A stretch of DNA of 42,482 bases. Source: Coriobacteriia bacterium. Its GTDB lineage: Bacteria > Actinomycetota > Coriobacteriia > Anaerosomatales > Anaerosomataceae. Where the stretch lies: positions 1-42,482 of the forward strand of contig JAFGAG010000028.1 in the NCBI GenBank assembly GCA_016933785.1. Direction: 5' to 3'. Made by a program: the position numbers and the translations under genes. The notes under the pieces are model-generated. The model did no database searches, was not told the origin of the DNA, and was given only the letters and a program-made list of their open reading frames with translations. Every line of letters begins with the position of its first letter. The first letter of the stretch is position 1. This document shows, piece after piece, positions 1-42,482 of this stretch.

Positions 1-63
1 AGCCTGGAGATGCTCCCCAGGGGGCTGTCGTGGACCGGAGTTCGATTCTCCGCGCCTCCACCA
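1..63 (+). ncRNA. ssrA: tmRNA, 3' end (truncated by window edge)
   Basis: Only the tRNA-like 3' end is present. A T-arm (CGGAG at 36-40, loop TTCGATT, CTCCG at 48-52) is followed by a 7-nt acceptor strand (53-59), discriminator A60 and an encoded CCA at 61-63. Position 70 of the acceptor strand is T and the discriminator is A, as required for the G3:U70 alanine identity of tmRNA. The bases before the T-arm do not form a normal tRNA anticodon and variable region. A class II tRNA is the alternative, but tRNA-Ser would normally have G at the discriminator. The tag reading frame lies outside the window. Confidence 0.78.
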
Positions 64-139
64 CACGCAACCACGCGCTCGTCCGCACACGCGGGCGGGC
101 GCGTTCGCGTGTCCTGGCGGCTGTGGCCCGTGGCGACGT

Positions 140-505
140 CTACTCCTCGCGGCTGTCCACCCTACCGCGCGTGCGCTTGACTCTCGCTCGCTTACGCTTG
201 GCCTCTACCTGTCGCGCCTTTGCGGCCCTGCTCTTGCGCGTCGCGACGCGCTTGGGCGCGTCGAGCGCCGCGTTATGCGCCTCGAGCTTGTCGCGCAGAC
301 GCTCGAGGCATGCACGTTTGTTCTGAAGCTGGCTGCGTTCACGGCGGCCCACGACGGTTATGCCGCTCGGCCGATGGCGCAGCCGGACTGCACTATCGGT
401 GGTGTTCACGCTCTGGCCACCGGCGCCCGTGGCACGGAACACCCATACATCGCATTCTGCGAGGAGGGCGTCATCGTCGGCGGGAATGTCGTAACGGGTG
501 TCCAC
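140..505 (-). CDS. Peptide chain release factor-like protein with GGQ domain (ArfB/RF-H type)
   Basis: A 121-residue protein consisting of little more than a class I release-factor catalytic domain. The motif [16 protein letters not shown] (about residues 27-42) contains the universal GGQ that enters the peptidyl-transferase centre and hydrolyses peptidyl-tRNA. No codon-recognition domain is present. The C-terminal 40 residues are very rich in Lys and Arg, as in ArfB (YaeJ), whose basic tail sits in the empty mRNA channel of stalled ribosomes. It starts with GTG; no in-frame ATG lies nearby. The gene converges on the tmRNA gene, so two ribosome-rescue functions may be adjacent. Release-factor domain is near certain; rescue rather than another hydrolase role is inferred. 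Confidence 0.85.
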
Positions 506-591
506 GGATCCATGATACCTGCAGTCCCGAGAGGTTCGCGCGCCACGGCAACGGCCGAGTGACGCACGGGCGGGGGAGGCCGCTCCTATGG

Positions 592-604
592 CATACTCCC
601 CTCA
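592..604 (+). promoter_or_regulatory. Candidate -10 box of a leaderless transcript
   Basis: CATACT at 592-597 lies six bases before the ATG at 604, and the intervening bases (CCCCTC) contain no ribosome binding site. This spacing would place transcription initiation at or near the start codon, as in leaderless actinobacterial mRNAs. No convincing -35 box was found. Confidence 0.35.
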
Positions 605-978
605 TGCCGGAAGACACCCGATACGGCTTCCCGCTGGAAGCGTGGGAAGCAGCGAAAGCCCAGGCCAACGCGCTGCTCGAGCAGGTCGCGCGCGACAGGG
701 GCACGATCACGTACGCGGAGATATGCCGTGAGGTCGAGCCAATCGAACTCAAGCCATTCTCGTGGGCGATCATGGGATTTCTGAACGAGATCTGCACCGA
801 GGCCGATGCAGCGCATGGCATCATGCTCGCTTCACTGGTCGTGCGTGCCGACACCCGGATGCCCGGTGATGGCTACTTTCGCAATGCAGCGCGGCTCGGC
901 CGTGACGTGTCGGATCCGGAAGCGTACTGGCGCTCCGAGGTGGAGCGCATCTACGACGTCTTCTCGCCTGGAAGGTAA
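604..978 (+). CDS. Uncharacterised small protein (124 aa)
   Basis: Soluble 124-residue protein with no signal peptide or membrane segment. The segment from residue about 60 (ITYAEIC earlier, then AHGIMLASLVVRADTRMPGDGYF) resembles a widespread family of small hypothetical proteins in which a 'GRPMLSALVV...GxPGxGFF' core is followed by an aromatic-rich C-terminus (here YWRSEVERIYDVF). I recall no established function for that family and assign none. The ATG at 604 is preferred over in-frame upstream codons because a TANNNT-like -10 box lies just upstream. It is followed three bases later by the membrane-protein gene, so the two are probably cotranscribed. Confidence 0.75.
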   Translation: MPEDTRYGFPLEAWEAAKAQANALLEQVARDRGTITYAEICREVEPIELKPFSWAIMGFLNEICTEADAAHGIMLASLVVRADTRMPGDGYFRNAARLGRDVSDPEAYWRSEVERIYDVFSPGR

Positions 979-981
979 GCG

Positions 982-1446
982 ATGCCCGAGTTCCTCTCCG
1001 GCCTCCCCGAGTGGCTCAAGTACGTGTTCGTGTCGTGGATTCCCACGATCGAACTTCGTGCAGCTATCCCGTGGGCGGTTGCCGCCGGTGAGCAGGTCTA
1101 CCTGCCGATCATCTACCTGGCGAGCCTGGCGATCTTCTGGCCCGGCTACTACTTCCTCGAGTTCGTCTACAAGCGATTCCCCCAGGAGGGCTGGCTGCAC
1201 CGCAAGTTCGAGAAGATCCGCGCCAAGGCGCATCCTCTCGTGGAGAAGTACGGCTTCATCGGCCTGGCGGTCTTCGTGGCGGTTCCACTGCCAGGCACCG
1301 GTGCGTACGCGGGCACGGCCGCCGCATGGCTCCTCGACATGGAGCCCAAGCGCGCTTTCCTGGCTGTGTCGCTCGGTGTCACGAGCGCCTTCCTCATCGT
1401 GTGGGGCCTCTCTGAGGCCGTCGGCTTCGGCATCCGCAGCATGTAG
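982..1446 (+). CDS. Small multi-drug export family membrane protein
   Basis: A 154-residue integral membrane protein. The N-terminal SWIPTIELRAAIPWAVAAG (residues about 18-36) is the signature of the Sm_multidrug_ex family (COG2426), followed by a membrane segment (about 40-60), a basic cytoplasmic stretch ending KYGFIGLAVFVAVPLPGTGAY, and two further hydrophobic segments to the C-terminus. The family name derives from weak resemblance to small multidrug exporters; transport activity has not been established for most members. A GGAAGG sequence overlapping the stop of the upstream gene serves as ribosome binding site, so the genes are coupled. Confidence 0.85.
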   Translation: MPEFLSGLPEWLKYVFVSWIPTIELRAAIPWAVAAGEQVYLPIIYLASLAIFWPGYYFLEFVYKRFPQEGWLHRKFEKIRAKAHPLVEKYGFIGLAVFVAVPLPGTGAYAGTAAAWLLDMEPKRAFLAVSLGVTSAFLIVWGLSEAVGFGIRSM

Positions 1447-1448
1447 CG

Positions 1449-2288
1449 ATGGAGTGCCTGCCCCTCAGCGAGTCGCCCTTCCCGTTCGGGCTCACGTTCG
1501 TCCCGTCTGATGTGCTCGGCGCGGTCGGAGGTGCGGCAGCCGCCACCGATGATCCCGCGTTGCGCCTTGCCGATGCGAGCGTGGCTCTTGGCGCGTCGTT
1601 CGCGTTCGTTCCGGCCAGCGAGCCGTGGGCCGAGGCTGCTGTGGCGGCCCTCGCCGAACGGGATGTGGCGCCGTTCTGGGTGGTGGATGGCCCGCTGTGG
1701 CCGGTCGTGCTCGAATACGGAGAGCTCGCAGGACTGCGCGCCACCCTCACCGATCCCGGGCTGATCGGGTCGGGGATCGACGGGCGGCTGGAAGACGTGC
1801 TCGATCAGATCGCGGTAGGGGCGCGCCTGGGCGCACGCGCGATCGTCATCGCCGAGGATCTTGCCGGCTCGGCCGGGCCGCTCGTCGCCCCGGACTTCGC
1901 GATCGCGGAGCTCCTGCCGAGGTATGCACGCCTCGTGCAGGCCGCGGGGGCGCTCGGCCTGTGCTGCGTCCTCCACTCGGACGGGGACATACGCCCGCTG
2001 CTCCCGGCCATCGCCCGCGCCAGCTTCGTGGCCGTACATGCCGGTGGAGGGCTCGACTTCGAGCGGTTCGACAAGCTCTTCTGGTCGGCACGTGCCGCAC
2101 GGCTCGCGGTCATCGGCGGGCTGCTCACCGGAGAACTCGGACACGAGATACGCGCCGAGGCGATCGGAAGCACGATCGGCGTGATCGCAGAGGAGGGCGG
2201 CCTGCTCGTCGCCGATGATGGCGGTATCACCACGCACGAGCAGATGCGTGGCCTGATCGCCGCGCTCCGGGCGGCGCGCTCCATGTGA
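1449..2288 (+). CDS. Uroporphyrinogen decarboxylase-like (UROD family) protein
   Basis: A 279-residue protein of the UROD superfamily, shorter than true HemE (about 340-350 aa). Family features are IAEDLAGSAGPLVAPDF (about 134-150), the LCCVLHSDGDI strand (171-181) and a late glycine-rich TIM-barrel strand. The HSDGD motif is typical of UROD-like and corrinoid-dependent methyltransferase-type members rather than of HemE, and the N-terminal substrate-arginine region of HemE is not recognisable. A role in methyl transfer or tetrapyrrole chemistry is therefore only a family-level guess. The ATG follows the upstream stop by two bases with no clear ribosome binding site, suggesting translational coupling. 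It converges on the beta-propeller gene with 17 bases between stops. Confidence 0.7.
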   Translation: MECLPLSESPFPFGLTFVPSDVLGAVGGAAAATDDPALRLADASVALGASFAFVPASEPWAEAAVAALAERDVAPFWVVDGPLWPVVLEYGELAGLRATLTDPGLIGSGIDGRLEDVLDQIAVGARLGARAIVIAEDLAGSAGPLVAPDFAIAELLPRYARLVQAAGALGLCCVLHSDGDIRPLLPAIARASFVAVHAGGGLDFERFDKLFWSARAARLAVIGGLLTGELGHEIRAEAIGSTIGVIAEEGGLLVADDGGITTHEQMRGLIAALRAARSM

Positions 2289-2305
2289 CAGCAGCCGGGT
2301 GGCTC

Positions 2306-3907
2306 CTACCGCGCACCCAGGCAGTACAGGAAGCCGTCACGGCAGCCGACGTACACGCGGCCTTCCCAAATGAGCGGCGTCGACTCGAACGGACCGTCAG
2401 CGGTGAACGTGTCGATCTCGGTCGCCGAATACCGGGACCCTTCGGTGACGATGGCGTACAGGTGCACCTTCTGGTCGAGTCCCACGGCCACCATCCGGTC
2501 CTCCGTCATCGCAGGCGTCGAGATGCTGCCCCCGACGTTTCCCCTGAACACGAGCGCGGGGCGGGGATAGCGCGCCACATCATCTGGACCGGCGTTTTCG
2601 CCGTCGGTCATGTCGGTCCGCACCATGTAGACGGAGCCGTCCACGCTGCAGAAGGCGGCGAGCGGCGCATCCGGGTGTAGGGCCACCGAGCCGACGACCC
2701 CGCCGGCCCACTCGCCGACACCGCGGTCAGCGGTCTGGAAGAACCACACCACCGCGTCGGCGGGCGGCTTCTCAGGATCGAGCAGGAAGACACCGCCGTG
2801 GTCGACGTACTGTCGCTCCATCCCCACGAGGAGCTTCCCGTCGGGCGTCACCACGACCGTCGCGTCGAAGTCTCCCTGAGCCTCGAAGTCCCATTCGATC
2901 GCGAGCGTCTCCCGGTCAAGCCCGTACACGTGGCCTGAGCTCGACGCGATGTAAATCCGGTCGCCGAGGACGGCGGGTGATCCCTCAAGAGAGAGGTTGC
3001 TCCCATTCTCCTGAGCGTGCGACGCGACGTCCTCCGGTGACCACAGGGGCGGGGAGCTGGCGAGGATGCTCGGCATCGGATGGCCACCGGGACCCGGGAT
3101 CAGGTCCTCAGGGTCGAGTGCGAGCACGTGACCGGGCTCGACCGCAACGATGAGCCGCCCATCGAGCCAGAGCGGGCTGGCATCGACGTCCTGGCTGTAG
3201 TTCTCGGTTCGTGGCACGGGCAGCCTCCAGAGCTCGGCTCCGGTCGCGAACGAGAACGCCCGCAGAGGGGCTATGGCGGAATCGCCGATTGCAAGTGTCG
3301 CGCCGCGGCGCGAGCCGGTGACGACCACGACCCGGTCGCCTGCCGGCCGCCGTGGATCGTGGTAGACGGTGTTGGTGCCCTTGACGACGTCGTCGAGCTC
3401 GGCCCTCCACGCCACCGTTCCGTCCAGTGCATCGATGCGGCGCAACCCGTGGTCGTAGCCGCCGACGACGAGAGAGGGAACGTCGTGGTCGAAGGTGAGC
3501 GTCGGCTGTCCGGTCCATCCGGTACCCGACCAGGTCACGCTGCGGCCGTCAGGAAGGATCGTCGGTCCACTTCCGATCTCGAGTTTCCAGAGCACGTCGA
3601 GTGCGTCCGGCCCTTTCCCTATCCCGGTGACATCTCGGCGAGGTCCACCAAGGTAGGTGGGGTGCGCGAGGACGATCGCGTCATCAGCGGGGGTGGGTAC
3701 CGCCTGCTCGGGCGGTACCGCGGGCGACTCCTCGCTGTCCGCCCCGCATGCGCGGATCCCAAGGACGATCGATGCGGTCAGTACGCCGAGACCGAGGATG
3801 AGGACGATCGCGCGCCACGACACATGCCGACGTGAAGGGCGCATGGTGCTCAGAGCACCGACCGGGGTACGGCGGGGTCTGTATGTGTACGGCGGCTTCC
3901 GTGTCAT
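2306..3907 (-). CDS. PQQ-like beta-propeller protein, membrane-anchored
   Basis: About 533 residues. A basic N-terminus (MTRKPPYTYRPRRTPV...) is followed by a single hydrophobic segment (about residues 36-56, AIVLILGLGVLTASIVLGI) and then a long extracytoplasmic domain with repeated WxxE/LDxxTG-type blades (for example FATGAELWRLPV, LDRETLAIEWDF, WEGRVYVGCRDGFLYCL), typical of PQQ/BamB-like eight-bladed propellers. The Cys after the membrane segment (RACG) is not a good lipobox because Arg is at -2. No dehydrogenase partner is seen, so it is probably a binding or scaffold protein. Starts at 3940 (GTG) and 3916 (ATG) are also in frame; 3907 is preferred because TACGAT lies seven bases before that ATG. 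Confidence 0.75.
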   Translation of the reverse strand: MTRKPPYTYRPRRTPVGALSTMRPSRRHVSWRAIVLILGLGVLTASIVLGIRACGADSEESPAVPPEQAVPTPADDAIVLAHPTYLGGPRRDVTGIGKGPDALDVLWKLEIGSGPTILPDGRSVTWSGTGWTGQPTLTFDHDVPSLVVGGYDHGLRRIDALDGTVAWRAELDDVVKGTNTVYHDPRRPAGDRVVVVTGSRRGATLAIGDSAIAPLRAFSFATGAELWRLPVPRTENYSQDVDASPLWLDGRLIVAVEPGHVLALDPEDLIPGPGGHPMPSILASSPPLWSPEDVASHAQENGSNLSLEGSPAVLGDRIYIASSSGHVYGLDRETLAIEWDFEAQGDFDATVVVTPDGKLLVGMERQYVDHGGVFLLDPEKPPADAVVWFFQTADRGVGEWAGGVVGSVALHPDAPLAAFCSVDGSVYMVRTDMTDGENAGPDDVARYPRPALVFRGNVGGSISTPAMTEDRMVAVGLDQKVHLYAIVTEGSRYSATEIDTFTADGPFESTPLIWEGRVYVGCRDGFLYCLGAR

Positions 3908-3993
3908 GGGATTCATCGTACGGCAAACGTGCCGGGACACGGAGGCAGCTGATCACCCGGGACGGTACCCGCATGAGGCTGCGCGCGCGAATG

Positions 3994-4023
3994 ACGAGGG
4001 CGCCGGTCTCCCGACGCCCTCGT
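3994..4023 (-). terminator. Hairpin after the DsrK/HdrD-like gene
   Basis: ACGAGGGCG (3994-4002) and CGCCCTCGT (4015-4023) form a perfect 9-bp stem with a 12-nt loop, 30 bases downstream of the minus-strand stop at 4054. It lacks a strong T-run on the minus strand, so it may act weakly or only stabilise the transcript end. Confidence 0.5.
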
Positions 4024-4053
4024 GCGATGCGGAACATTCACCGTGCCTTGACG

Positions 4054-5346
4054 CTACTCAGTGGCTTCGGCGCCCTTCTGGTTGCCGGGGAGCGGCATGG
4101 CCGCCACGACAAGGTCGATCACCTGCCAGATCTCCATGCCGAGTTCGTGGACCTCGTTGAGCTCCTCGATCTGCAGGCGGCAGTTCTCGCAAGGGCACGC
4201 GAGCACGCTTGCGCCACTCGCCTTGAGCTGTTCGACCTTCTTGGCGCCCGATTTGAGCCGGACGTCCTTGAACTCCTCCATGGCCACGATGCCACCGCCA
4301 CCGCCGCAGCACCACTGCTCCGCGCGGTTGGGGGTGAGGTCCACGAAGTTGTCCGTGACGGCCTTCACGATGTCGCGCGGCTGCTCGAACTTGCCGCCGT
4401 TGCGGCCGAGCTGACACGGGTCGTGGTAGGTGACCTTGCCCTCGATGAGACCCTTGTCCACCGTGATGCGGCCTGACTTGATGTAGTCGTCCACCTTCTC
4501 GAGTATGTGGGTCACCTTGAAGGGCATCGGCTCCTTGCTCCACGCCTCGTAGAAGAACTCGGCGACGCGGTAGGCGTGCCCGCACTCGGGCACCACGATC
4601 TCCTTTACGCCGAGGCGCTTGGCCTCGTCGATGTAGCGCTTGGTGATCAACCGCGCCTTCTCGGTGTCGCCGTAGAAGAAGCCGTAGTTGGCCGCCTCGA
4701 ACATCGAGATCGTCCAGTTCTCACCGGCCTCCTCGAAGATGACCGCGGCCGGGCGGATCGAGTGTGCACCGGCGAGTGCCACGTAGAGCACGTCGGCGCC
4801 CTCCTTATTCACGTGCACCCTGTGCTCGGGGTCGCCGGTGATCGCGCGGACCTCCTCGGAGATGTCGTCGAACCCGGAAAGCATGACGCCCTCGAACATC
4901 GCGGCGTTGTCGCCCTTGAAGATGGCGGCATCCGCGAGCTGACCGAGCATCTCGTTCCCACGGCCGGCGGCGATCAGGATCGCCTTGGCGACCGAGAGGA
5001 TCCACGCCGTGTCGATCGAGAAGGGACAGTAGTACATGCAGCGGCGGCAGCCGGTGCATGCGTACGTGGAGTCGTAGAGCTCGTCGAGCAGGTTGTCATC
5101 GGGCTCGCGCGCCTCGTAGAGCGCCGGCATGAAGCGGCCCGCCTTGTCGAAGTACCTCTTGTAGATCTGACGGATGAGCTCCGCGCGCCGGGCGGGCAGG
5201 TACTTGAAGTCCCCGGTGCCCACGTACTGGTGGCACGCATCCTTGCAGATCGCGCATCGCGCGCAGATGTCGATGTACTGCTTGAGCTGGCGGTTCATCT
5301 TCTTGTCGATGACCCCGGTGAGCGTCTCGAGTTGCACCTTTTCCAT
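4054..5346 (-). CDS. DsrK/HdrD-like (Fe-S)-binding oxidoreductase
   Basis: About 430 residues. Two ferredoxin-type [4Fe-4S] motifs are present: C28/C31/C34/C38 and C97/C100/C103/C107 (CTGCRRCMYYCP). The C-terminal half has a CCG domain with CC at 346-347 in WCCGGGGG and CPCENC at 384-389; an earlier degenerate CCG-like segment (VPECGHAYR) also occurs. This is the layout of HdrD, DsrK and related catalytic subunits, which bind a non-cubane [4Fe-4S] cluster that reduces disulfides or trisulfides. The GTG at 5352 overlaps the upstream stop, but ATG at 5346 is preferred because GAGGAG lies nine bases upstream. Immediately downstream of a DsrM-like cytochrome, it probably forms a membrane-bound DsrMK-like pair. 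The substrate is unknown. Confidence 0.88.
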   Translation of the reverse strand: MEKVQLETLTGVIDKKMNRQLKQYIDICARCAICKDACHQYVGTGDFKYLPARRAELIRQIYKRYFDKAGRFMPALYEAREPDDNLLDELYDSTYACTGCRRCMYYCPFSIDTAWILSVAKAILIAAGRGNEMLGQLADAAIFKGDNAAMFEGVMLSGFDDISEEVRAITGDPEHRVHVNKEGADVLYVALAGAHSIRPAAVIFEEAGENWTISMFEAANYGFFYGDTEKARLITKRYIDEAKRLGVKEIVVPECGHAYRVAEFFYEAWSKEPMPFKVTHILEKVDDYIKSGRITVDKGLIEGKVTYHDPCQLGRNGGKFEQPRDIVKAVTDNFVDLTPNRAEQWCCGGGGGIVAMEEFKDVRLKSGAKKVEQLKASGASVLACPCENCRLQIEELNEVHELGMEIWQVIDLVVAAMPLPGNQKGAEATE

Positions 5347-5348
5347 CG

Positions 5349-6077
5349 TCACTCACTCCTCACGTAGTTCGCGGCGAATGAACCGATGGTGTGCACGAGT
5401 TTGCTGAACGGGAAGTAGATCAAGAAGAGGTCCGTGAAGAGCATGTGCGTTCCGAGCGACCACCCGACGTTACCCGAGAGCAGCTTCTCCGGGAACATCG
5501 GCTTGAACGCGAGCAGGCTCCTGAACCACTCCTGGTACGTGTCGGCGTGGATGAAGCCGCCGTACACGAAGCGCAGGTGGTCGCCCATGATGATCACACC
5601 GAAGAGCAGGAACAGCAGCAGGTAGTCTTCGGGCACCGAGAGGTTCTTGTACGGGCCGAAGGTGCGCCGCACGATCCAGAAGATGACGCCCACGAGCATG
5701 AGTGTGCCGGCGATGGAGCCAGCGTAGGCGGCGAAGGTGTTCATGGCGTGCTCGCCACCCAGCAGTTCGGGCAGGATCGGGTACTCACCGAGGATGCGCA
5801 GGTGTCCCACGAAGGCCGCAAGCGCAGCCACGTGGAAGATCATCGCGAAGATCCACATCTTCGGCTCGATCTTGGCCGAATGCGGCGCGATGAGCGTGTC
5901 CTTGAGCATCTTGAAGAACCGGCCGGACTTGGTTGCCGGCTTGGGGAACATGCCGAGGCGGACCGGGGACTTCGGGGTGGTCGCCCACTGGTAGATGCGA
6001 AGCCCCATCCCCAGTACGAACACCGCGATGCCCAGATACACCCCCCACACCGAGGTTATCCAGAGGTAGGTTTCCAT
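5349..6077 (-). CDS. DsrM/NarI-like cytochrome b membrane subunit
   Basis: A 242-residue protein with about five membrane segments. Paired histidines in MIFHVAALAAFVGH and in THMLFTDLFLIYFPFSKLVH are positioned as haem b ligands in the NarI/DsrM family; the IYFPFSKL.H ending of the last helix is characteristic. Family members oxidise menaquinol and pass electrons to a peripheral partner, here most likely the DsrK/HdrD-like protein encoded directly downstream with overlapping stop and start regions. It follows the tusA gene by 19 bases, within one apparent operon. No strong ribosome binding site precedes the ATG. A genuine nitrate reductase role is unlikely because no NarGH genes are present. 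Confidence 0.87.
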   Translation of the reverse strand: METYLWITSVWGVYLGIAVFVLGMGLRIYQWATTPKSPVRLGMFPKPATKSGRFFKMLKDTLIAPHSAKIEPKMWIFAMIFHVAALAAFVGHLRILGEYPILPELLGGEHAMNTFAAYAGSIAGTLMLVGVIFWIVRRTFGPYKNLSVPEDYLLLFLLFGVIIMGDHLRFVYGGFIHADTYQEWFRSLLAFKPMFPEKLLSGNVGWSLGTHMLFTDLFLIYFPFSKLVHTIGSFAANYVRSE

Positions 6078-6096
6078 GATCGGCGGGTGCCCCTTA

Positions 6097-6339
6097 CTAC
6101 TTGACGCGCTTGACGAGGAAGACGAACTCGGAGCCCTGCTTGTCGGCGGACACGACCTCGTTGCCGGTCGACTGCGCCCACGCGGGGATGTCAGCCATGG
6201 CGCCGGGGTCGGTCGCGACGGCGCGGATGATGCCGCCCACCGGGACGTTGTTGATGTTCTGGCTCACCTTGACCATGGGGAGCGGGCAGAGCAGACCCTT
6301 GAGGTCCAGTTCCAGGTCGACCTTGGTCTCGTCAGACAT
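6097..6339 (-). CDS. TusA-family sulfurtransferase (sulfur carrier)
   Basis: An 80-residue protein with the TusA/SirA fold signature: LDLKGLLCPLPMVK places the persulfide-carrying cysteine at C18 in a CPxP motif near the N-terminus, and the remainder matches the usual length of about 80 residues. TusA proteins accept sulfane sulfur on this cysteine and pass it to partners such as DsrE proteins. AAGGGA lies just before the ATG. Located between a DsrE2-like gene and a DsrM-like gene, it most plausibly serves in sulfur transfer linked to redox energy metabolism rather than tRNA thiolation. Confidence 0.92.
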   Translation of the reverse strand: MSDETKVDLELDLKGLLCPLPMVKVSQNINNVPVGGIIRAVATDPGAMADIPAWAQSTGNEVVSADKQGSEFVFLVKRVK

Positions 6340-6434
6340 GATGGTTCCCTTCTGTCAGTCACGCGCCGGGTGACGCGCGATCCGTCTCAACCGTCCGCCG
6401 GCGTGGCGGGCGGATACTTCCTACACGGTCGGTG

Positions 6435-6917
6435 CTAGATGAACAGCTGGATGTCGGCGTTCTGCGCTTTCAGCAGGAAGAAGCCCACGCCGACCGGATC
6501 CTGCACACCATCGATGAAGGTCTCCTGAGGTATCTCCATGACATCCATCGACATCTGGCAGGCGTAGAGGCTGACACCCAACTGCACGGCCAGATCGCGC
6601 ATCTCGGAAAGCGACTGGACGCCGTGTGACTTCATCATCTTGTTGAACATCCAGCGGCCCATCCCGCCAAAGGCGAACTTGGAGGGGTGGGACTTCTCGA
6701 TGCCTCCGCCGTACATCAGGCCGACCATCTTGCCGAAGAACGTGCTCCCCGTGCGAACGTTCTTCTTAAGCGCACGCAGGCCCCAGAACGTGAAGAACAT
6801 CGTCACGTCCATGCCCATCGCGGCCGCACCGTTCGCGATGATGAACGCGCCTGTCAGCTTGTCGAAGTCACCGCTCATCACCACCATCGCCAGACTCTTC
6901 TTGCCGTTCTCGTCCAC
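6435..6917 (-). CDS. DsrE2-like (DsrE/DsrF/DsrH family) sulfur-relay protein
   Basis: About 160 residues. It begins KKSLAMVVMSGDFDKLTGAFIIANGAAAMGMDVTMFFTFWG, the nucleotide-fold start of DsrE2/peroxiredoxin-like proteins, and carries a single conserved cysteine, C120 in LYACQMSMDVM, the expected persulfide site. The GTG at 6917 is chosen because GAGGGAGG lies five bases upstream; the ATG at 6950 would add 11 residues but has no ribosome binding site. DsrE2 proteins often pair with TusA and Hdr-like or DsrMK-like complexes, matching the neighbouring genes. Amphipathic segments near residues 60-95 may mediate membrane association, as suggested for some DsrE2 proteins. Confidence 0.85.
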   Translation of the reverse strand: MDENGKKSLAMVVMSGDFDKLTGAFIIANGAAAMGMDVTMFFTFWGLRALKKNVRTGSTFFGKMVGLMYGGGIEKSHPSKFAFGGMGRWMFNKMMKSHGVQSLSEMRDLAVQLGVSLYACQMSMDVMEIPQETFIDGVQDPVGVGFFLLKAQNADIQLFI

Positions 6918-6976
6918 AGTTGCCTCCCTCTTGTCAGTGTTTCGTGCCATTTGCAGCAGCCGCGGCGCGTCTGCCC

Positions 6977-7303
6977 TCAGCCCTCGGTGCCGTCGGCCAC
7001 ATCCTTGCGGCCATCGATGATGTCCTGCATGACCTCGGTGATGAGATCGAATGCCTGGATGATCTTGGGGTTGGTGATCGCGTAGAAGATGCGGTTCCCC
7101 TCGCGGCGCGTCCGGACGACACCGGAGGACCGAAGGATCGCAAGGTGCTGCGAGAGTGTGGCCTGGGGGATGGCTGTCCGTTCATGGATCTCCGTGACGG
7201 TGATCTCACCGTCGCGAAGCGCGCTCAGTATCATCTGGCGCTTCGCGCTCGCGAGGGTCTTACACAGGTCCGAGTGCAGGCAGAAGAACTCGCTCTGGTC
7301 CAC
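6977..7303 (-). CDS. ArsR-family transcriptional regulator
   Basis: About 108 residues, a winged-helix protein with the ArsR recognition region VTEIHERTAIPQATLSQHLAILRSSGVVRTRREGNRIFYAI. GTG at 7303 is the likely start: GGAGGAG lies directly upstream, whereas the ATG at 7333 has no ribosome binding site and falls inside the palindromic operator. Two cysteines, C8 and C14, sit in the N-terminal helix; such residues can bind metal or sense persulfide, but canonical sensor pairs are not evident. It heads the DsrE2-TusA-DsrM-DsrK gene set and probably represses it in response to sulfur species or another thiol-reactive signal. It is divergent from the chemosensory operon. Confidence 0.88.
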   Translation of the reverse strand: MDQSEFFCLHSDLCKTLASAKRQMILSALRDGEITVTEIHERTAIPQATLSQHLAILRSSGVVRTRREGNRIFYAITNPKIIQAFDLITEVMQDIIDGRKDVADGTEG

Positions 7304-7312
7304 AACTCCTCC

Positions 7313-7338
7313 AGTACATTCGAATATGCGCATGTACT
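7313..7338. promoter_or_regulatory. 26-bp palindrome, probable ArsR operator
   Basis: Arms AGTACAT (7313-7319) and ATGTACT (7332-7338) are perfect inverted repeats; within the 12-base spacer four of six further base pairs are also symmetric, so 11 of 13 positions match. It abuts the ribosome binding site of the arsR gene and lies just downstream of its candidate promoter, the usual location for an autorepressor site. Confidence 0.7.
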
Positions 7339-7347
7339 ACGCTGGCA

Positions 7348-7376
7348 ACACTAAGACAAATTAATGTAGAGCGCAA
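7348..7376 (-). promoter_or_regulatory. Candidate arsR promoter
   Basis: On the minus strand TTGCGC (7376-7371) and TAGTGT (7353-7348) are separated by 17 bases. Initiation would fall near 7341, immediately before the palindrome. The -35 box is weak, and it coincides with one arm of an inverted repeat GCGCAA (7371-7376)/TTGCGC (7393-7398). Confidence 0.35.
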
Positions 7377-7440
7377 GGGAATTTCAGGAGAATTGCGCAA
7401 TGAGGCTCCGTCTGCCCGTTCGAGTCGGTGCGTGCCCAGC

Positions 7441-7468
7441 TTGAGCACCGCCCGCGACGTGCTACGAT
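7441..7468 (+). promoter_or_regulatory. Candidate promoter of the chemosensory operon
   Basis: TTGAGC (7441-7446) and TACGAT (7463-7468) are separated by 16 bases, each matching four of six consensus positions. It lies about 70 bases upstream of the first gene of the operon. Confidence 0.45.
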
Positions 7469-7542
7469 TGTCGAGCAGCTGGTGATCAGTCGGCTGTATC
7501 GGTGCTTCCTGGTATCCGGCGGCGATCAGAGGGGTGCGACCT

Positions 7543-8283
7543 GTGGCGCTCGAGGGCAACCTCAGAGACTTCTCAATCGCGGACATGTTCCGTCTGCTCG
7601 CCACCGGTCGTAAGACGGGTACGCTGCATCTGGAGAGACCCGACGCACAGGGCAAGGTATGCTTCAAGAAGGGTCGCGTCTTCTTCGCCAGCTCGAACTG
7701 GCATCGCGAGTCGCTCGGCAGGCGTCTTGTGAAGGCGGCCGTCATCTCCGAGAAGCAACTCCGGCAGGCGCTCGGCCTGCAGAAGATCCAGAAGAAGGAG
7801 AAGGCGGGGCGCCGTCTCGGGCAGATCCTCGTCGACGAGGGCTATCTGGACGGGCGCGTGCTCGAGTCTTTCATCCAGGAGCAGATCAACGACACGCTCT
7901 TCGACCTTTTCCGCTGGGAAGAGGGAGAGCTCAGGTTCGAGCCGGACGAGACGTGTGATGACGAGGACATCGGCATCTCCGTGTCGGTTGAGAACATCAT
8001 CATGGAGGCTTCACGGCGTCTTGAACTGTGGAGCCGCATAAAGCAGAAGATCCCGAACATGGACACCGAGTTCATCATGGCGTCCGCGCCCGGAGACAAG
8101 TCGATGGAGATCCATCTCAAGCCCCGCGAGTGGATGTTGCTGTGCTATCTGCATGGTGGCCGCTCGGTCCGCGAGCTGGTGGACCTCACCGGCTACAACG
8201 ACTTCGAGACCGCCAAGATCCTCTTCGGGATGCATGCGGCCGGCCTCATCGAGCGCATCGAAGAGGGTATGGGCGCCTCATGA
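7543..8283 (+). CDS. PATAN (DUF4388) domain protein with MshEN-like repeats
   Basis: About 246 residues. Residues 1-55 (MALEGNLRDFSIADMFRLLATGRKTG... then GRVFFASSN) match the PATAN/DUF4388 domain of PatA- and FrzZ-related response regulators. Residues 57-80 and 91-114 are two 24-residue segments of the form xLGxxLVxxGxIxxxxLxxxLxxQ; the second (RLGQILVDEG...ESFIQEQ) fits the c-di-GMP-binding MshEN motif closely, the first less well, and the spacer is longer than usual. The C-terminus (about 190-240) looks like a small winged-helix domain. GTG at 7543 is preferred to GTG at 7534 by ribosome-binding-site spacing and by the usual domain start. First gene of the chemosensory operon; probably an adaptor or second-messenger input. 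Confidence 0.82.
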   Translation: MALEGNLRDFSIADMFRLLATGRKTGTLHLERPDAQGKVCFKKGRVFFASSNWHRESLGRRLVKAAVISEKQLRQALGLQKIQKKEKAGRRLGQILVDEGYLDGRVLESFIQEQINDTLFDLFRWEEGELRFEPDETCDDEDIGISVSVENIIMEASRRLELWSRIKQKIPNMDTEFIMASAPGDKSMEIHLKPREWMLLCYLHGGRSVRELVDLTGYNDFETAKILFGMHAAGLIERIEEGMGAS

Positions 8284-8302
8284 TGATGCTCGGGGTGGCC
8301 AG

Positions 8303-9877
8303 ATGCTGAACGAAGGCTTCGCCAAGGACCTGGATGTCGAGGAGTTCCGCCGATTCCGGGACCTTATCCACCGTCACTCCGGGATATACCTCGAAGAGTC
8401 CAAGCTCGACTCGCTGCGGATCTCGCTCGTGACGCGTGCGACCCGTCTCGGCTACTACACGTTCGGCGAGTACCTCGATGCGCTCGGCCGGGATGAGCGC
8501 GAGTTCAACGAACTCCTGAACCTCGTCACGATCAACGAGACGAGCTTCTTCCGGTTCCCGGGACAGTTCGATGCGCTGCGCGACGAGGTGCTTCCGGAGA
8601 TCATGGGCTCGCGGCCCGTGGGCAAACGCGATCTGCGCATCTGGTCGGCCGGGTGCTCGACCGGCGAGGAGCCGTATTCTCTGTCGATGCTGACACTCGA
8701 CATGGGGCTTGGCGCGAGCGGGTGGAGCCCACAGATCCTCGGCACGGATGTCTCCACGAAGGCTCTCGGGCGCGCCCGAGCGGGCGTCTACGGACGGCGC
8801 GCGATGATGAACGTGCCTCCTGACGTGGTGCAGCGGCACTTCGATCTCACGCCAACGGGTGACTACCGGGTCAACGACCGGGTGCGTGCCCAGGTGGACT
8901 TCGGCTACCAGAACCTGATCAAGGAGCCGTACCCGCTGTCACTCATGGGCAACTGGGACGTCATCTTCTGCCGGAACGTGACGATCTACTTCCGCATCGA
9001 GTCCACGCGCCGGGTCGTGCGCAACTTCTATGACAGCCTGAACGATGGCGGGTATCTGTTCATCGGGCACTCAGAGACGCTCACCTCGATCAGCGATGAT
9101 TTCGAGCCTGTGGAGATCGGCGGTGTCTTCCTGTACCGGAAGCCACCAGCCAAGCCGCTCTTCACGAGGGGGAGGCCGGCGCGCCTCACCGGTGAGAGCC
9201 GGCCGAAGGTCTCCGGGCCGGCTGGACTCACCGCGAGCCGATCAGTGCGGACGCCTCCGGAGGCCAAGGTCCCGGCACCACGCCAACGCCGCCAGACACC
9301 GCCAGCGGAGCCGCCCGTCGCGCCAGTCGCGTCACCTGCGGTGGCGGACACGGAGGAGAGTATCGAGGCGAGTCTGCAGCGTGCGCGCACGGACATGAAG
9401 GAGGGGCGTCCGGCGCAGGTGATCGTTGCTGCTGATCGGGTGCTCGAGCGTGACCCCAACAACGCGGACGCACACCTGCTGGTTGCATACGTCCATGCGG
9501 ACACGGGTGACTACGATGAGGCGCTCGCCGCATGTCACCGGGCGCTTGCCATCAACCCGCTGCTTCCGGTGGCCCGCTACATCCTCGGCATCATCCACCA
9601 GCGTCAGGGTGACGCGGTCCGTGCGATCAGCGAGTTGAAGAAGACAATCTACATCGACGCCGATTTCGCACTTGCACACCTGAACCTCGCGAACATCTAC
9701 AAGGCGCAACGCCAGTTCGATCTGGCCGCCAAAGAGTACGAGAACGCGCTGCGGGCGCTCAAGAAGAGTCCCGATGGCGACTGGACGGAGTTCTCCGGCG
9801 GGTTCCAAGCGGACCTGCTGGCCAGGACGTGTGAACGGAGTCTGATAGAGTGTCGGAAGACGGCTGGCAAGGGATAG
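8303..9877 (+). CDS. cheR: CheR methyltransferase with C-terminal TPR domain
   Basis: About 524 residues. The CheR N-terminal helical domain (about 10-80) is followed by the SAM-dependent methyltransferase domain: TINETSFFR, then RIWSAGCSTGEEPYSLSM (SAM-binding loop), LGTDVSTKAL, and WDVIFCRNVTIYF. A proline-rich linker (about 290-370) leads to three or more TPR repeats (VLERDPNNADAHLLVAYVHADTGDYDEALAACHRALAINP and following). The enzyme methylates receptor glutamates; TPR-bearing CheR proteins occur in non-flagellar and alternative chemosensory systems, where the TPR binds partners. It follows the PATAN gene by 19 bases and precedes a CheY-like gene. Confidence 0.93.
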   Translation: MLNEGFAKDLDVEEFRRFRDLIHRHSGIYLEESKLDSLRISLVTRATRLGYYTFGEYLDALGRDEREFNELLNLVTINETSFFRFPGQFDALRDEVLPEIMGSRPVGKRDLRIWSAGCSTGEEPYSLSMLTLDMGLGASGWSPQILGTDVSTKALGRARAGVYGRRAMMNVPPDVVQRHFDLTPTGDYRVNDRVRAQVDFGYQNLIKEPYPLSLMGNWDVIFCRNVTIYFRIESTRRVVRNFYDSLNDGGYLFIGHSETLTSISDDFEPVEIGGVFLYRKPPAKPLFTRGRPARLTGESRPKVSGPAGLTASRSVRTPPEAKVPAPRQRRQTPPAEPPVAPVASPAVADTEESIEASLQRARTDMKEGRPAQVIVAADRVLERDPNNADAHLLVAYVHADTGDYDEALAACHRALAINPLLPVARYILGIIHQRQGDAVRAISELKKTIYIDADFALAHLNLANIYKAQRQFDLAAKEYENALRALKKSPDGDWTEFSGGFQADLLARTCERSLIECRKTAGKG

Positions 9878-9945
9878 TCGAGCCGGTCGTGGCGGCACAG
9901 CCATCAACGTGGCGTGCCCCCTAGGCAATCGGGAGGGAGACTCGT

Positions 9946-10326
9946 ATGGCAGGCGCGCGGATCCTCGCGGTCGACGACAGCCCTACCATCCTCGAGATGA
10001 TCAAGGCGATCCTTCTCGCGGGTGGCTACGATGTGATCACCGCTTCAGACGGCGCAGAAGCGCTCGAGACCGCGCGAGCCGAGAAGCCCGACCTGATCTT
10101 GCTGGACGTGATGCTCCCGAAGCTTGATGGCTATCGAGTGTGCCGTCTGCTGAAGTTCGATCAGAACTACAAGCAGATCCCCATCATCATGCTCACCGCC
10201 AAGACGGAGGAGCAGGCGATGGCGACCGGCATCAGAACTGGCGCCAACCAGTACCTCACGAAGCCTGTCGAACCCGACACGCTGCTCGCCGCGGTGGCGG
10301 AAGAGCTGTCCAAGGCGCAGGGTTAG
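9946..10326 (+). CDS. CheY-like single-domain response regulator
   Basis: A 126-residue stand-alone receiver domain. Acidic pair D10/D11, phosphoacceptor D54 (ILLDVMLP), T84 and K106 (TKP) are all present, so it should be phosphorylated by the CheA encoded downstream. The LLDVMLPKLDGYRVCRLLK form is closer to PilG/PilH and DivK-type regulators than to flagellar CheY. GGAGGGAG precedes the ATG. It lies directly upstream of the PilB-like pseudo-ATPase, its most obvious candidate partner. Confidence 0.92.
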   Translation: MAGARILAVDDSPTILEMIKAILLAGGYDVITASDGAEALETARAEKPDLILLDVMLPKLDGYRVCRLLKFDQNYKQIPIIMLTAKTEEQAMATGIRTGANQYLTKPVEPDTLLAAVAEELSKAQG

Positions 10327-10336
10327 GGGAGCGCCG

Positions 10337-12187
10337 ATGTCGCCGGGTAGCGGGATCTCCCGCCGGGTCCTCGACGGCCTCGTCGAGGCCGGTCTGATGA
10401 CTGCCGAGCAGGCGGGCGGCGTTGTCGATGCCGCACGTGCCGCAGGGACGCACGAGGGTACCATCCTCACGGAGCGTGCATACGTGAGTCCCTTTGACGT
10501 GATGTCCGTTCTGGAGCACGAGATGGGTGTCCCGCAGGTCGATCTGGCGAGTTACGCCCCTGAAGACGACGCGCTCGCGCTCGTGTCCGCCTCGGTCGCC
10601 CGGTCGTACAGGGCACTCCCGCTCTTCGAGATCGAAGGCATGCTCACGGTCGCCGTGGGTGACCCGATGGACGTGTTCGGTCTCGATGCGGTGTCCGGTC
10701 TCATCGGGCTCGAGGTCGAGGCGGTCCTTGCGGATCCTGTGTCGGTCGACAACGCGCTCGACCAGTACTACGGGGCTGCCGCCGATGCGACGGCCGAAGG
10801 CCCGTCGACGCCGCTGGCGCCGGGGGGGATCTCCGGGGACGGAGAAGTCGTAGAGGCCTCTGACTTCTTCGATGAGCCGCTCGACCAGACGCCCGCCGTC
10901 CCCGTCGCACCCGTCGAGGACAGCGCACCGGTCGAAGCCCCCGTCGCGATCAGCGAGACGATGGAGCAGATGGCCGCCGAGCAGACGGCGCGGAGCGGTC
11001 CTGCCGCGATCGATCTCGACGTGCTCGCGGTGGCCGACACACGCAAGGTCGCCGTGCTGGTGGCCGACATCCTCGATCACGCGGTGGCCCGAGGTGCGAG
11101 CCGCATCCACCTCCTGCCGTACAAGGACGACTTCTTCCTGGTGTACCGGATCAAGGGTGGCCTCGAGAAGATCGCCTCAGCACCTCTTTCGATGCAAGGC
11201 GGGCTGGTCGAGGGGTTCAAACAGTTCGCGCACCTTGGCGGTGTGCCTGCCACGCGGCCGGCCCTCGGCAGGGTGCACACCCACATCGGCGACAAGGACC
11301 TCGTGCTCACCGTCTCGGTGGTGCCCACGATCTCGGGCCAACGGCTCGTGGTCTCGCTCTCGGCGTTCAAGCCGCAGCCGCGGGGCCTCGAGGAGCTCGG
11401 AGTCTCAGATGCAGAGGCCCGCGCACTCCGCGCGATGGTGGAGCGCGGTCGTGGCATCCTGCTCGTCTGTGCTCCCGTGGCCGGCGGAGCGAGCGCGACT
11501 TACTACGCGCTTCTCGCGCATGCGGCCTCGGCGGGGAAGACCGTCTACTCGGTGGAACAGTCGATCGAGCACGAGATTCCTGCGGTGGCGCAGGTGATGA
11601 TCGAACCGGGCGGTCTCTCGTCGGCCGCGTACATCGCCGCGGGTATGCGACAGGACACCGACGTCATCGCCGTGGACGGGCTGCGCGGTGTCGAGGACGT
11701 CCATCTTGCGGTCGAGGCGGCGGGCATGGGCAAGTTGGTGGTAGCCACCTTCCCGGCCGCCGACATCGCCTCGGGTGTCTGGCGCATGCTTGAGCTTGGT
11801 GCCGAGCCCCACAGTCTGGCTGCGGCGCTCACGCTCGGTGTCGGTCAGCGGCTCGTTCGGCTGAACTGCCCAAACTGCTCCATGGAGACCGATGGGCAGC
11901 TCGCGTCGCGTATCCCTGGCGCCCCCGTCGGGCTGCACGACAAGGCCGGCACAGGGTGCCCCAACTGTGGCAAGAGCGGATTCCGGGGAGCGACAGCCAT
12001 CCACGAGGTCCTCCCGTTCACCGAGCCTGTACGCGCCGTCGTCGGCAGGGCTACGGGCGCTGCCGACATCTCGGCTGCGGCGGCCGCGGCGGGTATGCGG
12101 CCACTTGCCGCCGCCGGGCTATCAAGGGTCAAGACCGGCGAGGTCAGTGCCGAGGAACTGAACAGAGTCCTCCGCTTCACCGGGTGA
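10337..12187 (+). CDS. PilB/GspE-like protein with all ATPase motifs degenerate (pseudo-ATPase)
   Basis: 616 residues. Residues 1-145 resemble the MshEN (GspE N-terminal) domain with degraded c-di-GMP motifs; 150-225 is an acidic, Pro/Ala-rich linker; 235-616 follows the PilB/GspE motor core. The zinc site is intact: C511/C514 and C541/C544 (CPNC twice). However, the Walker A segment reads CAPVAGGASAT, with Ala385 where the catalytic Lys should be; the Walker B region reads DVIAVDGLRG instead of DxxxVGEIRD; the Asp box (DPxE) and the His box (HTND, here FPAAD) are lost. ATP hydrolysis is therefore not expected. The ORF is uninterrupted and long, and tightly packed in the che operon, so it is not a pseudogene. 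Probably a scaffold or phospho-regulator target linked to type IV pili. Confidence 0.88.
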   Translation: MSPGSGISRRVLDGLVEAGLMTAEQAGGVVDAARAAGTHEGTILTERAYVSPFDVMSVLEHEMGVPQVDLASYAPEDDALALVSASVARSYRALPLFEIEGMLTVAVGDPMDVFGLDAVSGLIGLEVEAVLADPVSVDNALDQYYGAAADATAEGPSTPLAPGGISGDGEVVEASDFFDEPLDQTPAVPVAPVEDSAPVEAPVAISETMEQMAAEQTARSGPAAIDLDVLAVADTRKVAVLVADILDHAVARGASRIHLLPYKDDFFLVYRIKGGLEKIASAPLSMQGGLVEGFKQFAHLGGVPATRPALGRVHTHIGDKDLVLTVSVVPTISGQRLVVSLSAFKPQPRGLEELGVSDAEARALRAMVERGRGILLVCAPVAGGASATYYALLAHAASAGKTVYSVEQSIEHEIPAVAQVMIEPGGLSSAAYIAAGMRQDTDVIAVDGLRGVEDVHLAVEAAGMGKLVVATFPAADIASGVWRMLELGAEPHSLAAALTLGVGQRLVRLNCPNCSMETDGQLASRIPGAPVGLHDKAGTGCPNCGKSGFRGATAIHEVLPFTEPVRAVVGRATGAADISAAAAAAGMRPLAAAGLSRVKTGEVSAEELNRVLRFTG

Positions 12188-12198
12188 AGGAGCCGCAG

Positions 12199-12774
12199 GT
12201 GCCGCCACGTGATCCGACCGACGAGCAAGGAGTCCAACCGGTGCTGCTGACCGATACGGAGACCGAGACGCCCTCACCGGGCGGTCTTGATGCGCTTGAC
12301 GAGACGCCAGCGGCACGCGTGATCGAGCGCGCGGTCGCGTTCCGCCTGGCGGGCCAGCTCTACGGTCTGCCGATCGACGTCGTCCAGGAGATCCAGCAAC
12401 TCGCCGAGCTGCTGCCGCTGCCAGACGACGCCCCCGCGCTCGTCGGGCTCATCGAGCTGCGTGGCGCTGTCGTCCCCGTGCTCGACCTGCGCTCGCTGGT
12501 CGGACTCGAGGACGCGCCATACACGCTCGAGACGCCGATGGTGTTCTGCAGGGCAAGCGGACACCAGGTCTGCTTGGTCGTCGACAGTGTCGAGGACGTC
12601 GTCGATCTGCCGCCCGATGGCGTGCAACAGCCGTCCGCTCTCTACACGCTCGCCGACAGGATGCTCGGCACGGTGAAGCTCGGCCAGGGCGTGCTGATGC
12701 TCCTTGACATCGACCGGCTTGTTCCTACGGCGGCTCTTGCCGTGGCCGAGGCGCAGGAGGTGGTCGACCGATGA
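12199..12774 (+). CDS. cheW: CheW-like coupling protein (first copy)
   Basis: 191 residues: an acidic N-terminal extension of about 40 residues and then a CheW domain (AVAFRLAGQLYGLPIDVVQEIQQL... LVGLIELRGAVVPVLDLRSLVGL... VCLVVDSVEDVVDLP). It couples receptors to CheA. GTG at 12199 is chosen because AAGGAG lies upstream at about seven bases and follows the stop of the preceding gene. The stop overlaps the start of the second cheW (ATGA). The PALVGLIELRG segment varies from the usual GxxNLRG, and this copy diverges from the second, suggesting distinct partners. Confidence 0.92.
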   Translation: MPPRDPTDEQGVQPVLLTDTETETPSPGGLDALDETPAARVIERAVAFRLAGQLYGLPIDVVQEIQQLAELLPLPDDAPALVGLIELRGAVVPVLDLRSLVGLEDAPYTLETPMVFCRASGHQVCLVVDSVEDVVDLPPDGVQQPSALYTLADRMLGTVKLGQGVLMLLDIDRLVPTAALAVAEAQEVVDR

Positions 12775-13346
12775 GCGCACACGAGCTGATGACGGCCAAC
12801 GCACTCGTGTCGGCGCAGGCGACCGAGATCCTGCGACGCAGGGCGGCTTCGCTCGCACAGGCGCCGGACGACGCGGTCTCGGTCGAATCCACCGGTCTCC
12901 TGAAGTTCAGGCTCGGGCAGGAGTGGTATGCGGTGCCGATCGCGATGGTCCGCGAGATCCACAACGAATATGCCATCACCCGCATCCCACGGGTGCCCGA
13001 CTACATCCTGGGCGTGGTCAACGTGCGAGGCGAGATCGTCTCGGTGACCGATCTCGCCGCTCTCATCCGCGTGCCGAGCCGGGTTGCGCTCGACATCGAC
13101 GATGAGCTGCCGTCGGCCATCATCGTCGCCAATGAGACCTGCGTCTCAGCGCTCGTCGTGGACGAGATCGGCGACATCATCGACGTCGCCCGGGAGGCGA
13201 TCGAGCCGCCGCTCTCCACGCTGGACAAAGCACAGGCTGAGTACATGAGCGGCTCCGTGTTCGTCGACGGCCTGCTCATCGGTGTCGTCAACATCGAGAA
13301 GATACTGGAACCCATCGGTGAGTCGCATGACGGGAGAGCATCATGA
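12771..13346 (+). CDS. cheW: CheW-like coupling protein (second copy)
   Basis: 191 residues with an N-terminal helical extension of about 40 residues and a canonical CheW domain: [45 protein letters not shown] and [16 protein letters not shown]. The conserved GVVNVRG turn indicates a normal receptor/kinase coupling function. It overlaps both neighbours by four bases (ATGA at each end), implying tight translational coupling with the first cheW and the MCP gene. Confidence 0.94.
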
Positions 13347-14569
13347 TCAAAGAGTGGATCGAGAAGTCCAGAAGCAGCTTCCTGGTGAAGTACACGCTCA
13401 TGAGTCTGACCATGGTGTTCGTGGCGAATGCGGTCCAGCTGCTCGCGGCATGGCTCATCTTCGGCAAGGACCTCAGTGGCATCGAGGGAATCGTCGGCAA
13501 GGTTGCAGCGGTGGTGGCGATCTTCATCGCGACACTGGCGCTGCTGGCGATCGTCCAGTCGGCGATCGGCCGGCGCATGATGGCGCCGCTCACGGCCGTC
13601 GTCGAGAGCATCAAGCGCGCATGTCAGAGCGAGATCGGACACAAAGTCACCGCGGACTCGCGGGACGAGTTCGGTACCCTCTCCCGGTCGTACAACCAGC
13701 TGCTCGACTTGATCATCTACCTGCTGAGCCAGATGCAGGATTCGTCGTCGCGGCTTGCCGGCACGTCGACCGAGATCCTTTCGGCCACCGAGCAGCAGGC
13801 GAGCGGTGCGGCCGAGCAGGCTGCCTCGATCAGTGAGACGACCGCGACGATGGAGGAGCTCGCAGCCACCTACCGGCAGATCGCCGAGAACGCGAACCAG
13901 GTCGTCAAGATGGCCGAGGCATCGCTCGGCAGCGCCGAGAACGGGCAGCAGTCGGTCATGAGCACCCTCGGCTCGATGGAGCAGATCAAGGCGCGCGCGC
14001 AGTCATCGGCGGCCAAGATCCTGCAGCTGGGCGAGCGCAGCCAGCAGATCGGCCAGGTCCTGGTGATGATCAACAGCATCGCCGACCAGACGAAGATCCT
14101 CGCCCTCAACGCGGCGATCGAGGCGGCGCGGGCCGGCGAGGCCGGCAAGGGCTTCAGTGTCGTCGCTGTAGAGATCCGCAAACTCGCCGAGTCGGTCGTG
14201 CAGTCGACCGGCGAGATCGAGACGATCATGACCGAGATCCAGGGCGCCGCGAACGAGCTCGTCATCTCGACCGAGCAGGAGCTCAAGCAGGTGGAGAGCG
14301 GCGTCGACCTCGCGCAGACAACGGGCGACAGCTTTGAGGCGATCCTGGACACCATCGAGCAGACCACTGCGGCCGCCAAGGAGATCTCCGCGGCCACGCA
14401 GCAACAGCGCAGTGCGACCGAACAGGTCGTCAAGGCGATGCGTGAAGTCGCCTCCGTGGCCCAGCAGACCGCAGCAGCATCGCGACAGGTGGCCGGTGCT
14501 GCCGAAGGACTCACATCGCTTGCGAACGAATCGAGGCAGATCGGCTCGGCCTTCACCATCGTCAGCTAG
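13343..14569 (+). CDS. Methyl-accepting chemotaxis protein without a large sensory domain
   Basis: 408 residues. Two membrane segments (about 17-40 and 52-72) are separated by only about a dozen residues, so there is no extracytoplasmic ligand-binding domain. A HAMP-like region (about 73-130) leads to a long coiled-coil signalling domain whose tip, [38 protein letters not shown], is the conserved CheA/CheW contact. Glu/Gln-rich pairs suitable for CheR/CheB modification are present in both arms. Signals probably come from the membrane, from HAMP, or through another protein of the operon rather than from a soluble ligand. Confidence 0.93.
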
Positions 14570-14599
14570 CACGCCGACGCACTGCACGAAGGAGACGAC

Positions 14600-16939
14600 A
14601 TGGTCGAATTCGACCGTTCGGCGTTCATCGCCAAGTTCCAGGAGGAGGCCACCGACCTCCTCCAGAGACTCAACGAGGGGATCATCACGCTGGAGGCGGA
14701 GCCGGGCAACCGCCCGCTCGTCGACCAGTGGCTCCGTGACGCCCACACACTCAAGGGCTCCTCGCGGATGGTGGGCCTCATCGAGATCTCGGACATCGCA
14801 CACCGCATGGAAGACATCATGGTGAAGGTGCGCGACGGCGACATGCCCTACACCCCGGAGATGACCGACAGCTTCTTCGAAGCGCTCGATGCGGTCGTCT
14901 ACCTGGCCGAGAACGCAGGCAAGTCCGCAGCCGACGATTACGATGTCGTCGAGCTCACCGATCGACTCGCATCGCTCGCGGCGACCGGCGTGCCGCAGGC
15001 AGCGCCTGCGGTGAAGACCGAGCCGGCGGGGCCGGTCGATGAGCCGCAGCAACCTGCGTCGCCGGCCGGAGAGCCGGGGCCCGAGCTCGACGCCCTTCCT
15101 GCCGAGGACGATGAGTCGGCGGTGGCAGACGAGGACGTGACCCCGACGGCCGACGGGCAGTCGGCGGCCCGTGGCGAGGCGCTGCACAGCAAGACGCAGG
15201 CGACCGTCCGCATCCGCACGAGCCAGGTCGACCGGCTGCTGAACCTCGTGAGCGAGGTCGTCATCTCACAGATCAAAGAGGAGCAGCGCGTCCGCGATCT
15301 CAGGCTGGCCGCCGGGCTGTCGGTAGAGATGCAGCAGCTCTGGTCACGGCTGCGCTCCACGATGTCGATCCTGCCGATCGACGAGCAGAATCTGCTGAGT
15401 GCGGACATGAAGATGTTTGATGACCTTCTGAGCACGCAGCGCAAGTCCCTCGGGGCGATCTCCAAGGCCTATGCGGACGACACGTCTCGCACCTCGGCGG
15501 TCGTCGGCGATCTGCAGGAGCAGGCGATGGAACTCCGCATGCTCCCGGTGAGCACGGTGTTCAACACGTTCCCGCGCGCGATGCGCGACCTCGCCCGGCA
15601 GTACAACAAAGATGTCGAACTGGTCATCCAGGGCGGGGACACCGAGCTCGACAAGAAGGTCCTCGAGGAGATCAACGATCCACTCGTGCATATCATGCGC
15701 AACGCCGTAGACCACGGCATCGAGCCGGCGGCCGATCGCGTGGCGGCGGGGAAGCCGGCAAAAGGCACGATCAACCTCTCGGCGCGGCAGGAGGGTGACC
15801 ACATCGTCATCGAGGTCTCGGATGACGGCGCTGGCATCGACCCGGGACGCGTCAAGGCGGCCGCCATCCGGAAGGGCTACCTCACGGAGTCCGAAGCCAA
15901 GGCGATGAGCGACCGGGAAGCCCGCTACCTCATCTTCGAGAAGGGCTTCTCGACGGCCGCGATCATCACCGAGCTATCCGGGCGCGGCGTGGGCATGGAC
16001 GTCGTCCGCGAGTTCGTCGTCGAACGGCTGAAGGGCTCGCTCGATGTCGAATCCGAGTTCGGTAAGGGAACGAGGTTCCGCCTCACGATCCCGCTCACGC
16101 TGGCGATCATCCGGGCGCTGCTGCTCCGGGTGAGCGGACAGACCTTCGCCCTCCCGACCGCGTCGATCGAGGAGACGGCGCGTGTGGAGCCCTCGGAGAT
16201 CATCAAGGTCGAGGGACATGAGGTCATCAGGCGTCAGCGGCGCACGATCCCGCTCGTACCGCTGAGGGACATCCTCGGTCTGGACACGGTGGAACCCGAG
16301 CATGCGAGCTCGAAGATCCCGGTGGCCACGCTCTCGTTCTCCGGACACCGCATCGGCCTGCTCGTCGACGCGTTCGTGGGGGAGCAGCAGATCGTCATCA
16401 AGACGCTCGGTACCCACTTGAAGCGCGTGGACAACGTCGCGGGTGTGACGATCCTCGGCGCCGGTGAAGTGGTGCCGATCCTGAACGTGCCGGACCTGAT
16501 GACCAACGGACGCCAACTCACGGGCGCCCGCATGCGGCGGGCGACACAGGTCAAAGAGAAGGTCGCCGGACCGAGCAGGATCCTCATCTGTGAAGACTCC
16601 TTCACCACACGCGAGTTGGAGCGGTCGATCTTCGAGGCCGCGGGCTATGACGTGGAGACCGCAACCGACGGTGCGATGGGTCTCGCACGGCTGCGTGAAG
16701 GGCTCAACCCCGACGCGGTCGTCACCGACGTCCAGATGCCCAACATGACCGGCTTCGAACTCACCAAGGCGATCAAGTCGGACGATATGCTGGCGCACAT
16801 CCCCGTGATCATCGTCACGTCGCTCGAACGCGAGGAGGAGAAGGCCGAGGGCATCAACGCCGGTGCGGATGCATACATCACCAAGTCGGTCTTCAACCAG
16901 GACACGCTGCTTGAAACGGTCGAGCGACTCATTCGATGA
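14600..16939 (+). CDS. cheA: CheA histidine kinase with C-terminal receiver domain
   Basis: 779 residues. HPt domain (about 1-105) with phosphoacceptor H49 in AHTLKGSSRMVG; an acidic linker (about 130-195) in place of a recognisable CheY-binding P2 domain; dimerisation domain; HATPase domain with HIMRNAVDHGIEP (N box), DDGAGID (G1) and GRGVGMDVV (G2); CheW-like domain; and a receiver domain (about 655-779) with acceptor Asp in VVTDVQMPN and Lys in TKS. CheA-REC fusions are typical of FrzE and Pil-Chp-type systems, where the receiver may act as a phosphate sink. GAAGGAG precedes the ATG, 30 bases after the MCP gene. Confidence 0.95.
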   Translation: MVEFDRSAFIAKFQEEATDLLQRLNEGIITLEAEPGNRPLVDQWLRDAHTLKGSSRMVGLIEISDIAHRMEDIMVKVRDGDMPYTPEMTDSFFEALDAVVYLAENAGKSAADDYDVVELTDRLASLAATGVPQAAPAVKTEPAGPVDEPQQPASPAGEPGPELDALPAEDDESAVADEDVTPTADGQSAARGEALHSKTQATVRIRTSQVDRLLNLVSEVVISQIKEEQRVRDLRLAAGLSVEMQQLWSRLRSTMSILPIDEQNLLSADMKMFDDLLSTQRKSLGAISKAYADDTSRTSAVVGDLQEQAMELRMLPVSTVFNTFPRAMRDLARQYNKDVELVIQGGDTELDKKVLEEINDPLVHIMRNAVDHGIEPAADRVAAGKPAKGTINLSARQEGDHIVIEVSDDGAGIDPGRVKAAAIRKGYLTESEAKAMSDREARYLIFEKGFSTAAIITELSGRGVGMDVVREFVVERLKGSLDVESEFGKGTRFRLTIPLTLAIIRALLLRVSGQTFALPTASIEETARVEPSEIIKVEGHEVIRRQRRTIPLVPLRDILGLDTVEPEHASSKIPVATLSFSGHRIGLLVDAFVGEQQIVIKTLGTHLKRVDNVAGVTILGAGEVVPILNVPDLMTNGRQLTGARMRRATQVKEKVAGPSRILICEDSFTTRELERSIFEAAGYDVETATDGAMGLARLREGLNPDAVVTDVQMPNMTGFELTKAIKSDDMLAHIPVIIVTSLEREEEKAEGINAGADAYITKSVFNQDTLLETVERLIR

Positions 16940-18021
16940 CTCCAGGGGGAGATGTGTCTCAATCCGAAGAGGGGGCGAAGATCCGGGTAGTCGTTGCTGA
17001 CGACTCTCCGGTCGCACGCGAGATGTTGTTGCAGATCCTCGCGAGCGATCCGGACATCGAGGTCGTCGGTACGGCTACGAACGGGCAGGAGGCGGTCGAT
17101 GCGGTAGCGCGTCTGCAGCCGGACCTCATCACGATGGACATCCACATGCCCACGATGGATGGGCTTGAGGCGACCGAGCGGATCATGGCCTACACGCCGA
17201 CGCCGATCCTGGTCGTCTCGTCGTCAGTCTACGGTGAGGGGATGGGCCACGCTTTCGACGCACTTGCGATCGGGGCCCTCGAGGTCATCAAGAAGCCGGA
17301 ACCCAAGGACTGGGCGGCTTTGGGGAGCATCGCGAGAGAGATCATACGCACGGTGAAGATCCTCTCGCGCGTCAAGGTCATCACGCATATCCGTGGTCGC
17401 CGGTCGCCGGCACATGGCGTCGCACCGATGGAGCCTGTGAGTGCGGTGCGTTCCAGGGCCGTGCGCATCATCGCGATCGGGTCCTCGACTGGTGGTCCGA
17501 CCGCACTCCTCAACGTGCTCGCACGCCTGCCGGAGGACCTGCCGGTGCCGGTCGTCATCGCGCAACACATCGCCGAAGGGTTCGTCCCCGGCCTTGCGTC
17601 GTGGCTCGATTCGGGCTCGAAGATCAGAGTCGTCGCCGCGGCCGAGGGAGACATCATGCATCCCGGTGTCGCGTACATGGCGACCACCGGCAGCAACATG
17701 CAGGTGGATGGTATGACGCTGCGGTTCACCAGGCCAGAACCAGGGCAGTTGTACATCCCCTCGGCGGACACGCTCTTCGAGTCGGTCGCGGTGAGCTATC
17801 ACGATCGGGCTATCGGCGTGCTGCTGACCGGGATGGGTGCGGATGGGGCGAACGGTCTCAAGATCCTCCACGATCGTGGCGCACACACCATCTGTCAGGA
17901 CGAGGTCACCAGCACCGTCTGGGGCATGCCGAAGGCCGCCATCGACCTCGGCGCCGCCGGTGCGGTCCTGCCGGTGCACGAGATCGCGGAGGCGATCGGC
18001 ACCATCATGTCAGGTGCCTGA
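16936..18021 (+). CDS. cheB: CheB protein-glutamate methylesterase/response regulator
   Basis: 361 residues. N-terminal receiver domain with acceptor D68 (ITMDIHMP) and a C-terminal methylesterase domain with the catalytic triad S184 (GSSTGG), H211 (AQHIAEG) and D303 (GMGADG). It removes methyl groups added by CheR and deamidates receptor glutamines. The ATG overlaps the cheA stop (ATGA); a GTG six codons later has a GGGGGAG sequence just upstream and is an alternative start. It closes the operon; no cheC, cheD or flagellar gene follows. Confidence 0.95.
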   Translation: MTPGGDVSQSEEGAKIRVVVADDSPVAREMLLQILASDPDIEVVGTATNGQEAVDAVARLQPDLITMDIHMPTMDGLEATERIMAYTPTPILVVSSSVYGEGMGHAFDALAIGALEVIKKPEPKDWAALGSIAREIIRTVKILSRVKVITHIRGRRSPAHGVAPMEPVSAVRSRAVRIIAIGSSTGGPTALLNVLARLPEDLPVPVVIAQHIAEGFVPGLASWLDSGSKIRVVAAAEGDIMHPGVAYMATTGSNMQVDGMTLRFTRPEPGQLYIPSADTLFESVAVSYHDRAIGVLLTGMGADGANGLKILHDRGAHTICQDEVTSTVWGMPKAAIDLGAAGAVLPVHEIAEAIGTIMSGA

Positions 18022-18036
18022 AGGTATCGCTGGGCC

Positions 18037-18050
18037 TATACTCGAGAGCA
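18037..18050 (+). promoter_or_regulatory. -10 box placing the murI transcript start at its ATG
   Basis: TATACT at 18037-18042 is followed by exactly seven bases and then the murI ATG at 18050. GTGCCT lies 17 bases upstream as a weak -35 box. This geometry is that of leaderless mRNAs; only a weak GAGAG could act as a ribosome binding site. Confidence 0.5.
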
Positions 18051-18973
18051 TGCGAGAGCGCCCCATCGGCATATTCGATTCTGGTCTCGGCGGCCTGACG
18101 GTCGCGGGTGAGATCATGCGCGCCATGCCCGAGGAGAGCATCGTCTACCTCGGTGACACCGCGCGCTGCCCGTACGGTCCGCGCCCGCAGCACGACGTGC
18201 GCGAGTTCGTGCTTCAAATCGGGCGGTGGCTCGCGGGGCGCGAAGTCAAGCTCATCGTCATCGCCTGTAACACGGCAACGGCCGCGGGCCTCGCTCTCGC
18301 GCAGCGGGTGTTCGACGTGCCCGTCGTGGGCGTTGTAGAGCCGGGCGCACGCGCTGCCGTCAAAGCCACCGTGAACCGTCGCGTGGGTGTCATCGGCACG
18401 GTCGGCACGATCGATTCGGGCGCGTACAGCATGGCCGTGCGCGCTCTGGACGCCGGGGTGACGGTGGTCTCGGCCGCCACGCCACGCTTCGTGGACGTGG
18501 TCGAGAACGGGTTGCGCCTCGGAGAAGGCTCGATCGAGGACTGGCTGGCGGATATGGGCGGGGTCTACATCCGGCCGTCCATCTACGAGATGGCACGCGA
18601 CTATCTTGACCCGCTCAAGCGCAGCGACATCGACACCCTCGTGCTCGGCTGCACGCACTTCCCGCTGCTGGAGGCACCGATACAGCAGGCGGTGGGCACA
18701 CGGGTCCGGCTCATCTCGTCAGCGGAGGAGACGGCGCGCGAGGTGGCCGACACCCTCGAGGCCCGCGGGCACCGTGCGGACGCGGGGATGCCAAGGACCG
18801 AACTCTTCACGACCACCGGCGATGCGGCGGAGTTCGCATCGCTCGGGGGACGCATACTGGGGCGGCGGATGGAGCGTGTGGAGCACGTGGGGCTTCCTGA
18901 GCTCGAGTCTCAGTTCGATCGTGACCTCGCGCGGGCGCTCGAGGCGTACGAAGCGGAGGCGGCGTGCGACTGA
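18050..18973 (+). CDS. murI: Glutamate racemase
   Basis: 307 residues. Converts L-glutamate to D-glutamate for peptidoglycan. It has the family start PIGIFDSGLGGLTV, the first catalytic cysteine C73 in ACNTAT and the second C201 in GCTHFPLL, and the substrate segment DTARCPYGPR. The C-terminus extends about 40 residues beyond the shortest homologues and is Glu-rich. The end overlaps the MBL-fold gene by ten bases. A -10 box lies seven bases before the ATG, so murI may be transcribed independently of the chemosensory operon. Confidence 0.96.
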   Translation: MRERPIGIFDSGLGGLTVAGEIMRAMPEESIVYLGDTARCPYGPRPQHDVREFVLQIGRWLAGREVKLIVIACNTATAAGLALAQRVFDVPVVGVVEPGARAAVKATVNRRVGVIGTVGTIDSGAYSMAVRALDAGVTVVSAATPRFVDVVENGLRLGEGSIEDWLADMGGVYIRPSIYEMARDYLDPLKRSDIDTLVLGCTHFPLLEAPIQQAVGTRVRLISSAEETAREVADTLEARGHRADAGMPRTELFTTTGDAAEFASLGGRILGRRMERVEHVGLPELESQFDRDLARALEAYEAEAACD

Positions 18974-19713
18974 GCGTCCTTGGCAGCGCGGCGTCCTACC
19001 CCGGTCCCGGACATGCGTGCGCGGGGTATCTCGTGCAGACGAGCGCGACATCGGTGCTCCTCGACTGCGGCAATGGCGTGCTGGCGAACCTGGGGCGGGT
19101 GATCGACCCGGTGTCGCTCGGCGCGGTCGTCATCTCGCACGGCCATATCGATCACTTCGCAGACGTGTTCGCCCTCCAGGCCGCGCTGCGCTACGCGCCG
19201 TCCGGCCCCGTGCCGCCACTGCCGCTCTACCTACCTCCGGGTCTGTTCGACAGGATGGAGGCGCTCCTCGGGGAGAGAGGCGGCCACGAGCTCAGGGAGG
19301 CATTCCGGGTGCACGAGGTCGAGCCGGGTGTGCGCATCGACGTTGGCGACCTGTCGATCGTCCCGCATGCGGTGGACCACGCGCAGTCCGCCTGCGCGTT
19401 CGTGGTGACCCGCGGTGATGCGCGCCTGTGCTACACCGGTGACACGCAGCTGGGGGATGCGGTCCGCGCCGCTGCACGCGGTGCCGGAACGCTTCTGGCC
19501 GATGCCACGCTGCCCGAGGAGTATGCAGGGCGTGCCCCACACATGACGCCCGCCGAGGCGGGCGAGCTTGCACGAGACGCCGGCGCACACACGTTGCTGC
19601 TGACACACCTGTGGCCGACGGTCGATCGCGATCGTGCGCTTGTCGACGCCCGGGAGCGCTTCGGTGGGCGTGTTATCGTGGCAGACGAGCAGACCGTTCT
19701 AGACATCGACTAG
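18964..19713 (+). CDS. MBL-fold metal-dependent hydrolase (RNase Z-like)
   Basis: 249 residues of the metallo-beta-lactamase fold. The metal site motif is SHGHIDHFAD (HxHxDH), followed by a late Asp in YTGDT and His in LTHLWP. The order resembles RNase Z/ElaC and cyclic-nucleotide phosphodiesterase-like members, but the tRNase Z exosite arm is absent at this length. Substrate is unknown; the neighbourhood (rph, rdgB, tRNA genes) is compatible with RNA or nucleotide metabolism. GTG start preceded by GGAGGC inside the end of murI. Confidence 0.85.
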   Translation: MRLSVLGSAASYPGPGHACAGYLVQTSATSVLLDCGNGVLANLGRVIDPVSLGAVVISHGHIDHFADVFALQAALRYAPSGPVPPLPLYLPPGLFDRMEALLGERGGHELREAFRVHEVEPGVRIDVGDLSIVPHAVDHAQSACAFVVTRGDARLCYTGDTQLGDAVRAAARGAGTLLADATLPEEYAGRAPHMTPAEAGELARDAGAHTLLLTHLWPTVDRDRALVDARERFGGRVIVADEQTVLDID

Positions 19714-19727
19714 CAAGGAGGCCGCCT

Positions 19728-20477
19728 GTGGCCCGAACCTCAGGCCGCGCGAACGATGCGCTGCGACCCGTCACCATCACCCGCCGCTACCTGCGACATG
19801 CGCACGGCTCATGTCTGTTCGAACTTGGCGACACGCGTGTCCTGTGCGCCGCCACCTTCTCCGACACCGTCGCCGGCTGGCGACGCGGGAGCGGGGCCGG
19901 CTGGGTCACGGCCGAATACTCGCTTCTGCCCGCATCCACGCACACGCGTTCGCGCCGCGAGGTGAGCATCGGGGCGCCGAGCGGACGCACGCACGAGATA
20001 CAACGGCTCATCGGGCGCTCGTTGCGCACGGTCGTCGATATGCGTTCGATGGGCGGCGAGTGCACGCTTACCGTCGATTGTGACGTCATACAGGCCGATG
20101 GCGGCACGCGGACCGCCGCGATCACCGGAGCGTACATCGCCATGATGGACGCCTTCGCAACATGGCGCGAGGCCGGGCGCATCAACGACATCCCGGTACT
20201 GGACAACGTGGCAGCCACGTCCGTCGGTGTGGTCGACGGCGTGGCCCGGCTCGATCTCGACTACGGCGAAGACAGCGTCGCTGAGGTGGACATGAACGTC
20301 GTCTGCGATGGGGCGGGACGTTTCATCGAGGTACAGGGCACCGGAGAGCGCACGCCGTTCGACCGCGCGCGCCTCGACTCGCTGCTCGATCTGGCGTCGC
20401 TCGGCACGGCTCGTCTGGTCGAGATCCAGCGGCGGGTCCTCGCTGACGACATCGAGATCTACACCGAGGGTGTCTGA
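19728..20477 (+). CDS. rph: Ribonuclease PH
   Basis: 249 residues, usual family length. It trims tRNA 3' ends phosphorolytically. Recognisable segments are RYLRHAHGSCLFELGDTRVLCAA, SRREVSIGAPSGRTHEIQRLIGRSLR, LTVDCDVIQADGGTRTAAITGAY and the late DMNVVCDGAGRFIEVQGTGE. GTG at 19728 is supported by AAGGAGG seven bases upstream. It is followed one base later by rdgB, the common rph-rdgB arrangement, just upstream of tRNA genes. Confidence 0.96.
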   Translation: MARTSGRANDALRPVTITRRYLRHAHGSCLFELGDTRVLCAATFSDTVAGWRRGSGAGWVTAEYSLLPASTHTRSRREVSIGAPSGRTHEIQRLIGRSLRTVVDMRSMGGECTLTVDCDVIQADGGTRTAAITGAYIAMMDAFATWREAGRINDIPVLDNVAATSVGVVDGVARLDLDYGEDSVAEVDMNVVCDGAGRFIEVQGTGERTPFDRARLDSLLDLASLGTARLVEIQRRVLADDIEIYTEGV

Positions 20478-20478
20478 G

Positions 20479-21072
20479 ATGCGGCGTGTCGTCGTCGCCA
20501 CCGGCAACCGGGGCAAGCTCGATGAGATCCGCTCGGCGCTGGACTTCGCCGGGTGGGAGTTCGTCACGGCGGCTGATCTGGGCGCCTCGGCCCTCGAGGT
20601 GGAGGAGACGGGTGACACGTTCGAGGCCAACGCCCGGCTCAAGGCCCGCGCGTACCGCGAGGCGTTCGGCGTGGCCGCGCTCGCCGATGACAGCGGCCTC
20701 GAGGTCGATGCGCTCGACGGTGTGCCGGGTGTCTACTCGTCCCGCTATGCGGGCTCCGACGCCACTGATGCGGCCAACAACGCCAAGCTGCTCGCGGCGC
20801 TGGCCGACATTCCTGAGGAGGGGCGGACCGCGCGGTTCCGCAGCGTGATCGTGCTCATCGACGAGGAAGGGGCCGAGACGGTCGCCGAAGGCGCGTGCGA
20901 GGGCACGATCGGGTTCGCACCCAGGGGGACGGGCGGCTTCGGGTACGATCCGCTCTTCCATCCACGCGCCACTCCCGGCCGCACGATGGCCGAGCTCGAC
21001 CGCGCGGGCAAGAATGCGATCAGCCACCGCGGTCAGGCGCTGAGAGCGCTCAAGGGGATGCTCGGAGACTGA
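20479..21072 (+). CDS. rdgB: XTP/dITP diphosphatase (RdgB/HAM1 family)
   Basis: 197 residues. Hydrolyses non-canonical purine triphosphates (ITP, XTP) to keep them out of nucleic acids. Family motifs are VVATGNRGKLDEI at the N-terminus, FEANARLKARAY, ADDSGLEVDALDGVPGVYSSRYAG, GGFGYDPLF and AISHRGQAL. The ATG follows the rph stop by one base with GAGGGTG upstream, indicating coupling. Confidence 0.96.
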   Translation: MRRVVVATGNRGKLDEIRSALDFAGWEFVTAADLGASALEVEETGDTFEANARLKARAYREAFGVAALADDSGLEVDALDGVPGVYSSRYAGSDATDAANNAKLLAALADIPEEGRTARFRSVIVLIDEEGAETVAEGACEGTIGFAPRGTGGFGYDPLFHPRATPGRTMAELDRAGKNAISHRGQALRALKGMLGD

Positions 21073-21106
21073 GCTGCGGTGTAGCGGGTACGTGGACGCG
21101 CCTGAT

Positions 21107-21135
21107 TTGCCCGCGACGCCCCTCGCCCCTATACT
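21107..21135 (+). promoter_or_regulatory. Promoter for the tRNA-Pro/Gly/Arg/His cluster
   Basis: TTGCCC (21107-21112) and TATACT (21130-21135) are separated by 17 bases, about 50 bases upstream of the first tRNA. A good sigma-70-type match. Confidence 0.65.
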
Positions 21136-21187
21136 GGGCGATGCTCTCGAGCGTCAGGTCCGCGAGGGCCCCGTTCGGGACGAAGGT

Positions 21188-21264
21188 CGGGCCGTGGCGC
21201 AGCTTGGTAGCGCATCTGCTTTGGGAGCAGAGGGTCGCAGGTTCGAATCCTGTCGGCCCGACCA
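21188..21264 (+). tRNA. tRNA-Pro (anticodon TGG)
   Basis: 77-nt cloverleaf with 5' CGGGCCG pairing with CGGCCCG, anticodon stem TCTGC/GCAGA enclosing TTTGGGA (anticodon TGG) and encoded CCA. C at position 1 is typical of bacterial tRNA-Pro. Confidence 0.97.
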
Positions 21265-21269
21265 ACAAT

Positions 21270-21345
21270 GCGGCGGTAGTTCAATTGGTAGAGCATCAGC
21301 CTTCCAAGCTGATTGTTGCGGGTTCGAGTCCCGTCCGCCGCTCCA
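21270..21345 (+). tRNA. tRNA-Gly (anticodon TCC)
   Basis: 76-nt cloverleaf; acceptor GCGGCGG/CCGCCGC, anticodon stem TCAGC/GCTGA around CTTCCAA (anticodon TCC), encoded CCA. Five bases after tRNA-Pro. Confidence 0.97.
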
Positions 21346-21439
21346 GAAGACCGGCTCGGTGCACACACGATGCACCGATTGACAACAGAGGGCGCGTCCA
21401 AGTACCGTTTGCACTCGGCACTTCGGAGGCGCCCCACAC

Positions 21440-21516
21440 GCGCCCGTAGCTCAGCTGGATAGAGCGGGAGACTTCTAATCTCTAGGTCGGGGGTTCGAAT
21501 CCCTCCGGGCGTGCCA
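21440..21516 (+). tRNA. tRNA-Arg (anticodon TCT)
   Basis: 77-nt cloverleaf; acceptor GCGCCCG/CGGGCGT with a G1:U72 wobble, anticodon loop CTTCTAA (anticodon TCT), discriminator G and encoded CCA. Confidence 0.95.
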
Positions 21517-21527
21517 AGCGATTCATG

Positions 21528-21604
21528 GTGGGTGTAGCTCAGTTGGTTAGAGCGCCGGACTGTGGCTCCGGAGGTCGCGGGTTCGAGTCCCGTTACCCAC
21601 CCCA
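21528..21604 (+). tRNA. tRNA-His (anticodon GTG)
   Basis: Acceptor GTGGGTG/TACCCAC, anticodon stem CCGGA/TCCGG around CTGTGGC (anticodon GTG), discriminator C73 and encoded CCA. G at 21527 supplies the tRNA-His G-1 residue opposite C73. Confidence 0.97.
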
Positions 21605-21614
21605 GCGACTCTTG

Positions 21615-21642
21615 CAGCGGCCCGCGATGCGGGCCGCTGTGT
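21615..21642 (+). terminator. Intrinsic terminator after the tRNA cluster
   Basis: CAGCGGCCCGC (21615-21625) and GCGGGCCGCTG (21629-21639) form a perfect 11-bp stem with a 3-nt loop, followed by TGTT. Short T-run but very stable stem ten bases after tRNA-His. Confidence 0.7.
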
Positions 21643-21730
21643 TATATCCGGGCTCCGCTCGGCTACACTTGCAGGGGAGCCTTTCCACTGTGCGGTCACG
21701 TGCTCCCGCAGCCGAGGCAAGGAGCCGCAG

Positions 21731-23425
21731 ATGCTCTCAGACATCGAGATCGCCCATGGTGCGACCGTGCGTCCCGCACGCGAGATCGCCGAGGAGATCG
21801 GCCTTGAGCCCGATGAGGTGGAGCCCAACGGGCGGCACAAGGCGAAGGTGACGCTTAAGGTCCTGGAACGTCTGAAAGACCGGCCCGACGGCAAGTACGT
21901 GCTTGTCACGGCCATCACTCCAACGCCGCTGGGCGAAGGCAAGACGCTCACGTCGGTCGGCCTGGGTCAGGCGCTGCGGTTCACCGGCCGGTCGGCTTTC
22001 ACTTGTATCAGGCAGCCGTCTCTCGGGCCGGTCTTCGGCATCAAGGGCGGGGCAGCGGGTGGTGGCTACTCCCAGGTGGTGCCGATGGAAGACATCAACC
22101 TGCATCTCACGGGTGATGTCCACGCCATCACCGCGGCTCACAACCTGTGCGCGGCGTTCATCGACAACCACATCTATCACGGCAACGAGCTCGGCATCGA
22201 TCCGCACGCCGTGACGTGGCCGCGTGTGCTGGACATCTCGGACCGGGCGCTCCGCAACATCGTCATCGGTCTGGGCGGCCGGACCGACGGCGATCCGCGA
22301 CAGACGCACTTCGAGATCACGGTGGCGAGCGAGCTGATGGCGATCCTCGCGCTCGCGGAGAACCTACAGGACCTCCGCGCCCGTATCGGCCGCGTGATCG
22401 TCGCCCGCACGCACGCGGGCGATCCGGTGACGGCGGAGGACCTCAAGGTCGCGGGCGCCATGACGGTGCTCATGAAGGAGACCATCAAGCCCAACCTCAT
22501 GCAGGATCTCGAAGGCGGTCCTGTCTTCGTGCACGCGGGACCGTTCGCAAACATCGCGCACGGCAACAGCTCCATCGTCGCCGATCGCATCGCGCTCAAG
22601 CTTGCCGACTACGTGGTCACCGAGGCCGGGTTCGGTGCGGACATGGGCGCCGAGAAGTTCGTGAACATCAAGTGCCGGACTTCGGGGCTCGCGCCCGATG
22701 CGGCAGTGCTCGTCTGCACCGTGCGAGCGCTCAAGTCCCACTCCGGCAGGTATGAGGTCAAGCCGGGACGGCCGCTCGACCCCGCGATGATGGCCGAGGA
22801 TCTGGATGCGCTCGCGGCCGGTATGCCCAACCTGATCCGGCAGATCGAGAACGTCCGCTCGTTCGGTATACCCGTCGTGGTGGCGATCAACGAGTTCCCC
22901 ACGGACTCACCCGCCGAGCACGCGCTCATCGCCGAGCGGGCGCTTGAGGCGGGCGCGTACCGCGTCGTCACGCACCGCCTCCATGCCGAGGGCGGCAGGG
23001 GAGGCGTCGACCTGGCCGAGGCGGTCGCCGCCGCATGCGAAGAGCCTTCCACGCTGCAGTTCACGTACTCGGAGAGCCTGCCGATGCGGGAACGGATCGC
23101 GGCGATCGCGACTCAGATCTACGGGGCCTCTGGCGTGGACTTCTCCTTCGAGGCGTCGCGCTCCATGGAACGTATCGGCGCGATGGGGCTCTGCGAGCTG
23201 CCGGTGTGCATGGCCAAGACGCATCTATCGCTCTCACACGACTCCAAGCTCAAAGGCGCGCCCACCGGATGGCGGCTTCCGGTACGCGATGTCCGCATCT
23301 CGGCTGGAGCGGGATTCGTGTACGTGCTCTGCGGAGACATCATGACCATGCCAGGCCTTCCGGGCCGTCCTGCGGGGGAGCATATCGATATCGACGCGGA
23401 GGGGAATGTGGTCGGTCTTTCGTGA
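21731..23425 (+). CDS. fhs: Formate-tetrahydrofolate ligase
   Basis: 564 residues, usual length. Makes 10-formyl-THF from formate, THF and ATP, entering the one-carbon/Wood-Ljungdahl methyl branch or purine synthesis. Recognisable are TAITPTPLGEGKTLTSVGL (P-loop), RQPSLGPVFGIKGGAAGGGYSQV, MEDINLHLTGD, GPFANIAHGNSSIVAD and EAGFGADMGAEKF, and the C-terminal GDIMTMPGLPGRP. AGGAG lies ahead of the ATG. It is a single-gene unit between two tRNA groups; presence of fhs is common in anaerobes but alone does not prove acetogenesis. Confidence 0.97.
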   Translation: MLSDIEIAHGATVRPAREIAEEIGLEPDEVEPNGRHKAKVTLKVLERLKDRPDGKYVLVTAITPTPLGEGKTLTSVGLGQALRFTGRSAFTCIRQPSLGPVFGIKGGAAGGGYSQVVPMEDINLHLTGDVHAITAAHNLCAAFIDNHIYHGNELGIDPHAVTWPRVLDISDRALRNIVIGLGGRTDGDPRQTHFEITVASELMAILALAENLQDLRARIGRVIVARTHAGDPVTAEDLKVAGAMTVLMKETIKPNLMQDLEGGPVFVHAGPFANIAHGNSSIVADRIALKLADYVVTEAGFGADMGAEKFVNIKCRTSGLAPDAAVLVCTVRALKSHSGRYEVKPGRPLDPAMMAEDLDALAAGMPNLIRQIENVRSFGIPVVVAINEFPTDSPAEHALIAERALEAGAYRVVTHRLHAEGGRGGVDLAEAVAAACEEPSTLQFTYSESLPMRERIAAIATQIYGASGVDFSFEASRSMERIGAMGLCELPVCMAKTHLSLSHDSKLKGAPTGWRLPVRDVRISAGAGFVYVLCGDIMTMPGLPGRPAGEHIDIDAEGNVVGLS

Positions 23426-23461
23426 GCGGCGTGGCGGCGGTACCCCCCCACAAGACCGCAT

Positions 23462-23489
23462 TTGCATTCATCGCGAGAGCGGTTACAAT
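23462..23489 (+). promoter_or_regulatory. Promoter for tRNA-Lys
   Basis: TTGCAT (23462-23467) and TACAAT (23484-23489) with 16 bases between them, 14 bases before the mature tRNA 5' end. Confidence 0.6.
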
Positions 23490-23503
23490 ATGCGAGCATT
23501 CTC

Positions 23504-23579
23504 GGGCCGTTAGCTCAGCTGGTAGAGCAGGGGACTCTTAATCCCAAGGTCATAGGTTCGATCCCTATACGGCCCACCA
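23504..23579 (+). tRNA. tRNA-Lys (anticodon CTT)
   Basis: 76-nt cloverleaf; acceptor GGGCCGT/ACGGCCC, anticodon loop CTCTTAA (anticodon CTT), T-arm with TTCGATC, encoded CCA. The outer anticodon-stem pair is a G27-A43 mismatch. Confidence 0.95.
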
Positions 23580-23591
23580 TTCGCTGTACCG

Positions 23592-23620
23592 AGGTCGGAG
23601 GCTGTCGCCTCCGACCTTTG
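23592..23620 (+). terminator. Intrinsic terminator after tRNA-Lys
   Basis: AGGTCGGAGGC (23592-23602) and GCCTCCGACCT (23607-23617) form a perfect 11-bp stem with loop TGTC, followed by TTG. TATAGT at 23622-23627 immediately downstream may be the -10 box of tRNA-Leu. Confidence 0.65.
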
Positions 23621-23644
23621 CTATAGTTGTCGGGCATTTTGCAC

Positions 23645-23729
23645 GCGGGCGTGGCGGAACTGGCAGACGCGCTGGATTTAGGTTCCAGTGGGGAAACTCG
23701 TGGAGGTTCGAGTCCTCTCGCCCGCACCA
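23645..23729 (+). tRNA. tRNA-Leu (anticodon TAG)
   Basis: 85-nt class II tRNA with a long variable arm; acceptor GCGGGCG/CGCCCGC, anticodon stem CTGGA/TCCAG around TTTAGGT (anticodon TAG), encoded CCA. Confidence 0.96.
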
Positions 23730-23792
23730 TAGACGAACGTCACGGGGTATCGAGGATGCCCCGGAGCGAAGATCGACTTCTGAGGAGGATCC

Positions 23793-25097
23793 TTGCAGAC
23801 CAGCATTGAGCGTCTCGATGGAGGCCGCGCCAAGATCACGGTGACGGTCCCGGCAACCGATGTCGACGAGGCCATCTCCGCGGCGTACGCGGCGATCGGG
23901 GCCAAACTCCGCATCCCTGGCTTCCGTCCCGGCAAGGCGCCGCGTCCGGTGATCGATACGCACGTGGGCCGCGAGGCCGTCCTCGCCGATGCACAGGACG
24001 AGGTCGTTTCGGACTCGTACGGGCGCGCCGTCTCCGAGCTCGACGTGCGGACCATCGGTCGTCCGGACGTCGGTGAACTCGACATGATCGAGTCCGGTCA
24101 GGACTTCACGTACACGGCCGATGTCCAGCTGCGTCCGGAGTTCACGCTGACAGATGCCACCGAATTCGCGGTGACCGTCCCCAACAAGACCGCGACCGAC
24201 CGCGAGGTCGACGCGCAGATCGAGCACACGCGGGAGCGCTTCGCCACGCTGGAGTCGGCTGAGATCCCCGTGGGTGAGAACGACTTCGCGCTCATCTCGT
24301 TCGTGGGTACCGTCGATGGCGAGCCCTACGACGGCAACACCGTGGACAAGTACCTCTACGAGATGGGCAGGGGCATGATGCCCGCCGAGTTCGACGCGGC
24401 GCTCGTCGGTACGGAGCCGGGTGGGACCGCGGTCGCGGAGTTCGAGATACCGGACACCACCTCCAACGAGGAGTTCGCAGGCAAGCAGGCGCGTTTCGAG
24501 ATCGAGGTCCACGAGGTCAAGACCAAGGTGCTCCCCGCGCTGGACGACGAGTTCGCGGGCTCGGCCGGCGGGTTCGACACGATGGACGAGTACCGCGCCG
24601 ACGTCCGTGAGAAGCTCGACTCGGCGAAGATGGCGGGACACGGCCGTGAGGTCGAGGGCGCGGTGCTCGCCGAGCTCGTGAGCCGCCTCGAGGGCGAGGT
24701 GCCGCAGGAGATGATCGACTCCCGCGCCAACTCGATGGCCCGCGAGTTCTTCGAGAGCCTCGAGGAGCGTGGTCTGTCCCCGGCGGAGTACATGCAGGTG
24801 ACCGGGTTGACGCCCGACCGTCTCGAGGCCGACCTGCGCGAGCAGGCCGAGCGTCGCGTCCGCGAGGAACTCGCGCTTGAGGCGCTCTTCGTGGCCCAGG
24901 GCTTCGAGGTGTCCGAGGAGGACCTGCGCGATGCCGTCCGGGAGATCGCCGGAGGCGACGTGGCGGCCGCGGAAGAGCTCGAGGGTGACCTGGCCCGCAA
25001 CGGCGCGCTGCCGTTGGTGAAGGAGCAGGTCGTCCACCGCCGGGCGCTCAAGTGGCTCATGGACAACGCAGAGGTCATCGAGGAGGAGCAGTCATGA
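23793..25097 (+). CDS. tig: Trigger factor (ribosome-associated chaperone and prolyl isomerase)
   Basis: 434 residues, usual length. The ribosome-binding N-terminal domain carries the signature GFRPGKAP (43-50), the middle region (about 150-240) is the FKBP-type PPIase domain ([19 protein letters not shown]...), and the C-terminal helical chaperone arms end with a charged tail. It starts with TTG, supported by GAGGAGG six bases upstream. It overlaps clpP by four bases (ATGA), forming the conserved tig-clpP-clpX unit for folding and degradation of nascent and damaged proteins. Confidence 0.97.
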
Positions 25098-25714
25098 CGC
25101 AGTCCGGAGTGCCGATGAGCGCCCTTGTCCCGATCGTCGTCGAGCAGACCTCGCGCGGTGAGCGCAGCTTCGACATCTACTCGAGACTCCTGAACGAGCG
25201 GATCGTCTTCCTCGGAAGCGAGATCGACGATGTGATCGCCAACCTCGTGATCGCCCAGCTCCTGCACCTGGAGAGCGAAGACTCGGACAAGGACATCAGC
25301 CTGTACATCAACTCGCCGGGCGGTTCTGTCACCGCTGGCCTCGCGATCTACGACACCATGCAGTACATCCGCTCGGACGTGAGCACCATCTGCATCGGCC
25401 AGTGCGCGTCGATGGCGGCCGTGCTCCTCGCGGCGGGTGCGGAGAAGAAGCGGTTCGCATTGCCCAACAGCCGAGTGCTGATCCACCAGCCGTGGGGCGG
25501 TACCCAGGGCCAGGCGACCGATATCGAGATCCAGGCGCGTGAGATGCGACGCACGCGCGAGACCCTCGATCACATCCTCGCGGCACACACCGGTCAGCCG
25601 GTCGAGAAGATCCATACCGACACCGAGCGTGACAACATCATGAACGCGGTGGAGGCGACCGAGTACGGCCTCGTCGACGCCGTCTTCACCAAGCGGTCCC
25701 CGAAAGAGAGCTGA
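25094..25714 (+). CDS. clpP: ATP-dependent Clp protease proteolytic subunit
   Basis: 206 residues. Serine protease subunit forming the tetradecameric chamber. The catalytic triad is S106 (GQCASMAA), H131 (LIHQPWGG) and D180 (TERDN). [19 protein letters not shown] and the handle helix are intact. Starts at the ATG overlapping the tig stop and is followed eight bases later by clpX, its unfoldase partner. Confidence 0.97.
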
Positions 25715-25722
25715 TACCCGTA

Positions 25723-26979
<1,257 letters not shown>

Positions 26980-27013
26980 GTGGGGGAGCGACCGATCCAT
27001 ATCCCGTGAACGA

Positions 27014-27044
27014 AAGCGGCGGACCCCATGGGGATCCGCCGCTT
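27014..27044 (+). terminator. Terminator hairpin after clpX
   Basis: AAGCGGCGGA (27014-27023) and TCCGCCGCTT (27035-27044) form a perfect 10-bp stem, extended by CCCC/GGGG with a 1-base bulge. It lies between the convergent ends of clpX and the small Cys-rich gene and could serve both strands; neither side has a long T-run. Confidence 0.65.
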
Positions 27045-27065
27045 CTGCTTGAGCTTCCCTGCCTC

Positions 27066-27287
27066 TCATCGGGCAGCGTCGATGATCTCCTCGGCGCGCT
27101 CGACCTGGCTCGGATAGAGGTCCTTGGGGATCGCCGGACGCCCCAGTGTGCGGAAGACCATGTGACGCGCGCAGTGGACGTTGCTGCCGCGACAGTACCG
27201 CTGCTTTATGATCTCCGACATGGAGGGCATCTCGGCCATCTGGTCATTGAAGAACGGGCATGTAGGCAGGCATTCGCAGTCGGCCAT
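27066..27287 (-). CDS. Small Cys-rich protein of unknown function
   Basis: About 73 residues with five cysteines in a pattern CECLPTCPFFNDQM ... YCRGSNVHCARHMV, ending in a conserved-looking RPAIPKDLYPSQVERAEEII. The spacing CxCxxxC plus CxxxxxxC could hold a zinc ion or an Fe-S cluster. The same pattern (CPFFND, YC.G....CAR.MV, P.DLYP) occurs, from memory, in small proteins and terminal domains of many anaerobes, without assigned function. ATG at 27287 is used; a GTG three codons earlier (27296) is an alternative. It is divergent from valS, with a palindrome in the interval. Confidence 0.7.
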   Translation of the reverse strand: MADCECLPTCPFFNDQMAEMPSMSEIIKQRYCRGSNVHCARHMVFRTLGRPAIPKDLYPSQVERAEEIIDAAR

Positions 27288-27322
27288 CGTGTTCACGACC
27301 TTCCATTCGGGGACGCTACACA

Positions 27323-27355
27323 GTATATCGCCACTTCGTTAGCGAAAGTGTATAC
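27323..27355. promoter_or_regulatory. Palindromic element between the Cys-rich gene and valS
   Basis: Nested inverted repeats: GTATA (27323-27327) with TATAC (27351-27355), and CACTT (27332-27336) with AAGTG (27346-27350), the inner stem extending through CG/CG with one bulged base. It may be an operator or an RNA hairpin. No T-box signature is visible. Confidence 0.4.
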
Positions 27356-27430
27356 GGAGTGGGGTATCGGTCTTCGCGAGCGGTCGCATCCGGACGACGA
27401 ACGCGCCGGGGGGCGACCGGAGAAATGTCG

Positions 27431-27436
27431 TAGAAT
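27431..27436 (+). promoter_or_regulatory. Candidate -10 box for valS
   Basis: TAGAAT at 27431-27436, 38 bases before the valS start. The same TAGAATCC string occurs upstream of the zinc-ribbon gene. No clear -35 box. Confidence 0.35.
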
Positions 27437-27474
27437 CCTCACAGTCAACGTTCTCGGAAGGATGTCTCGGACCG

Positions 27475-30123
27475 ATGAATCAACTCCCTTCAGCGTACGA
27501 GCCCGATGCCGTGGAAGGTCCCGTGTTCCAGCGGTGGGTCGGAGGCCGGTTCTTCGGGCAGCAGGCCGAGGGCGATGCGCCGTTCACGGTCGTCATCCCG
27601 CCTCCCAACGTCACAGGCTCGCTCCACATGGGCCATGCGCTCAACAACACCATCCAGGACGTCGTCATCCGTCGCTCGCGAATGACCGGACGGCCCACGC
27701 GATGGGTCGTCGGCACGGATCACGCGGGTATCGCGACCCAGAACAAGGTGGAGCAGAAGCTGGCGGGCCAGGGACTCTCGCGCCATGACGTCGGACGCGA
27801 GAAGTTCATCGAGATGTGCTGGGAGTGGCGCGCCGAGCACGGCAGCATCATCATCGAGCAGCTCAAACGCATGGGGTGCAGCTGCGATTACACCGACGAG
27901 CACTTCACGATGGACGAGGGGTATCAGCGAGCGGTTCGCAGGGTGTTCTGCGACTGGTTCGAGAGTGGCCTCATCTACCGTGGCGAGCGCATCATCAACT
28001 GGTGCCCGCGGTGCTCCACAGCACTCTCGGACATCGAGGTTGAGCACGAGGAACTCGACAGCCACCTCTGGCACCTGCGATACCCGCTCAAGGAGCCGGT
28101 CGACGGGCGGGATTCCGTGATCGTCGCTACCACGCGTCCCGAGACGATGCTCGGCGACACCTGCGTGGCGGTACACCCGGATGACGAGCGGTATCGCGGC
28201 CTCGTGGGCGCGACGGTCGTGCTCCCGCTCCTTGGTCGCGAGATCCCGATCGTGGCCGACGAGTACGTCGACCCGACGTTCGGCACGGGCGCCGTGAAGG
28301 TCACTCCCGCGCACGACCCCAACGACTTCGAGATCGGCGAGCGTCACGGTCTGGAGAAGATCAACATCCTTACCGCCGCCGCGACGATCACCGCCGAGGG
28401 CGGTCCGTACGAGGGACTGGACCGGCACGAAGCCCGGAAGCGCGTCATCGCCGACCTCGAATCAGCCGGTCTGCTCGTCGGCGTGGATGACCACGTGCAC
28501 TCAGTCGGTCACTGCTACCGGTGCCACACCGTGGTGGAGCCCTGGCTGTCCGACCAGTGGTTCGTCGACATGAAGCCGCTCGCCGCTCCGGGAATCGAGT
28601 GTGTACGGGACGGGCGCGTGATGTTCCACCCGAAGCGCTGGGAGAACGTGTACTACCACTGGATGGAGAACATCCGCGACTGGTGCATCAGCCGCCAGCT
28701 CTGGTGGGGCCACCGCATTCCGGTGTTCTACTGCGACGGGTGCGGCTGGCAAGGCGCGAGCATGGACGACCTCGAGGTGTGTCCAGATTGTGGCGCGCCC
28801 GTGAGGCAGGACGAGGATGTGCTGGACACGTGGTTCAGCTCGCAGCTCTGGCCGTTCGCGACGCTCGGGTGGCCGGAAGCGACCCCCGAGCTCGACTTCT
28901 TCTACCCCACCACCGTGCTCTCGACCGCGCGCGACATCCTGTTCCTCTGGGTGGCGCGCATGATCATGAGCGGCCTCTACTTCGTCGGTGACGTTCCGTA
29001 CAAGGACGTGATCATCCATCCGACCGTTTTCAACGCCGAGGGACGGCGCATGAGCAAGTCCCTCGGCACCGGCGTCGACCCCCTGGACCTCATGGCCCAC
29101 TACGGGGCCGACGGTATGCGATTCGGGCTCATGCTGCAGGTGACCGGTAACCAGGACATCAAGTTCGCCGAGGACAAGCTCGCGAGCTCGCGCAACTTCG
29201 CCAATAAGATATGGAACGCCAGCCGATTCGTGCTCATGAACGTGGGAGCGGACCACGAGCCCGGAGGGCCCAGGGTCGAGACGGTCGCCGATGCCTGGAT
29301 CCTCTCGCGGCTGGCCGATCTGGCTGCGCGCGTCGACGAGGGCCTGCTCACCTACGAGTTCGGGGAGACCGCTCGTGCGCTCTACGACTTCTTCTGGAAC
29401 GAGTTCTGTGACTGGTACATCGAGCTGGCCAAGCCGCGGCTTGCGGCCGGTGGCGCATCGCGCGTAACGGTGCTCCGCAACCTCGTGTTCGTGCTCGACA
29501 ACGCCATCCGGCTACTGCACCCGATGATGCCGTTCGTGACCGAGGAGATCTGGGGCAGGTTGCCGATACCTGAGGCGGACCGTGCCGAGGCGCTCATGGT
29601 CGCCACGTGGCCGGACGCTGCCGCCCTCGGGCGCTTCCGTGACGAGGGTGCAGAACGCTCCGTGGGCCTTCTCCAGGAGCTCGTGACCGCGGTCCGTGCG
29701 GTCCGCGCGCGCTACTCGGTCTCGCCCAAGACGATGCTCGAGGTCTCAGTCAAGGCACCCGAGGCCGAGGCAGAGGTGCTCGTGTCGATGGGTGAGGACA
29801 TCCGCACGCTTGCGGGCATCGGCCGGTTCGAGGTCGGTGCGGACGTGGCGCGCCCTGCTCACGCCTCCGTCGTGGTCGCGGCGGGAAGCGAGGTGTACGT
29901 TTCGCTCGAGGGTCTCGTGGACTTCACCGCGGAGCGTGCCCGTGTCACGACGGAGCTCGCGCGCGCGCAGGCCGACCTCGAGAGGCTCACCAAGAAGCTC
30001 GGAAACGAGGGCTTCCTGGCGAAGGCGGCAGCTGACATAATCGAGAAGGATAGAGCGCGTGCCGGAGACCTGGCCGTGACCGTATCCAAGCTCACCGGGC
30101 AGCTGGCCGACCTCACGGAGTAG
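27475..30123 (+). CDS. valS: Valine-tRNA ligase
   Basis: 882 residues, class I synthetase of usual length. HMGH (51-54, the HIGH motif) follows IPPPNVTGSL; the CP1 editing domain has TTRPETMLGDTCVAVHP; a zinc-like pair CDGCGW...CPDCGAP lies in the catalytic insertion; RMSKSLGTG is the KMSKS loop; the C-terminal about 65 residues form the valyl-specific coiled coil (ELARAQADLERLTKKLGNEGFL). The ATG is preferred over internal codons because the family start (AYEPDAVEGPVFQRW) begins there, although AAGGA is 12 bases away. folC follows three bases later. Confidence 0.97.
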   Translation: MNQLPSAYEPDAVEGPVFQRWVGGRFFGQQAEGDAPFTVVIPPPNVTGSLHMGHALNNTIQDVVIRRSRMTGRPTRWVVGTDHAGIATQNKVEQKLAGQGLSRHDVGREKFIEMCWEWRAEHGSIIIEQLKRMGCSCDYTDEHFTMDEGYQRAVRRVFCDWFESGLIYRGERIINWCPRCSTALSDIEVEHEELDSHLWHLRYPLKEPVDGRDSVIVATTRPETMLGDTCVAVHPDDERYRGLVGATVVLPLLGREIPIVADEYVDPTFGTGAVKVTPAHDPNDFEIGERHGLEKINILTAAATITAEGGPYEGLDRHEARKRVIADLESAGLLVGVDDHVHSVGHCYRCHTVVEPWLSDQWFVDMKPLAAPGIECVRDGRVMFHPKRWENVYYHWMENIRDWCISRQLWWGHRIPVFYCDGCGWQGASMDDLEVCPDCGAPVRQDEDVLDTWFSSQLWPFATLGWPEATPELDFFYPTTVLSTARDILFLWVARMIMSGLYFVGDVPYKDVIIHPTVFNAEGRRMSKSLGTGVDPLDLMAHYGADGMRFGLMLQVTGNQDIKFAEDKLASSRNFANKIWNASRFVLMNVGADHEPGGPRVETVADAWILSRLADLAARVDEGLLTYEFGETARALYDFFWNEFCDWYIELAKPRLAAGGASRVTVLRNLVFVLDNAIRLLHPMMPFVTEEIWGRLPIPEADRAEALMVATWPDAAALGRFRDEGAERSVGLLQELVTAVRAVRARYSVSPKTMLEVSVKAPEAEAEVLVSMGEDIRTLAGIGRFEVGADVARPAHASVVVAAGSEVYVSLEGLVDFTAERARVTTELARAQADLERLTKKLGNEGFLAKAAADIIEKDRARAGDLAVTVSKLTGQLADLTE

Positions 30124-30126
30124 CTT

Positions 30127-31434
30127 GTGTCAGGGGACGAGGCGTCATACGTGTCGGCGCTTGAGAGACTCTCGCGCGCGCTCACATTCGGCATCAACCC
30201 GTCACTCGACGGTATCCGCGAGCTGACCGGCGCGCTCGGCTGCCCCGAGCGGGAATGCAGTTGCGTGCAGGTCACCGGCACCAATGGCAAGACCTCAGTC
30301 ACCCGCATGGTCGGCGCGATACTGACGGCGCACGGGTACCGCACCGGTGTGTATACGAGCCCGCACCTGGTCTCCTACACCGAGCGCATCACGATCGACG
30401 GTGAGCCGCTCTCCGAGCGGGCGTTCGCCGCAGTGCTGGGTGATGTGTTCGAGGCAGCGGACTCCCTTGACCGCGAGTTCACGGAGTTCGAACTCCTGAC
30501 AGCCGCCGCGCTGCACGCATTCCGCCTCAACGAGGTCGAGTTCGCGTGTCTGGAAGTGGGTATGGGCGGTCGCTGGGACGCGACGAGCGTCGTCGATCCC
30601 GTGGTCGCAGTCATCACGGGAGTGGCGCTCGACCACACCGATCGTCTCGGCACCACGCGCGAGGAGATCGCCGCGGACAAGGCGCACATCATCAAGGCGC
30701 GCTGCTTCCCGATCCTCGGGCCGGGATGTGAGGGTGTCGAGCACATCTTTGAGGAGCGGGTCCGGTCGCTCGGTCTCTCGGTGATCGCGCGTGTCGGTCT
30801 GAGAGAGTGCGACGACATCACGTGGCGCATCGTTCGCTGTCCGCGCACGCCTGGGGGGACCCTGACCGTCGATATCGCCGGCATGCGTGATTACCGGGTG
30901 ACGATCCACGCACCTGCGTATCAGGCGGCCAACGTCGCTCTCGCGATGGCCGCGGCGGGAGCGGCGATCTTCAACGTGCTCGACCCCGCCGCCGTCGACA
31001 CCGCCTTGCGGACGATGACGTTCCCGGGGCGGTTCGAGCTGTTGCGACGCGAGCCGCCGCTGGTCCTCGACGGCGCGCACAACCCCGATGCGGCCGCCGT
31101 GCTCTCCTCCGCGATCCGCGACTCGTTTCGTGGCGGGCTTCCCGTGATCGTCCTTGGCGTGCTCGCCGACAAGGACGTCGAAGGCATCGTCCGTGCGCTC
31201 GCGGATACCGCCTCCGGGTTCATCGCGACGGAGAACGGCTCCTCCCGATGCCTTCCAGCCGACGAGCTTGCCGCCGTGGTCGAGCGGGTGACCGGTCGGA
31301 CGACACTCGCCGTGCCTGTCTTGCGCGAGGCGCTCGCAATCGCCCGTGAGCGGGGCGGCGAGGGTGGGGTCGTCGTCACCGGGAGTCTGCATACCGTGGG
31401 AGCGGTCAAGGCGCTCGGCCACGACATCCCGTGA
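30127..31434 (+). CDS. folC: Folylpolyglutamate synthase / dihydrofolate synthase
   Basis: 435 residues of the Mur-ligase superfamily. ATP loop VTGTNGKTS (49-57), YTSPHLVSYTERI (substrate loop), EVGMGGRWDATSVVDP, ITGVALDHTDRLGTT and the C-terminal LDGAHNPDA and VTGSLHTVG are all present. It adds glutamate to folates, retaining one-carbon carriers for Fhs and other enzymes. GTG start with GGAG six bases upstream, overlapping the end region of valS; the valS-folC pairing is common. Confidence 0.96.
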   Translation: MSGDEASYVSALERLSRALTFGINPSLDGIRELTGALGCPERECSCVQVTGTNGKTSVTRMVGAILTAHGYRTGVYTSPHLVSYTERITIDGEPLSERAFAAVLGDVFEAADSLDREFTEFELLTAAALHAFRLNEVEFACLEVGMGGRWDATSVVDPVVAVITGVALDHTDRLGTTREEIAADKAHIIKARCFPILGPGCEGVEHIFEERVRSLGLSVIARVGLRECDDITWRIVRCPRTPGGTLTVDIAGMRDYRVTIHAPAYQAANVALAMAAAGAAIFNVLDPAAVDTALRTMTFPGRFELLRREPPLVLDGAHNPDAAAVLSSAIRDSFRGGLPVIVLGVLADKDVEGIVRALADTASGFIATENGSSRCLPADELAAVVERVTGRTTLAVPVLREALAIARERGGEGGVVVTGSLHTVGAVKALGHDIP

Positions 31435-31452
31435 GGGACGCCGGTGTTCTGC

Positions 31453-31458
31453 TAGAAT
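31453..31458 (+). promoter_or_regulatory. Candidate -10 box upstream of the zinc-ribbon gene
   Basis: TAGAAT at 31453-31458, in the same TAGAATCC context as upstream of valS. A weak GTGAGG lies 16 bases upstream. Confidence 0.3.
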
Positions 31459-31538
31459 CCCGATAGATATGTCGCGTCTCCGGCCTTCGGCTCGGAGCCA
31501 ACGTGAACAGATTCCGTCAAGACCCTGAGGGGGACCGC

Positions 31539-31979
31539 ATGGAAGACGCGTTCGGAGAACTTCTCGCTCCGATCCAGCCTGCACTGAACCTGGCAACGAA
31601 CCTCTGCATCCTGTTCTTCGTGGTGTTCTCCGTGGCCCTCGTATTCTGGACATGGCGTGACGCCGAGCGGCGTGGCGCGATGCCGTGGTTCTGGGCGCTC
31701 GTCGTCTTGATCTTCAGTGTTTTCGGCTGGGCCATCTACATGGTCGTGCGGCCACCGGAGGCGGCCGTCGACGCCCATGAGCGTGAGCTGGAGATTCGCG
31801 CCAAGGAGGTCGAGCTCCTTCGTGAGGGTCAGACGTGCCCGGCCTGCTACCAGCCGGTCGAGCCGGACTTCCTCATCTGTCCCTCCTGTATGAAGAAGCT
31901 CCGCAAGGAGTGCATCAGCTGCGGGAAGGCCCTCAAGCTCGATTGGCAGGTCTGCCCGTACTGCAAGACCAAGCAGTGA
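31539..31979 (+). CDS. Membrane protein with double zinc ribbon
   Basis: About 146 residues: two membrane segments (about 16-37 and 48-66), an amphipathic charged helix (about 70-95, AHERELEIRAKEVELLREG), then two zinc-ribbon modules formed by four CxxC pairs (CPAC, CPSC, CISC, CPYC). Double zinc ribbons of this type usually mediate protein contacts. The ATG at 31539 is chosen over GTG at 31503 because GAGGGGG sits six bases upstream. Function is unknown; it lies between folC and thrS without clear functional link. Confidence 0.8.
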   Translation: MEDAFGELLAPIQPALNLATNLCILFFVVFSVALVFWTWRDAERRGAMPWFWALVVLIFSVFGWAIYMVVRPPEAAVDAHERELEIRAKEVELLREGQTCPACYQPVEPDFLICPSCMKKLRKECISCGKALKLDWQVCPYCKTKQ

Positions 31980-32031
31980 CCCATCGCGCTGTGACCCGCG
32001 CGATCAGGTCTCTCTAGCAGGGAGCGCCACG

Positions 32032-33948
32032 ATGTCTGAGATATACATCACGCTGCCCGATGGTAGCGTCAAATCCGTTGCCGATGGTGCCACCGTCCTC
32101 GACGTGGCCGCTGCGATCGGACCCCGGCTCGCGGCGGCGGCCATCGCGGGGAGCGTCGACGGGCGGTTGGTCGATGTGCGCGCGGCCGTGCACGATGGGT
32201 CGCAGGTCTCCATCGTGACCGAGCGCGACCCGGAGGCGCTCCACCTGCTCCGCCATTCGGCCGCGCATGTCATGGCCGAGGCCGTGCTCGAGCTCTTCCC
32301 GGGTGCGCACTTCGGCATCGGTCCCGCGATCGAGGATGGCTTCTACTACGATCTCGAGATCGGCCGCACATTCACGCCCGAGGACCTGGCGTCCATCGAG
32401 GCGAAGATGCGCGAGATCATCGCCGAGGAGCAGCCGTTCGACCGGTGCGTGCTCTCCAGGCGTGAGGCCGAGGAGGCGTTCGCCGATCAACCGTACAAGC
32501 TCGAGCTCATCGGCGAGCTTCCCGACGATGCCGAGATATCGACATACGCCTCCGGCCGCTTCACGGATCTGTGCCGCGGCCCGCACCTTCCACACTCCGG
32601 GTGGGTCAAGGCGTTCAAGCTGATGAAGGTCGCCGGCGCCTACTGGCGTGGCGACTCGGACCGTCCGATGCTGCAGCGTATCTACGGCACCGCCTGGTTC
32701 ACTCAGAAGGACCTGGATGCCTACCTCACCCGCATCGAGGAGGCCGAGAAGCGGGATCACCGCAAGCTCGGCAAGGAGCTCGACCTGTTCCACTTCGATG
32801 AGCTGGCCGGCAGCGGACTGGTCCTTTATCACCCCAAGGGCGCGCGTGTGCTGCATGAGCTCATCGAATGGCTCTCGGCCGACCTCTACGAACGTGGCTA
32901 TGTGGAGATACGCACCCCGCACATCTACCGGGCCGACGTGTGGAAGACGAGCGGCCACTGGGATTACTACCGCGAGAACATGTACCCCTTCCAGATCGAC
33001 GAAGGGGAGGGCAAGGAGCCCACCGACTACGCGGTCAAGCCGATGAACTGCCCGGGCGCGCTGTTGGTCTATCGCGACAGCGTGCGGTCGTACCGTGACC
33101 TGCCGATGCGGCTCTTCGAGTTCGGCACCGTGTACCGCAACGAGAAGAGCGGCGTGGTGCATGGCCTGATGCGCGCACGCGGGTTCACGCAGGATGACGC
33201 GCACATCTTCTGCACCGGCGAGCAGATAATCCCCGAGGTCAAGGGGATGTTGGACATAGTCAAGTTCATCATGGACGTCTTCGGGTTCGAGTACTCGGCC
33301 GAGGTATCCACGCGCCCCGAGAAGTCCGTGGGCCGGGACGAGGACTGGGAGCTGGCGACCCGCGCACTCATGACCGCGCTGGATGAATGGGGCCTGAGCT
33401 ACCAGATCAACGAGGGCGACGGGGCGTTCTACGGCCCCAAGATCGACATCAAGGTCAAGGACGCCATTGGCCGGATCTGGCAGCTCTCCACCATCCAGGT
33501 CGATTTCAACAACCCCGAGCGCTTCGACATCACCTACCGCACCGCGGAGAACTCCGAGGAGCGGCCGTTCATGCTGCATCGTGCGATATTCGGGTCTATG
33601 GAGCGCTTCCTCGGCATCCTGATCGAGCACACCGCCGGTGCGTTCCCCACGTGGCTCGCTCCGGTGCAGGCGGTGGTCATCCCGATCGCTGATCGGCATC
33701 TCGAACACTGCGATGCCGTCCGCCGCCGCCTCTCGAAGGCGGGCGTGCGTGCCGAGGTGTACGCAGAGAACGAGCCGATGCGGGTGAAGATCGCCAAGGC
33801 GCAGCAGCAGAAGGTCCCGTACATGCTCGTGGTCGGCGACAAGGAGCTCGAGGCCGACACCGTCGGCGTGCGAGAGCGTACCGCCGGCGACATCGGGGCG
33901 ATGGGCGTGGATGAGTTCGCGGCGCGGGTTCTCGCCGAGCGTCCCTAG
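32032..33948 (+). CDS. thrS: Threonine-tRNA ligase
   Basis: 638 residues, class II synthetase of full length. TGS domain (1-60), editing domain with HSAAHVMAEAV, catalytic core with KPMNCPGALLVY (zinc-binding Cys), RMFEFG-like LPMRLFEFGTVYRNE (motif 2), FGSMERFLGILIEHTAG (motif 3), and anticodon-binding C-terminal domain. GGGAG lies before the ATG. The leader is only about 50 bases from the previous gene and no T-box fits. The stop converges on the ABC permease gene with five bases between. Confidence 0.97.
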   Translation: MSEIYITLPDGSVKSVADGATVLDVAAAIGPRLAAAAIAGSVDGRLVDVRAAVHDGSQVSIVTERDPEALHLLRHSAAHVMAEAVLELFPGAHFGIGPAIEDGFYYDLEIGRTFTPEDLASIEAKMREIIAEEQPFDRCVLSRREAEEAFADQPYKLELIGELPDDAEISTYASGRFTDLCRGPHLPHSGWVKAFKLMKVAGAYWRGDSDRPMLQRIYGTAWFTQKDLDAYLTRIEEAEKRDHRKLGKELDLFHFDELAGSGLVLYHPKGARVLHELIEWLSADLYERGYVEIRTPHIYRADVWKTSGHWDYYRENMYPFQIDEGEGKEPTDYAVKPMNCPGALLVYRDSVRSYRDLPMRLFEFGTVYRNEKSGVVHGLMRARGFTQDDAHIFCTGEQIIPEVKGMLDIVKFIMDVFGFEYSAEVSTRPEKSVGRDEDWELATRALMTALDEWGLSYQINEGDGAFYGPKIDIKVKDAIGRIWQLSTIQVDFNNPERFDITYRTAENSEERPFMLHRAIFGSMERFLGILIEHTAGAFPTWLAPVQAVVIPIADRHLEHCDAVRRRLSKAGVRAEVYAENEPMRVKIAKAQQQKVPYMLVVGDKELEADTVGVRERTAGDIGAMGVDEFAARVLAERP

Positions 33949-33953
33949 GGCCG

Positions 33954-34721
33954 CTACCGGCTGCGAGTCAGGCTGGCGTCCTCGCTCTGGCGTCCGCGCG
34001 CGAAGGTACGCTCGATGCCGCCGAGAAGCGCATCGAGCACGAGTGCGAGCCCCGCGGCGAGCAGCGCTCCTTCGAGCGTGACCGCGGGCGCGAGGTTCAC
34101 GAGCCCGTTGATGATCGGTGCACCGAACCCGCCAGCTCCGGCGATCGCGCCGATGGTGGCGGTCGCCACGTTCACGATCACCGATATGCGTATGCCGGCT
34201 ACGATCACCGGCGCCGCGAGCGGCAACTCGACGCGCGTCAGACGTTCGGCGGGTCGCATGCCCATGCCGGTTGCGCTTTCGAGCACGGTCGCCGGGACGC
34301 CCGCAAGCCCCGTGATCGTGTTCCGCAAGATGGGGAGTACGCCGTACAGCGCAAGCGCGACGACCGTCGGCTGCACGCCGAATCCCAGGAGCGGGACGGC
34401 CAGCGTGAAGACGGCCACTGGCGGGAACGTCTGGCCGATGTTGCTCAGGTCGGTGACCGTGTCGCGGAAATCCGCGCCCGCGGGCCTCGTGACGAAGATG
34501 CCGAGCGCGAGTCCCGCCACGATGGAGATCGCGCTCGACAACGCGACAAGCTCCAGATGCTGACCCACCAGCCCGAGCGGTGTCACGTCGGGATACAGTA
34601 TGCGGGTCTCGTCCGGGAACAAGGCACCGAGCGCAGCGCGCCAGAGAGGGGTTGCGGACGCGAGCGCGAGGTACACACCGAGCGCGAGGAAGGGTCCGGT
34701 GATGTGCCGGAACGCCCTCAC
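33954..34721 (-). CDS. yehW: Osmolyte-type ABC transporter permease (YehW-like)
   Basis: 255 residues, six or so membrane segments and the binding-protein-dependent permease EAA-type loop (VLESATGMGMRPAERLTRVELPLAAPVIVAGIR). It matches OpuBB/ProW/YehW permeases. GTG start overlaps the stop of the ATPase gene (GTGA), so it is the last gene of the four-gene transporter operon. Gene order binding protein, long permease, ATPase, short permease matches E. coli yehZYXW. Confidence 0.87.
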   Translation of the reverse strand: MRAFRHITGPFLALGVYLALASATPLWRAALGALFPDETRILYPDVTPLGLVGQHLELVALSSAISIVAGLALGIFVTRPAGADFRDTVTDLSNIGQTFPPVAVFTLAVPLLGFGVQPTVVALALYGVLPILRNTITGLAGVPATVLESATGMGMRPAERLTRVELPLAAPVIVAGIRISVIVNVATATIGAIAGAGGFGAPIINGLVNLAPAVTLEGALLAAGLALVLDALLGGIERTFARGRQSEDASLTRSR

Positions 34722-35671
34722 GTGAGGGGTCTCCTGAACCGCTCGACGATGGTCTCGAGGCTCACGCTGCCGATGCGTGCGCCGTGGTCGTCATGCACGC
34801 CGACAGCCGGTGCGCCGAGCTCGAGGATCCGTGCGAGGGCTTCGCGCAGGGACGCGGATGCCGCGACGGAGCAGTCGCAGCCGTCCGCGGCCGAGGCGGG
34901 TCCGAGTGCTTCCGTGACCGGGGCGAGCGAGAGCCGCTTGAGCGCCCGTTCGGAACCGACGAACGACGCCACGAACCCGTCCGCGGGGTATGCCAGCACG
35001 CGCTCAGGCGTATCGTGCTGCACGAGCCTTCCGTCACGCATCACGACGATCCGGTCGCCAAGCTTCACCGCCTCGTCCATGTCGTGTGTCACGAACAGGA
35101 CCGTCTTTCTGAGGGTGTCCTGGATCCTGCGGAACTCGGCGTGGAGCCTGTCTCGCGTGAGCGGATCCACCGCTCCGAAGGGCTCATCCATGAGGAGTAT
35201 CGGCGGGTCCGCGGCAAGTGCCCGCGCCACGCCGACGCGCTGAGCCTCGCCGCCGGAGAGTTCGTGCGGGTACTTTCGCCCATACTCCACGGGATCCAGG
35301 CCGACCAGCACGAGTAACTCCTCGACCCGGGCGGCTATGCGCTCTCGGTCCCAGTCGAGAAGCCCGGGCACGACTCCCACGTTCTGGGCCACTGTCCAAT
35401 GCGGGAACAGCCCGACGCCCTGGATCGCATAGCCGATATGGCGGCGAAGCCGCTCGGGGCGCAGCTCTCGGATGTCGCGCCCATCGATCAGGATTGTCCC
35501 CGAGTCGGGTTCGACGAGCCGGTTCACCATCCGCATCGTGGTCGATTTACCGCAACCGCTTGGCCCGATGAGCACCACGACCTTGCCGGCCGGAACCTCG
35601 ATCGAGAGGTCGTCCACTGCGGCACGCTCACTGCCCGCGTACGACTTGCTGACATCACGGATGGCAATCAC
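34718..35671 (-). CDS. yehX: Osmolyte-type ABC transporter ATP-binding protein (YehX/OpuCA-like)
   Basis: 317 residues. Walker A GPSGCGKST, Q-loop region YAIQGVGLFPHWTV, signature LSGGEAQRVGVARAL, Walker B ILLMDEPFGAVDP and switch His in VTHDMDEA. After the nucleotide-binding domain a region of about 75 residues resembles a single degenerate CBS motif, in contrast with the tandem CBS domains of OpuA that sense ionic strength. GTG start overlaps the upstream permease stop. Confidence 0.92.
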   Translation of the reverse strand: MIAIRDVSKSYAGSERAAVDDLSIEVPAGKVVVLIGPSGCGKSTTMRMVNRLVEPDSGTILIDGRDIRELRPERLRRHIGYAIQGVGLFPHWTVAQNVGVVPGLLDWDRERIAARVEELLVLVGLDPVEYGRKYPHELSGGEAQRVGVARALAADPPILLMDEPFGAVDPLTRDRLHAEFRRIQDTLRKTVLFVTHDMDEAVKLGDRIVVMRDGRLVQHDTPERVLAYPADGFVASFVGSERALKRLSLAPVTEALGPASAADGCDCSVAASASLREALARILELGAPAVGVHDDHGARIGSVSLETIVERFRRPLT

Positions 35672-36855
35672 GGGGTCGCTCCCTCACGGCCGCGGCGATG
35701 GCGGGGCGAGATGAGCACCTGAGCCGCCGCCAGGACGCCATCGAGTCCCAGGGCGAGTACCACCAGTGTGACCGATCCGAGGAGGATGAGATCGGGAGCC
35801 TGCTGCGAAAGCCCTCCGAAGACGAAGAGTCCGAGCGTGCCGGCAGCGACGAACGCACCCAGCGTGGCGTTGCCGAGTGTCTGGACTGCGGCGGTCCTCG
35901 CGCCGCCGAAGATGACCGGCATCGCGAGAGGGAACCGGACTCTGCGGAGCACCTGCCACTCGGTCATCCCCATGCCGATCCCCGCATCGACGGCCTCCGG
36001 CGGGACCGATGCGAGCCCGGCGTACGTGTTTCGGACGATGGCAAGGAGGGCGTACAGGGTGAGTGCCACGATCACCGGCGCCCAACCGAGTCCGCCGACG
36101 CCCATACGCTCGAACACGGGGACATTGGAGCCGAGCCAGGAGAGTGGCGCGAACAGCAGTCCCACCATCGCCAGTCCGGGGATCGTCTGGAAGACGTTGG
36201 CCACGGCGAACACCGGCCCGCGCAGCCGGGGTCGCCGGAAGGCGAGCACCCCGAGCGTGACACCGAGCACGAGTGCGACGCCGACGGCTATCCCCGCGAA
36301 CGTCAACTGCGCGATCACCTCGACCCAGAACCGGTCCGCCTGGTTCGCGTACTCGAGCATGATCGCGAGCCCGTCAAGCATCCCGGTCCAGAGCATCACG
36401 GCCACCCCGAGGGGAGGTACGGCCGAGAGGGCGAGCCGCGCCCAGCGGCCCACGTCGGTCTCCCGGCGTGAGGAAAGGATGACGGCGTATGCGATCCCGA
36501 TGGTCGACCAGGCGCCGATGCCGAGGGAGACCCGCGCGAAGGGGAGGGCGGGCTCGGCCGCCCGCTCCACAGCGTATGCCGAGAGCGCGACAGTGCCGAG
36601 AAGCGCGACCGTGGCGAGCGCCCCCCGAAGCACGGCTGCGGAGGCCGGAGGCGTGCGGCCGGTCGAGACCGATGCGACCGCGAGCCATACGCCGAGAAGT
36701 GCAGCGAGCCCCCAGGGGCCCACTGCTTCGAAGGTCGAGAGCACGCTGCCGGTCTGTATCCGGCTCGCACGGAACGTCGCGAAGGGGAGCAGCATCACCG
36801 AGACGGTGCCGAGTACGGCTGCCGTGAGGCCGATCACGTGAGGGCGGCCGCTCAT
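35668..36855 (-). CDS. yehY: Osmolyte-type ABC transporter permease, long form (YehY-like)
   Basis: 395 residues. About 170 N-terminal residues add four or more membrane segments before the standard permease domain (from about residue 185), whose cytoplasmic loop is VPPEAVDAGIGMGMTEWQVLRRVRFPLAMPVIFGGAR. This long architecture is that of YehY (about 385 aa in E. coli), distinct from ProW or OpuBD. It lies 39 bases downstream of the binding-protein gene and overlaps the ATPase gene. No strong ribosome binding site before the ATG. Confidence 0.87.
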   Translation of the reverse strand: MSGRPHVIGLTAAVLGTVSVMLLPFATFRASRIQTGSVLSTFEAVGPWGLAALLGVWLAVASVSTGRTPPASAAVLRGALATVALLGTVALSAYAVERAAEPALPFARVSLGIGAWSTIGIAYAVILSSRRETDVGRWARLALSAVPPLGVAVMLWTGMLDGLAIMLEYANQADRFWVEVIAQLTFAGIAVGVALVLGVTLGVLAFRRPRLRGPVFAVANVFQTIPGLAMVGLLFAPLSWLGSNVPVFERMGVGGLGWAPVIVALTLYALLAIVRNTYAGLASVPPEAVDAGIGMGMTEWQVLRRVRFPLAMPVIFGGARTAAVQTLGNATLGAFVAAGTLGLFVFGGLSQQAPDLILLGSVTLVVLALGLDGVLAAAQVLISPRHRRGREGATP

Positions 36856-36894
36856 CGGGACTCTGGTTTCTCGACGCGCACGTTCATCGGTGGC

Positions 36895-37866
36895 TCACTC
36901 GATGAACCCGCCCTCGATGAGGAAGTCGCGTGCGACGGTGTCGGCGGTCTCGCCGTTGACCTGGATCCGGGCGTTGAGCTGCTGCAGCTCCTGAAGCCCC
37001 AGCGCGCTCATGACCGGTTTCAGGAGGTCGGCGATCTCCGGATGGGCGTCAAGTACGTCCTTGCGGACGATGGGCGTCGGCCAGTACACGATCTGCGCGC
37101 CGAGGTCATCCTCGAGTATCACCAGGCCGAGGTCGGCCAGCGCACCATCGGTCCCGTATGCCATGCCGAAGTTCACGCCGTCGGTGCCGTCGGCCACGGC
37201 CTTCTCGGTCGCTGCCGTGTTGCCGCCAGCCAACCGCACCTTCTGGTCCTCGGCGAGCGTGTACCCGTACGTCCGCTCGAACTCGGGGTTCCCGGCGCTG
37301 GTGAAGAACTCGTCACTGGCGGCCACCTTGACCGGCCTGCCGGCGTTCACGTATACGGCGAAGTCCGACATCGTCTCCAGCCCTTCCGCCTGCGCGAACT
37401 CCTCGGTCGCCGCGAGCGCCCACGTGTTGTTGGCGCGCGCGGGCTCGAGCCACACAACGTCGTTCGTTTCGAGATCGATGCGTGCCGTGAGGTCGTAGCC
37501 GTCCTGTCCGCTCTGATAGGCGGCCTTCTGGTCCTCGGTCAGCTCATCGAGAAAGAACCAGTACCCGTTCCCCGAGTACTCGGGGTATAGGTCGATCTCT
37601 CCGGCGATGATCGCTTTGCGTACCACCTCGGTGGTACCGGTCTGGCTCTTGTCGATGACCTCGAACCCGGCGTCTTCGAGCACCAGCTTGACGATGGAGG
37701 ATATGAGCTCGCCCTCGGTGTCGATTTTCGAGCCGATAGTGACCGGCCCTTTCGGGGCCTGCTCTGTCCCGGGACCGTCCGTGGCACCGCCGGAGCATCC
37801 GGCAAGCGCGGACAGGAGGGCGAGCGTGACGCAAGCGGCCACGATGCGCGCGATCTTCGAGTACAT
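36895..37866 (-). CDS. osmF: Osmolyte-type substrate-binding lipoprotein (OsmF/YehZ-like)
   Basis: About 323 residues. Signal peptide with lipobox ALAGC near residue 23, followed by an acidic spacer and an OpuAC/OsmF-type binding domain (TIGSKIDTEGELISSIVKLVLEDAGFEV, IDLYPEYSGNGY, ending AREFL-like ARDFLIEGGFIE). YehZ proteins bind glycine betaine weakly or other osmolytes; the ligand here is not certain. The ATG at 37866 is chosen because GAGGAGG lies just upstream, and it starts a normal signal peptide; an upstream codon would add 15 unlikely residues. First gene of the operon and divergent from the flavoprotein gene. Confidence 0.9.
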   Translation of the reverse strand: MYSKIARIVAACVTLALLSALAGCSGGATDGPGTEQAPKGPVTIGSKIDTEGELISSIVKLVLEDAGFEVIDKSQTGTTEVVRKAIIAGEIDLYPEYSGNGYWFFLDELTEDQKAAYQSGQDGYDLTARIDLETNDVVWLEPARANNTWALAATEEFAQAEGLETMSDFAVYVNAGRPVKVAASDEFFTSAGNPEFERTYGYTLAEDQKVRLAGGNTAATEKAVADGTDGVNFGMAYGTDGALADLGLVILEDDLGAQIVYWPTPIVRKDVLDAHPEIADLLKPVMSALGLQELQQLNARIQVNGETADTVARDFLIEGGFIE

Positions 37867-38051
37867 GTGTACCTCCTCACTCGGGGCACATGGCCGACCC
37901 TCGACCCGCACCTACAGCACCTATCGGTGACGATACCCATCGAGGTCACAGTACGGGCACTTCGGGGCAGCGTCAGCGTGCCGACTACGGGGAACACTCT
38001 ACGGGAACAGGCGGATTCCGCCCGTGCCTGCGGTCTCCTGGAGGGGGTTTC

Positions 38052-39386
38052 ATGGAGCGCTTCGACGTCATCGTGATCGGGACGGGGGTAGCCGGACAGA
38101 CGGCCGCGAGTGAGCTTGCGGAGGCGGGGAGGTCCGTGGCCGTCACCGACTCGCGAGAGTATGGAGGCACGTGCGCGCTGCGAGGGTGCGAGCCAAAGAA
38201 GGTCCTCTTCACGGCCGCCGAGGTCGTGGAGCGCTCGCAAAGCCAGATGGGCAACGGCGTCGCGGGCGCACTCCGTCTCGACTGGCCCTCGCTCGTGGCC
38301 TTGAAGCGCTCGTTCACAGAGCCGGTGCCCGGACGCATCGAGGCGTGGCTTGCTGAGAGTGGGGTGCGTGTCCTGCATGGCGCGGCGCGCTTCGTGGCGA
38401 CCGATGTGGTCGAGGTCGGTGGAGCCCGGTACGCCGCGGATCGGTTCATCATCGCGACCGGTGCGGTTCCCCGGCCGCTCGGTATCCCGGGTGAGGAGCA
38501 CGTGCTGGACAGCGAGCGCTTCATGGACGTTGAGCGTCTCGGTCGCAGCGTGATCTTCATCGGCGGCGGTTACGTGTCCTTCGAGTTCGCGCACATCGCG
38601 GCAGCGACCGGAGCCACGGTGACGATACTGCATCGCGGGTCGCGGGTCCTGGAAGGGTTCGACGAGGATCTCGCGGACATGCTGAGGGACGGGTACCGGA
38701 ATGCCGGCATCGACGTGGTCACCGGTGCCGCTGTCGAGGAGGTCCGGGCTGAAGATGGCGTGCTCACGGTGCGCTGCGAGCACGGTCTGCAGGTGACCGG
38801 CGAGATGGTCGTGCACGGTGCGGGACGCGTGCCCGCTCTGTCCGACCTCGGTCTTGAGGCCGCCGGCATAACACACGGACGTCGCGGAATCGAGGTCGAC
38901 AGCAGGATGCGCAGTGCCGGGAACGAGCGGGTCTACGCGGTGGGGGACGCCGCCGCAGCTGGCGCTCCTCTCACACCGGTGGCGATCGCACAGGCGCGCG
39001 TGGCCGTGGCGGACGTCCTCGAGCCCGGCTCGGAGGAGTTCGCGTCCCCGGTCACGCCGAGCGTGGTCTTCTCGGATCCGGTCATGGCCTCTGTCGGTAT
39101 GACGGTCGAGCAGGCGGCGGAGCAGGGGATCGAGGTGGAAGCGAAGCTCACGGATACCAGCGGATGGGCATCGTCACGCCGCATCGGCCAGCGCGTCTCG
39201 GGGGCGAAGACCCTCGTCGAACGCGGCAGTGGCCGGATTGTTGGTGCGCACCTGCTCGGACATGGAGCAGGTGACGTCATCAACGTGTTCGCCACTGCGA
39301 TCGCGTGCGGGCTGACGGCCTCCGAACTCAAGCGCACCATCTGGGCGTATCCTACAGGCGCCTCGGAGATACCCTACCTGCTGTGA
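38052..39386 (+). CDS. Glutathione reductase-like FAD/NAD(P) disulfide oxidoreductase
   Basis: 444 residues. FAD-binding GTGVAGQTAASELAEAG (10-26), redox-active disulfide C41/C46 in GGTCALRGCEPKK, NAD(P)-binding IFIGGGYVSFEFAHIAAATG, second FAD motif VYAVGDAAAAG, and the dimerisation domain. The usual C-terminal catalytic His of the HPTxxE motif is replaced: the end reads AYPTGASE, with Tyr at the His position. Such variants occur in poorly characterised disulfide reductases that are not true glutathione or lipoamide enzymes. GGAGGGGG precedes the ATG. Its substrate is unknown. Confidence 0.88.
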   Translation: MERFDVIVIGTGVAGQTAASELAEAGRSVAVTDSREYGGTCALRGCEPKKVLFTAAEVVERSQSQMGNGVAGALRLDWPSLVALKRSFTEPVPGRIEAWLAESGVRVLHGAARFVATDVVEVGGARYAADRFIIATGAVPRPLGIPGEEHVLDSERFMDVERLGRSVIFIGGGYVSFEFAHIAAATGATVTILHRGSRVLEGFDEDLADMLRDGYRNAGIDVVTGAAVEEVRAEDGVLTVRCEHGLQVTGEMVVHGAGRVPALSDLGLEAAGITHGRRGIEVDSRMRSAGNERVYAVGDAAAAGAPLTPVAIAQARVAVADVLEPGSEEFASPVTPSVVFSDPVMASVGMTVEQAAEQGIEVEAKLTDTSGWASSRRIGQRVSGAKTLVERGSGRIVGAHLLGHGAGDVINVFATAIACGLTASELKRTIWAYPTGASEIPYLL

Positions 39387-39413
39387 CCGGACGTCCGTAG
39401 GGCGGACGGCCGG

Positions 39414-39429
39414 CCCGGCTGGTGCCGGG
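39414..39429. terminator. Hairpin between convergent genes
   Basis: CCCGGC (39414-39419) and GCCGGG (39424-39429) form a 6-bp stem with loop TGGT in the 51-base gap between the flavoprotein and the zwf-gnd fusion, which converge. No T-run on either strand. Confidence 0.35.
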
Positions 39430-39437
39430 TCGCTGCT

Positions 39438-41798
39438 TTAGGTGCCGAGGCCGTGCCCCCCGAACTCGTTCCGCAGCGCCTGGACGACCTGGCCCGTGTA
39501 CGACGGGGCGTCGTCCGAGTCGATGCGGAACCGCAACGCCGCCTCGATGACCGGCATCGGCACCCCGGCCTCCTGTGCGGTCTCCACGGTCCACGCTCCC
39601 TCCCCGGTGTGCCCCACGGTCCCCGACACCGGCCCGAGATCGTCGCCGTGGCGCGAGTACGCATCGCGAAGCCAGCCCACGAGTCTCGACTCGATCACGC
39701 TAGCGTGTTGGTACACGTCGGCGACAGCCTCGAGGTCGAGGTCGCGCTCCGAACGGTGCATCAGCGAGAATCCCTCGGCGATGGCCTGCATCATCCCGTA
39801 CTCGATACCGTTGTGGACCATCTTCACGAAGTGTCCCGACCCGACGCCGTCGAAGAAGCGGTAGCCGTCCTGTACTGCGATGTCCGCGAAGACCGCCTCG
39901 GAACGCTCGAACGTCTCCCGGTCGCCGCCGATCATGAGGCATGCGCCGTGCCGAGCACCGGATGGGCCTCCCGAGGTCCCGCAGTCGAGGAAACCGATGC
40001 CGCGCTCCCGGAGCCGCTTCGCCCGGGGTCCGTCCTCGGTGAAGCGTGAGTTGCCTCCGTCGATCACGACGTCACCGGCCTCGAGCAGGTCCGCAAGCCC
40101 GGGTGTGTCTCCGGCGCCGAAGAGCACCGCGTCGACGGCGTGGCCCGCAGGTACCATCAACCACACGGTCCGTGGAGGCCGGAGCGTCGCCACGAGACCC
40201 TCGGGCGAGTCCGCCGCGATCAGCCCGTCGGGCTCCATCGCGCGCGCCACCCCGGTCGTGCGGTTCCAACCCACGACCTCCCAGCCATGATCCAGCAGGT
40301 TGCGCGCAATGCCGGCGCCCATCTTCCCGAGGCCGAGGATGCCGATCTGGCTTCTCGCGCCTGCTGCCGCGATCGCTGTCCGCGCCCGCTCCACCGGTTG
40401 CTGTGTGTCCGGATCGTAGGTCTCCAGGGGCACGATCCCGTCGCGCCACGCATCGACCACCGGATCTGTGAACCGCCACATCGCGCGGATCTCGTCGGTG
40501 GAGACGAAGGACGTCTGGTCGCCGCGGACCGCGTCGTACAGCAGCTTGGCGTACTCCTCCACGTACTGCAGCTTCTCGGTCTTCTCGTACAAAGCGAAGT
40601 CGAACGCCCGCTCCTCGACCTCGTACTCGAAGCCCGGCCGCTTGGCCCAGAAGGAGATCGAGATCGTGTCGTCAGGTTCGAGTGTGAAGACCACCCGGTT
40701 CGTGAGATGTGGCCCGTCGCCACACAGGCAGGGGTGCCGGTGCCGGAATGTCACGACGATACGCTTGAGCGGCCCGGGGGCGATGCGCTTACCGCTTTCG
40801 AACGACACGGGCACGCCGGCCCAACGGGGCCCCGCCATCGTCGTTTCGAGCCGGAAGTAGGTCTCGGTGGTGGAGTCTGGATCGACCCCTTCGATGTCGC
40901 GATAGCCTTCGTATTGCGCTCGGTAGCTCGAGCGTGCCACTTCATGCGGCAGCGGAGGGCGCAGGGTCTCGAGCAGGGTCGCTCGAGCGGTCCGTATGCC
41001 ATCCGCGTCCAGTGAGAGGGGCTGGTCCATGGTCACGAGCGCGAGCATCTGAAGCAGATGGTTCTGTCCCACGTCGCGCAACGCGCCCACGCCGTCATAG
41101 AAGCGGCCACGCTTCTCGACACCGATCGTCTCGAGCAGCGAGATATCGATGCGCTCGACGCCGTGCCTGTTCCAGGTGGACTCGAGCAGGTCGTTGTGGA
41201 AGCGGAACGCGAGGATGCCCTGGAGCATCTCCTTGGCCAGGTAGTGGTCGATGCGGTAGATCTGCTCTTCACGGAAGAGCGATGCGAGCAATTCATCGAG
41301 TGCCTTCGAGCTGTCGACGTCGTGGCCGAACGGCTTCTCGATGAGCACCCGGGTGTACCCCGATTCGGGATCGCACACCGAGGTGAGACCGCTTGAGGAG
41401 AGATTGCCGAGGATGGTCTGGTAGTTCTCGGGAGGGACGGCCAGGTAGAAGAGTTTGTCCACGCAACCACCCCAGCCGGCGGCCACCCCACCGATGTCCT
41501 GTGCGAGAGCATCATAGGCAGCGCTGTCCGCGAAGGTGCCGCGCCGGTAGCTGAATCGCTCGAGGAACGGCTCGAGCGGGGCGGTGTCCTTGTATCGCTC
41601 CGAGAGGATCTCCTGCACGCGGTCGCGGAAGTCCGTGTCGGACCAGTCCCGGCGGGAGAACCCGATCACGCGGAGCCGGGGATGGAGCAGACCCTGGCGC
41701 TCGAGATGGAACAGGGAGGGGACGATCTTGCGTGCCATGAGATCGCCGGTGGCGCCGAAGACGACGAGAATGGTGGCGGGCTGTGAGCCGTGATCCAT
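39438..41798 (-). CDS. Fused glucose-6-phosphate dehydrogenase / 6-phosphogluconate dehydrogenase
   Basis: 786 residues in one uninterrupted frame. Residues about 1-460 are glucose-6-phosphate dehydrogenase: GATGDL coenzyme loop (15-20), EKPFG (154-158), RIDHYLAKE (182-190, Ala for the usual Gly) and catalytic H247 in RDVGQNH. After a linker of about 20 residues, 483-786 is a short-form (GntZ/YqeC-like, about 300 aa) decarboxylating 6-phosphogluconate dehydrogenase: GLGKMG nucleotide loop, IDGGNS (579-584), GTSGGPSGA and catalytic K659/H662/N663 in KMVHN. AGGAGG precedes the ATG. The protein would carry out the first and third steps of the oxidative pentose phosphate pathway; no 6-phosphogluconolactonase is present in the window. 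Both catalytic sites appear intact. Confidence 0.93.
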   Translation of the reverse strand: MDHGSQPATILVVFGATGDLMARKIVPSLFHLERQGLLHPRLRVIGFSRRDWSDTDFRDRVQEILSERYKDTAPLEPFLERFSYRRGTFADSAAYDALAQDIGGVAAGWGGCVDKLFYLAVPPENYQTILGNLSSSGLTSVCDPESGYTRVLIEKPFGHDVDSSKALDELLASLFREEQIYRIDHYLAKEMLQGILAFRFHNDLLESTWNRHGVERIDISLLETIGVEKRGRFYDGVGALRDVGQNHLLQMLALVTMDQPLSLDADGIRTARATLLETLRPPLPHEVARSSYRAQYEGYRDIEGVDPDSTTETYFRLETTMAGPRWAGVPVSFESGKRIAPGPLKRIVVTFRHRHPCLCGDGPHLTNRVVFTLEPDDTISISFWAKRPGFEYEVEERAFDFALYEKTEKLQYVEEYAKLLYDAVRGDQTSFVSTDEIRAMWRFTDPVVDAWRDGIVPLETYDPDTQQPVERARTAIAAAGARSQIGILGLGKMGAGIARNLLDHGWEVVGWNRTTGVARAMEPDGLIAADSPEGLVATLRPPRTVWLMVPAGHAVDAVLFGAGDTPGLADLLEAGDVVIDGGNSRFTEDGPRAKRLRERGIGFLDCGTSGGPSGARHGACLMIGGDRETFERSEAVFADIAVQDGYRFFDGVGSGHFVKMVHNGIEYGMMQAIAEGFSLMHRSERDLDLEAVADVYQHASVIESRLVGWLRDAYSRHGDDLGPVSGTVGHTGEGAWTVETAQEAGVPMPVIEAALRFRIDSDDAPSYTGQVVQALRNEFGGHGLGT

Positions 41799-41985
41799 GA
41801 GGTGCCTCCTGGGTACGGTATGGTGCGGCGTGTACGGGCGCTCGATCGGGGGTGGAGCATTCCACTCCTGTAGTATGTGCCCCGGGCACGACCCGTGCCG
41901 TTGCGCTATGCTGCGGCGGGTTCTCCGGTGGTTCCGCGTGTCTGCGGATCTGCGGGGCGCTCTGCCGCAGGACCGGCGTAGCTGC
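41799..41985. other. Divergent intergenic region between zwf-gnd and infC
   Basis: No gene is seen. Two palindromes stand out: GTGGA (41852-41856)/TCCAC (41861-41865), extendable to seven of eight pairs, and GGCACG (41885-41890)/CGTGCC (41894-41899). Either could be an operator for the fusion gene, whose own promoter I could not place with confidence. Confidence 0.35.
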
Positions 41986-42014
41986 TGGACAGTCCCGGTC
42001 CCGCCCGTTATACT
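41986..42014 (+). promoter_or_regulatory. infC promoter
   Basis: TGGACA (41986-41991) and TATACT (42009-42014) separated by exactly 17 bases, matching five of six positions in each box. It predicts initiation near 42021 and an infC leader of about 210 bases. Confidence 0.7.
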
Positions 42015-42020
42015 CACGTC

Positions 42021-42230
42021 TCTTACAACTGCATATCGTACAAGTGGGACCCCGGCGCGTACGGGTCGAAGCGGTCCCCACCTGCCGGCGCACATGAGTG
42101 CAGCTGTCTGGTTCGAGAGTTCGAGCAGGCGCCCAGCGCCTTGTTCGTTCACACGTCCCGATGGCCATGCCGCGGGACGTTTTTTGATGACGGGGCCCTT
42201 TCTGGCCCCCGCCTGACGGAGGTGGAGCGT
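42021..42230 (+). promoter_or_regulatory. infC leader (probable attenuation control region)
   Basis: About 210 transcribed bases without a convincing ORF. It contains a complete intrinsic terminator and a second stem GGGGCC (42192-42197)/GGCCCC (42204-42209) just before the ribosome binding site GGAGG (42218-42222). In Bacillus the infC-rpmI-rplT leader is controlled by L20-dependent premature termination; by analogy this leader may be regulated the same way, which is inference. Confidence 0.5.
42153..42185 (+). terminator. Intrinsic terminator inside the infC leader
   Basis: ACGTCCCG (42153-42160) and CGGGACGT (42173-42180) form a perfect 8-bp stem, followed by six T residues (42180-42185). 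The loop contains the small palindrome ATGGCCAT. Located between the infC promoter and gene, it is a candidate attenuator. Confidence 0.75.

Positions 42231-42482
<252 letters not shown>

Follow-up and report, generated by a model that had tools for sequence, protein, structure and literature searches.

A PilB-type pseudo-ATPase as a putative signaling component of a chemosensory operon in Anaerosomatales

It has long been an open question how type IV pilus motors come under chemosensory control. In an operon of an Anaerosomatales bacterium, a homolog of the pilus extension ATPase PilB, with most of its catalytic motifs altered, is encoded among the chemotaxis genes. What could such a protein do there? 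The few cultured Anaerosomatales live in the subsurface and respire hydrogen, sulfur, or iron. The window, i.e., the whole stretch of 42,482 nucleotides that was analyzed, is contig 13 of an assembly of 1.68 Mb (77% complete, contamination estimate 4.97%), and PilX is used here as a label for the 616-residue product of positions 10337-12187. The original prediction, made from the letters of the window, regarded this protein as a PilB repurposed either as a non-hydrolyzing scaffold or as an output/input element that joins CheA signaling to the pilus motor, perhaps by docking on the true PilB hexamer or mixing into it.

The operon runs on the + strand in the order DUF4388-CheR-CheY-PilX-CheW-CheW-MCP-CheA-CheB (Table 1) and holds a complete set of CheA, CheW, CheY, MCP, CheR, and CheB. 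As had been noted, the pilX frame is intact and embedded in the operon, with an ATG preceded by AGGGG only 10 bp past the cheY stop and a CheW gene next. The 44 orthologous MCPs (399–411 aa) have no sensor domain between their two adjacent membrane spans. The protein encoded by the first gene scores above the NF053729 cut-off and carries an MshEN-type c-di-GMP motif; its DUF4388 domain (PF14332) is one that we take to be of the PatA-N/PATAN type, an identity supported by the helical insertion. Among the operon proteins, the single-domain CheY evolves by far the most slowly (dN/dS ~0.01–0.04), which suggests several binding partners. Upstream of the operon lies a divergent gene for an ArsR-like repressor, which most genomes of the family have at the same place.

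Table 1. Coordinates of the operon genes, the PilX sequence features and the upstream repressor gene within the window
Feature	Position	Strand	Remarks
ArsR-like repressor gene	6977..7333	-	
DUF4388 protein	7534..8283	+	first operon gene; c-di-GMP motif located in helical insertion
CheR methyltransferase	8303..9877	+	C-terminal TPRs
CheY	9946..10326	+	single-domain
pilX, PilB-type pseudo-ATPase	10337..12187	+	616 aa; MshEN/N1D, low-complexity linker ~150-225, N2D, CTD
PilX N1D/MshEN region	10355..10783	+	residues 7-149
T325 codon	11309..11311	+	at arginine finger R271 of Geobacter PilB
S340 codon	11354..11356	+	at arginine finger R286 of Geobacter PilB
Degenerate Walker A	11471..11500	+	APVAGGASAT, residues 379-388, Ala385 for Lys
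Altered Asp box	11543..11572	+	VYSVEQSIEH; E407 invariant, next Asp lost
Altered Walker B	11645..11692	+	MRQDTDVIAVDGLRGV; catalytic Glu lost, Asp447 invariant
Altered His box	11726..11770	+	both His lost (Lys466, Pro473)
Zinc site	11867..11968	+	C511xxC514 ... C541xxC544; invariant in 49/49
CheW 1	12241..12774	+	GTG start, AAGGAG upstream; start inferred
CheW 2	12771..13346	+	
MCP	13343..14569	+	two adjacent membrane spans, no extracytoplasmic sensor domain
CheA kinase	14600..16939	+	C-terminal receiver domain
CheB methylesterase	16936..18021	+	

That PilX is a full-length PilB-like protein with an MshEN N-terminus and a tetracysteine zinc site, as originally proposed, was confirmed by Pfam matches (MshEN at residues 63–149, 63.6 bits; T2SSE at 234–610, 188.7 bits) and by the presence of the four cysteines in all 49 aligned orthologs. 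Its closest PDB sequences are Geobacter PilB chains (E ~1e-65), and its AlphaFold model, for which 44 orthologs served as input, has a mean pLDDT of 84.6 and a core similar to PilB/PilF structures (Foldseek, target TM up to 0.85). The full-length domain layout, the fold and the zinc tetracysteine site are thus shared with the type IV pilus PilB (TIGR02538) and GspE at ~30% identity, and the PilBs of its own genome are no closer (only ~30% as well). Against the PilB equivalog TIGR02538 it reaches 261.9 bits, below the NCBIfam cut-off of 675.65; judged by score and motifs, both of which fail, PilX is therefore a PilB homolog that falls outside the equivalog. A truncated or mis-called canonical PilB was rejected as an explanation, as three canonical PilBs are encoded elsewhere in the genome and a tree sets them apart from PilX.

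Residues of PilX were placed on Geobacter PilB by alignment, with residue roles taken from PMC5424180, and were counted in an alignment of 49 PilX orthologs. The Walker A lysine is replaced by Arg (25 proteins), Ala (15), Ser (6), or Gly (3), so that the alanine reported originally is correct for this protein but is merely the local state of a lost lysine. The predicted alteration of the other boxes (Walker B, Asp box, and His box) was confirmed. Walker B reads AVDGLRG in PilX vs. MIGEIRD in canonical PilBs, with G, S, P, A, or T in place of the catalytic glutamate and an aspartate at position 447 in 49/49 orthologs, where canonical PilBs have glycine. In the His box (ATFPAAD vs. STLHTND), H413 has changed to K/R and H420 to P/S/A/T, while in the Asp box (SVEQS vs. 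TVEDP) the glutamate E407 is present in every ortholog, i.e., this box is only half lost. Two further losses had not been listed in the original prediction: both arginine fingers (R271 replaced by T/S/V, R286 by S/T/G/Q) and the c-di-GMP motif of the MshEN domain. Altogether, the Walker A lysine, the catalytic glutamate, both arginine fingers, and the His-box histidines are retained in 0/49 orthologs, which makes ATP hydrolysis by PilX very unlikely, and these losses likewise argue against PilX driving pilus extension by hydrolysis. Weak nucleotide binding may persist, notably in Arg-type proteins, because half of the orthologs have Arg at the Walker A position, E407 is kept, and D447 has been gained; in the Ala/Ser/Gly types it is doubtful. 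A sequencing artefact at 11480–11500 can be excluded since the same losses occur in all aligned orthologs from other genomes.

Other parts of the domain were kept. R505 and R508 (= PilB R455) are found in 49/49 orthologs, and in PilB R455 contacts, at the empty interface, the packing unit next to it (PMC5424180). An above-average conservation of the former active site was not borne out, as its windows score 0.81 vs. 0.78 for the rest of the domain and 94 of 264 shifts score equally high. The c-di-GMP receptor motif of MshEN domains consists of two RLGxx...LxxQ motifs of 24 residues (PMC5013675), of which not even a relaxed form was matched by any of the 49 PilX proteins, the glycine of RLG being leucine in all of them; the canonical PilBs of the window genome have the relaxed motif once or twice each. 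A response of PilX to c-di-GMP was rejected on the ground of the missing motif. Although PilX is without this site, c-di-GMP could enter the system via the DUF4388 protein. As far as can be read from sequence, PilX retains the fold of PilB along with its N-terminal docking domain and zinc site, lacks every element for hydrolysis and c-di-GMP binding, and is selected and inherited within the CheA operon, and we consider it almost certainly a pseudo-enzyme.

PilX orthologs (53–87% identity over long matches) were found in 54 of the 61 genomes searched among relatives in the order Anaerosomatales, and a class-level search yielded matches in 58/398 genomes, all from the same order. The operon order is identical in every genome whose contig is long enough, and the synteny of a degenerate PilB with cheA and cheW, a check suggested with the original prediction, extends across the order. 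The CheA ortholog occurs in 53/61 genomes; both proteins are present in 52, neither in 6, and the 3 mismatches (G002, G028, and G036) are fragmented assemblies, with the contig ending inside the operon in the latter two. Four genomes without the PilX/CheA pair (G026, G040, G041, and G053) still encode PilM, hence the presence of PilX tracks the chemosensory system and not the pilus. Of seven close pairs, six gave a dN/dS of 0.05–0.11 for PilX and one gave 0.245, which is close to the range of CheA and CheB (values for CheA/CheB in L066/L068 and for CheB in L058/L061 were left out, as their aligned stretches were truncated or mismatched), and the protein is under purifying selection. It has been retained over very long evolutionary time in a chemotaxis-type operon after its catalytic loss, and very probably is a partner of this CheA system.

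Flagellar FlhA was found in 0/61 genomes, and a role in flagellar chemotaxis was rejected for this reason. Type IV pilus genes, the absence of which would have spoken against the original prediction, are present: outside the operon, the window genome encodes the three canonical PilBs, PilT-type ATPases, and PilM. Taken with the losses in 49/49 orthologs, this agrees with the predicted repurposing of a very probably non-hydrolyzing PilB tied to CheA, and a coupling of the PilX system to the pilus appears likely. In one locus of the window genome (L077:8170-13165), genes for Roadblock/LC7, a long DUF4388 protein, and a small GTPase come after a canonical PilB, and a PilB with a DUF4388 gene nearby was seen again in another class (L205, L209, and L210). 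Given this arrangement, the che operon looks like a signaling copy of a PilB/DUF4388 pilus-motor module. The two cultured members of the order have been described as rod-shaped, non-motile, and bearing pili-like appendages, which one of them forms only with ferrihydrite (PMC9686372). The regulated output is thus not obviously twitching, and attachment or pilus deployment is likelier than swimming.

The origin of PilX was traced with a phylum-level search and 36 genomes of another class, the set covered by class-level searches around each of G621, G677, and G611. Four genomes of this other class (G621, G677, G563, and G717) have a PilX homolog at the same operon position in which the P-loop lysine and the Walker B DE are kept, while the Asp box, the His box, and the two arginine fingers are missing. 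A fifth genome (G611, locus L180) has a CheA-MCP-CheB-CheR-CheY-PilB cluster with a fully intact PilB directly after CheY. Homologs with intact motifs in this setting, which were to count against the prediction, were seen in a limited form in another class (one intact, four half-decayed), and the claim stands for the clade itself. In a maximum-likelihood tree, which is unrooted and has two long half-decayed branches, the 4 half-decayed and 14 fully decayed proteins form a group with 100/100 support, all che-linked PilB-like proteins are split from 24 canonical PilBs (100/98), and the intact G611 protein sits at the junction of the decayed group with the canonical ones. In the simplest reading, the ancestor would have been an intact PilB already located in a che operon, and the pattern suggests that a motor resident in the chemosensory operon died stepwise. 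In G621 and G677, a small Ras/MglA-like GTPase is encoded between DUF4388 and CheR (L178:5803-6315, + strand, and L179:7483-8013, - strand), 31–40% related to the GTPase that neighbors DUF4388 within the pilus-motor cluster of the window genome. Its P-loop (GPFDAGRI, GPGKTEKT), switch II, and NKxP-like motifs are broken; it is likely a pseudo-GTPase beside a half-dead PilB, and a second NTPase of the pilus module therefore appears to have died at the same place. We regard it as an even bet that the chemosensory operon copied a part of the pilus module (PilB and DUF4388, plus an MglA-type GTPase in two genomes), followed by stepwise inactivation of the NTPases, and that the array employs these dead parts of the motor as subunits for docking or as decoys, independently of nucleotide.

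Our best overall explanation, held with about balanced confidence, is that PilX is a pseudo-ATPase derived from the pilus extension motor and now dedicated to a pilus-linked chemosensory system, in which it provides a PilB-like docking or decoy surface. The CheA/CheY signal would be carried by CheY and the DUF4388 (PATAN-type) protein, as judged from their families, and PilX would offer these two proteins a PilB-like surface that does not depend on nucleotide, whether it sits at or near the pilus base, docked on PilM/PilC, or acts unbound as a decoy; occupancy by PilX and its regulators would then set the place and time of pilus extension by the real PilBs. PATAN domains are known to bind PilB and to steer pilus extension in Synechocystis (PMC10519157, PMC7690835). 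We infer that the signal runs outward rather than inward, and gene order itself fits neither direction exclusively; the output-side docking or decoy role is put forward tentatively, at slightly less than even confidence.

The main rival is an input role, in which PilX mimics nucleotide-free PilB and reports the status of the pilus to MCP-CheW-CheA. In M. xanthus, where PilB acts upstream of the Dif chemosensory system, the hydrolysis-deficient Walker A form K327A is signaling-competent and the apo form was proposed to be the active one (PMC5544727), an MCP without ectodomain makes an internal input likely, and PilX adjoins CheW. The M. xanthus basis is, however, genetic epistasis with StkA placed between PilB and Dif and no direct contact, occupancy or docking would be the only means by which a permanently dead PilB could report, nucleotide state being unavailable to it, and the intact PilB of L180 comes after CheY, which suits output as well; we judge an input role unlikely, at roughly one chance in four. 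Less probable still is a mixed hexamer, in which a non-hydrolyzing PilX subunit slows or biases the true PilB. Such cooperation with a hydrolysis-dead motor subunit has a precedent in PilT/PilU (reviewed in PMC11656802), and R508 and the fold are retained, but the low identity to the PilBs of the same genome speaks against it, and the inter-protomer residues (both arginine fingers and the His box) are gone already at the half-decayed stage, which suggests that the shared active-site interface was abandoned early. A purely structural role within the chemosensory array, no longer connected to the pilus, would agree with the strict tie to CheA and with pilus genes occurring without PilX, yet it is quite improbable given that the zinc domain is conserved, as is N1D, through which PilB-type ATPases attach to the pilus base, that the genomes have pilus genes and no FlhA, and that a DUF4388 paralog adjoins a canonical PilB. 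A pseudogene or a sequencing or assembly artefact, which several altered motifs in a draft assembly might suggest, is refuted by 49/49 open aligned orthologs from many families of the order with the same losses and dN/dS well below 1.

The explanation of PilX as a docking or decoy component can be set beside known pilus-linked chemosensory systems such as Dif, Chp, and Pix, which the PilX system resembles. In cyanobacteria, pili are controlled by similar parts, i.e., the PATAN-CheY regulators PixE, PixG, and PilG acting on PilB1 (PMC7690835, PMC10519157), so that a chemosensory system, a PATAN-type domain, a CheY, and a PilB-type partner recur in the PilX system; here, in contrast, the DUF4388 protein lacks a receiver domain, and a dead PilB comes with the operon itself. 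Pseudomonas Pil-Chp shares a CheA-type kinase and a single-domain CheY, which there control PilB placement in surface behavior (PMC10519157), but its PilJ is signaled by PilA and no pseudo-PilB has been described, whereas here the MCP is without ectodomain. PilX differs from PilB/GspE in its missing catalytic and c-di-GMP elements and in being encoded in a che operon, and from M. xanthus, where one motor is bifunctional, in being a separate, naturally dead paralog. As stated in the original prediction, no equivalent system seems to have been described: literature searches found no PilB-type pseudo-ATPase in a chemosensory cluster in the open-access literature. The findings suggest that in these non-flagellated bacteria a dead pilus motor is a signaling part between sensor array and pili. 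A dead PilB in the operon, together with half-dead and active relatives, separates the signaling surface of PilB from its motor function, and the partners of PilX should also be those by which PilB is read or controlled. If this reading is true, PilX would be the natural counterpart of the engineered M. xanthus Walker A mutant, which signals without making pili, and dead motor parts as array subunits would be chemotaxis components of a hitherto undescribed kind.

Further pilus and chemosensory loci were observed in the window genome. On each of two contigs (L078:956-5179 and L079:7782-11972), a phosphopentomutase-like gene and a thymidine-phosphorylase-like gene come after a PilB, and this pair represents either paralogs or strain mixing in the assembly. 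A second CheA is encoded on contig G000:C19 (L081:3025-15789), shared with a PilT-like ATPase and an MCP, i.e., the genome holds at least one further chemosensory cluster near pilus genes.
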